From the NCBI RefSeq assembly GCF_000949475.1, contig NZ_JRHC01000008.1:62001-126000 (forward strand): a stretch of 64,000 nt of DNA, in the 5' to 3' direction. Positions 1 to 64,000 of this stretch are shown one piece after another (positions within the stretch are counted from its first letter, which is position 1; the number at the start of each line of letters is the position of its first letter). Origin of the DNA: Draconibacterium sediminis (lineage in GTDB: Bacteria; Bacteroidota; Bacteroidia; Bacteroidales; Prolixibacteraceae). A model generated the notes under the pieces. The model had not been told where the DNA came from and did not search any database. It worked only from the letters and a program-made list of their open reading frames with translations. A program made the position numbers and the translations under genes.

Positions 1-459
1 CCGGGGAAAATTGCTCCCGGGTCGGTTTCGGATGAAATGGTGCAAAACCTCGATTTTGCACAAACTTTTCTGGAAGCTGCCGGTATTGAAGCACCGTCGG
101 ATATGCAGGGCGAAAGCCTGATACCGCTGCTGGCTGGCGACACTGCTGCCTGGACCCGCGATGCGGTTTATTACCATTATTATGAGTACCCGGGATTTCA
201 TATGGTGAAACGCCACTACGGAATTGTAACCACCGAATTTAAGCTGGCGCACTTTTACTACGATGTTGACGAGTGGGAATTGTACGACCGCAAAAAAGAT
301 CCGCTAGAACTTAATAATGTGTACAACGATCCGGCTTATGCGAATGTAGTTACAGCTTTGACGAAAAAGTTACAGGATTTGCGTGTGCAATACAAAGATT
401 CTGATGAACTGGATCAGGCTTTTATCCAAAAGTACAAAGACCGGGGATTGATAAAATAA
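1..459 (+). CDS. Sulfatase, C-terminal fragment (5' end outside window)
   Basis: The frame is open from base 1, so this is the last ~152 residues of a longer gene. The sequence matches the end of type I sulfatases: an NLDFAQTFLEAAG segment (the usual region where the alkaline-phosphatase-like fold closes), then MQGESLIPLL, then a DUF4976-like C-terminal subdomain with YYHYYEYP and WELYDRKKDPLELNN. Family members are exported enzymes that hydrolyse sulfate esters or N-sulfates on polysaccharides using a formylglycine made from Cys or Ser; that residue lies upstream and is not visible, so activity and substrate cannot be judged. A strong hairpin follows the stop. Confidence 0.9.
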   Translation, partial: PGKIAPGSVSDEMVQNLDFAQTFLEAAGIEAPSDMQGESLIPLLAGDTAAWTRDAVYYHYYEYPGFHMVKRHYGIVTTEFKLAHFYYDVDEWELYDRKKDPLELNNVYNDPAYANVVTALTKKLQDLRVQYKDSDELDQAFIQKYKDRGLIK

Positions 460-481
460 TCCTTACTATCACCTTTTCTAT

Positions 482-528
482 AAAAAATATCGGTAAGTTG
501 CTATTTTACCAGCTTGCCGATATTTTTT
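482..528. terminator. Bidirectional terminator between convergent genes
   Basis: Arms 482-497 and 513-528 pair over 16 positions with one G-U wobble. The A-run at one end and T-run at the other let it act on both strands. It sits between the sulfatase (+) and the adaptor lipoprotein (-). Confidence 0.85.
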
Positions 529-583
529 GAAAGCAACTACAATTTTTTCAGCGGAGTAATTACCTTATTAAAATTCGTATGAT

Positions 584-1762
584 TTATTGCAACTGAGCGG
601 TAGAAGGATCTTCAACCCGAATAACATCGCCTTCGTCAACACCTGAAATAATTTCGCAGTAATCTTTACCAATGGTTCCCAAAACAATTTCGGTGCGTAT
701 AACCTCATCTTGTTTTTGAAGCAAAACATCGAAATGTTGCGACAATCTCATTCCCGGTAATTTTCGTATTCGTAGCACATTCTCTTTATCATTGGCTTTT
801 ACCAGAAGCTCAACATTTTCAGCTCCTTTTAGTTTTTGCTGATCATTTTCGGCAACAAAAACATCAAACGATACCGACTCCGAATTTTCATCGTCGTAAA
901 CCTGGCCGATGGTTCCCATAAAAGTCTCGTTGTTCACGGTCACTTCCACTTCTCCCCCCGCCTGAATACGATCGAGTTTATTTTTTCCGGCGGTTCCAAC
1001 AATTTTAGAGGTGCTTTCATCGGCAATTTTTACCATTGCCTGATCGAGCGAAACATAGTCGCCAACATTACCTGCTATTTCCAGTAAAACGCCCGAAACA
1101 GGTGCTTTTACGTCCGTTTTTTGTAAAATGGCACGTTGTGTATTCATACTTTTTTTAAACGACTCGATTTGTAAGGCCAGGTTGCGCTCATCCATTTCCA
1201 GCTGCTGCAAACGTAGCGAATTCTTTTCGGCCTGGTTGTTTAAATCCTGCTCGGCCAGCAACAGGTTTTGTTTTATTTGATCGACTCTTGCCTGCGATGT
1301 GCCGCCGGCTTCCAACAGTTTTTCCTGCTGCTCGAGCGAATGTTGCATATTCAGAACACGTGCCTTTTTTGCCTCTTCCCCCTGGTTCAGGTCAAGCTGA
1401 ACACTTTTTACATTTAAGCGGTTTTTCTCAAGGGCATTTTCTTTTTGTTGTATCTGGTTATTCAGATCGGCAATTTCTTCCAGTAATTGTGCTTTGCTGA
1501 GCTGCATAATAAGCTCACCTTTTTCAACCCGCTCGCCGGGCATTTTATGCACGGCAACCACCGAGTTTCGCAAAGGATTGATTACCGACACAACATTGGC
1601 CGCACGCACACTTCCCTGGCATTTAAACGAAGCCACCACCGGGCCACGATCTACAACTTCGGTTTTTATTTCTGATTTGTCTGAATTTCCTTTACAGGCA
1701 AACAATACGCTGGCCAAAATTGCCAGAAGGCTAAAAACAAATAATCGGGATCTGTTATACAT
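584..1762 (-). CDS. Efflux periplasmic adaptor lipoprotein (HlyD/RND membrane fusion family)
   Basis: A 392-residue protein with a lipoprotein signal (hydrophobic residues 7-22, lipobox LFAC with Cys23). An N-terminal barrel/lipoyl half follows, then a long coiled coil rich in Gln, Glu and Leu (about residues 95-215), then the second lipoyl half (VKAPVSGVLLEIAGNVGDYV) and a beta-barrel region. This is the order of membrane fusion proteins that link an inner-membrane pump to a TolC-like channel. The frame is open further upstream to 1828, but the ATG at 1762 places the signal peptide directly at the N-terminus, so I chose it. No ABC or RND pump or TolC gene lies next to it, so its partner is unknown. 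Confidence 0.85.
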   Translation of the reverse strand: MYNRSRLFVFSLLAILASVLFACKGNSDKSEIKTEVVDRGPVVASFKCQGSVRAANVVSVINPLRNSVVAVHKMPGERVEKGELIMQLSKAQLLEEIADLNNQIQQKENALEKNRLNVKSVQLDLNQGEEAKKARVLNMQHSLEQQEKLLEAGGTSQARVDQIKQNLLLAEQDLNNQAEKNSLRLQQLEMDERNLALQIESFKKSMNTQRAILQKTDVKAPVSGVLLEIAGNVGDYVSLDQAMVKIADESTSKIVGTAGKNKLDRIQAGGEVEVTVNNETFMGTIGQVYDDENSESVSFDVFVAENDQQKLKGAENVELLVKANDKENVLRIRKLPGMRLSQHFDVLLQKQDEVIRTEIVLGTIGKDYCEIISGVDEGDVIRVEDPSTAQLQ

Positions 1763-1865
1763 AATGGTTCCAGTTTTATACAAAGTTAACCAAATGTACA
1801 AAAATGCAGACACAAAAAAAGGCAGCAAAAATTCTGCTGCCTTCCTGTTATCTCAAATACTGTTA

Positions 1866-2567
1866 CTAGTCAATCTTATCAACATATAATTTTTTAATGG
1901 CACTCAGGTAGTTCACATCCATTTTATCGGAGAAAATACGTACGGCTTCAACCAGCTTGCCATCAATATAAAATGAAGCACTGGCGGCATCAAATTCATG
2001 CCCTTCCCAGTTGTACTTTACATCCATCGAAACTTTTATGAACTCTTCCGAGTCGAGATATTTTGGTACCTCAATATAAGCAAAAGTTGGATCCTGTGAG
2101 TTCAGGAAAATGCCATCAGCCAGTTTCTCCAGCTCAAGAAATTTAACGATTTTAACATTGGCTTCCAGTTTACCTTTTAGTTTCTTTTTCATCAGGAAAT
2201 GAATCCCCTGATCCACATAAGCCTCCTGAATTTTCACCAGCAAATCAAGCGATGGCAGGTGTTTGATTCGTATCGCGTTAAGAAAAGTTGAGCCGATAGA
2301 CATGTAGGCTTTTCCGGCATCAAAATTCCAGTCGTACTTTTTTTCTATGGCCTGAGTCGCTCTTAGAACTTCTTCCAACGGATATTGCTTATCCAGCACC
2401 AGGTAAATGTACATCGACCCCGGATCGGTCGGTAGATTATGGTAGTATCCGGGAAACGGATTTAACGATTCGAATACCATGCTTTCAGGAAGAATTTTTT
2501 CTTCAACCGAAACAACCATATCTTTTTTTGTGAGGTTTACGAATACCTCCATCTTTTTATTTCCCAT
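1866..2567 (-). CDS. Hypothetical protein, 233 aa
   Basis: Not recognised. A soluble-looking acidic/lysine-rich protein without a signal peptide or membrane segments. It starts MGNKKMEVFVNL and has mixed alpha/beta character throughout. It is divergent from the metalloprotease at 2605, sharing a 37-bp intergenic region, and lies 103 bp upstream of the adaptor start on the same strand. Codon use resembles the neighbours, so it is likely a real gene, but nothing in it shows a function. Confidence 0.75.
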   Translation of the reverse strand: MGNKKMEVFVNLTKKDMVVSVEEKILPESMVFESLNPFPGYYHNLPTDPGSMYIYLVLDKQYPLEEVLRATQAIEKKYDWNFDAGKAYMSIGSTFLNAIRIKHLPSLDLLVKIQEAYVDQGIHFLMKKKLKGKLEANVKIVKFLELEKLADGIFLNSQDPTFAYIEVPKYLDSEEFIKVSMDVKYNWEGHEFDAASASFYIDGKLVEAVRIFSDKMDVNYLSAIKKLYVDKID

Positions 2568-2604
2568 GATTGATATCTTTGATTTTTATTTTTAACAATA
2601 ACAT

Positions 2605-3303
2605 ATGGCAAGCCAAGTAGTTCAATTAAAACATATAGGCAAGGTAACATTTTCTCAGAACCAGCGATCTAAAAATATTAAACTTAGCGTAAAACCCGAC
2701 AAATCGGTGCTGGTTTCTTTTCCTTTTTTTATCACAACCAAAGAGGCCTTGGCTTTTGTAGAAAAAAATGAGCAATGGGTGTTAAAGCAGCAGGAAAAGA
2801 TGAAAGCCCGCACAACCACAATAAAACCGGGCACCGAGATTGAAACAAAACTGCATAATATACGCATTGTTCAGGGCGAAAAAAACAATGCAATCCGGCA
2901 GGGTGATAACATAATAATTTCGGTTTCGGATTTTGAAAACGAAAACTCCATTGCTTTTATCGATGGGATTATAACCTCTGTTTACCGCCACGAAGCCAAA
3001 CGTCTGCTTCCGGCACGAATTTCTGATCTGGCAAAAAAATACGGTTTTAAGTACAACAAAGTTACCATACGCGATAACCGGCGTAACTGGGGAAGTTGCT
3101 CATCAAAGAACAATATCAGTTTGAATTTGCAAATGATGAAACTGCCCGTAAAACTGATCGACTATATTTTGTTACACGAGTTGGTACATACCGAAGTAAA
3201 AAATCATGGCCCAAAATTCTGGGAACGGCTAAACCAGATAACCGATGGCAGGGCACGCGAACTGGCGCGGGACGTAAAAAAATACTCCACCTACACACTG
3301 TAA
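2605..3303 (+). CDS. YgjP/DUF45-type zinc metallopeptidase (M48-like)
   Basis: A 232-residue cytosolic protein. The zinc motif HELVH is at about residues 191-195, with a further His at 201 in KNHGPKFW, which is the H-E-x-x-H-x5-H spacing of the YgjP-like family. The WGSCS motif near residue 162, also typical of this family, is present. The N-terminal half is the beta-rich domain common to DUF45 proteins. The physiological substrate of the family is not established. It is divergent from the hypothetical gene at 1866-2567 and appears monocistronic. Confidence 0.88.
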   Translation: MASQVVQLKHIGKVTFSQNQRSKNIKLSVKPDKSVLVSFPFFITTKEALAFVEKNEQWVLKQQEKMKARTTTIKPGTEIETKLHNIRIVQGEKNNAIRQGDNIIISVSDFENENSIAFIDGIITSVYRHEAKRLLPARISDLAKKYGFKYNKVTIRDNRRNWGSCSSKNNISLNLQMMKLPVKLIDYILLHELVHTEVKNHGPKFWERLNQITDGRARELARDVKKYSTYTL

Positions 3304-3397
3304 AAAATGTATCTTTACAAATGCGGAGTTAAATAAACCTCAATTTTCGGCACTATTGCAACGGTAGGGTACAAGAGCTGAAAAAGAGAATCTAACT

Positions 3398-3763
3398 TTG
3401 CCGTGTAATTTTAAAAGCCAAGATTTGAGAGCATTATTCATACTGCTTTTAATTTATTTTCTGACAGGGATACTGCAGATTACAGGAGGCCATACTTTTG
3501 CAACAAAAGACAGTGCTTATTCTGCAGAAACCTGCACGACAGAAATTGAATGTATCGTGTCGTCGGATTTTGATTTGTGTGACTCCATACTTGAAAATCT
3601 GGAAGATAACGACAACAAAATCCTGGCATTCCAAATAAAAAACACAAATTCCGAAACCTTCCCGAGAAGTATAAACAGCTCATCCAAACATACAACAACT
3701 GCTGTTTTTAAGGCTATTCTTATTCTTCATACCAACCTCCCCCCTCCCGCTTTTACCGCATAA
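3398..3763 (+). CDS. Possible small secreted/membrane protein
   Basis: An open frame of up to 121 codons starting at TTG. Residues about 9-35 (LRALFILLLIYFLTGILQ) look like a signal peptide or anchor, followed by a Cys- and Asp-rich stretch and a basic/hydrophobic C-terminus. No family is recognised and no ATG is available near the start; a second in-frame TTG lies at 3425. Short exported proteins of this form are common and poorly conserved in Bacteroidota. It may be a chance frame. Confidence 0.35.
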   Translation: MPCNFKSQDLRALFILLLIYFLTGILQITGGHTFATKDSAYSAETCTTEIECIVSSDFDLCDSILENLEDNDNKILAFQIKNTNSETFPRSINSSSKHTTTAVFKAILILHTNLPPPAFTA

Positions 3764-3959
3764 AATTTCGGATTGCTGCACTATCCTGAAAATGAAGGGA
3801 TGATTCGATTGGCTAAACACTATTTCATTTTGTAAATTTATATGGCCATCGCAACACATTCATTTCGAATGTAACACGCATTTTTAGATCGAAGCTAAAA
3901 TAATGAGAAGCAGCAAGTTTATAATTCATTGCCACACTGTAAATATCCTTTTGTAATAA

Positions 3960-5426
3960 ATGAAGCACTTTAAAATAAATATCGCTTTAATTTTACACAT
4001 CATTTCGATCGTAATTACGTTCGAAAGTCTTTTTATGCTCTTTGCGCTTATTGTCTCATTTATTTACAAAGAGAGCGTTTTTACCGACCTGTCGCACACC
4101 TTTCTGATCACCTTTATTTTTGGGGTTGTTTTAAACCTGCTTACCAAAAAACAACGGCAGGTAGAACCTTCGTTGCGCGAGAGTTTTATCATTGTTACGC
4201 TTGCCTGGGTGGTAATGGCTTTGGTGGGTACACTCCCCTATTTGCTAACCGGTAGTATCCCCACTTTCACTAATGCTTTTTTCGAATCGATTTCAGGGTT
4301 TACCACAACCGGATCGTCAATTTTATCCGATATAGAAGCGCTTCCCAAAAGTGTTTTGTTTTGGCGTGCCGAAACCCACTGGATTGGAGGAATGGGAATT
4401 ATTGTTTTGGTGGTGGCTATAATGCCCTTTCTGAAAATTAACGGTATTTATCTGTTTTACTCCGAAGTGTCGAGTGTTGCCACCGAAAAAGTATCGACAC
4501 GAATACGCAAAGTGGCGCGTCGGTTATGGCTCATTTACATGGGGCTAACCTTTGCCGAAACCATTATTTTATGGATAGGCGGCATGTCGCTCTTCGATGC
4601 CATTTGCCATTCGTTTGCAACCATTGCCACCGGCGGTTTCTCCACCAAAAACGACAGTCTGGCCAGCTTCTCGCCTTTTATCCAATACACAGTCACCTTT
4701 TTTATGCTGCTTTCGGGAATCAACTTTGTAGTTCACGTTTTCTGGTTGAGGGGTGATTTTAAAACTGCCTTTAAAAACGAAGAACTGCGATTGTATTTAA
4801 AAATTATATTGGTTGCCGGAACGATCATTACGCTGTCGCTTTTCTTTCATCACCAGGACATGGGATTTGAGCCGGCTTTTCGTCATGCCTTTTTCCAGGT
4901 GATTTCCATTATTACCGCAACCGGTTTTGCCACGGCCGATTATTTGCAGTGGCCATTACAATCCATCGGTATAATTGCTATTCTGATGTTGATCGGGGCA
5001 TCGTCGGGATCAACCGGTGGAGGCGTAAAAGTTATTCGTCACCTGGTTGTTTTTAGGCATATACGCACCCTGTATAAAGAATATTTTGCGTCAAACACCG
5101 TAGTGCGTGTGGTGCATTACAACAAAAATGTGGTACGCCCCGAGCTTATAAACCGGGTATTCACTTTTGTTCTTTTTTACTACCTCATTCTTATTATTGG
5201 CACAATGATAATGATGTTGTGGACCAACGACCTGAAAACCTCGTTTGGAGCTGTGGCTACCAGTATGGCAGGTATTGGCCCGGGATTTGGGACTGTTGGC
5301 CCGGTAAGCAACTTCCTGCATTTACCCGACGGTGCCAAATATTTCCTTACCGCGCTAATGGTAATTGGCCGTTTAGAAATTTATTCGGTACTGGTACTAT
5401 TCACCCCGTCGTTCTGGTTGGATTAA
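3960..5426 (+). CDS. trkH: TrkH-family potassium uptake protein
   Basis: A 488-residue polytopic membrane protein. The four pore-loop repeats of the Trk/Ktr/HKT superfamily are visible: SGFTTTGSS near residue 115, IATGGFS near 222, TATGFAT near 320 and AGIGPGFG near 442, each with the selectivity-filter glycine. The length fits TrkH. It is expected to import K+ (or Na+-coupled K+) across the inner membrane with a cytosolic TrkA/KtrA regulator. No trkA gene is adjacent, so that subunit must lie elsewhere. ATG at 3960 begins directly with the first membrane helix. Confidence 0.93.
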   Translation: MKHFKINIALILHIISIVITFESLFMLFALIVSFIYKESVFTDLSHTFLITFIFGVVLNLLTKKQRQVEPSLRESFIIVTLAWVVMALVGTLPYLLTGSIPTFTNAFFESISGFTTTGSSILSDIEALPKSVLFWRAETHWIGGMGIIVLVVAIMPFLKINGIYLFYSEVSSVATEKVSTRIRKVARRLWLIYMGLTFAETIILWIGGMSLFDAICHSFATIATGGFSTKNDSLASFSPFIQYTVTFFMLLSGINFVVHVFWLRGDFKTAFKNEELRLYLKIILVAGTIITLSLFFHHQDMGFEPAFRHAFFQVISIITATGFATADYLQWPLQSIGIIAILMLIGASSGSTGGGVKVIRHLVVFRHIRTLYKEYFASNTVVRVVHYNKNVVRPELINRVFTFVLFYYLILIIGTMIMMLWTNDLKTSFGAVATSMAGIGPGFGTVGPVSNFLHLPDGAKYFLTALMVIGRLEIYSVLVLFTPSFWLD

Positions 5427-5944
5427 GGAGAGTTCAAGAATTTTACCCCCATAGGAAAATCAGGTGGATTATAATTTTGAAACGCCTCCAAATCGATTGA
5501 ACTTTCTGCCTGCCGGCGGCCTTCATCTTTGCCTTGAAGCAAAGACGAAGCAGAAAATTCAAGGCTGCTTTTAGTCCTTCCCTTACGTTTTGTAAAACCT
5601 AAATTCGGACGGGTGATCTCCTCGATTCCTCGGAGCTTCCCGCTCTCATTAAGGTTTCACTTCAACTCCAGTCAACGACCAAAAGAGGCCGTCCACTGCA
5701 GTAACATCGGAGCCTGGCCTCGTCCGGTGAGCCGGAAAACAAGCGGTGACGGCGTTAAAAAATTACTGTTGTTTGAGGAGGTACGACAGCCTGTCCCGAT
5801 CGTAGCATCGGGAAGTTTCAAGAATTTTAGCTACCCATTATAGTCTTAAGTCTTTTGATGAATCACATTTTATACGCTTGCTCCTTCAAAAATTTCATGC
5901 GAACCATAATTTCTTATACATTCGTGCAAGAATTTTTTGAGACT
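5427..5944. repeat. Gene-free region with a ~400-bp repeat-like insert
   Basis: No convincing gene. The 13-bp sequence TTCAAGAATTTTA occurs at 5433-5445 and again at 5817-5829, bracketing about 370 bp that is richer in G+C and has local palindromes, including a near-palindrome CCCGATCGTAGCATCGGGA at about 5795-5813. A 76-codon open frame at 5613-5843 is low-complexity and unlike a protein. It resembles the dispersed intergenic elements seen in Bacteroidota genomes. Confidence 0.5.
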
Positions 5945-7267
5945 ATGGATTGGAGCACACTACTTTCACCAAAACGCTTGGGCAGCAAGGGAACTTTAGG
6001 CCCGGTAACAAACGAAGACCGCACACAATTTCAGCGCGATTACGACCGGATTATTTTCTCGTCGCCATTTCGCCGGATGCAGAATAAAACACAGGTTTTT
6101 CCGCTGCCCGAACATATTTTTGTTCACAACCGCCTTACACACAGCCTGGAGGTGGCCAGTGTGGGCCGATCGCTGGGGAATTTATTGTCGGAATACCTGC
6201 TGGAAATTCATCAGGATAATCCGCTGATCCACGAAATAGGAACAATTGTTTCAACCGCCTGTCTGGCTCACGATCTAGGAAATCCACCGTTTGGGCACTC
6301 AGGCGAAGCAGCCATCTCGAACTATTTTAACAAAGCAAGCGGCCAAAAATTCAAAGATCAACTTTCGGAAGGCGAATGGAAAGATTTCACTTGCTTTGAT
6401 GGGAATGCCAATGCTTTTCGCACACTCACCCACCAGTTTAACGGCAAACGCGAGGGTGGTTTTGCATTAACCTACTCAACGCTGGCCAGCATTGTAAAAT
6501 ACCCGTATGAGTCGGTAAAAGCAACCAAACCAAAGTTTGGCTTTTTCCAGTCGGACAAAGAAAATTACTACCATATTGCCAATGAGCTGGGAATTGCAAA
6601 ACGCGAAGATGGAAGTTTTGCCCGCCATCCGCTGGTGTATCTGGTGGAGGCCGCCGACGATATTTGTTACCAGATTATGGATTTGGAAGACGCTTTTAAA
6701 CTGGGCATTTTACACTACGACCGTATTCGTGCACTTTTCCAGAATTTCTTTACCGAAGAACGTATTGAACGTTTCGAAAAAACCTTTACCCAGGTAAGCG
6801 ATATAAACGAACAGATAAGTTACCTGCGTGCCAACGTTATCGGCGAGTTGATTTACCGTTGCATAGATATCTTCAAGGATAATTACGACGCGATTATGGC
6901 CGGAACTTTTGCCGGCAGTCTTATCGATCAGCTTCCCGGTAAGCAAGCCGCAGCAATGAAAGAAGTGCAATGTATTTCGTTTGGCGAAATTTATGCACAC
7001 CGTTCGGTTGTTGAGATTGAAATTGCAGGTTATAAAATTATCGGCACGCTGCTGGAAGAATTTGTTGATGCAATTATGAATACCGACAAAAAGGATAAGT
7101 ACAGCCAAAAAATATTATCGTTGCTACCCGGTCAGTTTAAAACCGATGAAGATTCGGTATACCTGAAAATCCAGTCGGTAGTTGATTTTGTATCGGGAAT
7201 GACCGATATTTTCGCACTCGACCTTTACCGAAAAATTAAAGGAATAAGTTTACCCGGCGTGGTTTAG
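5945..7267 (+). CDS. dgt: dGTP triphosphohydrolase (HD superfamily)
   Basis: A 440-residue protein that hydrolyses dGTP (or dNTPs) to the nucleoside and triphosphate. HD-domain metal ligands are visible: H66 in NRLTHSLEV, then H109-D110 in CLAHDLGNPPFGHSGE, which is the diagnostic dGTPase signature. The N-terminal RDYDRIIFSSPFRRMQNKTQV segment is also typical. The frame opens upstream at 5855, but the family N-terminus matches the ATG at 5945 (MDWSTLLSP), so the first 30 codons are probably not translated. The gene is transcribed alone and ends at a hairpin shared with the convergent gene. Confidence 0.92.
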   Translation: MDWSTLLSPKRLGSKGTLGPVTNEDRTQFQRDYDRIIFSSPFRRMQNKTQVFPLPEHIFVHNRLTHSLEVASVGRSLGNLLSEYLLEIHQDNPLIHEIGTIVSTACLAHDLGNPPFGHSGEAAISNYFNKASGQKFKDQLSEGEWKDFTCFDGNANAFRTLTHQFNGKREGGFALTYSTLASIVKYPYESVKATKPKFGFFQSDKENYYHIANELGIAKREDGSFARHPLVYLVEAADDICYQIMDLEDAFKLGILHYDRIRALFQNFFTEERIERFEKTFTQVSDINEQISYLRANVIGELIYRCIDIFKDNYDAIMAGTFAGSLIDQLPGKQAAAMKEVQCISFGEIYAHRSVVEIEIAGYKIIGTLLEEFVDAIMNTDKKDKYSQKILSLLPGQFKTDEDSVYLKIQSVVDFVSGMTDIFALDLYRKIKGISLPGVV

Positions 7268-7275
7268 AAAGTTCA

Positions 7276-7328
7276 CAGTATTCAGTCTCAGTTTACAGTG
7301 AAAAACTGATTACTGAGACTGAATACTG
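7276..7328. terminator. Perfect 17-bp inverted repeat between convergent genes
   Basis: Arms 7276-7292 and 7312-7328 are perfectly complementary, with a 19-nt loop. It lies between the stops of dgt (+) and the AIM24-like gene (-), so a bidirectional terminator or a REP-like palindrome is likely. There is no clear T-run. Confidence 0.65.
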
Positions 7329-7338
7329 GAGACTGGAT

Positions 7339-8109
7339 CTATCCTTCCAGCAAATTATCGAGCAACCCGCCACGTGCTTCTTTTCGGGCGTTTCCTCCTG
7401 CCGGCGACAACTCAGCGATTAATTTCCGTATTGGCATACTTTGCAACCAAACTTTTCCGGTTCCCCGTAACGTGGCCAGAAATAATCCTTCGCCGCCAAA
7501 AACCATCGAACGTAAACCTCCTGCCTGTTCAATACTATAATCTATCGAGGTTTCAAAACCAACAATACATCCGGTGTCAACCCGCAAAGTTTCGTTGTTC
7601 AGCTGTTTCTCAATTACAGTTCCTCCGGCGTGGATAAAAGCTTTTCCATCGCCTTGCAGCTGCTGAAGAATAAATCCTTCGCCGCCAAAAAATCCGGCAC
7701 CCAGTTTACGGTTAAACGTTATTGATATTTTTGTGCCTAGTGCCGCACACAAAAAAGCATCCTTTTGAACGATGATTCTTCCACCAAAATCCGGCAGGTT
7801 AAGCGGAATAATAGTTCCCGGGTAAGGAGCCGAAAAAGCCACGTGCTTTTTTCCCCATCCCTGGTTGGTAAAGTGGGTAAGAAACAGCGACTCGCCACTT
7901 ATTAAACGAGATCCGGCAGATAATACCTTATCAAAGAAACCGGCACGTGGGTTTGATCCGTCGCCCATACGGGCCTGAAACTCGATACCATCTTCCATGT
8001 ACAACATGGCACCCGCCTCGGCAATTACCGTTTCGGCCGGATCTAATTCAATTTCAACCAACTGAACATCGTGACCGATGATCTTATAATCAATTTCATG
8101 CGAATTCAT
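7339..8109 (-). CDS. TIGR00266/AIM24-family protein
   Basis: A 256-residue protein with the glycine-rich beta-repeat pattern of the TIGR00266 (AIM24) family: [12 protein letters not shown] near the start, [40 protein letters not shown] in the middle, and [29 protein letters not shown] near the end. The fold is known to be a beta-barrel of tryptophan-RNA-binding-attenuator type, but the biochemical role in bacteria is unknown. No signal peptide or membrane helix. Convergent with dgt and divergent from the pseudouridine synthase. Confidence 0.88.
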
Positions 8110-8208
8110 AGTTCTAATTTTATGTTTGAGCCCCGAATTTAAGTGAATTCAGGGAAATAAAATTCCAAATCAGAAAATTTAGCGATCTTTGCACAAAATA
8201 ATTTAGCG

Positions 8209-9144
8209 ATGCGCAAGAATAACAACAGTAACCGGGGCAGTTCACAAGGTAAATCATCCGGCAATTCGTCAAAACGTTCGGTGAAGGCACCTTCTGGAAA
8301 ACGTGTTGGAAAATCACGGGTGATAGAAAAATCGGAACCCAAAAAAGAATTCAAACCCGGGAAAAAATATGGCAAACCGGCTGAAAAGAAAAAAGAAGCT
8401 GCCGGACCAAGGCCAAAACTAAAAACACTTTCGGCCGAAGGAATGCGCCTGAACCGTTTTATCGCCAACGCCGGTGTTTGTTCGCGCCGCGAAGCCGATA
8501 CTTTTATTACTGCCGGAGCGGTAACCATTAACGGACAGATTGTTACTGAACTGGGAATACGAGTGCTGCCGGGCGACGAAGTACGTTTTGACGGACGGAA
8601 AATTGAAGCCGAGCGCAAAGTGTATATTTTGCTGAATAAACCAAAAGATTATGTGACCACCACCGACGATCCGCATGCGGATAAAATTGTGATGGACCTG
8701 ATAAAAGACGCTTGCGAAGAACGTGTTTACCCTGTTGGCCGACTGGACCGAAATACGACCGGTTTGTTACTGTTTACCAACGATGGTGATCTTTCGAAAA
8801 AACTAACCCACCCAAAACATAACAAAAAGAAGGTGTACCAGGTTACCCTCGACAAACCTGTTGAGCGTGGACACATGGATATGATTGCCGCAGGAATTGA
8901 ACTGGAAGACGGCCCAATTGCTGCCGACGCCATTAGTTACACTCATCCTGATGATAAAACCGAGGTGGGCATTGAAATTCATTCAGGTAAAAACCGCATA
9001 GTGCGTCGTATTTTCGAGCACTTTGGTTACCGGGTTAAAAAACTCGACCGTGTGCTTTTTGCCGGCCTCACCAAAAAGAATTTGCCACGTGGAAAATGGC
9101 GGATTCTTACCGAAAAAGAGGTGAAGTTTTTAAAAATGATGTAA
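8209..9144 (+). CDS. rluB: RluB/RsuA-type rRNA pseudouridine synthase with basic N-terminal tail
   Basis: A 311-residue enzyme. Residues 1-78 are a disordered, Lys/Ser/Gly-rich extension, common in Bacteroidota members. An S4 RNA-binding domain (MRLNRFIANAGVCSRREA, about 79-135) is followed by the catalytic domain, with the GRLDRNTTGLLLFTNDG motif and the catalytic Asp at 180. The family converts a specific uridine in 23S (RluB) or 16S (RsuA) rRNA to pseudouridine; RluB is the closer match because of the S4 arrangement and the NRIVRRIFEHFGY C-terminal motif, but target choice is inferred. An inverted repeat follows at 9154-9212. Confidence 0.88.
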   Translation: MRKNNNSNRGSSQGKSSGNSSKRSVKAPSGKRVGKSRVIEKSEPKKEFKPGKKYGKPAEKKKEAAGPRPKLKTLSAEGMRLNRFIANAGVCSRREADTFITAGAVTINGQIVTELGIRVLPGDEVRFDGRKIEAERKVYILLNKPKDYVTTTDDPHADKIVMDLIKDACEERVYPVGRLDRNTTGLLLFTNDGDLSKKLTHPKHNKKKVYQVTLDKPVERGHMDMIAAGIELEDGPIAADAISYTHPDDKTEVGIEIHSGKNRIVRRIFEHFGYRVKKLDRVLFAGLTKKNLPRGKWRILTEKEVKFLKMM

Positions 9145-9153
9145 AAAAAAGTT

Positions 9154-9212
9154 GGAAGACTGAAGCCCGGAGCCGGAAGAAAAGCTTCTCCTACTCCGGC
9201 CTTCAAACTTCC
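9154..9212 (+). terminator. Interrupted hairpin after the pseudouridine synthase gene
   Basis: GGAAG, GAAG and CCGGAG on the left pair with CTCCGG, CTTC and CTTCC on the right, with short internal bulges. It lies 10 nt after the stop. Confidence 0.5.
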
Positions 9213-9287
9213 TATCAATAAAAACTATAGCTGTTTGTTAACCATCAGTTGTAATTATTCTCTCTACCAGTTACTAATTAAACGATT

Positions 9288-9776
9288 TTGGAAAAGGAAT
9301 TCTTACACATAATCCAGAAAAACCAGGGCATTATCCACAAAGTTTGCAACATTTATTGCGACACGGAAGATGACCGAAATGATCTGTTTCAGGAAATAGT
9401 GGTACAACTTTGGAAGTCGTTCCCTAATTTCAGAAAAGAATCAAAGGTTTCTACATGGATGTATCGTGTTGCGCTGAATACCGCAATTACTACTTTCAAA
9501 AAAAGTAAAAGAAGACCTGACCAAAACAACCTGACGTACGAAAATTTTCAGATTGAAGATGAAAAGTACGATACCGAAACCGAAGAGAATATTAAAGTAT
9601 TGCACAAAGCTATTCAGCAGCTTACCGGAATCGAAAAATCGATTGTGCTGCTGTACCTCGAAAACAAAAAGTACGAGGAAATTGCTGAGATTACCGGAAT
9701 TACCCAAAACTATGTGCGGGTGAAAATGAACCGGATTAAGAAAAAGCTGAAGAAGCTTATGGTAACTGAAGAGTAG
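9288..9776 (+). CDS. ECF-type RNA polymerase sigma factor
   Basis: A 162-residue sigma-70 family protein with region 2 (DRNDLFQEIVVQLWKSFPNF, then STWMYRVALNTAI, residues about 25-70) and region 4 (IEKSIVLLYLENKKYEEIAEITGI, about 112-150). It starts at TTG 9288. The gene is separated by 5 bp from a membrane-protein gene at 9782, so the two are likely co-transcribed and the partner may control the sigma factor. The pair is paralogous to 58033-59276. Confidence 0.88.
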   Translation: MEKEFLHIIQKNQGIIHKVCNIYCDTEDDRNDLFQEIVVQLWKSFPNFRKESKVSTWMYRVALNTAITTFKKSKRRPDQNNLTYENFQIEDEKYDTETEENIKVLHKAIQQLTGIEKSIVLLYLENKKYEEIAEITGITQNYVRVKMNRIKKKLKKLMVTEE

Positions 9777-9781
9777 TAGTT

Positions 9782-10459
9782 ATGGAATTAAACGAGCTTA
9801 AAAAAACATGGAGCAAAATAACCCCCTCCAAAGAACTGGACGAAAACCAGTTGAACACCATGCTCAGCAAACGAACCAAGAACCTCATCGAACGAATCGA
9901 CCGTAATATCCGTATTGGATTTATTATTCTTCTGGGGCTGATTGTTTTGTTCACGCTTGATGATTTTATCTTGTCACCTGAAACCATAGAAAAACATTAC
10001 AGCGATCTGCCCATACCCAATTGGGTACTTTTTATGGGCGTTTTTGGCAATGTGCTTATTGTTACCACCTTTCTCTATTTTGTTATCAAGTATTACCGGG
10101 TGAAAAAACAATGCGATGTTGCTTGTGATTTGAAAGGCACGCTCAAAAAAATAATTGAAACACTATCACTGTATCAACGCCTCTTTTATCTGGCACTTGC
10201 CACATTGTTACTCAGTATGGCCTCAGCTTTTATTTCGGGGATGTTTATTGGAACCGAATACAATGCAGAAGCGCAAGGCATGCATTTATCCGACATTGAA
10301 ACCAGTAAGATCATTTTAACGGTCGGAATAACAGTGCTTCTTGTCGCTGTTTTCGGTGGTGCGATATTCCTTTTCCTTCGCTGGGGATTCCGCAAATTGT
10401 ATGGCAACTACATCAAAAAATTAAAAGCCACACTGCGCGAACTGGAAGAGTTGGATTAA
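9782..10459 (+). CDS. Sigma-factor-linked membrane protein, 225 aa
   Basis: No named family is recognised. The N-terminus is a soluble, charged stretch beginning MELNELKKTWSKI, followed by hydrophobic segments near residues 45-62, 80-105, 135-160 and 178-200. It follows the sigma factor gene by 5 bp. A protein of the same layout (LKxxW start, soluble head, several helices, charged tail) follows the paralogous sigma factor at 58.5 kb. I infer an anti-sigma-like or sensory role from this repeated coupling; no classical anti-sigma motif is visible. Confidence 0.75.
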   Translation: MELNELKKTWSKITPSKELDENQLNTMLSKRTKNLIERIDRNIRIGFIILLGLIVLFTLDDFILSPETIEKHYSDLPIPNWVLFMGVFGNVLIVTTFLYFVIKYYRVKKQCDVACDLKGTLKKIIETLSLYQRLFYLALATLLLSMASAFISGMFIGTEYNAEAQGMHLSDIETSKIILTVGITVLLVAVFGGAIFLFLRWGFRKLYGNYIKKLKATLRELEELD

Positions 10460-10682
10460 TTCTATAGCAAACCGGGCATGGGGCAAGTGCATGGAGCTTC
10501 CGGTATCTATTGTGAGGATCGAGTTGCGAGAATCAGGTATCCAGTATCAAGAATCCAGTATCCAGTATCCGGCATCTGTCAAACGAAGCACATTCTTCCA
10601 ACATATTGGCCGGTTTTATCGTTTATGTGTCGTAATTCAGGATCGACTTTTTATCTTTACGCCTCAAACTGAACATTAGATT
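10460..10682. repeat. Intergenic region with short tandem ATCCAGT repeats
   Basis: Around 10537-10572 the word ATCCAGTATC recurs four times in imperfect form. No gene is supported here. Short reiterated strings like this are common between Bacteroidota genes. Confidence 0.5.
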
Positions 10683-12065
10683 ATGACATTAATAAAATCG
10701 ATCTCGGGAATACGAGGTACCATTGGAGGTAAACCGGGCGAAGGTTTAAGCCCGCTCGACCTGGTAAAATTTACTGCGGCTTACGCCATCTGGGCAAAAG
10801 AAAAAGCAAACAAAGAAAAAATTACAGTAGTTGTTGGACGCGACGCACGGATTTCGGGAGAAATGGTGGCATCAATCGTTGTTTCAACCCTGTCGGGGAT
10901 GGGATGTAATGTGGTGAACATCGGACTGGCAACTACGCCAACCACCGAAATTGCCGTTACCGAAGAAAAAGCTGATGGCGGAATTATCCTCACGGCCAGT
11001 CATAACCCAAAACAATGGAATGCATTAAAACTACTGAATTCAGCAGGTGAATTTCTTGATGCTGAAGAAGGAGCAAAAGTACTGGCAATTGCCGATGCTG
11101 AAGATTTCAGCTTTGCCGAAGTGGATGATCTGGGAACAGTGGTGGAAAAAGACTATACCGATATTCATGTGCAACATGTACTGAACCTGGAATTGGTGGA
11201 TGTGGAAGCCATTAAAAAAGCCAACTTTTCGGTAGCTGTTGATGCCGTTAACTCGGTTGGTGGCGTTGCCATGCCGGCACTTTTTAAAGCGCTCGACATT
11301 AAGAATATTGTTGAAATAAACTGCGAACCAACCGGTCATTTTGCACATACACCGGAGCCAATTCCTGAAAACCTGGTGGAAACAGCGGAAATCATCAGCA
11401 AGAATAAAGTTGACGTGGGTTTTGTGGTCGATCCTGATGTTGACCGCCTTGTGATTATCAACGAAGATGGCAGTATGTTTAACGAAGAGTACACGCTGGT
11501 AGCCGTTGCCGATTATGTGTTGAGCCAAACTCCCGGAAACACGGTTTCAAACCTTTCATCGAGCCGTGCGCTGCGCGATGTGACAGAAAAACATGGCCAA
11601 AGCTACTCGGCAGGAATGGTTGGCGAAGTGAATGTTGTTGCCAAAATGCGCGAAACAAATGCCGTTATCGGTGGCGAAGGAAACGGCGGAATTATTTATC
11701 CGGCCAGCCACAGTGGTCGCGATGCCTTGGTTGGAGCGGCACTTTTCCTTTCTCATTTGGCCAAATCGGGCCTTAAATGTTCGGAACTGCGTAAAACCTA
11801 CCCCGATTATTTCATCTCAAAGAACAAAATTGAACTGACTCCGGAAATAGATGTGGATGGAATTCTTGTAAAAATGCAGGAAAAATATGCAAACGAAGAA
11901 GTTACAGCAACTGACGGAGTAAAAATCGATTTTGCTGAATCGTGGGTGCATTTACGAAAATCGAATACAGAACCGATCATCCGGATTTATGCCGAGGCAA
12001 AATCAAGTGCTGAAGCTGATAAACTGGCTCAGCAAATGATTGACGAAATGAAAAGCCTGTTATAA
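10683..12065 (+). CDS. glmM: Phosphoglucosamine mutase / phosphohexomutase
   Basis: A 460-residue alpha-D-phosphohexomutase. The phosphoserine loop TASHNP is at 104-109 (Ser106), the metal-binding DPDVDR is in the middle, the sugar-binding GGEGNGG is near 330, and the phosphate-binding RKSNTEP is near 425. The expected reaction is glucosamine-6-P to glucosamine-1-P, feeding UDP-GlcNAc for peptidoglycan and LPS. The Bacteroidota enzymes of this group are named GlmM, but phosphomannomutase/phosphoglucomutase activity cannot be excluded from sequence. Confidence 0.88.
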   Translation: MTLIKSISGIRGTIGGKPGEGLSPLDLVKFTAAYAIWAKEKANKEKITVVVGRDARISGEMVASIVVSTLSGMGCNVVNIGLATTPTTEIAVTEEKADGGIILTASHNPKQWNALKLLNSAGEFLDAEEGAKVLAIADAEDFSFAEVDDLGTVVEKDYTDIHVQHVLNLELVDVEAIKKANFSVAVDAVNSVGGVAMPALFKALDIKNIVEINCEPTGHFAHTPEPIPENLVETAEIISKNKVDVGFVVDPDVDRLVIINEDGSMFNEEYTLVAVADYVLSQTPGNTVSNLSSSRALRDVTEKHGQSYSAGMVGEVNVVAKMRETNAVIGGEGNGGIIYPASHSGRDALVGAALFLSHLAKSGLKCSELRKTYPDYFISKNKIELTPEIDVDGILVKMQEKYANEEVTATDGVKIDFAESWVHLRKSNTEPIIRIYAEAKSSAEADKLAQQMIDEMKSLL

Positions 12066-12083
12066 TTGGCATTACAGAAGGTT

Positions 12084-12199
12084 ATACCAATTGTTTTTCA
12101 GTGTGAGCCTTAAGTGAACACACTGGAATTAGAATGGTTAATACCGATTGAAAACGAAAATTGTATGAGATAAGGCTCATCCTGATTTCACATCGGTAT
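12084..12199 (+). mobile_element. ~116-bp MITE-like element, copy 1
   Basis: Bounded by imperfect terminal inverted repeats: ATACC-x-AT...TCAG..TGAGCCT at the left matches the reverse complement of the right end (18 of 27 positions). A second copy in opposite orientation, about three-quarters identical over its whole length, is at 31216-31330. It has no coding capacity. Confidence 0.65.
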
Positions 12200-12304
12200 T
12201 ACTCAAATGTTAAGCAATCCTTTGGTGTTGGGTGTAGAAATTAAGTTTTAGCTAATTTTATGTTGTAAAACATGTTTTAACTGTTCCCTTATTTAAAAAC
12301 GATC

Positions 12305-12312
12305 TACATTTG
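12305..12312 (+). promoter_or_regulatory. -7 promoter element for mgsA
   Basis: TACATTTG fits the Bacteroidota TAnnTTTG -7 consensus, 52 bp before the mgsA ATG. A -33 TTTG is not clear. Confidence 0.5.
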
Positions 12313-12363
12313 AACCGAAAACAATATTCAGTACAATAGTTTACTGAATACAAAACATGAATA

Positions 12364-12837
12364 ATGAAAAGAAAAAAGAATATAGCGATCGTAGCACACG
12401 ATAACCGCAAAAAAGATATTATGGAATGGGTGTCTTTCAACTGGAAAGAACTGGCCCAACACGACTTGATTTGTACCGGAACAACCGGGAAAATGGTTGA
12501 AGAGGCACTTGCCGAAAGCTGCCACAAACATGGCACCGTGCCGCCTACTGTTACCCGCCTGAAATCGGGGCCACTGGGTGGCGACCAGCAGTTGGGAGCA
12601 ATGATTTGCGAAGGCAATATCGATATGCTCATCTTCTTTTGGGATCCGATGCAACCACAACCACACGATGTTGACGTAAAAGCCTTGTTGCGTATCACGG
12701 TTTTATACAATATCCCAACAGCATCAAACCGTTCTACGGCCGACTTTATGGTGACATCCGAATTATTTCACGAGCAATACGATCCGATTATAAAAGATTA
12801 TCGCGAATATATTGCCCGCGACGTGAATATGGCATAA
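12364..12837 (+). CDS. mgsA: Methylglyoxal synthase
   Basis: A 157-residue enzyme that converts dihydroxyacetone phosphate to methylglyoxal and phosphate, a bypass of lower glycolysis used when phosphate is low or sugar phosphates accumulate. Family signatures are present: IAIVAHDNRKKD at the N-terminus, the phosphate-binding TGTTG, RLKSGPLGGDQQ, FFWDPMQPQPHDVDVKALLR with the catalytic Asp and His, and NIPTASNRSTADF. The length is normal. It is transcribed alone behind a TACATTTG promoter element. Confidence 0.95.
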   Translation: MKRKKNIAIVAHDNRKKDIMEWVSFNWKELAQHDLICTGTTGKMVEEALAESCHKHGTVPPTVTRLKSGPLGGDQQLGAMICEGNIDMLIFFWDPMQPQPHDVDVKALLRITVLYNIPTASNRSTADFMVTSELFHEQYDPIIKDYREYIARDVNMA

Positions 12838-12929
12838 ACCTTTCTTAATTTTTTTAAAAAGACCAGGCATTCTTGATAATTTTTTCAATATTTTTGTCGT
12901 TATTGTCCGACATTAATAGTGATTAATCT

Positions 12930-14039
12930 ATGCGAATTATCAGGAATGCCTTCCTCATCACACTTTTTATAATCAGCAACCTGGGCTCATCGGCGCAAGA
13001 GGTACCGGAGAAGTATGCCCGCCTGTTTACAGCTCCGAACACCTATATTGCGGGACAAAGTAACACTGCCATTACGATTGACGGACAAGCTAACGAGCCG
13101 TCATGGAAAAATGCTGCATGGACATCTGAGTTTATTGATATCCAGGGAGCCAACATGCCTCACCCCACTTACCCTACGCGGATTAAAATGTTGTGGGATA
13201 TAGATAGCCTGTACATTTTTGCAGAACTGAAAGAGGAACATATTTGGGCTTACTACGATAAGCAGGACATGATCGTTTACCACGAAAATGATTTTGAAGT
13301 GTTTATCGATCCCGATGGCGACACGCACAACTATTACGAGTTTGAAGTAAATGCCCAAAATACCTTATTCGATTTATTTCTTGACAAACCATACCGCAAT
13401 GGAGGGAAACCCGATATTGAGTGGAATGCGAAAGGTTTTAAAAGTGCCGTTTATGTGGATGGCACGCTGAATGACCCGACCGACACCGACAAAAAATGGT
13501 GCGTTGAAATGGCTATTCCCTTTTCATCGTTAACCACTGATGGCAATTATATACAGCCCGAAGCCGGTGCTATTTGGAAGATCAACTTTTCGCGCGTGCA
13601 GTGGCAAACTGAAATTGTTAACGGGAAATACACCCGAAAAACAAACGACGACGGCAAATTGATCCCTGAAGACAACTGGGTCTGGAGTCCGCAGGGAGTG
13701 ATAAATATGCACTACCCCGAACGTTGGGGGCTTATTCAGTTTTCGTCTAACGCTCAGAAACCAACACACTCTTCTTTTCAACTGCCCAAACAGGAATTAC
13801 TGGCCCGCCACCTGTGGCATGTGTTTTATGCGCAACGCGATTATCAACGTGAGCACAAGACTTTTTGTAATGATCTTGACACTCTTGGAATTCAATCAAA
13901 CGGAAAAGAAAACAACACCAGTTTCTCGCTGGAATTAAATACCTCGGGAAATACTTATACTGCAACCTTAACAACCAACAACAACCTGATGATCTCTATC
14001 GATCAGGATGGCTTATTACGCATACATACTGACAAATAA
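12930..14039 (+). CDS. Exported carbohydrate-binding family 9-like protein
   Basis: A 369-residue protein with a signal peptide (IRNAFLITLFIISNLGSSAQ, cleavage after about residue 22). The next ~220 residues match CBM9-like modules: ITIDGQANEPSWKNAAW, then LWDIDSLYIFAELKEEHIWA, NDFEVFIDPDGD, YYEFEVNA and WKINFSRVQW. The remainder is an unassigned tail. Such proteins bind sugar chains and in Bacteroidota are usually encoded with glycoside hydrolases; the following gene starts 11 bp after the stop and is one, so the pair probably acts on one exported substrate. Confidence 0.85.
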   Translation: MRIIRNAFLITLFIISNLGSSAQEVPEKYARLFTAPNTYIAGQSNTAITIDGQANEPSWKNAAWTSEFIDIQGANMPHPTYPTRIKMLWDIDSLYIFAELKEEHIWAYYDKQDMIVYHENDFEVFIDPDGDTHNYYEFEVNAQNTLFDLFLDKPYRNGGKPDIEWNAKGFKSAVYVDGTLNDPTDTDKKWCVEMAIPFSSLTTDGNYIQPEAGAIWKINFSRVQWQTEIVNGKYTRKTNDDGKLIPEDNWVWSPQGVINMHYPERWGLIQFSSNAQKPTHSSFQLPKQELLARHLWHVFYAQRDYQREHKTFCNDLDTLGIQSNGKENNTSFSLELNTSGNTYTATLTTNNNLMISIDQDGLLRIHTDK

Positions 14040-14050
14040 ACAAACTAACG

Positions 14051-15124
14051 ATGAACAAAAGAGATTTTATTAAAACCACAATGCTGGCCGGAATGGGGCT
14101 TACCGTAGCTAGCGCCTGTGCCGGCGAAGCAAAACCGCCAGCGGCTGAACAAGGATTGAAACACTGGGTTTGGGAAAACCCAAATCATGAGGAAAGCGAC
14201 GAAGACCTGCAAAAGAAATACAGCAGTTATTACGAAGCCGGTGTGCGCGGTATGTTTTTCGAGCACGACAGCGAACGCCACTTTCGAATAGCAAAAAAGG
14301 CCGGGCTGGAAACACACCGTTGGATGTGGACCATGAACCGTGGCGAAAAAGAGCTGCTTGCCAGTCACCCGGAATGGTATGCCGTTAGCCGCGACGGAAA
14401 ATCGTGTGCTGACAATCCTCCATACGTTGGATATTACCGTTGGTTGTGCCCTTCGAAACCGGAAGTGAAGGAATATCTGGCTCAACGCTCAAAAGAAATT
14501 CTTGACAAGGATTATGTTGACGGCCTGCACCTGGATTATGTGCGTTATTGCGACGTAATTCTGCCGGTAAACCTGTGGAATAATTACGGCATTGACCAAA
14601 GCAAAGAGTTGCCCGAGTACGATTTCTGTTATTGCGATACCTGCCGCGAGAATTTTAAAAAGAAAACGGGTAAAGATCCGTTGGAAATGGAACACCCCGA
14701 TCAAAGTCCGGCCTGGCGCAAATACCGCTATGAGCAGGTGAATGGTATTGTAAATCACCTGGCAGAAATTACCCACTCATACAATAAACCAATTACCGCA
14801 GCGGTTTTCCCAACACCGGAAATTGCGCGCCGCATTGTGCGTCAGGACTGGACCAACTGGAACCTCGATGCGGTTTGCCCGATGATCTACCACGGTTTCT
14901 ACCGCGAAACAGTAAGCTGGATTGGCGATGCTGTTGAGGAAGGCATGCATTTCCTTTGCGGGAAATTCCCGATTTATGCCGGTCTGTTCCTGCCCGATTT
15001 TAAATCGGATGAAGAGCTGGAAGAAGGAATTCGTGTAGCCATAGCAAACGGAGCATCAGGAGTTTCGTTGTTTGGGAAGGTGGATGAAAAGATTTTAGGG
15101 ATATTGAAGAAGGCTTCTAAATAA
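14051..15124 (+). CDS. Exported GH10-like (GHL10/DUF187-type) glycoside hydrolase-like protein
   Basis: A 357-residue protein beginning NKRDFIKTTMLAGMGLTVASAC, a KR-containing Tat-like leader that ends in a plausible lipobox at Cys23. The rest has TIM-barrel features of family 10-like glycosylhydrolases: a GVRGMFFEHD strand, WMWTMNRG, KSKP-type positioning of GLHLDYVRYCD, and VCPMIYHGFY. Catalytic acids are likely within HLDYVRY and later strands, but I cannot assign them surely. It contains a CYCDTCRENF cluster (Cys spacing C-x-C-x2-C), often seen in this group. It is likely in an operon with the CBM9-like protein. Confidence 0.78.
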   Translation: MNKRDFIKTTMLAGMGLTVASACAGEAKPPAAEQGLKHWVWENPNHEESDEDLQKKYSSYYEAGVRGMFFEHDSERHFRIAKKAGLETHRWMWTMNRGEKELLASHPEWYAVSRDGKSCADNPPYVGYYRWLCPSKPEVKEYLAQRSKEILDKDYVDGLHLDYVRYCDVILPVNLWNNYGIDQSKELPEYDFCYCDTCRENFKKKTGKDPLEMEHPDQSPAWRKYRYEQVNGIVNHLAEITHSYNKPITAAVFPTPEIARRIVRQDWTNWNLDAVCPMIYHGFYRETVSWIGDAVEEGMHFLCGKFPIYAGLFLPDFKSDEELEEGIRVAIANGASGVSLFGKVDEKILGILKKASK

Positions 15125-15384
15125 GAGACATAAAAGAATTGGGGTCTGCCCTAAGAAATGCGCTTAGCGGTATAGAACCGCTTAGCGCATCTTTCTCCGA
15201 CACACTCGCTATTTACATTACCCCTCACCCTGTCGGGAGCTCCCCTCAAGAGGGGAGCTAGCGCTGTTCAATTTTAGCGATATTCAAAATCTCCGGCATT
15301 ACTTTGCAGCTGTTTCCCTCTTGAGGGGAAATGGCTACAGCCAAAGGGGCATATTCTTGCTTTTTGACTTTCAGCTTTTTCCAT
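15125..15384. repeat. Intergenic region with CCCCTC-type palindromes
   Basis: No gene seen. CTCCCCTC-AA-GAGGGGAG, at about 15239-15258, forms a hairpin, and a related CCCTCTTGAGGGG string occurs near 15315-15330. Similar CCCCTCAAGGGG elements lie at 55630-55697. They look like members of a dispersed intergenic repeat family. Confidence 0.5.
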
Positions 15385-15392
15385 TACATTTG
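15363..15392 (+). promoter_or_regulatory. Promoter of the queuosine-precursor transporter
   Basis: TTTG at 15363-15366 and TACATTTG at 15385-15392 are 18 nt apart, matching the Bacteroidota TTTG/TAnnTTTG pattern. Transcription should begin about 10 nt later, just before the candidate riboswitch. Confidence 0.75.
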
Positions 15393-15419
15393 CAGGCCAA
15401 AATTTTGAGTATTAATTGA

Positions 15420-15460
15420 GCAGGTGGCATAACCCTGCAGTTTAAAAATAAAAAAAATGC
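15420..15460 (+). ncRNA. Candidate preQ1-I riboswitch overlapping the start codon
   Basis: A 5-bp stem GCAGG (15420-15424) / CCTGC (15434-15438) closes a 9-nt loop TGGCATAAC, followed by an A-rich tail and the ATG at 15457. This resembles the type 2 preQ1-I aptamer (stem, loop ending in AAC before CC, A-rich tail). The loop GCAT is complementary to ATGC at 15457-15460, i.e. the start codon, so a pseudoknot could block initiation. The tail is longer (18 nt) than in the known aptamer. The downstream gene is the family expected to be controlled by preQ1. Confidence 0.55.
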
Positions 15461-16161
15461 AAAACGAAATCTTATGGCTGGCTATGTTGCTGGCAAATTT
15501 TCTGCTAATTATTTTAGCCTACCGTTTATTCGGGAAATGGGGCCTTGTAATGTGGATTCCCATCTCGGTAATTGTGGCCAACATTCAGGTAATACAAACC
15601 GTTGAGCTGTTTGGTCTGGTGGCCACGCTTGGTAACATTGTGTATGCCACCTCGTTTTTGGTGACCGATATTCTGTCGGAGAACTACGGAAAAGAGGAAG
15701 CTAAAAAAGCCGTTTGGATCGGGTTCTTTAGCTTGATATCAATGACTTTGCTGATGAACCTGGCACTGGAATTTCTGCCACTGGAAGGTGACGAATTTGC
15801 AGGAATAAGCCATGAAGCTACCAGCACCATTTTTAGCCTGATGCCGCGTATTGCCATTGCAAGTTTAGCTGCCTATCTATTGTCTCAGCGCCATGATGTG
15901 TGGGCTTATCATTTCTGGAAAAAACGTTTTTCGAAAGACCATCAGATCTGGTTGCGCAACAACCTCAGCACAATGGTTTCGCAACTGATAGACAGCGTAG
16001 TATTTGTTGCCATTGCCTTTTGGGGCGTTTACGAATGGCCGGTGCTGATTGAAATTCTGCTTACCACCTATTTCCTGAAATGGATTGTTGCAGCTGCCGA
16101 TACACCGTTTGTCTACTGGGGAAAGAAAATTTACAAAAGCAATCGTTTTTGGATGGAATAG
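15457..16161 (+). CDS. Queuosine precursor transporter (YhhQ family)
   Basis: A 234-residue membrane protein with about six hydrophobic helices. Family landmarks are present: VATLGNIVYATSFLVTDILSENYGKEEAKKAVWIGF (helix 2-3 region), LRNNLSTMVSQLIDSVVFVAIAF and the terminal ADTPFVYW. YhhQ/QueT proteins import preQ0 or preQ1 for tRNA queuosine synthesis or salvage. The candidate preQ1 riboswitch in front supports this. No other queuosine gene is in the window. The gene is transcribed alone. Confidence 0.9.
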   Translation: MQNEILWLAMLLANFLLIILAYRLFGKWGLVMWIPISVIVANIQVIQTVELFGLVATLGNIVYATSFLVTDILSENYGKEEAKKAVWIGFFSLISMTLLMNLALEFLPLEGDEFAGISHEATSTIFSLMPRIAIASLAAYLLSQRHDVWAYHFWKKRFSKDHQIWLRNNLSTMVSQLIDSVVFVAIAFWGVYEWPVLIEILLTTYFLKWIVAAADTPFVYWGKKIYKSNRFWME

Positions 16162-16390
16162 GAAGAAAAGAAGAGTGAGAGTGTGCGATTTGAGACTGTG
16201 GGATAAATGAATTGATTAGCTGTAAGCTCAGAGATTAAACACTTAGCCACGCGAAAGGATTCGCGTGACAGCGGAGACAAATAATCAGCTTCCATCTGTG
16301 AAACTTCACTGAAATAACTACTCCTCAGATCAAGAAATGCCTATAACGATGATACCGGTAATAATAAGAAAATAATTACCTAATATTGAA
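16162..16390. repeat. Intergenic region bearing a REP-like 30-mer at the island edge
   Basis: 16245-16274 reads AGCCACGCGAA-AGGA-TTCGCGTGACAGCGG, a hairpin with CACGCGAA/TTCGCGTG arms. Related units lie at 22375-22404 (inverted), 22428-22457 and 22628-22657. It marks the junction between moderate-G+C DNA and the AT-rich island. No gene is seen here. Confidence 0.65.
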
Positions 16391-16759
16391 TCAAGCTGTT
16401 TCCATCATGCATGATTGACCACCAATCGATTTAATTTTATCTTTTTCTTTAATAAAAGCAACAAGATTATTTTTAGTCAATGATTGATTTAAATAATAAG
16501 CTATTGCATCATTTTCAATATTGTTAAAAATAAGATGCATTTTATAGCTTGTTTTAAAATTTTCAAGTAATCTAATAATTACATTATTTATAAATGAATA
16601 ATCAATTGATTGAATTCCTTCAAAATCCAACTCAATATCATTGTTTTCAATATCTATCTCTTTAATATAGTTAATTAGGTCTTCATATACATCTATGCTA
16701 TCAACGTCTCCCCATAAAATTCTTTTATTGAATTTCTGTTTAATTTTGTAGTTGTTCAT
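16391..16759 (-). CDS. STAS-like (DUF4325-type) protein
   Basis: A 122-residue protein with the pattern of STAS-like DUF4325 domains: a strand IELDFEGIQSIDYSFINNVIIRLLENF near the centre, then MHLIFNNIEND and a C-terminal helix. These domains resemble anti-sigma-factor antagonists and are often found beside ATPases or methylases in accessory regions. It starts 7 bp after the methyltransferase stop, so the two are probably co-translated. DNA is strongly AT-rich relative to the surrounding genes. Function is not established. Confidence 0.72.
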   Translation of the reverse strand: MNNYKIKQKFNKRILWGDVDSIDVYEDLINYIKEIDIENNDIELDFEGIQSIDYSFINNVIIRLLENFKTSYKMHLIFNNIENDAIAYYLNQSLTKNNLVAFIKEKDKIKSIGGQSCMMETA

Positions 16760-16766
16760 TTGAATA

Positions 16767-18572
16767 TTATTTAATTATTTGTACTGAAATAATGGTTCTA
16801 TTTAATGCATAATTACTTTTCCAATAATAGACATTTTTTAAATGATCTGAAGTAAGCAATATATCATGCATTATAAAATTTACTTTTCTTCTTTTTGCTA
16901 CAATGTTTACGATATCTAATATATCTTCCGTAAATAGTAAATCTCTTGTTCTTCCTGTTTTGACTTTATCCAATGCGCAAAAGACTAAATAACCTCCAGA
17001 TTTAAGCCAAGTTATTGACTTGTCTATAAGTGATGAGTATATATCTCTAACTTCATTCATTTCTAGTCCTTCACCATATCCATATGGAGGATCTGTGACG
17101 ACTGCATTTATACTCGATTCTTCAATTCCATAAGATTCAATATTCCCACAGATGTTATTTTTCAAGAAAATGGGATAATCAGTTCTGAAGCAATTGTTGA
17201 TATAACCAACTCTTTTTGATGTATAATAACTGTCGGTGAAGTATTTTTTGTTGTTATTATCAAAACTCACAATAGGTTCTCCTGTTATTGCAAACTCATT
17301 TTCAAATAATTCAAGTTGTTTGCCAAACATTGAAAAACCGGGTTCGTATTTGTCTTCTTGAAAAGGTCTGATATAATTATTAACAAAGTCTCTCTGACCC
17401 TCTACCCCAAGTTCTGCTCCTCGAAGATTTTCCATTGAGTATCTTCTAAGAATATAATAATAAAGCCTTTCACTCAAAGATTTAATTCTATCATTAACAT
17501 CTCCGGTAGTTTCAGGTAAACCCTGAGCGTTTAATTTTATATTTTCAGGTATTAAAGCTTGAAATTGTTTTGTTAGAGTGACATTATTTAAATGTTCAGT
17601 AATTTCACCTATAATTGAGTTGAAATTTTGTGCACCATTACAGAAAAAATCATAATTATCTTTTGCTCCATTAGTTCCAAATAAATCACTAGCAATTACC
17701 TTGCATCCCATCTGAGAGGCCTCAATGGCTAACGTGCCAGTATGACAAAAAGGATCAAGTACAATAGAATCTTTTTCAACCTTAGCAATATTTAGCATTG
17801 CATTCATTAAACGATGTGGAGTTGTGAAAATCCCTGCCCAAAATGGTTTTAACTCTTTTAAATTATCCATTTCGTGGATAGGATTATCTTTTTTATATTC
17901 ACTTAAATAACAAACACCATAATCAATTACGTTTCTATCTTCATAAAGTTCAGATAGAGCAGAATAATCATGAACTTTACCTTTTTCAAGAAAAATAAAT
18001 ATGTGTTCTTCATTTGGTTTTAACTTTAAAGATGATTCTACTGAATTAAGTTTTGATTGTAGATTATTTGAGGCGATATTAAATGAATCATTACCTATAT
18101 GGTACCTCCTGTCATCAATTAGCAGGGAATCTAACTTATTATTAACTTCATTTTCAGTTTTTTTATAAAAAACTGTATTGTGCCACTCATTTTCTTTTTT
18201 ACAAAACGATGTTACATCTTCAAGAATATCATCAATTTGAAGGTCGGCCCATTTTGATATAAATAAAAACTTACCACATGAATGAATATATCCAGACCGT
18301 CTAATTATATCTTTTATATCAAATTTGAAACTACTTAATACTATAGCACTTTGGGATAAAAAAATTATATAGGTGAAGTCTTTGTTTTCGTCTACAAATA
18401 TCTGATTATTAAATGAAATTCTATTTCCTTCAGATGTAAGTTCCTCAACTGTTTTTGTTCGTATTAAAACATCTTTTTGTTGAAGTTCTAATAAAGAAAT
18501 TAACTCTCCTTTCGAAATATCTGTTTTTTCAAATGATCTATTAAAGACAAAAAGATAACTGTTGTGTGCCAT
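16767..18572 (-). CDS. Large DPPY methyltransferase with a ~150-residue insertion
   Basis: A 601-residue protein. Residues 1-235 have no recognised domain, possibly THUMP- or target-binding. A SAM-binding motif I, LDPFCHTGT (272-280), follows KPFWAGIFTTPHRLMNAMLNIA, as in Trm11/UPF0020-type RNA methyltransferases. The catalytic TDPPYGYGEG is at 493-502, about 215 residues after motif I; in ordinary Trm11-like enzymes the gap is far shorter, so about 310-460 is an insertion. The motifs fit an N-methyltransferase on tRNA, DNA or another nucleic acid. It is AT-rich and next to the STAS-like gene. Target unknown. Confidence 0.8.
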   Translation of the reverse strand: MAHNSYLFVFNRSFEKTDISKGELISLLELQQKDVLIRTKTVEELTSEGNRISFNNQIFVDENKDFTYIIFLSQSAIVLSSFKFDIKDIIRRSGYIHSCGKFLFISKWADLQIDDILEDVTSFCKKENEWHNTVFYKKTENEVNNKLDSLLIDDRRYHIGNDSFNIASNNLQSKLNSVESSLKLKPNEEHIFIFLEKGKVHDYSALSELYEDRNVIDYGVCYLSEYKKDNPIHEMDNLKELKPFWAGIFTTPHRLMNAMLNIAKVEKDSIVLDPFCHTGTLAIEASQMGCKVIASDLFGTNGAKDNYDFFCNGAQNFNSIIGEITEHLNNVTLTKQFQALIPENIKLNAQGLPETTGDVNDRIKSLSERLYYYILRRYSMENLRGAELGVEGQRDFVNNYIRPFQEDKYEPGFSMFGKQLELFENEFAITGEPIVSFDNNNKKYFTDSYYTSKRVGYINNCFRTDYPIFLKNNICGNIESYGIEESSINAVVTDPPYGYGEGLEMNEVRDIYSSLIDKSITWLKSGGYLVFCALDKVKTGRTRDLLFTEDILDIVNIVAKRRKVNFIMHDILLTSDHLKNVYYWKSNYALNRTIISVQIIK

Positions 18573-18734
18573 GACCTGTTATTGATGCTATTAAAATAAG
18601 AAAAATATATTTTAATCATGATTACACAGCAATATTCTTACTAACAAAAGGACTTATAATGAAAAATTAAATGTCTTACATGTTTATAAAGTATTTTGAA
18701 TAAGTGCGCACAGGTATACGTAATAACAATTTTG
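18573..18734. promoter_or_regulatory. AT-rich spacer between the two island gene pairs
   Basis: 162 bp without an open frame between the methyltransferase start and the DUF5131 stop. It may hold a promoter for the methyltransferase-STAS pair, but no clear TAnnTTTG on the minus strand was identified. Confidence 0.3.
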
Positions 18735-19493
18735 TCATGCTAACTCCACGTCGAAATGTTTTTCAATAACCTCAGGATAATTCTGCCAAATCTTTCCATT
18801 CAGCTCTTTACCATTCTCCTTTTTATTACGTTTAACTTTATCAGCCCCCCAAGTTCCCCATTGTTTAAAGAAGAAAGCAACATCATTAGCATCACATTGC
18901 TTTTTAACATTCTCCACCCAACTTTTATCCATTGGTCTTGCTTGATTTCCACTTTCACCACCGACAATAACCCAATTAATATTAGTCAAATCTATTTCTC
19001 CTAAATCTTCGAGAAGTGGTTCAACCGATAAGAACAATACTGATGCATTTAGGTGTCGAAGTTTGTCAATACGTGGAATTCCATCAAACTTATTCTCCAC
19101 AGTAACACCTAACCATACATTTTTGGGAATTTCCCTTTGAGATAGATATTCATACATTCTATCAGCCCTTTTAGTTAGCACTTGATAAGTATGATGAGGT
19201 GTTTGCTTTATAACAGAAAATATCTTGTCCAAATAATCCAACGGCATCTTTTCGTGAAAAATATCACTCATTGAGTTTACAAAATAAACTGTAGGCTTCT
19301 TCTTTTTTAAAGGTTCATTTAATCGAGATGGAACGATATTAAATCTAAATCCATTTTCGTAACCAACAGTTCCAATGGCCTTAAGCCTACGAGCCATAGA
19401 CTCAGCATAACAATGTTTACAACCTGCCGAAATTTTTGTACAACCAGAAGATGGATTCCAAGTTGCTTCTGTCCATTCAATTTTTGATGCCAT
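18735..19493 (-). CDS. Three-Cys radical-SAM-like protein, DUF5131 (phage Gp37/Gp68 family)
   Basis: A 252-residue protein beginning SKIEWTEATWNPSSGCTKIS. Cys18, Cys25 and Cys28 make a C-x6-C-x2-C cluster in SGC...AGCKHCYAE, characteristic of DUF5131/Gp37-Gp68 proteins and reminiscent of radical SAM [4Fe-4S] sites. Later motifs, FVNSMSDIFHEKMP, YQVLTKRADRMYEYL, WLGVTVEN and WVIVGGESGNQARPMD, also match the family. It begins 2 bp after the TcmP stop. Members occur on phages and in bacteria next to TcmP, which is the case here. The chemistry is not established. Confidence 0.88.
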   Translation of the reverse strand: MASKIEWTEATWNPSSGCTKISAGCKHCYAESMARRLKAIGTVGYENGFRFNIVPSRLNEPLKKKKPTVYFVNSMSDIFHEKMPLDYLDKIFSVIKQTPHHTYQVLTKRADRMYEYLSQREIPKNVWLGVTVENKFDGIPRIDKLRHLNASVLFLSVEPLLEDLGEIDLTNINWVIVGGESGNQARPMDKSWVENVKKQCDANDVAFFFKQWGTWGADKVKRNKKENGKELNGKIWQNYPEVIEKHFDVELA

Positions 19494-19495
19494 GA

Positions 19496-20623
19496 TTATT
19501 TTAGCTTTTCGGGTACTAATTTATGAATATTACTACTAGCAATACGAAATTCTTTATTGATTGTTCTCTGCTTTCTTAGTTCACGCAAAACTTCATTGGC
19601 GTGTTTCGGTAAACACCCCATTTCAAACGTCCATCGATATACCTCTACATTTGTCTCCAAGTCATTACTAAGAACTTTATTTTTAAGTTCATTTTGAAAG
19701 ACTTGAATTTTATTTGAAATATCATGTTCGGCCCATAATGAAGGTTCGATTGGATTTATTTTCTCATTGTCGATATCATAGTTTGCATCCCCGGTGTTTT
19801 TGTTTATCCCCCAACAAATATTCAGAAACTTTTCTATACCTAAAAGATGGTTTGTTCCGAAAATCAATCCATAAATATTTGGTCCTTTTTTAATAGAAAA
19901 CGGTGCGAGGTAATATTCTGTTCCTCGAGGAATCAATTGTTTATAATAATTGAAAACCACACGATGACAATGGTGAGGTTTAGTTGGGTCAAAAGATTCT
20001 CGGTTTAATTTTAAATATGTTTGAAATTCGGGTTGTTCCGCAAACCTATTTGCAAACGATGAAGAAATAAAAAAAATAAAATCTGTTCTTTTTAAACTTA
20101 CTAATTGCTCAAAAATATCTTCAGTTATTTGTTTAATGCCAAACTGATCCAAAAACATGAAACGTGGAAGTTGTGCAGTATTTTGCATAAAAGGATACCA
20201 TTCACCAAACAATTGTTTAAAGTCCTTATTTTCCTCATATACCTTCAAAATACAATCTTTTGTTTTAGGACACATTTCTGAATTTTTACATTCCATTAGC
20301 TTCTCAGAAATATTTTGCTTTAATGCTTCATAACGCTTTTTATCAACTTCGTTAAATAGCACATTCAACCTTAAAGATTCGTCCTTTATGGTTTTACAAT
20401 ATGGGAACAGTTCTTCGAGCATTATTAACGGACTGCCATTAACTCCTTCTGAGTCCTTCCCCTCACCTGCAAACATGTCATAAAGCGAAATATCGGTCCA
20501 GTATTTCTGCCTTCTTTTCAAAAAAACAGGCAACCATTCTTGAAGATATTTATGAAGAATATATAGCTTGATTTGTGTGCCTTCATCAAATCCTTTGTTG
20601 AAAATATCGTTTGATTTTGCCAT
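19496..20623 (-). CDS. tcmP: Three-Cys-motif partner protein TcmP
   Basis: A 375-residue protein matching the TcmP (TIGR04474) family, which occurs as the partner of DUF5131 three-Cys proteins. It starts with a helix-rich segment GTQIKLYILHKYLQEWLP, then DMFAGEGKDSEGVNGSP (residues 49-65), which resembles a class I methyltransferase motif I, and LFNEVDKKRYEAL, like motif II. MFLDQFGIKQI and FFISSSFANRF follow. It lacks an obvious catalytic motif such as DPPY. TAAGTTTG on the minus strand at 20684-20691 may be its promoter. DNA is AT-rich, as is the whole island. Confidence 0.85.
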   Translation of the reverse strand: MAKSNDIFNKGFDEGTQIKLYILHKYLQEWLPVFLKRRQKYWTDISLYDMFAGEGKDSEGVNGSPLIMLEELFPYCKTIKDESLRLNVLFNEVDKKRYEALKQNISEKLMECKNSEMCPKTKDCILKVYEENKDFKQLFGEWYPFMQNTAQLPRFMFLDQFGIKQITEDIFEQLVSLKRTDFIFFISSSFANRFAEQPEFQTYLKLNRESFDPTKPHHCHRVVFNYYKQLIPRGTEYYLAPFSIKKGPNIYGLIFGTNHLLGIEKFLNICWGINKNTGDANYDIDNEKINPIEPSLWAEHDISNKIQVFQNELKNKVLSNDLETNVEVYRWTFEMGCLPKHANEVLRELRKQRTINKEFRIASSNIHKLVPEKLK

Positions 20624-20987
20624 TGGGAATCATTTTAGTTCTAATTTCTAGTCTTTAACGAAGCTCCAATTTAGCAATAAATTCAAACTTATGGTATTAT
20701 ACATAAATAATATGTTTCATAAATCTGTTTCATATTCTAGGTTGGTATATTCCCTCGCGTGTGGTTTATATCTTCCGTTCTCATTGTTAAGTATCATGAT
20801 TAACCGTAACGGAAGTGGGGCTAAAGCCCAACTTTGGAAGCATAATAACTAACCCCGGCATTAATGCCGGGGTTAAGCAAGCCCCTCAGAACCGGGCTTA
20901 AGCCCGTAAGCCTTACTAAAAGCGGGTTTCCGAAAGACTACGATAACACAAAAACACCTATCTAACTGATTACAAGACCTCCCCCGC
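20624..20987. repeat. Gene-free region with GGGCTAAAGCCC-type REP palindromes
   Basis: No gene is supported. The 20810-20935 stretch contains several palindromes: GGGGCTAAAGCCC, AACCCCGGCATTAATGCCGGGGTT (about 20853-20876) and CGGGCTTAAGCCCG. Similar strings recur near 22700-22775. They look like REP/BIME units on the island's other side. A TAAGTTTG box for tcmP lies at 20684-20691. Confidence 0.6.
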
Positions 20988-21281
20988 CACCAATTTGGTG
21001 TTTTCGCAGCCCTGCGAAAGCTTCAAAGTCACCAATTTGGTCGTTTCGTAGCGCTTTGCTACCATCAAATTATTCAATTTAGTGCTTTCGTAGGTGTTTG
21101 AAAGCTTCTCCGTCTTCACAAAAGTCCTTTTGTAGTGCTACAATGGCACTTTTGTCATCACAAAACTACTTTCGTAGTGCTACAACAGCGTTTTTGTCAC
21201 CACAAAACTACTTTCGTAGCTGTACAAAGGGGGTTTAGTCACCAATTTACTGCTGTCGTTGCCTTGCAATGGGACTTTAGC
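20988..21281 (+). repeat. Seven exact-length 42-bp tandem repeats with hairpin cores
   Basis: Units start at 20988, 21030, 21072, 21114, 21156, 21198 and 21240, each exactly 42 bp but diverged in sequence. Each carries a short inverted repeat in its middle, with different but still paired arms: TTCGCAG/CTGCGAA in unit 1, GTAGC/GCTAC in unit 2, TTGTAG/CTACAA in unit 4 and TTGC/GCAA in unit 7. The frame is open in units 4-7 (a 14-residue pattern HHKTTFVVLQ) but unit 3 has a stop, so coding of the whole array is unlikely. Confidence 0.8.
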
Positions 21282-21526
21282 CATCACTCCGGGCCTGGCA
21301 AAATCGAACAACAGGACTAAAAACCCTAAAGGCAAACCATCGTTCTTCAACGCTAATTGTTTAGTTGTCAATTTAATGTTTATGCTAAACAACACAAGCT
21401 CTACTGTTGACTTTGGTAAGCTTATGTTCTAATTTGCAAGAACTTTACACATTAATAAGCACCATGCACACACCAAATAATCAACAAAATACACATACAC
21501 CCATACATTCTTAAATTTTAACTATT

Positions 21527-22279
21527 ATGAATTTTATAAAATCAATCCCTTTAACGCGCTTGCGCAACAACGATTACTTTCAGTTTATGGCTGATGTAAA
21601 AAGTTTGATTGCGCAGGCCACCCCTGCAGCACTTAATGTGGAGGAAGAATCGGTAGACTTCGACAATAGTTTTACCGAACTGGACGAAGCAATAAATGTT
21701 GACCGGGGAAGTGTACTCACTGAAAAAGTTCAGGATGCCGACCACAGGCGCGATACTACCTGGACTGCACTAAACGAGCGGGTAAAAGCAACGCTTTTTA
21801 GCCCGATACCAGAAGAAGTTGAGGCTGCCAAACACATCGAACGGGTTTTTAATCTGTATGGAAACATCAGATACCTGTCGTTGAAGGAACAAACTGCAGC
21901 AGCAACCAACCTGAATAACGACCTGAAAGACCGAGATATGGCAGTGCATTGCCAAACCATTGGTATTATGCCGTGGGTTTTGGCGCACGAAACCGAAAAC
22001 AATACCGTTAACGATCTGCAAAACCAACGCGACAGCGAAAAAGCAAACAACAACGCCGCAAAAGTTAAAGAGGTGCGTTTGGCTTTCGAAGGGGTATACA
22101 AGGCATTGGTAAACCGTATTAATGCACTGGTTACTTTACGCATGGCAACTCCCGAAATCGAAAATTTTATATTAGAGGTAAATCAGAAGATTACAAATCT
22201 TGAGATTCAGCTTGCCGCCCGTCAGGGGCAATCTGCCAGCGGAGAAGAAGAATCGGCTGAAGCTACCGTAGAAGAATAA
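21527..22279 (+). CDS. DUF6261 family protein
   Basis: A 250-residue helical protein resembling the DUF6261 family of Bacteroidota: an N-terminal LTRLRNNDYFQFMADV motif, DADHRRDTTWTALNERVKA, then a series of helices ending in LEVNQKITNLEIQLAARQGQ. Acidic C-terminus. No signal peptide or catalytic motif. The function of the family is unknown. It follows the 42-bp repeat array by 245 bp and is followed by a terminator at 22306-22338. Confidence 0.8.
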   Translation: MNFIKSIPLTRLRNNDYFQFMADVKSLIAQATPAALNVEEESVDFDNSFTELDEAINVDRGSVLTEKVQDADHRRDTTWTALNERVKATLFSPIPEEVEAAKHIERVFNLYGNIRYLSLKEQTAAATNLNNDLKDRDMAVHCQTIGIMPWVLAHETENNTVNDLQNQRDSEKANNNAAKVKEVRLAFEGVYKALVNRINALVTLRMATPEIENFILEVNQKITNLEIQLAARQGQSASGEEESAEATVEE

Positions 22280-22305
22280 AAACAAAAACCGTGTATGTGT
22301 ATCAG

Positions 22306-22338
22306 AAAGCATCCTTCCGTTGTGTTGGGTGCTTTTTT
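22306..22338 (+). terminator. Intrinsic terminator after the DUF6261 gene
   Basis: AAAGCATCC (22306-22314) pairs with GGGTGCTTT (22327-22335), with one wobble, followed by TTT. Confidence 0.8.
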
Positions 22339-22847
22339 GTTGAGCTTAAGCCATGCGAAGCCCCGAAACTTCATCGCTACCGCGCGAATCCCTTCGCGTG
22401 GTTTATTTCTTCATTAGGCTATAGTTTAGCCACGCGATAGAATCGCGCGGCAGCAGGGCGCTGCCCTATGCTAATGCTTATAGCCCTTTGGGCTATTTAA
22501 AAATACAGTTGCCTTGTAAGCAGCACCAACGGTGCTAAAGCAACAACACAGGGTAACACCCTGTGTATTTAAGCGAATTCACTCATCGCTCTGAAAGAGC
22601 TTAAGATTCTCTTCTGCCCTTCATGAAAGCCACGCGAAAGGATTCGCGCGGCAGCGGGTTCCTTTAGGGCGGTGATTTTAGATAGGATCATAGAGCACAG
22701 GCTTTAGCCTTTAAAAGGATATTAATGGCTAAAGCCCTTTTGCGGAACTGCAATTTTATCACCGGGCTAAAGCCACGGTGCAATCGCAAAAAACAATTGC
22801 CCCCAATCAGCGCCACCGGCCCCACCGGCAGGGATTGCAGCGGTAGC
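22339..22847. repeat. REP-like palindrome cluster in a gene-free strip
   Basis: Contains three copies of the CCACGCGA...TCGCG(C/T)GG unit (22375-22404 inverted, 22428-22457, 22628-22657), AGCCCTTTGGGCT near 22484, ACACAGGG/CCCTGTGT near 22551, and GGCTTTAGCC/GGCTAAAGCC near 22700-22740. No gene is supported: an open frame at 22725-23036 is made of these palindromes and low-complexity text. Confidence 0.65.
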
Positions 22848-22941
22848 TTGCCGCAGCTTTTGCTTGTGACACCCGGCTGTTGGGAGCGACCAAAGGGAGC
22901 TACCCAACAGCCCTTGGTGGAACCGGCAAAAGCTGCGGCAA
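22848..22941. repeat. 94-nt nested perfect hairpin
   Basis: Outer arms 22848-22863 and 22926-22941 are perfectly complementary over 16 bp. Inside them, 22875-22884 and 22903-22912 pair perfectly over 10 bp. The interior between them also has CACC/GGTG pairing. It could be a MITE-like palindrome, an imprint of a mobile element or a structured RNA. Confidence 0.65.
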
Positions 22942-23053
22942 CTTTAGCGGAAAGCCCGGCTGCCGGCAAAGAGGTAATTAGTCACTGGGCACTGGTCATT
23001 AGTCATTGGGCAGTGGAAAAGGTTTGGATTGTTTAATGGATGAGTTTGTGGAT

Positions 23054-24232
23054 TCAACCACGTTGCTTTTTTACATGCACCGTAGCAAAAATGATGATCA
23101 TCATAAGCAAAGCCATAACTGCCCCCGACAGGAAACTGGCTTCCAGGCCGCCAAGTGCATAAAACACGCCTACCAGCAAGGGGCCAAAGGTTTGCCCGCC
23201 TCGCAACACCATGGAGTTTAACGACATAAAGGCCGCCCGCTCGTTTATTGCCGCGTAACCTACCAGCATATTTTGAATGGATGGAATGGTTATGCCGTGC
23301 CCGAAACCGAATACGATGACCGCCACGCCCAACATTAAATACGAATTGGCACCCAGCATAAGCAGCGAAGCCAGCATGTAAAATGCGCTTCCGATAATGA
23401 GCTGCCGTTTTTGCCCCAGCAAGCGGTTAAGGCGTGCCAGTTGCGAGCTCATAATGGCTGTGGTTACCGACATGAGCGACATCATTAAACCAATTCGCGA
23501 AGAATCGGCGCCCAGGCGCTTTTCCATCATCAGCGGGAAGTAGGTAAGGTACGAACCGTAAAGGATCAGGAAGAGGATAAAGTTAACGGCAAAAAGTCCC
23601 CAAACCGTGCGCTGATTAATGGTTTTCCAAACACGCCCAAAATACGACCGTAGTTTCGCCTTGTTCTTTGGCTCGGGATTATTCAGCCCTTTCATTACCC
23701 AAATGCCCAGCGGAATAGCCAGAATGGGCAAAGCAAAAATATACTGCCAGCCAAAAATGGCGATCACTCCGCCAAGGGCAGGGTACGATGCTGTGGCTAT
23801 ACTCAAAACACTGGCATTGTAGCCCATTACCGCCGTGCGCCGTTTCCCTTCGAAAAGATCGCCCACAAGGGTAATATTCATACTCGATAATGAACTGGCT
23901 CCAACCCCCTGAACAAAACGAAGTGCCAGCAATCCGTAAAATCCGGGCGCAAACATACAGGCAAAACCGGCAATTCCGAAGAGAAACAAAGAGGGCACCA
24001 ACACCACTTTCCGGCCATAACGATCGGCCAAAATGCCGGTAAACGGCGTAAGAAAAATACCGGGCAGCGTAAAGGCAACAATCAGCCAGCCCACCTGTTG
24101 CGGGCTGATACCGAAATAACGGATAATATCGGGGAAAGCGGGTGTAATGCTTGCCACGCCCATCATGGCAATAAGCGTTACCCCAAAAATGAAATAGAGA
24201 TTTTTATTGTGAAAGACAGATTTTTCGGTCAT
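23054..24232 (-). CDS. MFS transporter
   Basis: A 392-residue major facilitator with about 12 membrane helices. The family loop motif between helices 2 and 3 is present as GILADRYGRKVVLV, and LRFVQGVGASSLSSMNITLVGDLFEGKRRTAVMGYNAS follows a drug/H+ antiporter-like pattern. Substrate cannot be assigned. It probably exports small molecules across the inner membrane. The region upstream, 24233-24688, holds repeats and no gene. Confidence 0.88.
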   Translation of the reverse strand: MTEKSVFHNKNLYFIFGVTLIAMMGVASITPAFPDIIRYFGISPQQVGWLIVAFTLPGIFLTPFTGILADRYGRKVVLVPSLFLFGIAGFACMFAPGFYGLLALRFVQGVGASSLSSMNITLVGDLFEGKRRTAVMGYNASVLSIATASYPALGGVIAIFGWQYIFALPILAIPLGIWVMKGLNNPEPKNKAKLRSYFGRVWKTINQRTVWGLFAVNFILFLILYGSYLTYFPLMMEKRLGADSSRIGLMMSLMSVTTAIMSSQLARLNRLLGQKRQLIIGSAFYMLASLLMLGANSYLMLGVAVIVFGFGHGITIPSIQNMLVGYAAINERAAFMSLNSMVLRGGQTFGPLLVGVFYALGGLEASFLSGAVMALLMMIIIFATVHVKKQRG

Positions 24233-24688
24233 ACTAATTTGATTGCTTGGTGTTAAAAGTAATAAAAATGTAGGCTAAACAGTGATAGCATGACTTAGAG
24301 TCATACTATCACTACACCAAAACAGGCTGGTTATTAACTTTTTTCGCCCCTCCAAACCTTTCCGTACGTGGGAGGAAGGTTTAAAGTCCGCTACAGGGGA
24401 TTTAGAGGTAAAAAACCGGAAGCTGAACACAAAATTATGCCAATGCTTTACAATGTGAATAGTTCGATTGTTACCCCAAACCCCCAAAGGGGCTTATGCC
24501 CGGAGAAACAAGGAATATTTAGGAAAAATAAAAAGGCAAAAACATCATAAATGAACGCCAATCGGAGATGCGAACAAGTCCCCAACAGGGGATTTAGGGG
24601 TAAGAAACGAAGTAGCTTCTTACCCCTAATCAGGCTGAAAAAGTGAGCGGGTGACTCGAAGTCAGCCGTTCACTCTAGGCTACTCAGT
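24233..24688. repeat. Intergenic region with a 33-nt palindrome and CCCC/GGGG repeats
   Basis: 24281-24313 forms a nearly perfect hairpin (AGTGATAG-c-ATGACT / AGTCAT-a-CTATCACT, with loop TAG); the same element with compensatory changes is at 36869-36901. From about 24345 to 24625 there are CCCCTCC, CCCCAAACCCCCAAAGGGG and ACAGGGGATTTAGGGG strings of a dispersed intergenic family. No gene supported. Confidence 0.6.
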
Positions 24689-25705
24689 TTATATCTCTAC
24701 TTTGCTTTCCCATTCCAGTCCGCTAATATCAATCAGTTTCAGCGTGAATTCATTTGCGCGTTGTAAATCAATTGCGCGCAAATCAATAGCCAAATCGGCC
24801 TTTGCTCCCAATGGAACAATCAAACTGTGTTTCCCCGGCTTTACGTGCGTTACATAGTGATTGGATATTTGATCGACCGGAAACTTAGCCAAATCATCGC
24901 CCTTTTTTTCGAGCAAAATATTTCCTTCCGAATCCAGCAATTGAATCCCGATCAGGAACGATCCATACACATCAACGCCTTCGGTTCGGTATATTTCAAA
25001 CTGTAGGATATTGTTTTCGATGGAGGCATCGCTGATTTCAATTTTAGGTTTCACCGATTTGTTGTGCAGTTTACCATAAACTCCGCCATGAAAAACCTGG
25101 TTGGTAAACAATGTAAGAAATAAAATTCCCAATGAGCCAACCAACACAGCCGGCTTCAAATTCCTTATCGGAAGTTCGCCCGATCCCAGCCACACAAACC
25201 AACGGTTTTGTGTGATCCTGAGCTTCTTATTCAGCAGCAACTGATCGAGCGAATATGCTCCGCTGCCGCTAAAAAACAAGGTGAATCCGGCCGCAATTCC
25301 CAGCACACCGATTTGCCATTCATCGAGGCAGGTTGTTCCAATCCACCCTGAGCCCAACAGAATTCCGGCGGCGAGGCCAAAAACGCCAACACTCATTAAA
25401 CGGGTAAAAAGCCCCAGCATAATAAACAGCCCTACAATAGCTTCAACGATAGTAAAAACTACCATTGCCATCCACAACTGCTCGGGATGCGTAACCAGGT
25501 GCTCGATTATCGGTTTTATTCCTAAAGCGTTGGGCAGGAAATGATTAAATTTTTCGCCGATGTAGCCAACGCCTTCCGGATCAAGTTTATCAACAAGTAC
25601 AACACGGCGCCAAAAGGCAGAAAAGTAAGTCCAGCCAACTACCAGCCGGAGAGATAAGGTGAAAAGTCCGGCTAAGTTTGCCGACTTATTCTCAGATTTA
25701 TTCAT
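24689..25705 (-). CDS. DoxD/DoxA-like TQO-type membrane protein
   Basis: A 338-residue protein. The N-terminal half has four or five helices matching DoxX/DoxD (SLRLVVGWTYFSAFWRR, then LGLFTRLMSVGVFGLAAGILLGSGWIGTTCLDEWQIG). The C-terminal half, after a helix at about 185-210, is a soluble beta-rich domain resembling DoxA. In archaea the two are separate subunits of thiosulfate:quinone oxidoreductase; here they appear fused. Sulfur activity is inferred only. It is 57 bp downstream of the small lipoprotein gene on the same strand. Confidence 0.78.
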   Translation of the reverse strand: MNKSENKSANLAGLFTLSLRLVVGWTYFSAFWRRVVLVDKLDPEGVGYIGEKFNHFLPNALGIKPIIEHLVTHPEQLWMAMVVFTIVEAIVGLFIMLGLFTRLMSVGVFGLAAGILLGSGWIGTTCLDEWQIGVLGIAAGFTLFFSGSGAYSLDQLLLNKKLRITQNRWFVWLGSGELPIRNLKPAVLVGSLGILFLTLFTNQVFHGGVYGKLHNKSVKPKIEISDASIENNILQFEIYRTEGVDVYGSFLIGIQLLDSEGNILLEKKGDDLAKFPVDQISNHYVTHVKPGKHSLIVPLGAKADLAIDLRAIDLQRANEFTLKLIDISGLEWESKVEI

Positions 25706-25762
25706 GTAAAAATGTATTAACGGTTATTAAAATTGACAATATTTGGTGTACGGGAAAAGCGA

Positions 25763-26152
25763 TTACACCATGTCGAATTTTAACCGTTTATAAAGAATGT
25801 ACAGCCGGGTGTTTTCGGCAACAATTTCAGGTTGCGGAAATGAGTATTCCGCAGTGGCTGTTGAGGGCAAGAGTAATTCTGCGCGTTCTACAGCAGTGCC
25901 AAAAAGCTTGTGATCTGAGTTCTGGAAATTACTGCTGATCCGATAATCATCCGGCGACGTATGGCAGTGATGTTCGAAGTTCGGAGTGGTTTTTGTTTTA
26001 TTTAACGGACGCTGATATTCGGCACCAATGGTCTTGAACAAAGGCTCTTTTACTGAGCACGATGCAAGCGAAAACAACGCAATTACTACCAGCAATGCAT
26101 GTTTTACCCACCTAAAATATTGTTGAATGCGTTCCATTAATTCCAGAAACAA
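25763..26152 (-). CDS. Small putative lipoprotein
   Basis: An open frame of 129 codons with a lipoprotein-like N-terminus: hydrophobic LLVVIALFSLASC, lipobox LASC with Cys at about residue 32. The start may be the second Met (26137). The rest is polar with SPDDYRIS and a basic C-terminus, TRLYILYKRLKF. No family is recognised. It lies just upstream of the DoxD-like gene on the same strand. Confidence 0.5.
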   Translation of the reverse strand: MFLELMERIQQYFRWVKHALLVVIALFSLASCSVKEPLFKTIGAEYQRPLNKTKTTPNFEHHCHTSPDDYRISSNFQNSDHKLFGTAVERAELLLPSTATAEYSFPQPEIVAENTRLYILYKRLKFDMV

Positions 26153-26194
26153 AGGTAAGTATAAATTGTTTGGTGCTCAACCTGGCTTGCCCGG

Positions 26195-27217
26195 TTATAT
26201 ATCCTGAAATCCGATTAGTTTCTGCAGTTTTTCGTCCCATAAACGTAAACGCAAAGTTTTGAGGCTTGAGCGAAACGTTACCGGCTTCACCTCTCTGAAA
26301 ATTTTATTTTCGGCGTAACATTTGGGCAAATTGTAGTTGGGTATACGCGCATTAATGTGATGAATATGATGAAACCCGATATTGCCGGAAAACCACTGAA
26401 GCAGTTTGGGAAATTTGACAAATGAACTTCCTTCGAGTGCCAGTTTTGTGTAGTTCCAATCATCGCTTCTAACCCACGATACATCTTCATACTGATGTTG
26501 CAGATAAAACAACCACAGTCCGGCCATGCCAGCCAGGTACAGTATAATCAGCTGAAGAATAAGATAGGTGAAAAAACCAATTGCAACACTCATTCCCGCA
26601 AACAGCATAACCAACGCAATATTGGTGACATAAACATTGTTTTTCTGCTTTTGCGTCATCCATTCTTTCGTCAGCCTGTTTTGAATAAGAAATACATATA
26701 GCGAGCCAATGCCAAACATCACAACCGGATTCCTGTATACCCGGTAATAAAGCCTCCTTTTTTTCGAACTTGCCAGATACTCTTCCTTTGTCATGGTCCA
26801 TACGTCGCCATCTCCACGTTTATCGAGATTACCAACAGTAGCATGGTGTTTCCCGTGTAAGCTGTGCCATTTATCGAAGGGAGTGAAAGCCAAAATGCCA
26901 AACAACATTCCGATATACCGATTGGCTTTGTATGATTTGAAGAAAGAGCCGTGGCCGCAATCGTGAAAGATTATAAACAAACGAACCAATAACCCGGCGG
27001 CAATAATGAGCAGAAATGCAGTGAGCCACAACGAAACCGACAAACTATAAACCAACAATATCCATACGCCAACATACGGAATAAAAGTGTTTATGATTTG
27101 CCACACGCTTTTTAAGGTATCAGGCTTTTGATAGGAAGCCGAATTTTTTATAAAGTTTTGCCAAGGATTATTTGGGGATGTTTCTTTCTGCCGGGTATTC
27201 ATCGATCTACTCTCCAT
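26195..27217 (-). CDS. Fatty acid desaturase (membrane di-iron)
   Basis: A 340-residue membrane protein. The three His boxes are visible: HDCGH (85-89), HGKHH (121-125, with His118 just before) and HHIHH (about 278-282). The hydrophobic segments around 45-80 and 195-225 give the usual four-helix topology. The reaction is O2- and electron-dependent desaturation of acyl chains. A downstream ATG at 27202 (MNTRQKETSP) is an alternative start and gives a more usual N-terminus. Confidence 0.9.
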   Translation of the reverse strand: MESRSMNTRQKETSPNNPWQNFIKNSASYQKPDTLKSVWQIINTFIPYVGVWILLVYSLSVSLWLTAFLLIIAAGLLVRLFIIFHDCGHGSFFKSYKANRYIGMLFGILAFTPFDKWHSLHGKHHATVGNLDKRGDGDVWTMTKEEYLASSKKRRLYYRVYRNPVVMFGIGSLYVFLIQNRLTKEWMTQKQKNNVYVTNIALVMLFAGMSVAIGFFTYLILQLIILYLAGMAGLWLFYLQHQYEDVSWVRSDDWNYTKLALEGSSFVKFPKLLQWFSGNIGFHHIHHINARIPNYNLPKCYAENKIFREVKPVTFRSSLKTLRLRLWDEKLQKLIGFQDI

Positions 27218-27284
27218 TCTTAATGTTCCGTCTATTTAAACGAATAACAGATAGTAGATGTTCGGCAAATTTTCACTATTTCAA

Positions 27285-27319
27285 AAGCGGGAGCCTGATT
27301 TCAGGTCAGACTCCCGCTT
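27285..27319 (-). terminator. Hairpin after the S9 peptidase gene
   Basis: AAGCGGGAG (27285-27293) pairs with CTCCCGCTT (27311-27319), and CCTGA/TCAGG pair inside the loop. On the minus strand it begins 9 nt after the stop and is followed by a short T-rich run. Confidence 0.7.
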
Positions 27320-27327
27320 CTATCGTG

Positions 27328-29709
27328 TTATTTCAGATTCTCTTCAAACAGTTTAAAAATACGTTTGTATTCGTCTGTCCAGCTGCTGGGCTCAACAAAC
27401 CCGTGAGCTTCTACCGGATAAACCGCCAGTTCCCAGTTTTCTTTGCCCAACTCAATCAGTCGTTGTGTTAGGCGAACAATATCCTGAAACTGTACATTAT
27501 CATCTACCATTCCGTGGCACATCAATAAGTTGCCTTGTAAACCTTCGGCAAAATTTATGGGTGAACTTTTTGCATAGGCAATGCTATCCTGTACCGGTGT
27601 ATTCAAAATATTAGCCGTGTAACCGTGGTTGTAGTGCGCCCAGTCGGTAACCGAACGCAAAGCTGCACCGGCAGTAAAAGTTTCCGGCTCATTAAACAAA
27701 GCCATCAGCGTGATAAATCCTCCGTATGAACCGCCGTAAATTCCAATTCGCTCCGGCGAAACATTATATTTATCCGTCAACAGTTTGGCACCATCCACCT
27801 GATCCGACAGATCGAGGCCACCCATCCAACGGTAGATTCCGGTGCGCCAGTCGCGGCCATAACCGGCACTTCCGCGGTAATCGATATCCAGTACTGTATA
27901 ACCATTGTCGACTAAAATATTATGAAACTGGTACTCGCGAAAATAGCTGCTCCACCATTTGTGCGCATTTTGCAGATAACCGGCACCGTGCACAAAAATC
28001 ACTGCTGGTCCGTTTTGCTCCGGCGACTCAGGGCGATACAAACGGGCATGCACTTCGGCACCATCGGCAGCATTAAAAGTAATGAACTCCGGGATTCGCC
28101 AGTTGTATTTATTAAAAGCGTCGGTGGTTGAATTTGTCAGCTGTTCGGCTTCAGCTCCGGCTTTATTTTCCTGCAAATAAAGTTCCCAGGGTTTGTTGGC
28201 CTCCGAATGACGAATGGCCAAATATTTCTCATCAGGAGAAAGTGTTACTTCATTTCCGCCTTCCAACGATGTGATTTGCGTAAGCTTACCACCCCAAACC
28301 GGCATTTTGTAGAAATGCGTCACACCCGGGTGCAATTTGTTGGCGATGAAATAAAAACTTTTTTTATCGTTCGAAATAGATGCTTCCGAAACTTCAAACT
28401 CGCCTTCGGTAAGCGTTGTTTTCTTTTTTGTTTTGCAGTTAACGGCATACAAATGCGAGTAGCCCGACTCTTCGGAATGAAACCACACCGATTCACCATC
28501 AGGCATCCAGCCTATATCTCCTGTCGACATTCCCCAGCCGCCAATTCCGGGGCCTCCGATCCACGCTTCGTCGCGCTGACGATCGAGTAATTCCAAATCA
28601 CCCGTTGCAGGATCGAGCAACATAATCCAGCGGTCTTTATTGTCATGCGACAGCGCAACAACCACCGCCATATCTTCCGTTTCATTCCACACCGGCCCCA
28701 TCAGGTTCACTTCGCGGTCTTCAACTTCTTCTCCCTCTTTTGGCATACGTTCAGGGTAATCGCTCAGGTATTCGGGCAAATCTTTCAGACCGGGAATTTG
28801 TGTTTTATCAATCGTTATCAGCTTATTGTTTTTCACATCAAAAATCCCCATTTCAACCGACGCCTGCGGACTACCTACTTTGGAACGGGCATTCTTTTCT
28901 TCGGTGTACCCCGATTCGGTTACATGATGCGTAACCGAAGTAGCTTTTGCATTCGATGCTCTTTCGTACAAACTGTAACTAATGTAGTTGCCGGTTGGAC
29001 TCAGTGAAACATCACTCAGAAACTTACTCCCTGTGTATATTTTTAATGGTTCGGCTGCTTTCTCTGCCTCCTCGCGGTTTTCGCGTGCTTTGCTTTTCGC
29101 TTCACGTTCCTGCAAAACCACAAATAATTCCTTTTGCTGCTGCTCCAGCCATTTGGCTTGCTCAGATGAAGGCTGTTCCTTTTTCTCGTTCCCCGAAACA
29201 AAATTGGTCAGCTGCGTAATCAGCCCGGTTTCCGGATCGATGGTGAATAGATTATTGTCTTTAGTAAAGGCTATTTTCGAATCGTCTAAAACAAATTCGG
29301 GCGACGAAACACGCTCCAGCCAGGCTGTAAGCTGTTTCTCTTTTCCACTTTTACAATCCAGCAGAAAGAGGTTACCATTTCGTGTATAAACCTTTTTTGT
29401 TTTGTCGCTGTTGTAATTGCCACGACGGCCGGGTAATGTCTTCTTTTCATCCAAACTTACTTTCTCTATTTCTTTGGTCGCCAAATCGTAGGCGAACAAT
29501 GATTCCAGCGTGTCTTGCTCCGGATTCCACTGAAAATAGATTTTTGCGCCATCTTCGCTCCAGCTTATATCGTCCGGCGAAGTACCTATCCATTTGGCCG
29601 GATCCTGCATAATTGTTTCGATAGAAAGCGAACTTTTATTAAGTTGGCTCACCTGGCAAAATCCTGAAAAAGTAAACAGAATAAAAATTGAAAGAATAAA
29701 ATGTCTCAT
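27328..29709 (-). CDS. Exported S9 family peptidase (DPP IV / prolyl oligopeptidase type)
   Basis: A 793-residue protein. A signal peptide (RHFILSIFILFTFSGFCQ) is followed by a beta-propeller with WD40-like strands (residues about 40-500) and a C-terminal alpha/beta hydrolase. The nucleophile is in GIYGGSYGGFITLMAL (GxSxGG, near 640), the acid is likely in MCHGMVDDNVQFQ and the His in VEAHGF. Such enzymes release dipeptides from proline-containing peptides in the periplasm or at the cell surface. Confidence 0.92.
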   Translation of the reverse strand: MRHFILSIFILFTFSGFCQVSQLNKSSLSIETIMQDPAKWIGTSPDDISWSEDGAKIYFQWNPEQDTLESLFAYDLATKEIEKVSLDEKKTLPGRRGNYNSDKTKKVYTRNGNLFLLDCKSGKEKQLTAWLERVSSPEFVLDDSKIAFTKDNNLFTIDPETGLITQLTNFVSGNEKKEQPSSEQAKWLEQQQKELFVVLQEREAKSKARENREEAEKAAEPLKIYTGSKFLSDVSLSPTGNYISYSLYERASNAKATSVTHHVTESGYTEEKNARSKVGSPQASVEMGIFDVKNNKLITIDKTQIPGLKDLPEYLSDYPERMPKEGEEVEDREVNLMGPVWNETEDMAVVVALSHDNKDRWIMLLDPATGDLELLDRQRDEAWIGGPGIGGWGMSTGDIGWMPDGESVWFHSEESGYSHLYAVNCKTKKKTTLTEGEFEVSEASISNDKKSFYFIANKLHPGVTHFYKMPVWGGKLTQITSLEGGNEVTLSPDEKYLAIRHSEANKPWELYLQENKAGAEAEQLTNSTTDAFNKYNWRIPEFITFNAADGAEVHARLYRPESPEQNGPAVIFVHGAGYLQNAHKWWSSYFREYQFHNILVDNGYTVLDIDYRGSAGYGRDWRTGIYRWMGGLDLSDQVDGAKLLTDKYNVSPERIGIYGGSYGGFITLMALFNEPETFTAGAALRSVTDWAHYNHGYTANILNTPVQDSIAYAKSSPINFAEGLQGNLLMCHGMVDDNVQFQDIVRLTQRLIELGKENWELAVYPVEAHGFVEPSSWTDEYKRIFKLFEENLK

Positions 29710-29873
29710 GAGTGCAGTTTCTTTTTTAGTGTTTTTTTTGAAGGCATCTAAATTAACATTTTTAGTAGAATGATTTCCCTGATGAACATGTATATTGTTA
29801 ATTCAAAAAAATATAGTTTTGCAAGGTTAAACAGCTCGTAGCGCATTGCTCAAAAGCTTTAAATGAATTTTTG

Positions 29874-31124
29874 ATGAAGGTATATAAATTTGGAGGCGCA
29901 TCGGTAAAAGATGCGGCCGCAGTAAAAAATGTATTTGAAATTATTAAAAGCGAAAACGGAAACCTGAGCGTGGTTATTTCGGCCATGGGAAAAAGTACCG
30001 ATTTGCTGGAAACATTAATAAAAGCCTACTATAACAGCAACAACGAAAAGTGGACAATCTTCAATAACTTTAAGAACTACCACATTGAAATTATCGGCGA
30101 TTTGTTTGGCGAAAAAGGAATGCCACAGGGTGTTTATGAGTTGTTTAGCGATCTGGAACACAAATTAAATTCGCGTCCGTCGTACGATTTTAACTTTGAA
30201 TACGACCAGATTATCTGTTACGGTGAGCTCATTTCTACCCGCATTGTTAGCGATTACATTACCGCCACCGGATATAAAAATAAATGGATCGACATTCGCA
30301 CCTGTCTGAAAACTGATGACACTTTCCGCGATGCACATGTTGACTGGGAATGGACCGGTGAACTGATTCGCGAAGAGTTCAACTTTTCCGACACAAGCTT
30401 ATACATCACACAGGGATTTATCGGCTCTACAACCACCAACCTCACTACCACGCTGGGGCGTGAGGGTTCGGATTTTACGGCTGCCATTATCGGTAGCTCG
30501 CTGAAGGTTGAAAGTGTGTCGATATGGAAAGACGTACCGGGAGTGTTAAGTGCCGACCCGAAAAAAATGAGCGACACGGTGATGATCAACGAGCTGTCGT
30601 ACAAAGAGGCGGTTGAGATGACGCATTCGGGAGCAAAGGTAATCCACCCAAAAACCATGCAACCGCTGCACAACCAAGGAATTCCGCTGCTGGTAAAATC
30701 GTTTGTCGAGCCTAAAAATCCGGGCACGGTTATTCATAAAATCGATCATAAAATTGAACTGCCTCCGATTTTTATTCTGAAAGAAAACCAGGTGCTGATT
30801 ACCCTTTCTGCTCTCGATTTCTCAATAATCTCGATTAGCGATATTGAGCGGGTGGTAAATTTTCTGATGGAAAAACTGATAAAGGTTACATTGATGCAAC
30901 AATCGGCCATCGACCTTAACATTGTTGCCGATGCTTCAGACGAAAATCTGGAGGATATTTTCAGCGAACTTTCGGGCGATTATAAAATACGTTACAATAC
31001 CGATCTTACGCTGGTAACCATCCGGCACTACACCGAAGAGGTGCTCGACTGGATGGTAAAAGAAAAGGATATTTACCTGGAACAGCACAGCCGTTTAACG
31101 GCACGGATGCTGATTAAAGAATAA
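29874..31124 (+). CDS. lysC: Aspartate kinase
   Basis: A 416-residue monofunctional aspartokinase that phosphorylates aspartate for lysine, threonine, methionine and diaminopimelate synthesis. The N-terminal KFGGASV motif, the middle LTTTLGREGSDFTAAIIG (substrate/ATP segment), the SVSIWKDVPGVLSADPK motif and tandem ACT regulatory regions after about residue 290 are visible. The frame has a TTG three bases earlier, but the ATG at 29874 is the better start. A strong terminator follows. Confidence 0.9.
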   Translation: MKVYKFGGASVKDAAAVKNVFEIIKSENGNLSVVISAMGKSTDLLETLIKAYYNSNNEKWTIFNNFKNYHIEIIGDLFGEKGMPQGVYELFSDLEHKLNSRPSYDFNFEYDQIICYGELISTRIVSDYITATGYKNKWIDIRTCLKTDDTFRDAHVDWEWTGELIREEFNFSDTSLYITQGFIGSTTTNLTTTLGREGSDFTAAIIGSSLKVESVSIWKDVPGVLSADPKKMSDTVMINELSYKEAVEMTHSGAKVIHPKTMQPLHNQGIPLLVKSFVEPKNPGTVIHKIDHKIELPPIFILKENQVLITLSALDFSIISISDIERVVNFLMEKLIKVTLMQQSAIDLNIVADASDENLEDIFSELSGDYKIRYNTDLTLVTIRHYTEEVLDWMVKEKDIYLEQHSRLTARMLIKE

Positions 31125-31125
31125 G

Positions 31126-31165
31126 AAAAGGCTACCGGAAGTGTTATTTCCGGTAGCCTTTTTCT
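31126..31165 (+). terminator. Terminator of lysC
   Basis: Arms 31127-31140 and 31148-31161 pair perfectly over 14 bp, followed by a T-run. Confidence 0.9.
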
Positions 31166-31215
31166 TTTAATTTCACCCATATTCAGAAAAGCGATTGGCA
31201 GCCGATTGACAATTA

Positions 31216-31330
31216 ATACAGATGTGAAATCAAAATGAGTCCTATTTCAGTAAATTCCTACTTTCAACCGGCATTAATCATTGCGATTTCACCGTTTCGC
31301 TCAAGGCTCACACTGAAATACAATTGGTAT
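31216..31330 (-). mobile_element. ~115-bp MITE-like element, copy 2 (inverted)
   Basis: The reverse complement aligns with 12084-12199 over its whole length, with conserved ends ATACCAATTG...TTTCAGTGTGAGCCTT and TGATTTCACATC. It lies between lysC and the adaptor gene. No coding capacity. Confidence 0.65.
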
Positions 31331-31404
31331 AATTTACAGGAATCGATTTTTCTTGTAATTTTAGAAACCCATTTCTTACCTATAAACAAAAACAGCTAAC
31401 TGAA

Positions 31405-32718
31405 ATGAAGCAAAAAAAGACATTGCCTTATATAATTGGAGTTGCGGTTGTAATTATTATTGTGCTTATCGTGGGCAAAAAGCAAGGATGGCTTGGCAGC
31501 GATGTTAGCGTAAAAGTGTCAACCGAAACCGTAGAAAGTAAAACCATTACCGAGTTTATAACCGCCAACGGAAAAATTCAGCCGGAGACTGAGGTAAAGA
31601 TCAGTCCCGATGTGGCCGGTGAGATCGTTGAGCTGCATGTTGAAGATGGCGATGCGGTTGAGCAGGGAAAATTACTGTGTGTTATAAAACCCGAAATGTA
31701 TGTTTCGGCAGTAAACCGGTCGGAAGCCGCCGTAAACTCATCGAAAGCAAGACAGGCTCAAGCCGAGGCACAACTAATTGAAAGCGAACTTTCGTATAAA
31801 CGCTCCAAACAATTGTATGAAAAAGGTACGATTCCGGTTTCGGAATTTGAGTCGGCAGAAGCAGCCTACAAAGTTGCACAGGCTGAAGCCCGTGCCGCAC
31901 AATATTCGGTTTTAAGTGCTCAGGCATCGCTTGATGAAGCTGAAGAGCAGCTGATAAAAACAAAAATTTATGCTCCTATTACAGGAACGATTTCGGCATT
32001 GAATGTGGAAAAAGGTGAACGCGTAGTGGGAACCAGCATGATGGTAGGAACCGAAATGATGACCGTTGCCGACCTCAACAAAATGGAGGTGCAGGTTGAA
32101 GTGAACGAAAACGATATTGTAAAGGTAATGAAAGGCGATACCGCACTGGTAGAAGTTGATGCTTACCTGAACCGCAAATTCAAAGGTATTGTTACCGAAA
32201 TTGCCAACTCGGCAAGCGTTACCGGAACCAGTTCCGACCAGGTAACCAACTTCGATGTAAAAGTGCTTTTGCTAAAAGATTCGTACGAAGATTTGATCGA
32301 TCCTGAGAATGGTAACCTCTACCCTTTCCGCCCCGGAATGTCGGCTACCGTTGATATTCTTACAGAAACCCGCGAAAATGTTATTTCGGTACCGATCTCG
32401 GCAGTTACAACACGGATTAAAAAAGAAAACGGCGGCACCAAGGAAGTTGATACGGATTCGGAAAATTCTTCGGATGACGAAAACACTACACAGCGCGATG
32501 AAAAACAGGAAGTTGTTTTTGTGTATGCCGATGGCCGCGTATTAAAAACTGAAGTAGAAACCGGAATTCAGGATAACAACAGCATTGAAATTCTGAAAGG
32601 AATTAAAGAGGGCGACGAGGTAGTTACCGCGCCTTACACCATTATTAACCGCACGTTAAAAGACAGTATGCAGGTTAAAAAGGTTAGTGAGGAGGAGTTG
32701 TTTACAGCTGAGGATTAA
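31405..32718 (+). CDS. MacA-like efflux periplasmic adaptor
   Basis: A 437-residue membrane fusion protein with an N-terminal anchor (YIIGVAVVIIIVLIVGKKQG, residues 9-28). The lipoyl half (PDVAGEIVELHVEDGDAVEQGKLL), a coiled-coil hairpin (about 105-190), the second half (KTKIYAPITGTISALNVEKGERVVG), a beta-barrel region and an acidic linker (DTDSENSSDDENTTQRDEK) are visible. It is expected to bridge an inner-membrane ABC transporter of MacB type to a TolC channel. No MacB or TolC gene is adjacent: a terminator follows the stop and the next gene is on the other strand. Confidence 0.85.
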   Translation: MKQKKTLPYIIGVAVVIIIVLIVGKKQGWLGSDVSVKVSTETVESKTITEFITANGKIQPETEVKISPDVAGEIVELHVEDGDAVEQGKLLCVIKPEMYVSAVNRSEAAVNSSKARQAQAEAQLIESELSYKRSKQLYEKGTIPVSEFESAEAAYKVAQAEARAAQYSVLSAQASLDEAEEQLIKTKIYAPITGTISALNVEKGERVVGTSMMVGTEMMTVADLNKMEVQVEVNENDIVKVMKGDTALVEVDAYLNRKFKGIVTEIANSASVTGTSSDQVTNFDVKVLLLKDSYEDLIDPENGNLYPFRPGMSATVDILTETRENVISVPISAVTTRIKKENGGTKEVDTDSENSSDDENTTQRDEKQEVVFVYADGRVLKTEVETGIQDNNSIEILKGIKEGDEVVTAPYTIINRTLKDSMQVKKVSEEELFTAED

Positions 32719-32735
32719 AATAACTATAGACAAAT

Positions 32736-32773
32736 AAAAACAGGGTTGCGATTTGATTCGCAACCCTGTTTTT
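32736..32773. terminator. Bidirectional terminator between convergent genes
   Basis: Arms 32736-32751 and 32758-32773 are perfectly complementary over 16 bp with A/T ends, between the adaptor gene (+) and a CarboxypepD_reg-like gene (-). Confidence 0.9.
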
Positions 32774-32790
32774 ATTTATGATTCTATCTC

Positions 32791-33912
32791 TTATTCTCCG
32801 GGGAAATAATCGCGCGAATCAATAACAGTAAGGTTATTGGTGTGCGCCCGGGTCATATCCAGCACGGCTTGCTCCGAAACCTTTTCGCCTTTGTAAGTGT
32901 AGGTTTTATCCAGCGCCACACGTTTTAGCAGAAGGTTTTTATAATCCACTTCAAAGGTGTAAAGCACATCGGTAAAATAATCCGTATTGTTTTGCCCGAT
33001 TGCCAGCGCCCTGCCCTGACGGTTATTTTTTGGCGCCACTGCTTCGCCTTCAATTTTTAATATCGAATAATCTTCCTTATTAACGGTAATTTTTCCTTTA
33101 AACGTACCGGCATAATAATCGCCTGTAGTTGCCAGCGAAGTTACTTTCGGGCTAAAGGAAATCACCCAAAATTCTTTTCCTTCTATTACGGGTTGGCTTT
33201 CCAGTGCCAGCTGATAATCGTTTAACAACGCAGGGCTTAAAACACCCGATGCCGAACGCACCCAGTCGAATCCCAACAAATCGTCGAGGTATAATTGTGC
33301 GCTTGAAAAGCTGTAATCTGCGTCGCTCTGCTCTTTTGTAACCGAATAGTTCCGAGCCTTAAAAGCATCAGCTTTCGAAGGATTTGTGTAACCTGTTTCG
33401 TCGTAAAGCAATACCGTTGCAATTTGCGGCGATTTCACCTGCCCGTTAACCGCCTTTTCTTTTGAATAAGCAAAGTGCATATTAAACGGCCCCGAACCAT
33501 AATTGTATTTAATATTATCTGAAGCCAGGCGCAAAATGCGAATCAAAACTTTATTTTGAGCAGCAACCCCCACCTCTTCAACGTCGTACGATTGCGACTC
33601 TAATTTTATCACTGCAAATTCTTTTGAAAAAAGATCTTTTACCGGAAATTGTTTGTTGGTAAAACCCACTGCCGAAAAGTAAATGGCTTTATCCACCATA
33701 TCTTCAGGAATCTTCAACTCAAAATTCCCCTCGCTATCGCTGGCGGTACCAAAAAAAGTACCTTCCAAACCAATATTGGTATACGAAACCGGGCGATTTG
33801 TATTGGCATCAACCACTTTTCCTTTAATGGTGTGTGCCACCTTCGATCCGCTTTGCCCCAACGCTGTAAGGGCTACGAAAACTGTAAAAATGAGTATAAT
33901 TGTTTTCTTCAT
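32791..33912 (-). CDS. Exported carboxypeptidase-regulatory-like domain protein
   Basis: A 373-residue protein starting MKKTIILIFTVFVALTALGQ, a clear signal peptide, so I chose the ATG at 33912 rather than the first in-frame one at 33954. Residues about 27-110 form a CarboxypepD_reg-like beta-sandwich (IKGKVVDANTNRPVSYTNIGLEGTFFGTASDSEGNFELKIPED), a module found at the N-termini of SusC-like receptors and of free-standing surface proteins. The rest (LDDLLGFDWV, LLLKRVALDKTYTY) is not assigned to a known fold. Role unknown, probably envelope-associated. Confidence 0.82.
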   Translation of the reverse strand: MKKTIILIFTVFVALTALGQSGSKVAHTIKGKVVDANTNRPVSYTNIGLEGTFFGTASDSEGNFELKIPEDMVDKAIYFSAVGFTNKQFPVKDLFSKEFAVIKLESQSYDVEEVGVAAQNKVLIRILRLASDNIKYNYGSGPFNMHFAYSKEKAVNGQVKSPQIATVLLYDETGYTNPSKADAFKARNYSVTKEQSDADYSFSSAQLYLDDLLGFDWVRSASGVLSPALLNDYQLALESQPVIEGKEFWVISFSPKVTSLATTGDYYAGTFKGKITVNKEDYSILKIEGEAVAPKNNRQGRALAIGQNNTDYFTDVLYTFEVDYKNLLLKRVALDKTYTYKGEKVSEQAVLDMTRAHTNNLTVIDSRDYFPGE

Positions 33913-33995
33913 GACCATCAATTTTAAAAAATAAAAGTAAGAAATAAATACCACACCCGCTTATTAAAACGTTGTATTACCCAATTATTATTGTG

Positions 33996-34003
33996 TATCT
34001 TTG
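33996..34003 (+). promoter_or_regulatory. -7 promoter element for the coiled-coil lipoprotein
   Basis: TATCTTTG fits TAnnTTTG, 23 bp before the ATG at 34026, with GTTG about 21 nt upstream as a weak -33. It rules out the longer start at 33972. Confidence 0.6.
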
Positions 34004-34025
34004 TTTTGAACATAAAAAGATCGTT

Positions 34026-34682
34026 ATGAGTAGAAAATATATCATTCTTGTTATTAGTGTAGTTTTGATCGGACTGTCGTCGTGTGTATCAAAAAAGAAA
34101 TACCTTGAAATGGAAGCCGGCAGATTAAAAGCCGAAGAACTTTCGCGAAAACTCGATGCCGAGAACAATGCCAAAACCGAACGTATTAAAGCTTTGATTG
34201 CCGATTTTGAGGCCATGAAAAACGAGTTAATGGAAAGCAATGCCATGAAGGAGCAGGATATTGCCGAGCTGAAAAAAGAAGTGGCCGGGCTGAATGAAGA
34301 ACTCAGCAGCAAACAGGAATCGTTGCAGGAAACAAGTTTTAATCTTGATTTTGAAAAACAACGTTTAACCAACGCGCTGGAAAGTAAAGAAGCGTCGATA
34401 AAATCGTTACAAAACGAAGTAAACACGCTGGAAAGCGAAGTTTCTGAGAAGAACTCGGCCATCGATCAAAAGAACTTTGAAATTAACCGGTTAAACCAGG
34501 AAGCAAAAGTTCTGGAAGGAAAAATTAAAGCTGGCGATGATAAGCTAAATACGCTGCAGGGACAACTTGATAATGTTCGTTCGGAAACACAGCAACTGCA
34601 AAATCAGCTTAAAGAAAAGGATGAACAGATTAATAAACTTACCAACCAGGTTAAGTTGCTGAAAAGTGAGATTGGCAGTTAA
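34026..34682 (+). CDS. Coiled-coil lipoprotein
   Basis: A 218-residue protein. The N-terminus (MSRKYIILVISVVLIGLSSC) is a lipoprotein signal with lipobox LSSC and Cys20. The remainder is an almost continuous coiled coil rich in Glu, Lys, Gln and Leu (heptads from about residue 25 to the end, e.g. MKNELMESNAMKEQDIAELK). This resembles envelope spacer proteins and the coiled-coil part of OmpA-linked lipoproteins but lacks a peptidoglycan-binding domain. No enzymatic motif. Start selected from the promoter and the signal peptide. Confidence 0.8.
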   Translation: MSRKYIILVISVVLIGLSSCVSKKKYLEMEAGRLKAEELSRKLDAENNAKTERIKALIADFEAMKNELMESNAMKEQDIAELKKEVAGLNEELSSKQESLQETSFNLDFEKQRLTNALESKEASIKSLQNEVNTLESEVSEKNSAIDQKNFEINRLNQEAKVLEGKIKAGDDKLNTLQGQLDNVRSETQQLQNQLKEKDEQINKLTNQVKLLKSEIGS

Positions 34683-34843
34683 TTCTTTTTGTTTAACAGC
34701 GCCGGAACGTCAAAAAAAAATCTGGAAAACAATTAACAAAACGAGCACTTGCTTGTTTAAAGAGGTTAGAATAATGAGCCGTTTTAATTAACTGTGTTTA
34801 TTATTTGATTGCAAAAATTAATGAAAGTTTACCCTTTCATTGG

Positions 34844-34875
34844 GAAGGCCTGGTCATCACCGGGCTTTCTTTTTT
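34844..34875 (+). terminator. Terminator in a 290-bp gene-free region
   Basis: GAAGGCCTGGT (34844-34854) pairs with ACCGGGCTTTC (34859-34869), with two wobble pairs, followed by TTTTTT. It is 160 bp after the lipoprotein stop, leaving an unexplained transcribed tract (34683-34843) that could be a 3' UTR or small RNA; nothing else is seen there. Confidence 0.8.
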
Positions 34876-34972
34876 ACTTCAACTTTGTAAAGGGAGAAAA
34901 AAAGGTACCTGCAACGCAAATACCTTTTTAAGTGTCTGAATCTAACATGCTTCTATGAAAAATTGCGTTTTG

Positions 34973-35728
34973 CTATTCCTCGTCATTATCAACCTTGGCG
35001 GTTGGTGCGTCACCCTGCTCGAACCACATTCGGTTACCAACGCTATAATACCTGTCAGCTAATTTAGGATTAGCCTCCAGCTCGGCAGTTGAATAGGGTA
35101 AATAAGGCACAATTACGTCGTCGCCTTTTTCCCAGTTAGCAGGTGTGTATACAAATTTCGATTCGGTAAGCTGCAAAGCTTCTACCATCCGAACAAATTC
35201 ATTCATATTTCGTCCAACTTCTACCGGGTAGAAATTTACCGAGCGTACAATATTTTTATCATCGATAATAAATACGCCCCGAACATCACGGTCAGTGCTC
35301 TCCTCATCGTGTAACATTCCGTACAAACGCGACACCTTTGCGTCAGGATCTTCAATTATCGGGAAATCGATATTAACCGTCCCGCGTTGTTTATAGTCCA
35401 ACTCCTCCAGATGAGCTTTCCACATCTTATGTAACACAATATCATCTGTTGAAACTACGGCCAGCTCAACACCCAATTTTTTGAATTCTTTTTGCAGGTG
35501 TGCCAATTCCAGTAACTCAGACGAGCATACCGGAGTGAAGTCGGCCGGGTGGCTTAGCAGGATTTTCCAACTACTTCCGAAATCATTTGGAAAAGTAATT
35601 TTTCCGTTGGTTGTGTTTGCACTAAATTTTGGAGCTTTTGATCCTATTAAGGGGATTTTGTAGTCGCTTGCGCTTACTACTCCCACGGCCAGAATCACAG
35701 CCAAAAAGGTAAACATTAATTGTTTCAT
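34973..35728 (-). CDS. Exported 1-Cys (Prx6-type) peroxiredoxin
   Basis: A 251-residue protein with a signal peptide (KQLMFTFLAVILAVGVVSAS) followed by a Prx6-like thioredoxin fold. The active site HPADFTPVC has Pro61, Thr65 and peroxidatic Cys68, and FPIIEDPDAKVSRLYGML and RGVFIIDDKNIVRS follow. No further Cys is visible, consistent with the 1-Cys mechanism. The C-terminal dimerisation segment is normal (WEKGDDVIVPYLP). Most Prx6-type enzymes are cytosolic; the leader suggests a periplasmic or envelope peroxidase. Confidence 0.88.
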   Translation of the reverse strand: MKQLMFTFLAVILAVGVVSASDYKIPLIGSKAPKFSANTTNGKITFPNDFGSSWKILLSHPADFTPVCSSELLELAHLQKEFKKLGVELAVVSTDDIVLHKMWKAHLEELDYKQRGTVNIDFPIIEDPDAKVSRLYGMLHDEESTDRDVRGVFIIDDKNIVRSVNFYPVEVGRNMNEFVRMVEALQLTESKFVYTPANWEKGDDVIVPYLPYSTAELEANPKLADRYYSVGNRMWFEQGDAPTAKVDNDEE

Positions 35729-36012
35729 AACTTTGAATATTAAATGATTGCGACACTAAAATACAATCATCATATCCGCCATTTTATGTTGAAGAACATA
35801 TTTTTAATGTGACCAAAAACATTGTGTTTGATGCTTCGCCAACACTAAACCCAATAAATAACGAGATTGCAAGCAATATTTTGTTTTTGATTACATTTTA
35901 AAGATATTCACATCTTTTTATATTCAATATGAAAGTTGAGGAATACACAAATTAAATACTTATTTGTATTCTATTAACAAATCATTGATTATTTGTCGAA
36001 TTCTTCGTTCAA
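35729..36012. other. AT-rich intergenic region, no gene seen
   Basis: 284 bp between two minus-strand genes. It should contain the peroxiredoxin promoter. No palindrome or frame stood out. Confidence 0.4.
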
Positions 36013-36759
36013 TTATTCGAGTTCGTAATCCAGCTTAAATAATTTGGAATACTGCACAATCGACTCCCTTACCTGGTATTCCGTGGCTGTGTACGGAAGT
36101 ACATTTTGCCCGTTAAACCACATCATAAAAGTATCGGCATAAGCCTCATTCAAACCGGTAAGCTTCATCACCATTTCTTTATTGTAGTTTCTCGAATGCA
36201 TTTCCCAGTTTTTCATTATCGCCATATCCTCGCGTACCTGGCGTTTGCGTTTTTCGCGTTTACCGTAATATTGTGCAAACGATAAAGGACTTACCAGCGC
36301 TGCAATGATCGGAGGTTTTTCATTAAATGCATCGCCTCTCAAGGTTGGGTCAAGGTCTGTTGGATTTCCGTGATCGAAATAATCCAGCTGACGGGCTTCA
36401 CCTTCAACGGTAACTTCACCGACATTATAAAGTACAGGATCCATATAAAACGTAAGCATTTCGTAGCCGGTGTAATAGGATGGCACTTTCAGAATAAAAG
36501 TTTTGTAACCCACAGAAGTAACTTCGAGCGAATCAATATTAAGCATCTCCAGCGTAAAAATCCCCTCTCCGTTGGTAATTGTTCCGCTGTGTGTGCGGTG
36601 ATTAATTATGTTGGCATAAGGTACTGCTGAACTATCGGAAGAACTCAGGATTTTTGCTTTCAGTTCAATCAACATCGGATCAACCGGATAATTCTCATCC
36701 TGAGCCCAAACTGAAAAACTCATCAAAACAACTAATAGCAGCAGTAAATATCTATACAT
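36013..36759 (-). CDS. Exported CarboxypepD_reg-like protein, 248 aa
   Basis: A signal peptide (YRYLLLLLVVLMSFSVWAQ) is followed by a beta-sandwich domain at about 30-110 with ELKAKILSSSDSSAVPYANIINHRTHSGTITNGEGIFTL and SVGYKTFILKVPSYY, matching carboxypeptidase-regulatory-like modules. A basic segment (KREKRKRQVRED) precedes a C-terminal helical region. No enzyme motif. Similar free-standing proteins are common in Bacteroidota envelopes with unknown role. Confidence 0.8.
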   Translation of the reverse strand: MYRYLLLLLVVLMSFSVWAQDENYPVDPMLIELKAKILSSSDSSAVPYANIINHRTHSGTITNGEGIFTLEMLNIDSLEVTSVGYKTFILKVPSYYTGYEMLTFYMDPVLYNVGEVTVEGEARQLDYFDHGNPTDLDPTLRGDAFNEKPPIIAALVSPLSFAQYYGKREKRKRQVREDMAIMKNWEMHSRNYNKEMVMKLTGLNEAYADTFMMWFNGQNVLPYTATEYQVRESIVQYSKLFKLDYELE

Positions 36760-36868
36760 AAGTGCGTAATTCTATTCCGTATGCAAATCTATGCAAAAGA
36801 ATTTAACCATTTTGAAGATAACACTATTTAACTGGTTTTTAACAGATGTTAAGGGGATATAGGGAAAT

Positions 36869-36901
36869 AGTCATAGCATGACTTGGAGTCATACTATGAC
36901 T
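36869..36901. repeat. 33-nt double-palindrome hairpin, copy 2
   Basis: AGTCATAG-c-ATGACT / AGTCAT-a-CTATGACT with loop TGG, only 7 nt after the valS stop. The other copy (24281-24313) has AGTGATAG and CTATCACT: two base changes that keep pairing. Each half is itself a palindrome (AGTCAT-agc-ATGACT). It could act as a terminator, but has no T-run. Confidence 0.7.
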
Positions 36902-36908
36902 GTATGAA

Positions 36909-39545
36909 TTATTTCATTGAAGCGATGCGCTCTTCCAACACTTTAATATTGGCTTCGGCATCAGCTTGTTTTGCTTTTTCTTTGGCAACAACCGCTTCGG
37001 GTGCATTATTTACAAAACGTTCGTTACTCAGCTTTTTCATTACCGAATTCAGGAATCCTTTGAAGTATTTCAACTCCTCTTCCAGCTTTTCCAACTCTTC
37101 TGCCACATCAATAAATCCATCAAGCGGAATATAGAAACTGGTTGATTTTACGCGGAACGAAGCTGCTCCTTTAACTTCTTCGTCAACAGCTGTTAACTCA
37201 GTAAGATTACCCAATTTGATGAGAATGCTGTTGAATTTAGCATCAAAACCTTTATCGCCTTTTTGCACCGAAAAATCGATAGCATCTTTAAAGGCAATAT
37301 TTTTGTCTTTACGGATTTTACGAATTCCCGATACCGCTTCTTTTACATCCTCGAAAGCAGCAAGAAAAGCCGCATCGTAGCTGGTATTAGCCGGCAACTG
37401 ACTGATCATGATACTTTCGCCTTCTTTACGCTCATCAAGCAATTGCCAGATCTCTTCGGTAATAAAAGGCATAAACGGATGCATCAGACGCAACATTTGG
37501 TCGAACAGCTCAACAATTTCAGCATAAGTTAAGGCATCAATCGGTTGCTGATAAGCTGGTTTTACCATTTCGAGCAACCACCCCGAGAACTCGTCGCGAA
37601 CAGTAGTATAAACGGTCATTAAGGCTTCCGAAATTCGGAATCCATCAAACTGTGTATTCAACGTTTCTACCACCTGTGCCAGTTTATTTCTAAACCACTC
37701 AATGGCCAGTTTTGAATGTTCCGGTTGTTCGATATCAGAAGATACTTCCCAGTTTTTCACCAAACGGAAAGCATTCCATATTTTTGTTGAGAAACCGGCT
37801 CCCTGTTGCGGCAAACTTTCGTCGAACAACAAATCGCCACCTGCAGGAGAACAAAGTAACATTCCCACACGAACACCGTCGGCACCGTACTTGGCAATCA
37901 AATCCAGCGGATCGGGTGAGTTACCCAGCGACTTCGACATTTTGCGACGTTGTGCATCGCGCACCATTCCGGTAAAATATACGTTCTTGAACGGGAAATC
38001 ATCGCGGTATTCGTAACCTGCAATAATCATCCGGGCTACCCAGAAGAAAATAATATCGGGTGCGGTTACCAAGTCCGAACTTGGATAATAGTAGTTTACC
38101 TCCTCGTTCTCCGGCTCACGAATTCCATCGAAAACCGCAATCGGCCACAACCAGCTCGAGAACCAGGTATCCAAAGCATCTTCATCTTGTTTCAAATCGG
38201 CTGCAGTCAATTCTGCATTACCCGATTTTTCTTTTGCCATCTCCAACGCTTCTTCCGCAGATTCGGCACAAACATAAGTTCCGTCGGGCAGGTAGTACAC
38301 CGGAATTTGGTGTCCCCACCACAACTGGCGGCTAATACACCAGTCTTTGATGTTGCCCATCCAGTGTTTGTAGGTATTTTTAAATTTCGGAGGATGGAAG
38401 CTGATCGTATCGTTCATCACGTTCTCCAAAGCCGGTTTTACCAGTTCTTCCATTTTCAGGAACCACTGTGCCGACAATTTTGGTTCGATGATCACATCGG
38501 TGCGCTCCGAGAATCCTACCTTATTGGTATAGTCTTCTATTTTAGCCAGGTTTCCTGCTTTCTCCAGTTCAGGAACAATTTTATCGCGAACAACAAAACG
38601 GTCTTCGCCAACAAACAGCTCAGCTTTTTCGTTAAGTGTTCCGTTGTCGTTAAAAATGTCGATGGATGGCAGGTTATACCTCAAGCCGATTTCGTAGTCA
38701 TTAATATCATGGGCCGGTGTAATTTTCAAACATCCGGTACCAAATTCCATATCTACGTATTCATCCTCGATAATCGGGATTGAACGGTTGATCAGCGGTA
38801 CCAAAACACGTTTTCCTTTCAGGTGCGCAAAACGTTCGTCTTTCGGATTTACACAAACGGCTGTATCACCCAAAATCGTTTCCGGGCGTGTGGTTGCAAT
38901 GGTTACAAACTCGTCCTCACCTTCAATTTTGTAATTCAGGTAGTAAAGTTTACCCTGCATTTCTTTGTAGATCACTTCCTCATCAGAAAGTGCAGTTTTT
39001 GCTGCCGGATCCCAGTTTACCATACGAACGCCGCGGTAAATCATTCCTTTGTTAAACAGGTCGACAAAAACTTTGATTACCGATTCGCTGCGAGCTTCAT
39101 CCATGGTAAAAGCTGTACGATCCCAGTCGCACGAGGCACCCAGTTTTTTCAGCTGCTCGAGGATAATACCACCGTGTTTATCGGTCCACTCCCAGGCATG
39201 TTTCAAGAATTCGTCGCGCGAAAGATCGTACTTGTCAATTCCTTCAGCGTTTAGTTTGTTTACCACTTTGGCTTCGGTAGCAATCGATGCATGGTCGGTA
39301 CCCGGCACCCAGCAGGCGTTTTTACCGGTCATTCGCGCGCGGCGGACCAGAATATCCTGAATGGTATTGTTAAGCATGTGCCCCATGTGCAACACGCCGG
39401 TTACGTTTGGCGGCGGAATTACAATCGTGTAAGGTTCGCGCTCGTCGGGTGTGGAGTGGAAATATTTGTTATCCATCCAGTATTTGTACCATTTATCTTC
39501 AACCTCGGCCGGGTTGTACTTGCTCGGAATTTCCATCTGACTCAT
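36909..39545 (-). CDS. valS: Valine--tRNA ligase
   Basis: An 878-residue class I synthetase that charges tRNA-Val and edits misactivated threonine. [16 protein letters not shown] carries the HIGH motif (HMGH) and [14 protein letters not shown] the KMSKS loop. The editing domain ([18 protein letters not shown]) lies between them, and the C-terminal arm is a coiled coil ([16 protein letters not shown]...[14 protein letters not shown]). I chose the ATG at 39545 ([17 protein letters not shown]): a promoter TACTTTTG at 39576-39583 on the minus strand overlaps the longer N-terminus. Confidence 0.96.
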
Positions 39546-39575
39546 CTTGAAATATCTAGCTAAAAATTTGAGGTG

Positions 39576-39605
39576 CAAAAGTACAATTAAAAGTTTAGAG
39601 TTCAA
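39576..39605 (-). promoter_or_regulatory. Promoter of valS
   Basis: On the minus strand TTGA (39605-39602) is 18 nt before TACTTTTG (39583-39576), fitting the Bacteroidota promoter, 30 bp before the ATG. Confidence 0.7.
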
Positions 39606-39779
39606 TGTTCAACAGAAAGAGTTTAGGTTCTGAAGGTTGAGAATTAAAATATACTATGGTTAACCCTCTGTTAGATTCATCGAATGGCTATTAGCCTTTT
39701 CTTTATTCAGCACCATAAACCGCGCTAAAGTAAGGTACAATCCTTAACACCCCACAACCCGCATATTGCTGATATACAG

Positions 39780-39960
39780 CGTCCTGTTAAGATTTCACCC
39801 GTCCTGTAAGGTTTATACCCTCCCTGTTAAACAGGAACTGCTAATAATCCAACAGGACGACCAAAATCCTTACAGAATTGCAAAAAAGTGGTACAGGACG
39901 ACCAAAAAGCTAACAGGACGGCGATAAAACCTGCAGGAAACAAAAAACCACGAACAGAGT
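39780..39960. repeat. Array of ~20-bp repeats with an inverted centre
   Basis: The word ACAGGACG, sometimes degenerate, starts at 39831, 39852, 39872, 39893, 39913, 39933 and 39954, with spacing of 20 or 21 bp. Three inverted copies end at 39787, 39807 and 39827, spaced 20 bp. The two halves meet at the palindrome CCTGTT-A-AACAGG (39823-39835). It lies between the amt stop and the valS promoter, and its right end overlaps the amt terminator. Confidence 0.75.
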
Positions 39961-39983
39961 AGTTTCTACTACACCGTCCGTGG
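39941..39983 (-). terminator. Terminator of amt
   Basis: CCACG (39948-39952) pairs with CGTGG (39979-39983), and an imperfect inner stem around TAGT/ACTA closes a TTCT loop. On the minus strand the hairpin is followed by TTTTTTG. Confidence 0.7.
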
Positions 39984-40010
39984 CTGAATTATATATGTTA
40001 TCGGTTTTTC

Positions 40011-41246
40011 TTATTGACGGGCAACCTCGCCATGGTAGCCCAGGTCGAGGCCTTTCTTTTCGTCCATGCGCCCTACTTTTACAGGTACAAAGCGGTTAAT
40101 TGTTTTTAACATGCCCCAGGTAAATACAAAACCCCAGGCCGACGCAAAAATTATTGCCGTAATCTGTTTCAGGAAGAAGCTAAATCCGCCTCCAAAAAAC
40201 AAACCGTCGGAACCATTGGCGTTAACGGCTGTGGTTCCGAATAAGCCCAGAAGAATGGTTCCAAGTACACCTCCAATTCCGTGCACGCCCCAAACATCAA
40301 GGGCATCGTCCCAGCGTTGACGCTCAACAAATTTAACTGCCTGGTAGCACACCATTCCGGCACACAGGCCAATAAACATGGCGGTTCCGAGCGTGACGTA
40401 ACCTGCAGCAGGAGTAATTGTTGCCAGTCCGGCCACAGCACCGGTCATTAACCCTATAAAAGTAGGCCGTTTTTTGCCGGTGGTCCATTCAATTCCCAGC
40501 CAGGTAATAGCTGCCACCGATGCGGCCACATCGGTATTTAAAAAAGCCTGTGCGGTAACAGCATCCACATCCAGTTCACTTCCGGCGTTAAAACCATACC
40601 AACCGAACCACAATAAACTGGTTCCGATAGCTACCAGCGGAATATTGTTTGGGCCGCTGTTCTTTTCGGCACGGGATCCTACAAAAAACACTGATGCCAA
40701 TGCTGCAAAACCGGCGGTTGCGTGCACCGTAATTCCTCCGGCAAAATCAAGAACTCCCCATTCGGCAAGGATTCCACCTCCCCAAACCATATGCACAAAG
40801 GGATAGTATACAAAGATTTGCCAAAGAACCAGAAAGATGACGTAAGCCTTAAAAGTTACCCTGTTAATAAAAGCTCCGGTAATTAAGGCAGGAGTAATAA
40901 TGGCAAACATCATTTGGTAAGCCACAAAAATATATTCCGGGAAATTACGATCGGCCGACAAGGGTGTACTTGCTGTAACTCCGTTCAGAAAAGCTTTATC
41001 GAAATTTCCAATGATGCCGAAAAAATCGTTTCCGTCGACCAGGGTTCCGCTAAAACACATGGAGTAGCCAAAGCTAATCCACAGAATAGTTGTAATTCCT
41101 AACGACACAAAACTCTGCATCATAATACTCAGGATATTTTTTTTACAGCCCAAACCGCCGTAAAAGAAAGCCAGTCCGGGAGTCATTAACATTACCAAAC
41201 TGGTAGCCACAATCATAAAGGTAGTCAGCCCTTTGTCAAACATCAT
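40011..41246 (-). CDS. amt: Ammonium transporter (Amt)
   Basis: A 411-residue membrane protein with about 11 helices. The family pattern is clear: an N-terminal MLMTPGLAFFYGGL, then ITPALITGAFINRVTF, HMVWGGGILAEWGVLDFAGGITVHATAGFAAL (with pore His) and DDALDVWGVHGIGGVLGTILLGLF (second pore His). It imports ammonium. The longest frame begins at 41324, but the start at 41246 (MMFDKGLTT) is better: a TATTTTTG -7 element lies at 41276-41283 inside the longer version. No glnK gene is next to it. Confidence 0.93.
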   Translation of the reverse strand: MMFDKGLTTFMIVATSLVMLMTPGLAFFYGGLGCKKNILSIMMQSFVSLGITTILWISFGYSMCFSGTLVDGNDFFGIIGNFDKAFLNGVTASTPLSADRNFPEYIFVAYQMMFAIITPALITGAFINRVTFKAYVIFLVLWQIFVYYPFVHMVWGGGILAEWGVLDFAGGITVHATAGFAALASVFFVGSRAEKNSGPNNIPLVAIGTSLLWFGWYGFNAGSELDVDAVTAQAFLNTDVAASVAAITWLGIEWTTGKKRPTFIGLMTGAVAGLATITPAAGYVTLGTAMFIGLCAGMVCYQAVKFVERQRWDDALDVWGVHGIGGVLGTILLGLFGTTAVNANGSDGLFFGGGFSFFLKQITAIIFASAWGFVFTWGMLKTINRFVPVKVGRMDEKKGLDLGYHGEVARQ

Positions 41247-41275
41247 ATTCTTAATTCTTTTTTGATTTCGATGAC

Positions 41276-41283
41276 CAAAAATA
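41276..41283 (-). promoter_or_regulatory. -7 promoter element of amt
   Basis: TATTTTTG on the minus strand, 30 bp before the ATG. The -33 TTTG is unclear. Confidence 0.55.
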
Positions 41284-42113
41284 GAATATGACTTTAATAA
41301 TTTGACAGTTTTAAAGCTTCCCAAAATTCATTTATCTACTTTTTCGTACATTTTTCTGACATTTTAAAAGCCCGCAAATACATTTTACAACAACTCATTA
41401 AAACAGGGTCCAGGTTTCGAACGATTCATTTTCAACCCGGATTTTTAAATTTTGGACGGGGTGAATTTTTTATCGAACAAAAAATAGCTGCAAAATTTGA
41501 AATTGAACGGGGTTAAAATCAAATTCAGAAAAAAGGAAAAACATGAAAAAGCAGTGAAAACGATGACAAATCTCACCTTTTTTAAATTCACTCTAAATTA
41601 GTACCTGTTAAACTTGAATTAATATTAGCCACACTTATCAGTTCCAATTTGCCGAGCTCGCGGGATAATCCCGACTATTTCAGCTGACAAAACTTCCTAC
41701 GCGGATAAAAAATTAATTCTATGAAAAAGAAAGGCGAAATCTCTTGTTCAATTATTCCGTTTAGTTAGCTATTTACGGGAAAACAGAACAAATTTAAAAA
41801 TTCTGTATCCCTGTACAGTTCTTGTTTAAGCCTGATTTTTGAGAACAAAATTTGCCCTAAAGATTTAAATACTCTTTTATCTTATTTATTTTTTCCATAA
41901 CTTGTTAACGATAAACACAGTTTTAAGGAAAGGAACACCATTAAATCAAACCATTCCGAATTATTATCCATTAAACACAAACTCTATTTAACTATGTATT
42001 CATACCGGACGCAATTTACAACACCATTCTAAAAAGAAATAGCATTCATCATTAGTCGTTGTCTTCACCAAAGAAAGACAAGACTCCATCTATAAATCCT
42101 TACATAATACATT
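41284..42113. other. Long AT-rich region upstream of the giant surface protein
   Basis: About 830 bp without a supported gene. It holds a short palindromic string CGCGGGATAATCCCG (about 41661-41675) and AT-rich tracts. A 15-codon frame at 41721 is too short to support. I recognise no riboswitch. It probably contains the promoter and a long 5' leader of the 2216-residue gene. Confidence 0.4.
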
Positions 42114-45100
42114 ATGAAAAACTTTACTTATCCGGAAGTATTACTTCCAAGTTGTTTAACCAGAAAAGTCGGCAATAAAATTGCGTTATTGCTGGCTTTT
42201 ACTCTACTATTGCCTGTATTGGCAAGCGCTCAGAGAGCATACCCTGACTTGGTTCTAACCGCATCTTCGAATGGATCTGATTATCAAATCAGCTTTTCGT
42301 ATACCGGAGGAGGCGTTGTTGAATGCCAGGAAAGTGAAGTGTATAAGATCGGAATTTATTTGAATTCCTGGGAAACCGGTCTTCAAAAGGAATTTACCGG
42401 ATCAGGCTATAAAAGCTCCTGGTCCGGAACTTTGGCAGTTGGCCCTTCAAAGAGTGGCAGTTGGCGTGCCCGTTATCAAATTAGCGAAGATTGTGGATGG
42501 GCCTGGTGTAACTGTGTAGCCTGGGCGTGGAGCGACTGGAAATCCGCAAGTACAACTGCTATTAAATCTCCAACAAGTATTACTGCTTCCAATCAGGAAT
42601 TTTTCGATAAAATCGTTTTGAACTGGTCCAAAGGAACTAATATTCCTGATGCAAACGTTGGCTACAATATTTACAGGGGAACAACCGCCTTTGACCGAAC
42701 TCTGGTTGCACAGGTTGCCGGAAACGCTCGCACCTGGACCGATGAAACAATTGTTCCAAACGATGTATATTATTACTGGGTAACCACCTTTACCGACGAT
42801 TGGGGAAATCATGAATCACCAAGAAATAGCTCAAACGCCGTTCTTGGAAAAGCAAAAACTTTTAACGTTAACGCATCCGACGGAACATATACTAACCGTG
42901 TGAAAGTAGAATGGGACGACTTGTCGGAATTTGCAGAGGAATTGCGTATTGAGCGTAGTGTACCTGAAAGTAGCCAAAAGGAAGAGCTGGCGATTTTGAG
43001 CAAAAACGCCCAGGCTTACAGCGACGATGGTGCCATTCCTGGTTACAAACACACTTACTATGTAACACCAATTCACGCAACACGCACCTTCCCTACCCTT
43101 AACGACGATGGATACTCCAAACCAAACGGCACCATTAAAGGTACGGTTAAGTCGATTTTGAGTGTTGGAGTAGAAGGAGTTCAGGTATGTGCGATTCCGG
43201 TAACACCAAATTTACCGGCCGGAGCATTGTCTATTCCTTCAGGAGGATATTGTACAACTACCGATGTTGACGGCTACTACGAAATACGCAACATTTATTA
43301 TTACGATGAAGCTGAATTTATAGTGGTACCTTACAAAGACGGACCAAACGGACCACATATTTTTACTCCCGACACCATAACCCGTGTACTTGATCTGAAT
43401 TCGAAACTTAGTTCTGGAGCCAACTTTACCGATGAGAGTGTTTTCTCTATGGCCGGTAGAGTTGTGTATCCAAAATCAACCGCAGCCGAATGCGGTGTGC
43501 CTAAGGTTGAAATTCTGATTAACGGAGAAAGCCGGGGAATTTTTACCGATGCCAACGGCGATTGGAGTTATGCCATACAGGAAGAAGGAGATTACACCTT
43601 TACTCCCGAGTTTTTGCATCATACTTTTGAAAATCCATCAGGACAACCATCAACCTCATTCTTTGTGGCCGGCGATTCATTGAACATCAATTTTACCGAT
43701 ACACAAACCGATACCATTTTTGTGAAAGTACAAACGGGGTGCGAAACTCCGGTAGCCGATTCAGTGAAAATACAACTTACTTCGCCGGGCAACTGTTTTA
43801 ATACCACTTATTATACCGATGCAAATGGTTTGCTTACCATTCACGATCTTCCGGCACGTGAATACGATGTGCAGGTGGTTGAACTTGATCCGGTGAATTC
43901 GAACATATTCGACCAAATTGGTTATAAACCAATACGTATTGACCTTACCGTGCGGGATACAGCAGATATGGTGGTTGAACGCGACAGCCTGGACATTACA
44001 CCGGCCGATACCATCTTCCTGCCCAATGGCACAACAAGTATCACTCCTGCCGACACTACATTAGTGACGGTTACCGATACAACACGAGGGGAAGTGATTC
44101 CGGAAGCGAATTTTATTTACCACTCACCTCTCAACATTCAGGTTGATTTTGCCGATGCAGGCGCACAAGTGGTTAATTGTAGCAGTGGAGCGATTACTTT
44201 AATGCAGCAAAACGACACTTACACCCTGGTTTTTGAAGTGAACGAGTCGATGGGCGACTGCCCCGTAAATGAAGGATATTTGCGCATTTTTGACTTTGTT
44301 GCCGACCGCGGAGATGAGCCAATTGAGGTGCCTATTGTAAACGGTTTTGCAGTTTACACCACACAAGCCGGATTACCCGAAATTGCGGAGAGTGCCGAGC
44401 ACAATCACGAAAAACTGTTGTATGTGGTTCCTGAAGTTGGATATTTAGACGCCACTCCGCAGGAATACTGGATAATGGTTGAAGGTGTTAAAACACAGGC
44501 GCCGTCATTTATTACAAAATCGCCCGAGATGCCAATGCTGGTATTACACGACCCTCCCGGAGACAACAGTTATTCTTACGTTCAGGAAGGCAAATCCTAC
44601 AAAAGCTTTAATACATTCGAAATGCTTGTGGGTGGAGAAGCAGGAGTTTATGCGAACCTGTTGATAGGAGCTAAAGTACTCACTCCTTTTTCTAGCAATG
44701 GATTTGGAACTCAAATTAAATTTAGCGCAGTAGCCGGAAGGGATAATTTTAACCGCAACGGTGTTGAAACCACTATCACTTTCAATGAAACCTTTTCAAC
44801 TTCCGATTTGGAGAATCTTACCGGAAATGATGGTGACGTGTACATTGGCGCTTCGTTTAACCAGGAATATGCACTGGGAGACGAGCTGACCTTTAATACT
44901 GCAACCTGTCAGGCAGAAATAAAAACTGTTCCGACTATTGATGTAACCGGTTTTGCGACAACTTTTGTTTATACCGAAACACACATTAAGAACACCTTGC
45001 TTCCAACTCTCGGAGTACTGCGTAGTGCCTTGATTGCCGGTCGCGATACCAGTCTGATGTCACCAGAGGAAAAAATGCAGGCTAACCAGTTACTGGCTGA

Positions 45101-48100
45101 TAGTTTGCACTGGGAGGAAGTGTTGGCACAAAATGATTTAAACAGAGGAGAAGATGCTGTATTTAAAGAGAATATTTCGTTTAGTGCCGGTGCGCCGTAT
45201 ACCAACGAGTATACCACCGACACCACAAATTCGGCATCATTCGAATACTCTGCTTTTATAAATACAGAATTAGCAGCGGGAATAAAACTTGATAATGAAT
45301 CCGGCGCCTGGTTTGATAGCGAGATCGGAGTTATGGCAAAATTCAGGTGGGCAAACACCTTTAATCAGGGCAACGATACCACTTATTCCCGAACCGTTGG
45401 ATATATTCTTTCCGACAACGATATTGGCGATTTCTTTAGTGTCGATATCCTGGAGGATAAAGCCTATGGTGTACCTGCTTTCAATCTGAAACTGGGAACT
45501 TCAAGTTGTCCGCACGAACCAGGAACACAACCTCGCGACGACGCACGAATCACTGTGTATCCGCCACAGATCAACAACGTTCCGATAGGTGGACAGGCAG
45601 TGTTTACAGCCAATTTGCTAAACGAAAGCCAGAGTCGGGAAACCCGTGAATACCACGTAAAAGTAGTATCTACCACAAATCCTGATGGTGCCGTTGTAAA
45701 ATTAGGTGGCACATCAATCACCAATAGTGGAGCTTCCTATTTTCTGCAATACAACCAAACGGCAAACATTGCACTCACCGTTGAACGCGGACCGATGGCG
45801 TCCACTTACGATTCGATTGGTATTATGATGTATCCGCCATGTGAATATTCACTATGGGAGGATGGCGGCAGTGTTACAAGCGCCGATACGGCCTGGATTT
45901 TTGTTGATTTCCAAAGCGAGTGTTCAAATGTAGCCTTGCACCTGCCGGGCGATAACTGGCTCGTGAACAGCAACAACGACAACAAACTGGATGTGGCTTT
46001 TACGGGCTACGACCGCAACAACGAAAACCTGCAAAGTATTACCCTTCAGTATAAACGTCAGGGTGAAGGCTGGGTTGACGATGTGACTATTGAAAAGGAT
46101 TTACTTTTGGAAAACTTTTTCGATTACGAGTTTGATGTTTCCGGCCTTACCGATGGCAACTACAGTTTACGCGCCAAGGCAAATTGTGGAATCGAAGGTG
46201 GAATTTCTTATTCTTCCGAGCAGTCGGGAATTATCGACCGTTCATCAATTGCTCCATACGGAACGCCTTCGCCTGCCGATGGCTACCTGCGGTACGGGCA
46301 GGAAATAAGTGTTGTTTTTGATAAAGACATTAATTGTAATTTTGAAAGTTATTCAGGTGCACCACCAAACATCCGCCTTTTCCTTGAAGATTCCACTGAA
46401 ATTCCGATAACGGTTCAGTGTTCTCAAAACGAAGATGGAATTATTCTTGCGCCCAACGACGATCTGTTTGCACAACCATCGCTCGAAGGAAAACGTGTTT
46501 ATGCCGTAGTGGAAGGAATTCAGGATATTTTTGGAAATGTACAGAAATACAAAACCGAGTGGTCGTTCCTGGTGAATGTTAGCCCGGTGTCGTGGAATCC
46601 TGAAGAGGTTCATCTTACAGCAGAAGAAACAGAACTGGTGGTACTGAGTGCAAATCTTGATAACAGCGCCAACATAAGCAAATCGTTTACCATTGAAGAG
46701 TACCCCGACTGGCTGGTGCCTTCGGTAACTTCGGCTTCGGTATTGGGAGGAAATAGTTTTACCGTTCAATTCTTTGTTGTCGAAGATTTGTTACCTGGAT
46801 TTTATGAGGGAGAAGTAACTGCCATAATCGACGGTTCGCCCGAAGTACTCATGGTATCGCTTGAGCTGTATGCCGAAGAGATCGACTGGAGTGTAAACCA
46901 CCCCGATTTCCAGTACAACATGAACATTGTGGCTCAGTTTAGTTCTGACGACAGCGATGAAAACCTGTCGACCGGATTACGCGATAAGATTGCGGCTTAT
47001 GTTGATGGTGAATTGCGCGGTGTTGGTAACATCATGTATGTTCCTGAACTCAGCAAATATGCTGCATTTATTACTATATCGGGAAATCTGACAGGCGAAA
47101 ACGGAAGTTTGCTCGAGGCCGAAGATTACGTGGATGACCTGAGTGTGAAGGACATTACTTTTACCGAAGATGGCAAAACGTATGAAGCCACACGTTTTAA
47201 GAAAAACAACTGGATCGACTTTGATATTTATGCAACAAAACCAGGCATTTTCACGGCCGAGTTTAAAGCTGCAGGAAGCAAAGCCGGCGACGTTGATGTT
47301 TATGTCGACGGAAATCCGGGCACAAGCCTAACGATCCCTGCTACCGGAAGTACCTATGCAATATATACCGCTCAGTTCGAGGTTCCGGCCGGTGCGCATA
47401 CACTGCGCATTCAGTCGACCAGTGCTGAATTCGATCTCGACTGGATTAATTTCCCCGAGTATCATGTTCGGAATCAGCATACTACTGAAGTCATCAAATT
47501 CAGAATGTGGGATGGTTTAAATGGTATTGAATATGGTGCCATTGAAGAACTCACCTTCTTTAACGACGGAGTAGTCGGAAACGCAGAAGAGCCTTTCATT
47601 TTACATCCGGCAGGTGGTATTCAGCAACGGATGCTGGCAAAAGGATGGAACTGGATCTCGGTGAATAAAGAAAGTAACGACATGAGTGTAGGCAAAGTGT
47701 TCGAGAGCCTTACTCCACCAACTTCGCTAAACGATATTACACTGAAATCACAGTCGGGATATTCGCAGTTTAGTCAAATGACTGGCTGGCAGGGAACACT
47801 CTCTGATGTTGATATCAAAACGGGTTATATGATATTCCTGAGTGCCCATGGCGACACCCTGAGCCTGATTGGAAATGAACCTGAAACGGATGTAAGTATT
47901 CCGTTAAATCCGAAGTGGAACTGGATCGGCTATCCAAAATCAGAGATCTTACCCATTGATAGCGTGTTGGAGCTGCTTTCGGCAGGACCGGGAGACGTAA
48001 TTAAAAGCCAGTACGAATATGGCGAATACAATCAAAGCACGGATTCGTGGGTTGGCGATCTGAAATTCTTCCAACCGGGACTGGGTTATAAGTTGTTTGT

Positions 48101-48764
48101 TGGCAATAGCGACAACATCACAATAATGAAATCGGGTAATACAGATGAGCTCTTCCTGAAACACGAGTATAACATGACCCTGACAGCGATTGTTGATTTT
48201 GGGGAATTTCCAACTTCCGACAGGTACAGGATTCAAACCTATATCAACGATCAGCTGCGTGGCGATGTTCCGCTTTCGTACCTGAACCCGATAGACAAGT
48301 ATATGGCATTTGCTATGGTTTACGGCGATCGTTCAGACATTGGCGAATCGGTTAAAACAGTGTTATGGGACGAATACAACCAGAAACAAATTAAGCTGGT
48401 TTCGCCTGAGTTAAACTTTACCATCGATAAGATTAATGGTACGGTTGATAATCCGGTTATTCTTTCGATAGCTGAAGACGAACTACTTCCTGAGGATGAA
48501 GGACAGTACAACTTTAATAACTATCCAAATCCTTTCCGAAGTAATACCACTATTCAGTACACCATTCCGGAGGACACGCATGTTATGCTAACAGTAACAA
48601 ATTCTGTTGGCAGAGAAATCAGGCGTATTGTTGATGTGGAACAAATAGCAGGGCAATACAGCTATGATTTCAATGCGGCTGGCCTGGCTGACGGTATTTA
48701 TTATTGCACACTTAAAACAAATGATTTTGTAGAGACTAAAAAACTGATTCTGTTAAAGAAATAG
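42114..48764 (+). CDS. Giant T9SS-secreted multidomain surface protein, 2216 aa
   Basis: A signal peptide ends in ALLLAFTLLLPVLASAQ (residues 24-40). Fibronectin type III-like domains (about 150-330, e.g. ILNWSKG-type and YYYWVTTFTDDWG) and carboxypeptidase-regulatory-like repeats (KGTVKSILSVGVEGVQV, AGRVVYPKSTAAECGVPK; about 340-520) follow. A bacterial Ig-like SbsA-type domain is around 1385-1500. A CBM6-like beta-sandwich (LEAEDYVDD...DLDWINF; about 1666-1785) interrupts a repeated domain pair. The C-terminus (YPNPFRSNTTIQYTIPED...KLILLKK) is a type A T9SS sorting domain. No catalytic motif is evident, so adhesion or glycan binding is most likely. Confidence 0.9.
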   Translation: MKNFTYPEVLLPSCLTRKVGNKIALLLAFTLLLPVLASAQRAYPDLVLTASSNGSDYQISFSYTGGGVVECQESEVYKIGIYLNSWETGLQKEFTGSGYKSSWSGTLAVGPSKSGSWRARYQISEDCGWAWCNCVAWAWSDWKSASTTAIKSPTSITASNQEFFDKIVLNWSKGTNIPDANVGYNIYRGTTAFDRTLVAQVAGNARTWTDETIVPNDVYYYWVTTFTDDWGNHESPRNSSNAVLGKAKTFNVNASDGTYTNRVKVEWDDLSEFAEELRIERSVPESSQKEELAILSKNAQAYSDDGAIPGYKHTYYVTPIHATRTFPTLNDDGYSKPNGTIKGTVKSILSVGVEGVQVCAIPVTPNLPAGALSIPSGGYCTTTDVDGYYEIRNIYYYDEAEFIVVPYKDGPNGPHIFTPDTITRVLDLNSKLSSGANFTDESVFSMAGRVVYPKSTAAECGVPKVEILINGESRGIFTDANGDWSYAIQEEGDYTFTPEFLHHTFENPSGQPSTSFFVAGDSLNINFTDTQTDTIFVKVQTGCETPVADSVKIQLTSPGNCFNTTYYTDANGLLTIHDLPAREYDVQVVELDPVNSNIFDQIGYKPIRIDLTVRDTADMVVERDSLDITPADTIFLPNGTTSITPADTTLVTVTDTTRGEVIPEANFIYHSPLNIQVDFADAGAQVVNCSSGAITLMQQNDTYTLVFEVNESMGDCPVNEGYLRIFDFVADRGDEPIEVPIVNGFAVYTTQAGLPEIAESAEHNHEKLLYVVPEVGYLDATPQEYWIMVEGVKTQAPSFITKSPEMPMLVLHDPPGDNSYSYVQEGKSYKSFNTFEMLVGGEAGVYANLLIGAKVLTPFSSNGFGTQIKFSAVAGRDNFNRNGVETTITFNETFSTSDLENLTGNDGDVYIGASFNQEYALGDELTFNTATCQAEIKTVPTIDVTGFATTFVYTETHIKNTLLPTLGVLRSALIAGRDTSLMSPEEKMQANQLLADSLHWEEVLAQNDLNRGEDAVFKENISFSAGAPYTNEYTTDTTNSASFEYSAFINTELAAGIKLDNESGAWFDSEIGVMAKFRWANTFNQGNDTTYSRTVGYILSDNDIGDFFSVDILEDKAYGVPAFNLKLGTSSCPHEPGTQPRDDARITVYPPQINNVPIGGQAVFTANLLNESQSRETREYHVKVVSTTNPDGAVVKLGGTSITNSGASYFLQYNQTANIALTVERGPMASTYDSIGIMMYPPCEYSLWEDGGSVTSADTAWIFVDFQSECSNVALHLPGDNWLVNSNNDNKLDVAFTGYDRNNENLQSITLQYKRQGEGWVDDVTIEKDLLLENFFDYEFDVSGLTDGNYSLRAKANCGIEGGISYSSEQSGIIDRSSIAPYGTPSPADGYLRYGQEISVVFDKDINCNFESYSGAPPNIRLFLEDSTEIPITVQCSQNEDGIILAPNDDLFAQPSLEGKRVYAVVEGIQDIFGNVQKYKTEWSFLVNVSPVSWNPEEVHLTAEETELVVLSANLDNSANISKSFTIEEYPDWLVPSVTSASVLGGNSFTVQFFVVEDLLPGFYEGEVTAIIDGSPEVLMVSLELYAEEIDWSVNHPDFQYNMNIVAQFSSDDSDENLSTGLRDKIAAYVDGELRGVGNIMYVPELSKYAAFITISGNLTGENGSLLEAEDYVDDLSVKDITFTEDGKTYEATRFKKNNWIDFDIYATKPGIFTAEFKAAGSKAGDVDVYVDGNPGTSLTIPATGSTYAIYTAQFEVPAGAHTLRIQSTSAEFDLDWINFPEYHVRNQHTTEVIKFRMWDGLNGIEYGAIEELTFFNDGVVGNAEEPFILHPAGGIQQRMLAKGWNWISVNKESNDMSVGKVFESLTPPTSLNDITLKSQSGYSQFSQMTGWQGTLSDVDIKTGYMIFLSAHGDTLSLIGNEPETDVSIPLNPKWNWIGYPKSEILPIDSVLELLSAGPGDVIKSQYEYGEYNQSTDSWVGDLKFFQPGLGYKLFVGNSDNITIMKSGNTDELFLKHEYNMTLTAIVDFGEFPTSDRYRIQTYINDQLRGDVPLSYLNPIDKYMAFAMVYGDRSDIGESVKTVLWDEYNQKQIKLVSPELNFTIDKINGTVDNPVILSIAEDELLPEDEGQYNFNNYPNPFRSNTTIQYTIPEDTHVMLTVTNSVGREIRRIVDVEQIAGQYSYDFNAAGLADGIYYCTLKTNDFVETKKLILLKK

Positions 48765-48785
48765 CAGGGTTTGATTTGAAATAGA

Positions 48786-48816
48786 AAAAGGTGGCCGAAT
48801 AAAACGGCCACCTTTT
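48786..48816. terminator. Bidirectional terminator between convergent genes
   Basis: AAAAGGTGGCCG (48786-48797) pairs with CGGCCACCTTTT (48805-48816), with AATAAAA as the loop and T-rich ends. Confidence 0.9.
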
Positions 48817-48842
48817 TTATGTGGAAAAATATCTGCTAAAGA

Positions 48843-50489
48843 TTAATTTTGATCGCCAGGACCTAAATTTGGATTCGCATCAATTTCTTCTTGCGGAATT
48901 TTAAATATCCACTCATCATTAACTGATGGTTTATCTTGCTGGAATCCGCTTTGGTACAAACCGGCAGAAGCACCGGAACCACCATCTGCTGCATGGTCAA
49001 TTCCTTCGTCCCAACGTATCTTATCAGTGTAAAGAAATCCTTCTCCCCATAATTCTAAAGCTCTCTGGAACTTAATATGTTCCATCAATTTTTCTTTAGT
49101 ATCGTACATCGTAACATCATAAGCACTATCGCGTTCTTCGCCCAATGGTTTTAACGCATTTTGTGCAGCTTCAATATTGCCTAACATGGCTTCTGCTTCG
49201 GCTTCTATCAAATACATTTCAGAAGAACGCATTAAAATAATATCATCCGGATCTGTGGTACCGGGTGCTTTATTTCTCATTTTTACGTGCATATACGGAT
49301 GCGTATTATGACTGGAAGTCCATCCGTAAACACTGGCAAGCCTGTCAATTTCAGCATCAAATTCTTCTTCTGTTGTGTATAACGGATTTGTGTTGTTATC
49401 CCATCCTCCTTCTCCATTAGAAGCTGAAGTATTCGAGTTTGGAGCATCTTTTAAGAACAATCCTTTTCTATAATCCGTATCCGGAATTTGAGCGTATAAC
49501 CGCTTATCCATAATTTTAGGATTATTTCGAACCTGACTTCCATTAAATGTATTGCTCATTAAATAAAAATACGAACGGAAATAAGTTGTTTCAGTAGTAA
49601 TCACGTTACTTCCCCAAATAACTTCAGGAAGTAAGGTTGTATTAAATCCTGAATAATAATCATCTTTATCCATAATCGGATAATTCTGACGTGCCATCAC
49701 CGCTGCATCCGCCGCGGTTCTCCATTCCCCCATGTTTAATGCAATGCGAGCTTTTAAACCATATGCAACGTCAATATTTAGTTGAGATTTGTCAAATGCA
49801 TTACCGGTTGGCCTTGGAGTTGCCCCATCAAAATAGCTTATGGCAGCATCAATATCTGACATACACTGGTCATAAATTTCTTTTACTGTAGACCTGGGCG
49901 CACTTGTAAAAGGAGCTTCCGAAGCAAATAATAAAGGTACACCTGGATCTGATTCAGGGTTGCCAATCAGATAGCCTTTGGCATAGTGCTGAACCAATGA
50001 AAGGTAAGCATAAGCTCTGTAGGAATAAGCTTGCCCAATAATCTCTTTAAATTTTGCATCTTCAGGAATAGTGCCTTCAGCGGCTTTATTAATAATTGCA
50101 TTGGCACTGGCAATGATATGATAGCGTTGATACCACAACTGTTTGGTTGTTCTGGATGTTTCCTGGTTATGAGAAATCCATTGTGCATCGTCTTGCCAAC
50201 CCAAATTGTTAGCCCTGGCACTATGAATTATTCCTCCTGCTAAATTATCCCCTAACGGAACCCAATAATGATTTCCTGACCTGTAACTATCTCCCCCGGA
50301 AAGCATAGTTTGTGGTTGAGCATATAATAAACGATGCAGGCCATTTAGAATAAGTGCCATATTTTCAGCAGATGCTAGTGCATCACCGGAAGAAATAGCA
50401 TCTGTTGGTTTTGTTTCCAAAAAGTCTTCGTGACACGATGTTGTTGCAATAGCTACTATTACAAGTAACAAGATTATCTTTTTAAACAT
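48843..50489 (-). CDS. SusD/RagB family outer-membrane lipoprotein
   Basis: A 548-residue lipoprotein (FKKIILLLVIVAIATTSC, lipobox TTSC with Cys19, then acidic HEDFLE as in surface-export signals). SusD-family features follow: ETKPTDAISSGDAL, TKQLWYQRYHIIASANAIINKA, IGQAYSYRAYAYLSLVQHYAKGY, ILMRSSEMYLIEAEAEAMLG and the ERALELWGEG-like FQRALELWGEGFLYTDKIRW near the C-terminus. It caps the SusC-type transporter encoded 29 bp upstream and binds the substrate at the cell surface; the substrate is unknown. Confidence 0.94.
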   Translation of the reverse strand: MFKKIILLLVIVAIATTSCHEDFLETKPTDAISSGDALASAENMALILNGLHRLLYAQPQTMLSGGDSYRSGNHYWVPLGDNLAGGIIHSARANNLGWQDDAQWISHNQETSRTTKQLWYQRYHIIASANAIINKAAEGTIPEDAKFKEIIGQAYSYRAYAYLSLVQHYAKGYLIGNPESDPGVPLLFASEAPFTSAPRSTVKEIYDQCMSDIDAAISYFDGATPRPTGNAFDKSQLNIDVAYGLKARIALNMGEWRTAADAAVMARQNYPIMDKDDYYSGFNTTLLPEVIWGSNVITTETTYFRSYFYLMSNTFNGSQVRNNPKIMDKRLYAQIPDTDYRKGLFLKDAPNSNTSASNGEGGWDNNTNPLYTTEEEFDAEIDRLASVYGWTSSHNTHPYMHVKMRNKAPGTTDPDDIILMRSSEMYLIEAEAEAMLGNIEAAQNALKPLGEERDSAYDVTMYDTKEKLMEHIKFQRALELWGEGFLYTDKIRWDEGIDHAADGGSGASAGLYQSGFQQDKPSVNDEWIFKIPQEEIDANPNLGPGDQN

Positions 50490-50518
50490 AGTTATTATGT
50501 TTTAATTATTTTTTATGA

Positions 50519-53500
50519 TTAAAATGTAACATTTAATCCAATCGAGAATACTCTCGATGGGTTAAAATCATCTCCCTCAGGTGTTCCTGACAAGTTGTAT
50601 TGAGGATCGAGTCCTGTTCGCTTGCTTTTTAGATATAAATTCTCTCCGGTAAGTGATAATCTTAAATTGTCAACACCAATTTTATCCGTAACAGAACCGT
50701 CAAAAGTATAGCCTAAGCTAACATTTTTCAATGTCCAGAAAGACGCATCTGTTAAAAACCGGGAAGATTGTGACTGTACTAAATCAACATTTCCATTTTC
50801 CATTCTGGGCACACTGGTTACATCGCCCGGATTTCTCCATGCATCCAGAATATCAGGATGAAGCGATCGACCATAAGTACCACTATGCATCATAGCAGCA
50901 TATCCATAGTCTAAAAATTTACCTCCGATACCATATGTCATTAAAACATTCAAGTCGAATCCTTTATAACTAAAATAATTCGATACTGATCCTAAAACAT
51001 CAGGTATGGAGTTGTCTCCTGTGTAGGCTCTTTCAGTTTCTTCCCAATCATTTGTGGTTTCCTGATTTCCATTATCATCCAAAACAGGTACACTATTACC
51101 ATCTTCATCAAATTCAAACATCCAGAACAATTGATCTCCAGTATCCGGGTCTACATCTGCAGTTTGAAGTATATAAAAATCATAGATTGATCTACCTTCT
51201 GCCCATCTTTTTGATCCATCTATAAAAGGATCAGGAATTTTCGTTATTTCATTTTTAAACGTCGATGCCTGAACTGTCATATCCCATTTAAAGTCCCCTT
51301 TGTCAATGATATGTCCGGTTAATCCTATTTCAATTCCTGAATTATACAAATCGGCAATGTTCGATGGCACAGTATTTAAACCATTACTTAACGGAATTGG
51401 TAAATCATAAAGCAGATCGGTTGAATTTTTCTTGTAATATTCAACAGAACCATCAATAAGATTATTGAATAAACCAAATTCCAAGGCTACGTCGAAACTT
51501 CCAACCGTTTCCCATTGCAAGTCGGCATTACCAATTTCTGACCAATAAATGGCAGGATTACCTGCGTTTGATGTCAATCCGTATCTAGGTTGAGATAAGA
51601 AGAAGTCGCCCAGATCATCGTTACCAACCTGGCCGTAAGAGGCGCGGAGTTTTAAATGATTAACCCAGCTAACACTTTTCATGAAGTTTTCCTGATCGAT
51701 TCTCCAGGAACCGCCTACTGAATAGAAGTTACCCCATCTTGATTTTTCATCAAAAACAGATGAAGCATCTCTTCTTACTGAAGCACTGATATAATATTTA
51801 CCATCGAAATTATAGTTGGCCCTTAAGAAATAACCTTCAATAGTTTTTTCAGTTGTGGCTCCTCCTAAACTAATGGGCTCTGCAAAATTGTCAAATTCAT
51901 AAATACCTGTAGCAACTTGTTTAATCGCCGAACCATCAATACCTGAATAAATTCGTTGGAAGCTTTCGTGTCCTGCTGTAATGTCTACACTGTGAACCTC
52001 ATTAAAGTATTTTTTGAAGGTTAAAATCTGATTGAAGTTTTCAACATCTCTCCGATATCTGTCTTCACCATACCTTCCGGTTGGTTGAGCATCACCAATA
52101 ATATGGTTTTCATATTCTTTTTCTAAACCTTCATTTATATCTCTACCATAATTCAATCTAAGATTAAGCCCTTCGATAATTGCAAAGTCGGCAAAGAATC
52201 TTACTCCATAGGTATTATTTCTTTTTGTTTCATCATTTAACAGCAATTCCTGGAATGCATGACGACCTTGATTGACTGGTCTTGAACCGATATTGTATTC
52301 CGAATAACCTTCACCGTTATCAAAAACAGGCTCTCCTCCGGCATCCAACACTAAGTTTCCATTCTGGTCATTAACATACACCGGATAAATTGAGCCAATG
52401 TTTTTAGCAAATCCGAAAGGATTCACAATACTAGTTGTTCCGGCTGAAGTTGGTCCTGCAGACTCAGTAATAGCAATGTTTGCACTACCTCCAAGTTTCA
52501 ACCAGTCTGCAGCATCGAATTCGGCATTTAAACGTGAAGTAATACGATTAAAATTAGTTGTAACCACATATCCTTCTTCATCCAGGTACGAAGCAGAAAA
52601 GAATACTTTATGCCTGTCGCCTCCACCTGCTACATTAACATTGTAATTTGTTCTTAATCCGGTTTGTTCCATTTCATCATACCAGTCTAAGCTTTTATAA
52701 ATTACGCTCGCGTTCGGATTTAACATTCCATCAGTGCCAACAATTTGATCATTTGCCACATTAAATGGGTTATACCCTAAATTATTGTAGATATTTGCAG
52801 AAGCGTAGGTCGGATCTCCGCCACCGGCACTCGAATTTTTTAAAGCCTGCCACATCATTTCATAATACTGCCCCGGAGAAACTTCATCGTAGCTCGGAAT
52901 ACTTCGGCTAACAATACCTACCTGAGCAGATACAGAAGTTTTTATAGCTCCTTTAGTACCATTTTTAGTTGTTATCAAAACAACACCATTAGCCGCCCTT
53001 GACCCGTATAATGACGTTGAAGCGGCATCTTTAAGGATCGTAAAAGATTCGATATCTTCCTGGTTAATTGTATTTAACGAACCTTCATACTGTATACCAT
53101 CAACAATATACAACGGATCAGAACTTCCATTAAGTGTTCCTACACCGCGAATAACTAGATTAGGTGAAGAACCTGGTTGCCCTGATGCAGAAGTAAATTG
53201 TACTCCTGTTGCTCTACCCTCAATTGCTGCAATCGGAGAAGTAACATTACGTGATGATAATTCTTCAGCCCCCACTACATCGGCAGAGCCAGTAAATGCC
53301 TGCTTAGTTGATGTACCATAAGCAGTTACAATCACTTCATCAAGTCCTAATACATCCGACTCAAGGTTAACATTAATTACAGAACCTGTTGCCGGCATCT
53401 CAACTGTTTTCATACCAACAAACGAAAACACAATTGTTTGCGCATCTGTTGGAATGTCGAAGGAATAAACACCATCAATATTGGTTACTGTACCAACGGT

Positions 53501-53647
53501 GGTTCCTTTAACACTTACTGATACACCCGGTATTGGAGAATTGTCTTCAGAATTTAATACGGTTCCGGAAACGCTCCTAACCTGTGCACTTGCTATTTGT
53601 ACACCTACTATAAGAGTACAAATAAGAAATAGCGTCAGTTTTTTCAT
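50519..53647 (-). CDS. SusC/RagA TonB-linked outer-membrane transporter
   Basis: A 1042-residue protein. Signal peptide, then a CarboxypepD_reg-like domain (VRSVSGTVLNSEDNSPIPGVSVSV, about 24-105), a TonB-box-like LDEVIVTAYG near residue 107, a plug (about 120-240: SRNVTSPIAAIEGRATGV, NLVIRGVGTL, LYIVDGIQY, AASTSLYGSRAANGVVLITTK) and a 22-strand barrel ending in the aromatic VFSIGLNVTF. It imports a surface-bound nutrient with the downstream SusD. No glycosidase, protease or SusR/anti-sigma regulator is adjacent, so the substrate is unclear. Confidence 0.96.
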   Translation of the reverse strand: MKKLTLFLICTLIVGVQIASAQVRSVSGTVLNSEDNSPIPGVSVSVKGTTVGTVTNIDGVYSFDIPTDAQTIVFSFVGMKTVEMPATGSVINVNLESDVLGLDEVIVTAYGTSTKQAFTGSADVVGAEELSSRNVTSPIAAIEGRATGVQFTSASGQPGSSPNLVIRGVGTLNGSSDPLYIVDGIQYEGSLNTINQEDIESFTILKDAASTSLYGSRAANGVVLITTKNGTKGAIKTSVSAQVGIVSRSIPSYDEVSPGQYYEMMWQALKNSSAGGGDPTYASANIYNNLGYNPFNVANDQIVGTDGMLNPNASVIYKSLDWYDEMEQTGLRTNYNVNVAGGGDRHKVFFSASYLDEEGYVVTTNFNRITSRLNAEFDAADWLKLGGSANIAITESAGPTSAGTTSIVNPFGFAKNIGSIYPVYVNDQNGNLVLDAGGEPVFDNGEGYSEYNIGSRPVNQGRHAFQELLLNDETKRNNTYGVRFFADFAIIEGLNLRLNYGRDINEGLEKEYENHIIGDAQPTGRYGEDRYRRDVENFNQILTFKKYFNEVHSVDITAGHESFQRIYSGIDGSAIKQVATGIYEFDNFAEPISLGGATTEKTIEGYFLRANYNFDGKYYISASVRRDASSVFDEKSRWGNFYSVGGSWRIDQENFMKSVSWVNHLKLRASYGQVGNDDLGDFFLSQPRYGLTSNAGNPAIYWSEIGNADLQWETVGSFDVALEFGLFNNLIDGSVEYYKKNSTDLLYDLPIPLSNGLNTVPSNIADLYNSGIEIGLTGHIIDKGDFKWDMTVQASTFKNEITKIPDPFIDGSKRWAEGRSIYDFYILQTADVDPDTGDQLFWMFEFDEDGNSVPVLDDNGNQETTNDWEETERAYTGDNSIPDVLGSVSNYFSYKGFDLNVLMTYGIGGKFLDYGYAAMMHSGTYGRSLHPDILDAWRNPGDVTSVPRMENGNVDLVQSQSSRFLTDASFWTLKNVSLGYTFDGSVTDKIGVDNLRLSLTGENLYLKSKRTGLDPQYNLSGTPEGDDFNPSRVFSIGLNVTF

Positions 53648-53693
53648 TGAAAATAAATTTGATAGATTAATGAATAATTATGTATTGCACAAT

Positions 53694-53705
53694 TATGTGC
53701 ACATA
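53694..53705. promoter_or_regulatory. Palindromic operator-like site upstream of susC
   Basis: TATGTGCACATA is a perfect 12-bp palindrome, 47 bp before the susC ATG. It could be a regulator site (CRP-like half-sites TGTG/CACA) but may be chance. Confidence 0.3.
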
Positions 53706-54155
53706 TACAATAGAATTAGTTGTACAGCCTAAATAGTTTTTGTTTTAAGTTTTAAATCCCATGAATATTCGGGATACCCGCAATTGAATCATTCGATTCA
53801 ACCACATTCACAATTTACAATCATACCCGATTGTATTTTTTATCACTTTTATTTGCTCACAATTGTTAGACAATGCTGTAACCTTTTACCCCTAAAAAAG
53901 TTCACATTTAATTATTAAAAGAGTTTCGATCTAATTGTTTACTACACGAAAACTCGTGTGATGCTGTGAGCCACTGTTTATATTTTCAATTTAAAATACG
54001 AATACACTGTTGTTCAACAAAATGCAACCAGTAATAATATACAGAGAATGAAGAAAAACGTTACAAATCTTACTCTTTTTTGCATAATACAATAACATTC
54101 TTTTTGTTTGCAAGCATTTGATACTTTTTCTAATTGCCGAACTAATAATCTAATG
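53706..54155. other. AT-rich region upstream of the SusC/SusD operon
   Basis: No gene supported between the susC promoter area and the NupC stop. Contains short palindromes such as CACACGAAAACTCGTGTG near 53945. No regulator gene is seen. Confidence 0.35.
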
Positions 54156-55607
54156 TCAACCTAAAATCATCCCAATAATAGTAGCACTCATCAACGAGGC
54201 CAGTGTGCCCGCCAACAGTGCACGCATTCCGTATTGCGAAAGCAGTACCCGACGTTTTGGTGCCAGTGCACCGATTCCGCCAATCTGAATTCCGATTGAT
54301 GAGAAGTTGGCAAAACCACACAATATATAAGTCGCCATAATAATCGACTTGGTTTCGGCAAACGCACCGGCGGCTTTTAGGTCGGCTAGCGAAACATAAC
54401 CGATAAATTCGGTCAGAATCAGCTTCTCGCCCAGTAAACGACCTACAACAGCAATATCCTCGGGACACACACCAATCAGCCACATAATGGGCGAAAAGGT
54501 GTAGCCTAATATAAACTGCAGCGACAGCTCATCGTATTTTCCATCGGTAATATTGGCAATAACATCGTTCAAATGCGTGATGGCACCCACTTTGGTAAAT
54601 ATAAAATTGAACATGGCAATAAAAGCAATAAAAGCCAAAAGCATTGCAGCCACGTTTACAGCCAGTTTTACGCCTTCTGTTGTTCCGTTTGTAATGGCAT
54701 CCAGCACGTTGCTTCCAATTTTATCGCGGCTTACGTCAATCGTTTTATTAATTGCGTCGGTTGGCGGAACAAGCATTTTTGAAAAAACTATAGCTGCCGG
54801 AGCTGCCATAACCGATGCAGTAAGCAGGTGTTTGGCAAATTCAAGACGAAGTTGCGGATCATCGCCACCAAGCAAAGCAATGTATGCCGCTAAAACACCT
54901 CCTGCAAGCGTTGCCATTCCACCGGTCATTACCAGCAGAATCTCTGATTTACTCATTTTATCGAGGTAAGCTTTAATCATCAGTGGCGATTCGGTTTGTC
55001 CAAGGAAAATATTACCGGCAACAGAAAGAGCTTCTGCTCCTGAAATTCGAAGAACTCTGGTAAACACCCAAGCCAGCCCGTACACAATTTTTTGAATAAT
55101 GCCCCAGTAGAATAACAAACTAGTTAAGGCCGAAAAAAAGATAATTGTTGGCAACACCTGGAAAAGAAAAATATAACCATAAGTATCGGCATCCATCAGG
55201 TCGCCCAAAAGAAAGATACTTCCCTCTTTGGTAAAGTCGAGCACCTTAACGAATATCTTTCCGAAAAACTCAAAGCCCGTTTGTACAACGGGTACATACA
55301 AAACACCAAGCGCCAGCAAAATTTGCATGGCCAAACCAATTCCAACGGTTCGCCAGGGTATATTACGGCGATCGGAACTAAATATATACCCCACAAAAAC
55401 CAACACTACCATTCCTAACAATCCCCGAAAAAGGGTCATAATTGAAAAAGGCGTTTGTCGTTCTTTTGCCAAAAGAATATTTGAAGTATCGGTTTGTTGT
55501 GCTGCTGCGTCGGCTGCCGCAAGCATTGTTTCGCCGGCATGTGCCGCCAACGGTTGTATAAAGAAAATGCCGGTAATTACTACCAGCAACATTATCATGC
55601 GTTTCAT
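54156..55607 (-). CDS. nupC: Concentrative nucleoside transporter (NupC family)
   Basis: A 483-residue membrane protein. An N-terminal signal-like segment and a ~40-residue periplasmic part precede the transporter body, which has the CNT signature NIFLGQTESPLMIKAYL, the GGMATLAGGVLAAYIALLGG helix and the FANFSSIGIQIGGIGALAPKRR motif. It should import nucleosides with H+ or Na+. The N-terminal extension is longer than in E. coli NupC but is usual in Bacteroidota relatives. It is on the same strand as the SusC/SusD genes but 508 bp upstream, so probably separate. Confidence 0.92.
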   Translation of the reverse strand: MKRMIMLLVVITGIFFIQPLAAHAGETMLAAADAAAQQTDTSNILLAKERQTPFSIMTLFRGLLGMVVLVFVGYIFSSDRRNIPWRTVGIGLAMQILLALGVLYVPVVQTGFEFFGKIFVKVLDFTKEGSIFLLGDLMDADTYGYIFLFQVLPTIIFFSALTSLLFYWGIIQKIVYGLAWVFTRVLRISGAEALSVAGNIFLGQTESPLMIKAYLDKMSKSEILLVMTGGMATLAGGVLAAYIALLGGDDPQLRLEFAKHLLTASVMAAPAAIVFSKMLVPPTDAINKTIDVSRDKIGSNVLDAITNGTTEGVKLAVNVAAMLLAFIAFIAMFNFIFTKVGAITHLNDVIANITDGKYDELSLQFILGYTFSPIMWLIGVCPEDIAVVGRLLGEKLILTEFIGYVSLADLKAAGAFAETKSIIMATYILCGFANFSSIGIQIGGIGALAPKRRVLLSQYGMRALLAGTLASLMSATIIGMILG

Positions 55608-55629
55608 ATGAATATATTTCTTCTTTTTT

Positions 55630-55697
55630 CACCCCTATCCCTGCTTCGCAGCGATTGTCCCCTCAAGGGGACAGGAGCCCAAGGGGCGACAGGGGTG
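55630..55697. repeat. CACCCCT...AGGGGTG palindromic intergenic element
   Basis: Outer arms CACCCCT (55630-55636) and AGGGGTG (55691-55697) pair, and TCCCCTCAAGGGGA forms an inner hairpin. Similar CCCCTC/GAGGGG strings are near 15240-15330. It lies between the nuclease-family gene and nupC. Confidence 0.55.
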
Positions 55698-55720
55698 ATT
55701 TTGAACTTCCTATAATCGGT

Positions 55721-56311
55721 TTACTTCTCTCGTTTATTCAATTCATCGCGAATAATCGATGCCTTTTCATAATCTTCGTCTTCGATGGCCTCGTTTAGCA
55801 ATTCCTGCAAATCACTTGTTGAATATTGCGAATACGAAGAACCGGTCGTTTCGGGCTCTTCTTCATCCATCATACTGCGCACCGGAGAGTCTTCATCATC
55901 CGATTCCAATACAATTCCGGCTTTCTGTAAAATTTCTTCCGAGGTATAAATCGGGCATCTGAAACGTAGTGCCAAAGCAACGGCATCCGATGTGCGCGAA
56001 TCAATACGAATCTCTTTGCCGTTCATCTCACACAAAAGCTCGGAATAAAAAATGCCTTCTTCCAGCTTATATATGGTTACCTCCAGCAAAGCGATATCAA
56101 ATGCCAGAGCAATATTTTTTATTAAATCGTGAGTAAGTGGCCGCGGAGGTTTTAACCCTTCCAACTGAATGGCAATTGCCTGTGCTTCAACCGGTCCGAT
56201 AATTATAGGAATTCTGCGTTCTCCATCTTCTTCTGCCAACACCAACGCATAAGCCCCCGATTGGGTTTGACTTACCGATAATCCTAAAATGTTTAAGCGT
56301 ATTTTTTGCAT
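55721..56311 (-). CDS. Bifunctional nuclease domain (DUF151) protein with UVR motif
   Basis: A 196-residue protein starting MQKIRLNILGLSVSQTQSGAYALVLAEEDG; I chose the ATG at 56311 rather than 56356 because the family N-terminus starts here. The DUF151 core (RRIPIIIGPVEAQAIAIQLEG, PRPLTHDLI, SRTSDAVALALRFRCPIYTSEEIL) is followed by an acidic linker and a C-terminal UvrB/UvrC-like motif (LQELLNEAIEDEDYEKASIIRDELNKR). Members from other bacteria and plants have been reported to have RNase and DNase activity. This layout is common in Bacteroidota. Confidence 0.9.
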   Translation of the reverse strand: MQKIRLNILGLSVSQTQSGAYALVLAEEDGERRIPIIIGPVEAQAIAIQLEGLKPPRPLTHDLIKNIALAFDIALLEVTIYKLEEGIFYSELLCEMNGKEIRIDSRTSDAVALALRFRCPIYTSEEILQKAGIVLESDDEDSPVRSMMDEEEPETTGSSYSQYSTSDLQELLNEAIEDEDYEKASIIRDELNKREK

Positions 56312-56513
56312 GCTAACGTTTGCCCTGTATCTTTTCGACGAAAACAAATATAACAATCATTTTGGTTATGTCGGTAATTATTAAAAAGGATTTACTCAAA
56401 CACTAATCTATGCTGAACAACATCGTAGTAGATATTGACAAACAGGGACAAAAGGTATTAACTTTGTATAGTTCATTATTTTTGTAGTATTTATTAACTA
56501 AAGTATTCGAACC

Positions 56514-57335
56514 ATGAGAAAGTTAAAAGCAGACAGAGGCATACAAGGATTGATTCCGGCCATCATCTCACTTGTACTCTTCTTCTTATGTTTCATTTTT
56601 TTCGATCTCAGAGTAGCTTTTACAACACTGGGGATCCTGATTCTATTCTATTCGCTGGCATTCGGATTCTGGTCGTTTTATAAAACAGGCAATTATTACA
56701 TGCTGGTGAGCACTTTCTACCTGCTATCGCTGGGCGGGGTAATGGTATTGATGAAAGTTCCTGAAAGTCTGCATGAGCCGGTCCCCCAACTCCCGGATGA
56801 ATTCAAAGTTGTTCTGGTGTTTTTTTACCTCTTGTTGTTTTGGTTGATCTACGGAATGGTAACCAAACGATTTAATTACCGCGGACGAGAAGTACTGGAA
56901 CTGGCGGCATGGGATGTGGAAGAAGGACCGGAATCGTACACAGAGCGGCCACGCCCCGCAGGAGTGGTTGATTACTCGAAATACGACATTATCGATTTCA
57001 CAAACCACCTGAGACGCATAATGATTGGAATGACCTACGAGGAAGAAAACAGGGTATTGATTGTTCCGATAAAGTATGGGCAGGAATGGGGTGCTTTGTA
57101 TAATCCCAATTTTAATTACCTGGAAAAAACCTGGATCGCTTTCAATTTCGACGGACAGGTATCGGTACATATTTCGCGAAAAGATTACCTCAATTACAAA
57201 GAAGATCTGGCATTCGATCACCTTTGCGAATCGATGGGAAAGTTGTTTATCTCCTTTGCCGATTTTTACATGCGGGGAGATAAAGTGCGGATTTTAGACC
57301 GGTTGAATTCGGTTAAACTTGGAATATTTTCATAA
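56514..57335 (+). CDS. Membrane protein of unknown function, 273 aa
   Basis: Four hydrophobic segments (about residues 13-30, 35-52, 60-78 and 98-115) are followed by a soluble C-terminal domain of ~150 residues with YDIIDFTNHLRRIMIGMTYEEENRVLIVPIKYGQ and VSVHISRKDYLNYK. No named family is recognised. Its stop is 1 bp before the ATG of the winged-helix gene, so they are probably translationally coupled, suggesting the membrane protein senses or is regulated with that transcription factor. Confidence 0.75.
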   Translation: MRKLKADRGIQGLIPAIISLVLFFLCFIFFDLRVAFTTLGILILFYSLAFGFWSFYKTGNYYMLVSTFYLLSLGGVMVLMKVPESLHEPVPQLPDEFKVVLVFFYLLLFWLIYGMVTKRFNYRGREVLELAAWDVEEGPESYTERPRPAGVVDYSKYDIIDFTNHLRRIMIGMTYEEENRVLIVPIKYGQEWGALYNPNFNYLEKTWIAFNFDGQVSVHISRKDYLNYKEDLAFDHLCESMGKLFISFADFYMRGDKVRILDRLNSVKLGIFS

Positions 57336-57336
57336 C

Positions 57337-57936
57337 ATGAACTTTGAAGACGCTGCCAGATTTGGCACATACATATCGAAAAACTATTCGAAAGATATTT
57401 TCAGGCTTTTGAACAATTACCGCGACATTTCAGCGTCGGAAGCTGCATCGCGACTAAGCATGCACATACAAACTGTTCAGGATTTTCTGGAAGCCATGGC
57501 CGACTTGGGAATACTTTCGAAAAAAGAAGTTACAGAACGTAAACGTCCGTATTTTCGTTATACCCTCGAAAAACAAAAAATCGCCTTCGAAATCAACCTG
57601 CTGGAAGAATTGGGAAATTCCGGCGATACCAGTTTGGAGCAATCGAAAATACGTGAAAAAAGAAATGCCGGTGTACGATTCTCTATGGCTCGCAGCGGAC
57701 AGTATTTTAGCAACCTTGCTATTTGGGTTGGGAAAGGGCGCGAACGGTCTGAAAAGAAAATCAATCTTACTACTGCACAGGGGAAGTTCCTCTATAATTT
57801 GCCATTCCCTGATGGTGAACATCTGTCTCTTGAAGAGATTCGGGTAAAAGCCGGAGTTGAACCGGAGCACATGCCCGAAATCAAAGACTTGGTTGAAGAT
57901 CTCATTCAATACAAAGTTATTGAAGTTATTGGCTGA
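57337..57936 (+). CDS. Winged-helix DNA-binding protein, ArsR/MarR-like
   Basis: A 199-residue protein. The N-terminal half has a helix-turn-helix profile: RDISASEAASRLSMHIQTVQDFLEAMADLGILSKKEVTERKRPYFRYTL, as in winged-helix regulators. The second half includes a basic stretch and a second domain (HLSLEEIRVKAGVEPEHMPEIKDLVEDLIQYKVI) that also looks like a winged helix. The ATG at 57337 begins MNFEDAARFG; the frame extends 6 codons earlier into the upstream gene. Probably a regulator working with the preceding membrane protein. Confidence 0.75.
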   Translation: MNFEDAARFGTYISKNYSKDIFRLLNNYRDISASEAASRLSMHIQTVQDFLEAMADLGILSKKEVTERKRPYFRYTLEKQKIAFEINLLEELGNSGDTSLEQSKIREKRNAGVRFSMARSGQYFSNLAIWVGKGRERSEKKINLTTAQGKFLYNLPFPDGEHLSLEEIRVKAGVEPEHMPEIKDLVEDLIQYKVIEVIG

Positions 57937-58032
57937 GAAATAAGTTGAAAATTTCCCGGCGTTCTAAACTTTTTCTCAAAGGAATGTAGTTTTTCTTGTT
58001 TCGCTGCGACCAACAAGGTGAAAGAAAAAAAG

Positions 58033-58530
58033 ATGAAAGTGCTGAGATCGAAGAAAAAGGAGTTCAGTGAAATGATCGAAAAACACCAGGCGATCATTCA
58101 TAGAGTAACAATGGTTTATACCAATGGGCCGGCCGACCGTGAAGACCTTTTTCAGGAAATCTGCCTGCAGCTATGGAGATCGTATCCAAATTTCAGGGAG
58201 GAAGCAAAATTCAGTACCTGGATGTACAGAGTAGCACTGAATACAGCAATTAGCAACGTGCGAAAAAAGAACAGGGATATTCATTTTGAACAGCTGCTCG
58301 ACAACGATCGTATGGAAACAGAATCTTCTGACGAGAAGGAACAAATTCAACTGCTGTACCGGGCTATCTCAAAATTGAACCGGATCGACAAAGCGCTGAT
58401 TCTGCTTTGGCTCGACGAAAAAAGTTACGACGAAATAGCTTCGATACTGGGAATCTCGAAAACGAACGTAAGCGTAAAACTGGTTCGGATTAAGCGAAAA
58501 TTGGAGGAAATGATTTTCACACAAGAGTAA
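58033..58530 (+). CDS. ECF-type sigma factor (paralog of 9288-9776)
   Basis: A 165-residue sigma-70 family protein. Region 2 contains DREDLFQEICLQLWRSYPNF and STWMYRVALNTAI, and region 4 IDKALILLWLDEKSYDEIASILGI. The core is very similar to the sigma factor at 9.3 kb, with the STWMYRVALNTAI string identical. GTG at 58018 opens the frame five codons earlier; the ATG at 58033 is the more usual start. It is 5 bp upstream of its membrane partner gene. Confidence 0.88.
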   Translation: MKVLRSKKKEFSEMIEKHQAIIHRVTMVYTNGPADREDLFQEICLQLWRSYPNFREEAKFSTWMYRVALNTAISNVRKKNRDIHFEQLLDNDRMETESSDEKEQIQLLYRAISKLNRIDKALILLWLDEKSYDEIASILGISKTNVSVKLVRIKRKLEEMIFTQE

Positions 58531-58535
58531 AAGCC

Positions 58536-59276
58536 ATGAACGATAAAAAATTAAAAGATATGTGGAACAAAGCAGAAACCCTGATGGAAGCTTCTGATTA
58601 TAAAAGCTCGTCTATCGAACAGTTTATTTCCGGGCGCTCTAACGATACTACTCAAAAAATTAAGACCATGATCATTTTCGATCTTGTTTTAAAAGCTATC
58701 TCACTTTGTGTGCTGGCCATTGACTTTGTTCTCTATTTTGGCACCACCAACGTAATGTCGGTTACTATTGCAGGAATTGTGTTACTTCTTCCTTTAATTT
58801 TCATGCAATACAAAATGTTGAACCGCTTTTCCGAGGCGGCTGACAACGGACAAAACACTCGCGACAAGCTGGCTTACATGCTCACTTACCTAAAAACAAA
58901 GTTCTTTACTACTCTACTTTCCGTATCGGGCACTTACCTCTTCGGCTTTATCGCCGGATCGTTGGTTTATTTTTATACTGCCTACGGTTATGTGCGACCG
59001 CTCGACGGTGTAGATTTTGTGGTATTTCTAACTTTTATCCTTATAGGTATTGCTTTTAACTTCTTTGTTAACCAGGGACAGGTAAAATACCACATTAAAC
59101 ACCTCGAAATCTGTTTGAATGATCTAAATGACAAAAACCTGGAACTGGTTTCTGAAAACATTGAACTACAACGAAAACGCGACCGGTCCAATAAAATACT
59201 GTTGGCATTGGTTCTTGTTATCGGAATTCTACTGCTTGTTATTGTATTTAAAAACATTGGTTTTATCATCAAATAA
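58536..59276 (+). CDS. Sigma-factor-linked membrane protein, 246 aa (paralog of 9782-10459)
   Basis: The soluble head starts MNDKKLKDMWNKAETLM, with the same LKxxW pattern as the protein at 9782. Hydrophobic helices follow near residues 50-70, 80-92, 115-140, 150-172 and 218-243, plus a coiled segment (LEICLNDLNDKNLELVSENIELQRKRDR) before the last helix. It probably controls the preceding sigma factor, by inference from the conserved gene pair; no anti-sigma motif is visible. Confidence 0.78.
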   Translation: MNDKKLKDMWNKAETLMEASDYKSSSIEQFISGRSNDTTQKIKTMIIFDLVLKAISLCVLAIDFVLYFGTTNVMSVTIAGIVLLLPLIFMQYKMLNRFSEAADNGQNTRDKLAYMLTYLKTKFFTTLLSVSGTYLFGFIAGSLVYFYTAYGYVRPLDGVDFVVFLTFILIGIAFNFFVNQGQVKYHIKHLEICLNDLNDKNLELVSENIELQRKRDRSNKILLALVLVIGILLLVIVFKNIGFIIK

Positions 59277-59327
59277 ACCGAACAAGGAACAGTGAACGTA
59301 CTGTTCATCAACCAAAAATTTACTGCC

Positions 59328-61349
59328 ATGAAAACAATAAAAACCATAAGTTGGCTATTGCTGTCTACTTTTTTATGGGTAGCAGCAGCCGGGCAGACCT
59401 TAAACGACCTGCCGAGAAAAATGACTTACGCTGTTGAAATCAGCGGTGTACTTTGCGGCTATTCCGAGTCGACCATAACTACCATTGAAAAAGATGGCCA
59501 AAAGTTACTGAGTGTGAATACAGAGGCACTGGTAAAACAACGTGCCCTGGGTGGTGATGTGGAGTTAACTATTACTGAGTCTGCCTTAATTTCTCCCGAA
59601 ACCGAACTTCCGGTTTTGGTTGAACAGCGTTTTAAAACCAACGCAGAAGTGTACTCATGTGCCAGTTTTAATAACAGAGTTGCGTATTTTACTTCCGTAG
59701 AAGGTGGCGAACCTCGGGCAATTCAGTTGCCCGATGATGTTATTCTGGAGAATACTCTTTCTTATCCGCATTTGATGACCGACTTTATCCAGGGAGAAGC
59801 AAAAGAGAAAGAATACAAAGTTTTCGATGTTCAGAATGGAGAGATTATAATAAAAACTTACACTCGGATTGGAGAAGAACAACTCGAACTGAAAGGAGCC
59901 ACTTATAATACAACAGTATTAGCGGAATTCAATCACCAAGCCGGCACTAGTACAAAACTCTGGCTGAATAACGAAAACAGTCACGCTTTAAAAATAAGCA
60001 CTTCAAACCGTCTAATTTACCTGGCCGACGAATCCTTGAAAAAGAGCATACAAGTTGTGGATGTCGACAATTTGCTTTTTGCCCGAGTTGGTAAAGTTAT
60101 TGCGAATGTTCACGCCATTTCTTCAATGAGAATTGAAGCGACCATACAATCAGAGGGTGAAATAATTACCGCTGAGAGCCTTAATTTTGCAGGGCAGAAA
60201 TTCGAAGGAACTGTAAGCAATAATTTAATTGAAGGTGTATTTGAAGTTGATCGGCAACATTACACCGGCGAAAATGCGCCACCTTTTCCACCCCAATTTT
60301 CAGATGAAAAACTCGGAAAATACCTTGAACCGGAAAGATTGATGGAGTCTGATCATCCGGTTTTGATCAAAGAAGCAAAACGAATTACTCAAGATTCAAA
60401 AGATGCCTGGGAAGCTACAGTAAAACTCAGCACATGGGTTGGAGAAAATATTATAGGGGCCATTCCCGGAGGAACTTCCGCAATTAACACCTACAATACA
60501 CGAGAAGGCGAATGCGGCTCCCACTCGCGATTACTGGCAGCATTTTGCCGGGCTGTTGGTATCCCGGCACGACTTTCAATTGGCTGCATGTACATTTCGT
60601 ATGCAGGTGGTTGCTTTTACCAACACGCCTGGACCGAAGTTTACATGGGCGATGCCGGCTGGGTAGCTGTTGATGCTACTGCACATGAATTCGATTTTGT
60701 GGATGCCGGACATATCCGATTGGGTGAAAAAACGACCTTCAATCCGAAAGCGATGAAAATCCTGGATTATCAAATGGAAAACGAAACGGCTGATAATTCA
60801 GTGCCCGATGAATACAAAAAATACCTGGGTAATTACTTGTTTGAAGAACGAAACAGCATGTTTAAGATTCTCTATCAGGATGGTTACCTAGCTGTTGATA
60901 TTCCCAACTCACAAGTATTGGCGCTTAATCCACCCGACGAGAATGGGGTGTTTTATCCTATAGTTACCAGGCAGTTGAATTTTTCTTTCGGAACCGACAT
61001 CTACGGAAACATCGCAACCATGAAATTGCAACAGGTAATTCCTTTGGGTAAAAAGTTTGAGCAAAACAGCATCCCTTCCGAAATGCCGGAAGAAATGTGG
61101 CCACTTATTGGAAATTACTGGTTTGCACAGGCACAAGCCGATTTTAAAGTGATTTATGAAGACGGAGTGCTTTCTCTAATGAATCCTTTGGCAAACGAAA
61201 CGGTAAGATTACCAGAACATACCGCAACCGGTTTATGGAAAGACGAAACCGGGAATAATGAAGTTGAGTTTGAGAGAAACGATGCTAATGAAGTTGTAAG
61301 AATGCTTCTGTATGTAAATTTTTATTTGAAGAAACAGATTGAACTTTAA
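59328..61349 (+). CDS. Exported transglutaminase-like protein
   Basis: A 673-residue protein. The ATG at 59328 begins a signal peptide (KTIKTISWLLLSTFLWVAAAGQ), better than the in-frame ATG 36 bp earlier. An N-terminal beta-rich domain (residues about 25-350) is followed by a transglutaminase/protease-like core: Cys396 in REGECGSHSRL, His433 in FYQHAWTEVY and Asp449 in GWVAVDATAHEF form the triad. A C-terminal pair of domains with NYLFEERNSMFKILYQDGYLAVDIP and NYWFAQAQADFKVIYEDGVLSLMNP repeats follows. Substrate unknown; peptide or isopeptide chemistry in the periplasm is plausible. Confidence 0.83.
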   Translation: MKTIKTISWLLLSTFLWVAAAGQTLNDLPRKMTYAVEISGVLCGYSESTITTIEKDGQKLLSVNTEALVKQRALGGDVELTITESALISPETELPVLVEQRFKTNAEVYSCASFNNRVAYFTSVEGGEPRAIQLPDDVILENTLSYPHLMTDFIQGEAKEKEYKVFDVQNGEIIIKTYTRIGEEQLELKGATYNTTVLAEFNHQAGTSTKLWLNNENSHALKISTSNRLIYLADESLKKSIQVVDVDNLLFARVGKVIANVHAISSMRIEATIQSEGEIITAESLNFAGQKFEGTVSNNLIEGVFEVDRQHYTGENAPPFPPQFSDEKLGKYLEPERLMESDHPVLIKEAKRITQDSKDAWEATVKLSTWVGENIIGAIPGGTSAINTYNTREGECGSHSRLLAAFCRAVGIPARLSIGCMYISYAGGCFYQHAWTEVYMGDAGWVAVDATAHEFDFVDAGHIRLGEKTTFNPKAMKILDYQMENETADNSVPDEYKKYLGNYLFEERNSMFKILYQDGYLAVDIPNSQVLALNPPDENGVFYPIVTRQLNFSFGTDIYGNIATMKLQQVIPLGKKFEQNSIPSEMPEEMWPLIGNYWFAQAQADFKVIYEDGVLSLMNPLANETVRLPEHTATGLWKDETGNNEVEFERNDANEVVRMLLYVNFYLKKQIEL

Positions 61350-61360
61350 AAACAACAGCC

Positions 61361-61546
61361 ATGAAATACAAAGTGCACAAACTAAAAGTTAACATGAACG
61401 AAGATCAGCAACTGCTGGAGCAATTTTTAAATAATTTACGCGGCGAAGTGGTATCGATTGTACCCAATATTAAGCCAATCTTCAGGCCAATGGGAGCCAC
61501 GGCCAAAGTCGATTTTCTGCTAATAATTGAAAAGCTTGTAAATTAG
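61361..61546 (+). CDS. Small conserved protein, 61 aa
   Basis: A short acidic-to-basic frame beginning MKYKVHKLKVNMNEDQQLLEQFLNN, with EVVSIVPNIKPIF and AKVDFLLIIEKLVN near the end. No motif or signal peptide. It starts 11 bp after the transglutaminase-like gene, with codon use like its neighbours, so it is likely real and in the same transcript. Function unknown. Confidence 0.65.
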   Translation: MKYKVHKLKVNMNEDQQLLEQFLNNLRGEVVSIVPNIKPIFRPMGATAKVDFLLIIEKLVN

Positions 61547-61567
61547 CTATCAATTTATTGGCATTTA

Positions 61568-61598
61568 TTTGCTAATTATCTAAAAATAACTACTTTTG
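61568..61598 (+). promoter_or_regulatory. Promoter of rplU-rpmA
   Basis: TTTG (61568-61571) and TACTTTTG (61591-61598) are 19 nt apart, an excellent match to the Bacteroidota consensus. The rplU ATG is 87 bp downstream, leaving a leader in which the family may be autoregulated by L21. Confidence 0.85.
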
Positions 61599-61684
61599 CA
61601 GTCCGAATTTTGAATCGATCAGGCTCGAATAAGTGAAATCCGATGCGATATCCGCCTGACGGTGTAAACATTAAAAGTGAAATT

Positions 61685-61996
61685 ATGTACGCGATTGTTG
61701 AAATTGCTGGACAGCAATTCAAAGTAGAAAAAGACAAGAAACTTTTCGTACATCACCTGGATGCAGAAGAAGGTGCATCGGTTGATTTCGACAAAGTATT
61801 GCTGGTTGACAACGACGGTAAAATAGCCGTTGGAACACCAACCGTAAAAGGTGCTAAAATTACAGCCAAAGTGCTGGAACATGTAAAAGGCGAAAAAGTG
61901 ATCGTTTTCAAAAAGAAACGTCGTAAGAGTTATCAGAAAATGAATGGTCACCGTCAGCAATTTACTCAAATTCAAGTAGAAACCATAGTTGGATAA
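61685..61996 (+). CDS. rplU: 50S ribosomal protein L21
   Basis: A 103-residue L21 protein starting [20 protein letters not shown], ending [25 protein letters not shown]. The frame opens upstream at 61643, but L21 proteins start with MYA, so the ATG at 61685 is used. Followed by rpmA 19 bp later, the usual gene order, so they are co-transcribed. Confidence 0.96.
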
Positions 61997-62015
61997 CGAA
62001 TAAAAGAAATTTACC

Positions 62016-62585
62016 ATGGCTCACAAAAAAGGTGTAGGTAGTTCGAAAAACGGACGCGAATCGGAAAGTAAACGACTTGGAGTAAAAATTTACGGAGGTC
62101 AGTTTGCAAAAGCTGGTAATATATTAGTTCGCCAGCGTGGTACTCAACATTTTCCTGGCGACAATGTAGGTATTGGTAAAGACCATACTTTATTTGCATT
62201 GATCGACGGAACTGTTGTATTCAGAAAGAAAAGAAATAACCGCTCATATGTATCAGTAGCTCCTATTGTTGATGCTGATGTTGCAGTTGCTGAAGCTCCT
62301 GCAAAAGCTGCTCCTAAAAAAGAAGCTGCTCCGGTTGTTGAAGAAGTAAAAGAAGAAGCTCCTAAAGCTGAAGCAAAAGCAGCAGCCGAAGGTGACGATC
62401 TTACAAAATTAACTGGTGTAGGACCAAAATTAGCTGAAGTATTAGTTGAAGGTGGTTTTACAACTTACGCTGAAGTTGCTGCAGCATCTGTTGAAGCAAT
62501 TCAGAAAGTTCTTGAAGCTGCAGGAAGCCGCTACGCTTCAAAAGATCCACAACCATGGATTGAAGAAGCTAAAGGTTTAGCTTAA
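62016..62585 (+). CDS. rpmA: 50S ribosomal protein L27 fused to a helix-hairpin-helix domain
   Basis: Residues 1-85 are an ordinary L27 ([42 protein letters not shown]). It is followed by an Ala/Lys/Glu/Pro-rich linker (about 88-125) and then a domain of ~63 residues with [39 protein letters not shown], the helix-hairpin-helix pattern of nucleic-acid-binding proteins. Normal L27 ends near residue 85-90, so the extension doubles its size. No stop or frameshift breaks the frame, and codon use is that of a highly expressed gene throughout. The N-terminus is the plain MAHKKG form. Confidence 0.95.
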
Positions 62586-62630
62586 GATATTGATAAACCA
62601 GAGGGTTTAACCTCCCTCAAAGGAAATAAG

Positions 62631-62662
62631 AAACTCCTGTCGGTACCGACAGGAGTTTTTTT
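62631..62662 (+). terminator. Terminator of rplU-rpmA
   Basis: AAACTCCTGTCGG (62631-62643) pairs perfectly with CCGACAGGAGTTT (62646-62658), followed by a T-run. Confidence 0.92.
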
Positions 62663-62680
62663 ATGGGAATTTTCGCTTTT

Positions 62681-63733
62681 CTACTTTAGGGCTTTATCCA
62701 GAAAATCAACCATTATCTGGATCACTTTCGGATCGGAAAAATGACCACCGCCATGATTTGCTCCAACTATCGCATACCGGGTTGATTCTACACCTGCTTT
62801 GCGAAGTGCATTGTGCAGCAATACGCTTTGACTTGGAGAAACCAATGCATCAACAGTTCCATGAATCAAAAGAAACGGAGGATCATTTTTGTCCACATAA
62901 TTTACCGGATTTGATTTGGCAACTACCTCCGGTTTATCCAAAATAGTTAACCCACTGTTTTTACCATGTACAAACATGGCTTCAGGTGCTTCTTTTGTAT
63001 AGTGTGCTTCTTCGGCTGCTTTATCATAGTCGGCACCAATTTTTGTCAGGTCGCTTAATCCGAATACCACAATAGCCGCCTGTACATCGCTGCTTTGATC
63101 AAGGTTCTCTCCCACTTCAAAATCTTTTTCGCCATTTGTAGTTCCGGTCATTCCGGTTAAATAACCTCCTGCCGATTCTCCCCAAACAGCCACTTTATCC
63201 GGATTGATACCATATTTTTGCGCATTGGCACGCATAAACCGAATGGCCGCTTTGGCATCTTTTACTGCATCGCTGTACAATCCGTTGCTTGCAACATGAT
63301 ACTCAATACTTGCAACAACATATCCGGCTTTGGCAATTTCACAGCGGTTGTACAAACTACTGTTTTTGGGGGCAAACATAAAACCACCACCGGTTAGAAA
63401 TATAACGCACGGATAATCTTTATCATTAGCCGGCCTCACAATATCCATTTTCATCGACATTGGATCGCCATCAGAACTTTTGGTTTCGTGAAAAATCACA
63501 CTTTCAGTAAGTACCAGATTTTCTGGAACCTCCCTAAGCATTTTGGGAGCACCGGAAATATCTTCGAGCACAATACTGGTACTGTTATCACAAGGTTTTA
63601 TTTCTTGTGGCATTAACAAACCTCCCATTCCGGGGATAGCTTTTCGTTCTTGTTTTTCTTGCTGAGCAAAAAGAACGTTTACAGAGCCTGTTAATGCAAG
63701 TACTGTTAACAGGAAAAAAGATAGTCTTCTCAT
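62681..63733 (-). CDS. Exported alpha/beta hydrolase (esterase/lipase-like)
   Basis: A 350-residue protein with a signal peptide (RRLSFFLLTVLALTGSVNVLFAQ). The hydrolase fold has the nucleophile Ser187 in AVWGESAGGYLTG and the acid probably in HGTVDALVSP (about 295), with the His in GANHGGGHF (about 326). The oxyanion region is LTGGGF rather than the usual HGGG. The pattern is close to BD-FAE-type acetyl-xylan or feruloyl esterases, so carbohydrate de-esterification is possible but not proven. Convergent with rpmA. Confidence 0.85.
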   Translation of the reverse strand: MRRLSFFLLTVLALTGSVNVLFAQQEKQERKAIPGMGGLLMPQEIKPCDNSTSIVLEDISGAPKMLREVPENLVLTESVIFHETKSSDGDPMSMKMDIVRPANDKDYPCVIFLTGGGFMFAPKNSSLYNRCEIAKAGYVVASIEYHVASNGLYSDAVKDAKAAIRFMRANAQKYGINPDKVAVWGESAGGYLTGMTGTTNGEKDFEVGENLDQSSDVQAAIVVFGLSDLTKIGADYDKAAEEAHYTKEAPEAMFVHGKNSGLTILDKPEVVAKSNPVNYVDKNDPPFLLIHGTVDALVSPSQSVLLHNALRKAGVESTRYAIVGANHGGGHFSDPKVIQIMVDFLDKALK

Positions 63734-63885
63734 AATTTTTTTATTTGTTTTATAAAAATAGCTGATTAAGTAAACACCTCTAAAAAAAAGCGGCGATTTC
63801 TTTATTTCACAATCAGGGTTTTAAACTATTGCTATTAGATAGGAAATTAGAAATAGGTTTAATCATAAAGTGCCAATTCATTTAT

Positions 63886-63893
63886 TAAATTTG
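63886..63893 (+). promoter_or_regulatory. -7 promoter element for serS
   Basis: TAAATTTG matches TAnnTTTG, 22 bp before the serS ATG. The -33 region (TTTA at 63858) is weak. Confidence 0.5.
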
Positions 63894-63915
63894 CAGCCTA
63901 ATAAATGGAAAAGAC

Positions 63916-64000
63916 ATGCTCAACTTAAAATTTATTCAAGACAATCCGGAGTTAGTAGTAGAAAAACTAAAACGCAAAAATTTCGATGCTTCGGAAATTG
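63916..64000 (+). CDS. serS: Serine--tRNA ligase, N-terminal fragment
   Basis: Only the first ~28 codons are in the window: MLNLKFIQDNPELVVEKLKR, matching the start of bacterial seryl-tRNA synthetases (the N-terminal helical arm that grips tRNA-Ser). The frame stays open to the window edge. Confidence 0.8.
   Translation, partial: MLNLKFIQDNPELVVEKLKRKNFDASEI

What the first reader, a model, noticed from the sequence alone, without database searches (positions are those of the whole stretch)
16391..20623. AT-rich four-gene minus-strand island: TcmP, three-Cys DUF5131, inserted DPPY methyltransferase, STAS-like
Seen: four genes on one strand with sharply lower G+C than both sides, bounded by REP-like palindromes (16245-16274 and 20810-20935). 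The TcmP and DUF5131 genes are 2 bp apart and the methyltransferase and STAS-like genes 7 bp apart. Known: TcmP (TIGR04474) and Gp37/Gp68 DUF5131 occur as partners, some on phages. Inference: the four form a transferred module, perhaps modifying nucleic acid (a methyltransferase, a three-Cys radical-SAM-like protein and a SAM-binding-fold protein) and acting as defence, anti-defence or RNA/DNA modification. I know of no description of this four-gene combination.
Basis: partly seen in the sequence, partly recalled or inferred. Interest (0 to 1): 0.78.

Follow-up and report, generated by a model that had tools for sequence, protein, structure and literature searches.

The report
Two-unit nucleic-acid-modification cassette in hotspot
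A low-G+C insert in a bacterial genome joins a known candidate phage-defence gene pair to a very rare methyltransferase pair, and one distantly related genome shows a similar partnership beside a known phage-defence system, so the combination may well be functional rather than accidental.

Summary
In detail: four minus-strand genes, 30.4% G+C against 44-46% in the flanks, gaps of 2 and 7 bp, palindromes on both sides. The interval is a cargo hotspot: relatives carry other genes there. It consists of two units. Unit 1, TcmP-DUF5131, is already catalogued as PADLOC candidate defence PDC-M30; in its order it often lies beside restriction-modification genes, and it travels without the other two genes (same slot in one relative; 0 of 40 other DUF5131 loci have them). 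New here: DUF5131 is the conserved half (mean 60% identity) and TcmP the variable half (26%), and TcmP models as an RlmJ/Trm1-like methyltransferase fold. Unit 2, a 601-aa methyltransferase with a STAS-like partner, was found only once more, in a Bacteroidales MAG, 366 bp from a different TcmP plus radical-SAM pair at the end of a BREX operon. Random placement would give that adjacency about 1e-4 of the time; defence-island clustering makes it likelier. I read it as a composite nucleic-acid-modification defence cassette of two loosely coupled units. The substrate (RNA favoured over DNA) and any defence activity are not shown, and the four-gene set is not obligate. Novelty: new variant of a known candidate kind.

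The parts
16391..16759 (-). STAS-like (DUF4325-like) protein, 122 aa, second gene of unit 2
   Evidence: Pfam E 7.1e-5, just under cut-off; 39% identical to the G102 copy, which overlaps its methyltransferase gene by 4 nt
16767..18572 (-). 601-aa SAM methyltransferase, motif I DPFCHTGT (273-280) then DPPYGYGEG (494-502) about 220 residues later; unit 2
   Evidence: UPF0020 E 1.4e-12, TIGR01177 E 3.9e-20 (72 bits of 316 needed); best PDB profile match an archaeal tRNA methyltransferase, E 2e-4; 54% identical copy in G102
18573..18734 (.). 162-bp intergenic gap between unit 2 and unit 1
   Evidence: homology of the pair with G034 begins at 18754
18735..19493 (-). DUF5131, radical-SAM-like three-Cys protein (C18-x6-C25-x2-C28, GGES 178-181); unit 1
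   Evidence: Pfam E 2.1e-106; PADLOC PDC-M30B E 5.3e-116; the three Cys invariant in 26 of 26 aligned
19496..20623 (-). TcmP, methyltransferase-fold protein (D49-x-F-x-G-x-G, LDQFG 158-162) with a weak C-terminal wHTH match; unit 1
   Evidence: TIGR04474 E 5.1e-44; PADLOC PDC-M30A E 7.2e-135; model pLDDT 88, VIA Z 16.6 to a DUF519 protein and 16.0-16.4 to RlmJ; wHTH E 4.6e-5, under cut-off
16162..20866 (.). variable interval between conserved flanks; relative G009 (flanks 93-96% identical) has 1,053 bp with an outer-membrane barrel gene instead
16248..16267 (.). left palindrome
20805..20940 (.). right dispersed palindromic repeat, with perfect 26-bp palindrome 20850-20875 (also terminator-like for the minus strand)
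15457..16161 (+). left conserved flank, Vut_1 transporter gene
   Evidence: full-length matches at 73-100% identity in 32 of 37 genus genomes, own included
23054..24232 (-). right conserved flank, MFS-type transporter gene (name from my reading of the sequence, not from a family search)
   Evidence: found downstream of Vut_1 in 11 of 18 relatives read

Best explanation
A horizontally acquired, two-unit nucleic-acid-modification defence cassette in a cargo hotspot. Unit 1 is TcmP-DUF5131 (PADLOC PDC-M30): TcmP, the fast-diverging half, is an RlmJ/Trm1-fold methyltransferase-like protein with a winged-helix tail that selects the target, and DUF5131, the conserved half, is a radical-SAM-like enzyme that performs the shared chemistry, perhaps on the base or methyl group that TcmP presents. 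Unit 2 is a methyltransferase whose STAS-like partner regulates or stabilises it, and which adds a second mark that complements unit 1, much as unit 1 is attached to R-M or BREX methyltransferases elsewhere. Shown here: anatomy, variable slot, separability, the conserved/variable asymmetry, a predicted TcmP fold, recurrence of unit 2 beside a different TcmP/radical-SAM pair. Inferred: catalysis, target choice by TcmP, STAS as regulator, RNA rather than DNA as substrate, and phage defence.
For: PADLOC PDC-M30A/B matches. Unit 1 near R-M genes in 14 of 40 DUF5131 loci (clusters; six cluster representatives or singles confirmed); 7 of 40 hold a listed N6_Mtase hit against 0.78 expected for a uniform spread, P 1.7e-5. 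Second unit 2 copy in G102: methyltransferase 10310-12193 and STAS 12190-12570, 366 bp from TcmP (TIGR04474 E 3.6e-49) with a radical-SAM partner (PF04055 E 5.6e-11), next to BrxL, PglZ, PglX, BrxC, BrxB, BrxA. TIGR04474 rings in only 6 of 58 sampled genomes of the order, G000 and G102 among them; expected adjacency under random placement 6e-5 to 9e-5. DUF5131 versus TcmP identity 60% versus 26% over 378 pairs of 28 loci. TcmP fold: a DUF519 protein and RlmJ Z 16.0-16.6, Trm1 Z 13.4-14.6. Motif residues intact in the window and G102 copies.
Against: Unit 2 is known from two loci only, one of them the starting point, so its link to unit 1 rests on one independent adjacency, and defence islands cluster genes. 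0 of 40 other DUF5131 loci and 0 of 80 viral loci have unit 2. TIGR04474 misses some TcmP genes, so the base rate is a lower bound. The units lie on one strand here but diverge in G102, and differ in GC3 (0.19 against 0.26-0.28). Neither methyltransferase meets a specific enzyme model; the 601-aa model failed (pLDDT 33). DNA methyltransferase groups also match its motif I (hhalign E 8.3e-14) and PADLOC's mad2 model, a DNA methyltransferase, matches at E 8.3e-12. Foldseek does not single out RlmJ or Trm1: histamine methyltransferase ties at E 1.3e-6 and TM-scores are low, 0.38 or less for the query among the first rows. Four of ten neighbours tested matched no PADLOC model at 1e-10. PDC-M30 itself is unvalidated (passages of PMC10855318).
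Confidence: 0.4

Rival explanations
1. Two unrelated mobile units landed side by side in a cargo hotspot; there is no joint function.
For: The slot carries other cargo in the genus relatives read; unit 1 alone sits in the same slot in G034; homology to G034 stops at 18754, at the edge of unit 2; GC3 differs between the units.
Against: The only other unit 2 copy found, in another family with a different TcmP and a different radical-SAM partner, is again adjacent, although TIGR04474 rings in only 4 of the other 56 sampled genomes.
Confidence: 0.27
2. DNA-based: the 601-aa enzyme is an orphan DNA methyltransferase and TcmP-DUF5131 is a general accessory of DNA-methylating defence (R-M, BREX), for example modifying or repairing DNA.
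For: R-M and BREX neighbours; N6_N4_Mtase E 3.1e-7; PADLOC mad2 E 8.3e-12 and several MTase_II matches; profile match over motif I and part of the insert to a DPFCGSGTT/SPPY methyltransferase group, E 1.4e-8, and over motif I to another, E 8.3e-14.
Against: Best NCBIfam and PDB matches are tRNA methyltransferase-like; TcmP fold nearest to RlmJ and Trm1 by VIA-align; no restriction nuclease among the four genes.
Confidence: 0.2
3. Counter-defence or superinfection exclusion cargo of phage origin: DUF5131 and TcmP are phage genes kept after transfer.
For: DUF5131 is common on viral contigs: 80 loci kept of 593 relatives, 73 with a matching ORF, 38 of these with TcmP; phrog_2045 E 9.8e-93.
Against: No phage structural or integrase gene among the ORFs of the interval and its tested neighbours; a third of the host loci read lie beside R-M genes; unit 2 was not found in viral contigs, phages or plasmids.
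Confidence: 0.1

Closest known systems
PADLOC PDC-M30 (phage defence candidate, TcmP + DUF5131)
   Same: Both proteins match its A and B models strongly; gene order tcmP then DUF5131, 2 bp apart
   Different: The PADLOC matches cover two genes; here a methyltransferase-STAS pair follows downstream on the same strand
RlmJ (23S rRNA A2030-N6 methyltransferase), DUF519 protein 2oo3, and Trm1 (tRNA G26)
   Same: Best folds for TcmP by VIA-align: 2oo3 Z 16.6, RlmJ Z 16.0-16.4, Trm1 Z 13.4-14.6
   Different: 11-13% identity; motif IV here is LDQFG, not the DPPY of RlmJ (recalled); extra C-terminal part with a weak wHTH match; RlmJ is not among Foldseek's first 50
Archaeal Trm11/TrmG10-type tRNA methyltransferases (TIGR01177)
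   Same: Motif order I then DPPYG, best PDB profile matches, E 3.9e-20 to TIGR01177
   Different: 72 bits against a 316-bit cut-off; about 220 residues between the motifs; residues 1-245 match no Pfam family
BREX type I with a TcmP/radical-SAM appendix (G102)
   Same: Same methyltransferase-STAS pair and a TcmP/three-Cys pair
   Different: No BREX gene among the four genes or tested neighbours of the window
Radical SAM mobile pair protein A (TIGR04471)
   Same: DUF5131 matches at E 3.7e-29
   Different: 102 bits of 355 needed

Membership tests
PDC-M30 (PADLOC) | TcmP-like A and DUF5131 B proteins adjacent | tested here: met
   E 7.2e-135 and 5.3e-116, 2 bp apart
PDC-M30 (PADLOC) | anti-phage activity | not testable with these tools
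   candidate by embedding only (passages of PMC10855318)
TcmP (TIGR04474) | score over the curated cut-off | tested here: met
   151.2 bits, cut-off 53
DUF5131 (PF07505) | score over the curated cut-off | tested here: met
   355.3 bits, cut-off 28.9
canonical radical SAM (PF04055) | match to PF04055 and CX3CX2C (recalled as canonical) | tested here: not met
   no PF04055 match for the window protein; spacing is CX6CX2C in 26 of 26. The G102 partner does match PF04055
TIGR01177 / Trm11-type tRNA methyltransferase | score over the curated cut-off | tested here: not met
   72.4 of 316.55 bits
TIGR01177 / Trm11-type tRNA methyltransferase | THUMP-type N-terminal domain (recalled) | tested here: inconclusive
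   no Pfam match for residues 1-245; structure model failed
RlmJ family | RlmJ fold | tested here: inconclusive
   E. coli RlmJ Z 16.4, 206 residues, rmsd 3.6, 11% identity; fold alike, membership not shown
DUF4325 (STAS-like) | score over the curated cut-off | tested here: inconclusive
   22.9 bits for a cut-off of 23; 24.1 in the six-frame search; G102 copy 20.8
restriction-modification system | restriction nuclease with the methyltransferase | tested here: not met
   none of the four proteins matches a nuclease model; the four neighbouring proteins tested by Pfam are not R-M. The rest of the 64-kb window was not scanned for R-M
BREX | PglZ, BrxC and PglX | tested here: not met
   not among the four genes or tested neighbours; present only in the G102 locus

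The most novel reading that the evidence does not exclude
The four genes form a modular RNA-modification immunity: a constant radical-SAM enzyme (DUF5131) is aimed by exchangeable RlmJ/Trm1-fold TcmP subunits, and a second Trm11-like methyltransferase under a STAS-type switch marks self RNA, so that infection-specific or unmarked RNA is chemically altered; the same logic is bolted onto BREX and R-M operons elsewhere.
Probability: 0.15. Interest if true: 0.85.

Novelty: new variant of a known kind. Interest (0 to 1): 0.52.

Why it matters
TcmP-DUF5131 is a widespread candidate defence pair for which my searches of the open library found no mechanism. Three results make it testable: TcmP is predicted to have an RlmJ/Trm1-type fold, DUF5131 is the constant and TcmP the variable half, and the pair keeps company with methylating defence systems. 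If the pair modifies RNA or DNA with a radical-SAM-like enzyme, it would be a modification chemistry not tied to phage defence in anything found here. The methyltransferase-STAS pair would be a methyltransferase companion that is neither R-M nor BREX.

Tried and rejected
A structure of the 601-aa methyltransferase was attempted with its two-sequence alignment and failed (pLDDT 33), so its N-terminal domain and insert stay unassigned. PDB sequence searches of TcmP, DUF5131 and the STAS protein gave only weak matches that I judge to be chance (best E 0.67, 0.35, 0.065 for single sequences; 0.2 and 0.054 for profiles). The STAS match to endonuclease VII (PHROG E 2.4e-4; PDB E 0.065) was judged chance. 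Phages and plasmids hold no relative of the methyltransferase at 1e-5; distant TcmP relatives are in 5 phage records (24-25% identity) and 8 plasmid records (22-39%).

More unit 2 copies were sought in samples of 149 relatives, 395 genomes of the phylum, 393 of the order and 395 of the class (the samples overlap and include the own genome), in one genome-contig scan with two exact peptide patterns and three viral scans. G137 was a 44-residue match; the 21 weak phylum hits are other methyltransferases as far as read (19 of the loci). Distant relatives are not excluded.

The idea that DUF4325 proteins generally accompany such methyltransferases was not borne out: of 21 DUF4325 hits in 18 of 149 genomes (own and G102 included) only those of the window and G102 have a relative of the 601-aa enzyme in the short stretches held. 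By my reading two others (L240, L246) lie beside type I R-M-like genes and one (L247) beside another methyltransferase-like ORF; several show an ATPase-DUF4325-PIN order. A prophage reading was rejected (no phage genes among the ORFs seen). Rfam (gathering threshold) and tRNA scans of the window were empty. Promoter and terminator scans were at shuffle level.

The 40 DUF5131 loci are a selection: 37 of the 92 other order genomes with a match, the best-scoring except G141 (on a cut contig), plus 3 of the 9 other genus genomes; G034 of that list was read separately, five were not read. Of ten neighbours tested, six are R-M proteins and four (of L115, L113, L143, L109) matched nothing at 1e-10.
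Full report
What is there. The window lies in contig C18 of a 6.0-Mb genome. No result names its organism; a genome of its order (G102) is the MAG titled 'Bacteroidales bacterium'.

The place is a hotspot. The left flank gene (Vut_1, 15457-16161) has full-length matches at 73-100% identity in 32 of 37 genus genomes, own included. I read the DNA downstream of it in 18 relatives; 11 of the 18 also show the right flank gene (23054-24232) within the stretch, six do not within about 12 kb, and one (L040) is only 2.6 kb long. G009, 93-96% identical on both sides, has 1,053 bp with an outer-membrane barrel gene (Pfam E 4.3e-10) where the window has 4,705 bp. In G005 (L031) about 1 kb with no ORF over 120 aa lies there. 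Among the eight other cargo proteins tested are a CheB/CheR protein and a histidine kinase, an alcohol dehydrogenase, a SPASM radical-SAM protein, a DUF5686 protein and an IS200-like transposase. One of the 18, G034, carries DUF5131 and TcmP, homologous from 18754 to 20730, and lacks the methyltransferase and STAS genes.

Two units. So the island divides at about 18754. Unit 1 is TcmP-DUF5131. Both proteins match PADLOC's phage defence candidate PDC-M30 very strongly. DUF5131 is over the cut-off in 89 of 344 genomes of the order and 9 of 37 of the genus. I read 40 DUF5131 loci: 37 of the 92 other order genomes with a match and 3 genus genomes (choice told under Tried and rejected). TcmP lies directly upstream on the same strand in 28 of 41 loci, the window included; several others are cut by contig ends. 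Neither gene of unit 2 occurs in any of the 40. In 14 of the 40, by clusters of similar proteins, an R-M gene lies within the stretch: type I in 9, type IIG-like in 3, type III in 2. Ten neighbours were tested against PADLOC: the six that stand for these R-M groups matched R-M models, four others matched nothing at 1e-10. An independent count with the N6_Mtase family gave 7 of 40 loci, from a list that was cut off, against 0.78 expected for hits spread evenly over the same genomes. Clustering in defence islands is not corrected for.

Constant and variable halves. Across 28 loci, 378 pairs, DUF5131 averages 60% identity and TcmP 26%; TcmP is the less similar in 98.7% of pairs, and in the 17 pairs where DUF5131 is 80% or more the median for TcmP is 22% (range 17-75%). 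Between the window and G034, DUF5131 is 96% identical in protein and 92% in DNA, TcmP 79% and 75%, with the step near the gene junction and dS 0.43 against 2.9 (saturated). This points to exchange of TcmP alleles over a conserved DUF5131. Four PADLOC PDC-M30A models matched the window's TcmP, one PDC-M30B model its DUF5131. That TcmP sets the target is inference.

TcmP. The model from 30 sequences is confident (pLDDT 88, pTM 0.88). VIA-align puts a DUF519 protein (Z 16.6) and E. coli RlmJ (Z 16.0-16.4) first, 200-207 residues, rmsd 3.0-3.6, then Trm1 (Z 13.4-14.6); other methyltransferases follow from Z 13.3. Foldseek is less clear: Trm1 is first at E 1.3e-6, histamine methyltransferase ties, query TM-scores are 0.39 or less, and RlmJ is not among the first 50. 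Motif I (D49, F51, G53, G55) is invariant and D159 nearly so; the window has LDQFG where many have LDPFG or LDPYG-like motifs, and one row lacks the Asp. A C-terminal wHTH match is under its cut-off.

DUF5131. C18, C25, C28 and GGE are invariant in 26 aligned copies. The spacing is CX6CX2C and Pfam's radical-SAM model does not match, but the family aligns with the G102 partner, which does match it (hhalign probability 78.5, E 1.7e-5), and it matches a radical-SAM mobile-pair model below cut-off. On viral contigs, 80 loci were kept of 593 relatives in a capped list; 73 have a matching ORF and 38 of these a TcmP.

Unit 2. The 601-aa methyltransferase has motif I and DPPYG in the order of Trm11-like enzymes (recalled); TIGR01177 and archaeal tRNA methyltransferases are its best NCBIfam and PDB matches, all far below membership. 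It also has DNA-methyltransferase matches: mad2 E 8.3e-12, N6_N4_Mtase E 3.1e-7, and two profile matches around motif I. The substrate is open. One other copy was found in all searches listed under Tried and rejected: G102, 54% identical, with the STAS gene overlapping by 4 nt and 39% identical. There, 366 bp away and divergent, lies a TcmP 18% identical to the window's, followed by a radical-SAM protein; on the other side lie BrxL, PglZ, PglX, and beyond an insertion BrxC, BrxB, BrxA.

Is that adjacency chance? TIGR04474 rings in 6 of 58 sampled genomes of the order; leaving out the two carriers, 4 genes in 193 Mb. Random placement would put one within 366 bp to 1 kb of the unit with expectation 6e-5 to 9e-5. 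Some genomes of the sample have DUF5131 but no TIGR04474 hit, so this is a lower bound, and clustering in defence islands could raise it by one or two orders of magnitude (my estimate). It is one independent event.

How it may work. I favour nucleic-acid modification: TcmP selects and perhaps methylates, DUF5131 performs radical-SAM-type chemistry, and the methyltransferase-STAS pair adds a regulated second mark. The nearest characterised relatives of both methyltransferase-like proteins are tRNA or rRNA enzymes, which makes RNA the better guess; the R-M and BREX company and the DNA-methyltransferase matches make DNA the main alternative. None of the chemistry is shown.

Literature, open library only. 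DUF5131: 0 papers. DUF5131 or TcmP: 393 papers, the 20 listed use TCMP in other senses. Three-Cys-motif partner: 3 papers. PDC-M30, Gp37/Gp68 wording, radical SAM mobile pair, DUF4325: 4 papers. Radical SAM with methyltransferase and phage defence terms: 7 papers, listing only. Phage defence candidate with PADLOC: 4 papers, listing only. STAS-like domain, anti-phage, methyltransferase (two of three): 10 of 279 seen as a listing, none of the ten holding the STAS term. Related names: 3 papers, 2 listed, neither on this. None gave a mechanism or this gene set. Passages seen: PMC10855318 has PDC-M30 in 32 P. aeruginosa strains of a 100-strain panel, 68.8% of them resistant; PMC12445080 lists a TcmP gene next to the Hna gene in a table; PMC12429752 lists TcmP in a prophage table; PMC11878078 counts two PDC-M30 in PA14. 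Most subscription papers and all preprints are missing from the library.

Verdict. New here are the two-unit anatomy, the second locus beside BREX, the constant/variable split and the predicted fold of TcmP.

Noticed in passing
L229, L233, L236, L237, L238, L246 (DUF4325 loci): Recurrent three-gene order by my reading: ATPase-like protein (about 260-320 aa; HATPase_c E 8.7e-6 in the one tested), DUF4325 (about 115 aa), PIN-like protein (about 180 aa; PF01850 E 7e-7 and 5e-8 in the two tested). It looks like an anti-sigma-type switch tied to an RNase-like protein.
   Followed up: partly
L227:972-11813 with L039:17139-19970 (G102): PglX of the BREX operon in G102 seems interrupted: about 10 kb with a phage-type integrase (PF00589 E 2.5e-29) lie between its 943-aa part and a 252-aa ORF next to BrxC, which I take for its N-terminal piece (no Pfam match).
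   Followed up: partly
L025:9359-9811: An IS200-like (Y1) transposase (E 1.8e-20) sits in the hotspot slot of a relative that also carries the dispersed palindromic repeat, as in REP-associated transposase systems (recalled).
   Followed up: partly
L106:7586-9558 and L130:9432-11495: Near two TcmP-DUF5131 pairs lies a protein with an HNH-like motif (my reading), followed in both by related SAM-methyltransferase-like proteins (cluster 9).
   Followed up: no
window 21527-22279: DUF6261 gene, present in the slot region of only some relatives (L024, L032, L033 of 18), so the variable zone extends beyond the island.
   Followed up: no
window 20988-21237: Tandem 42-nt repeats (two sets of three copies, 67-81% alike) between the island and DUF6261.
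   Followed up: no
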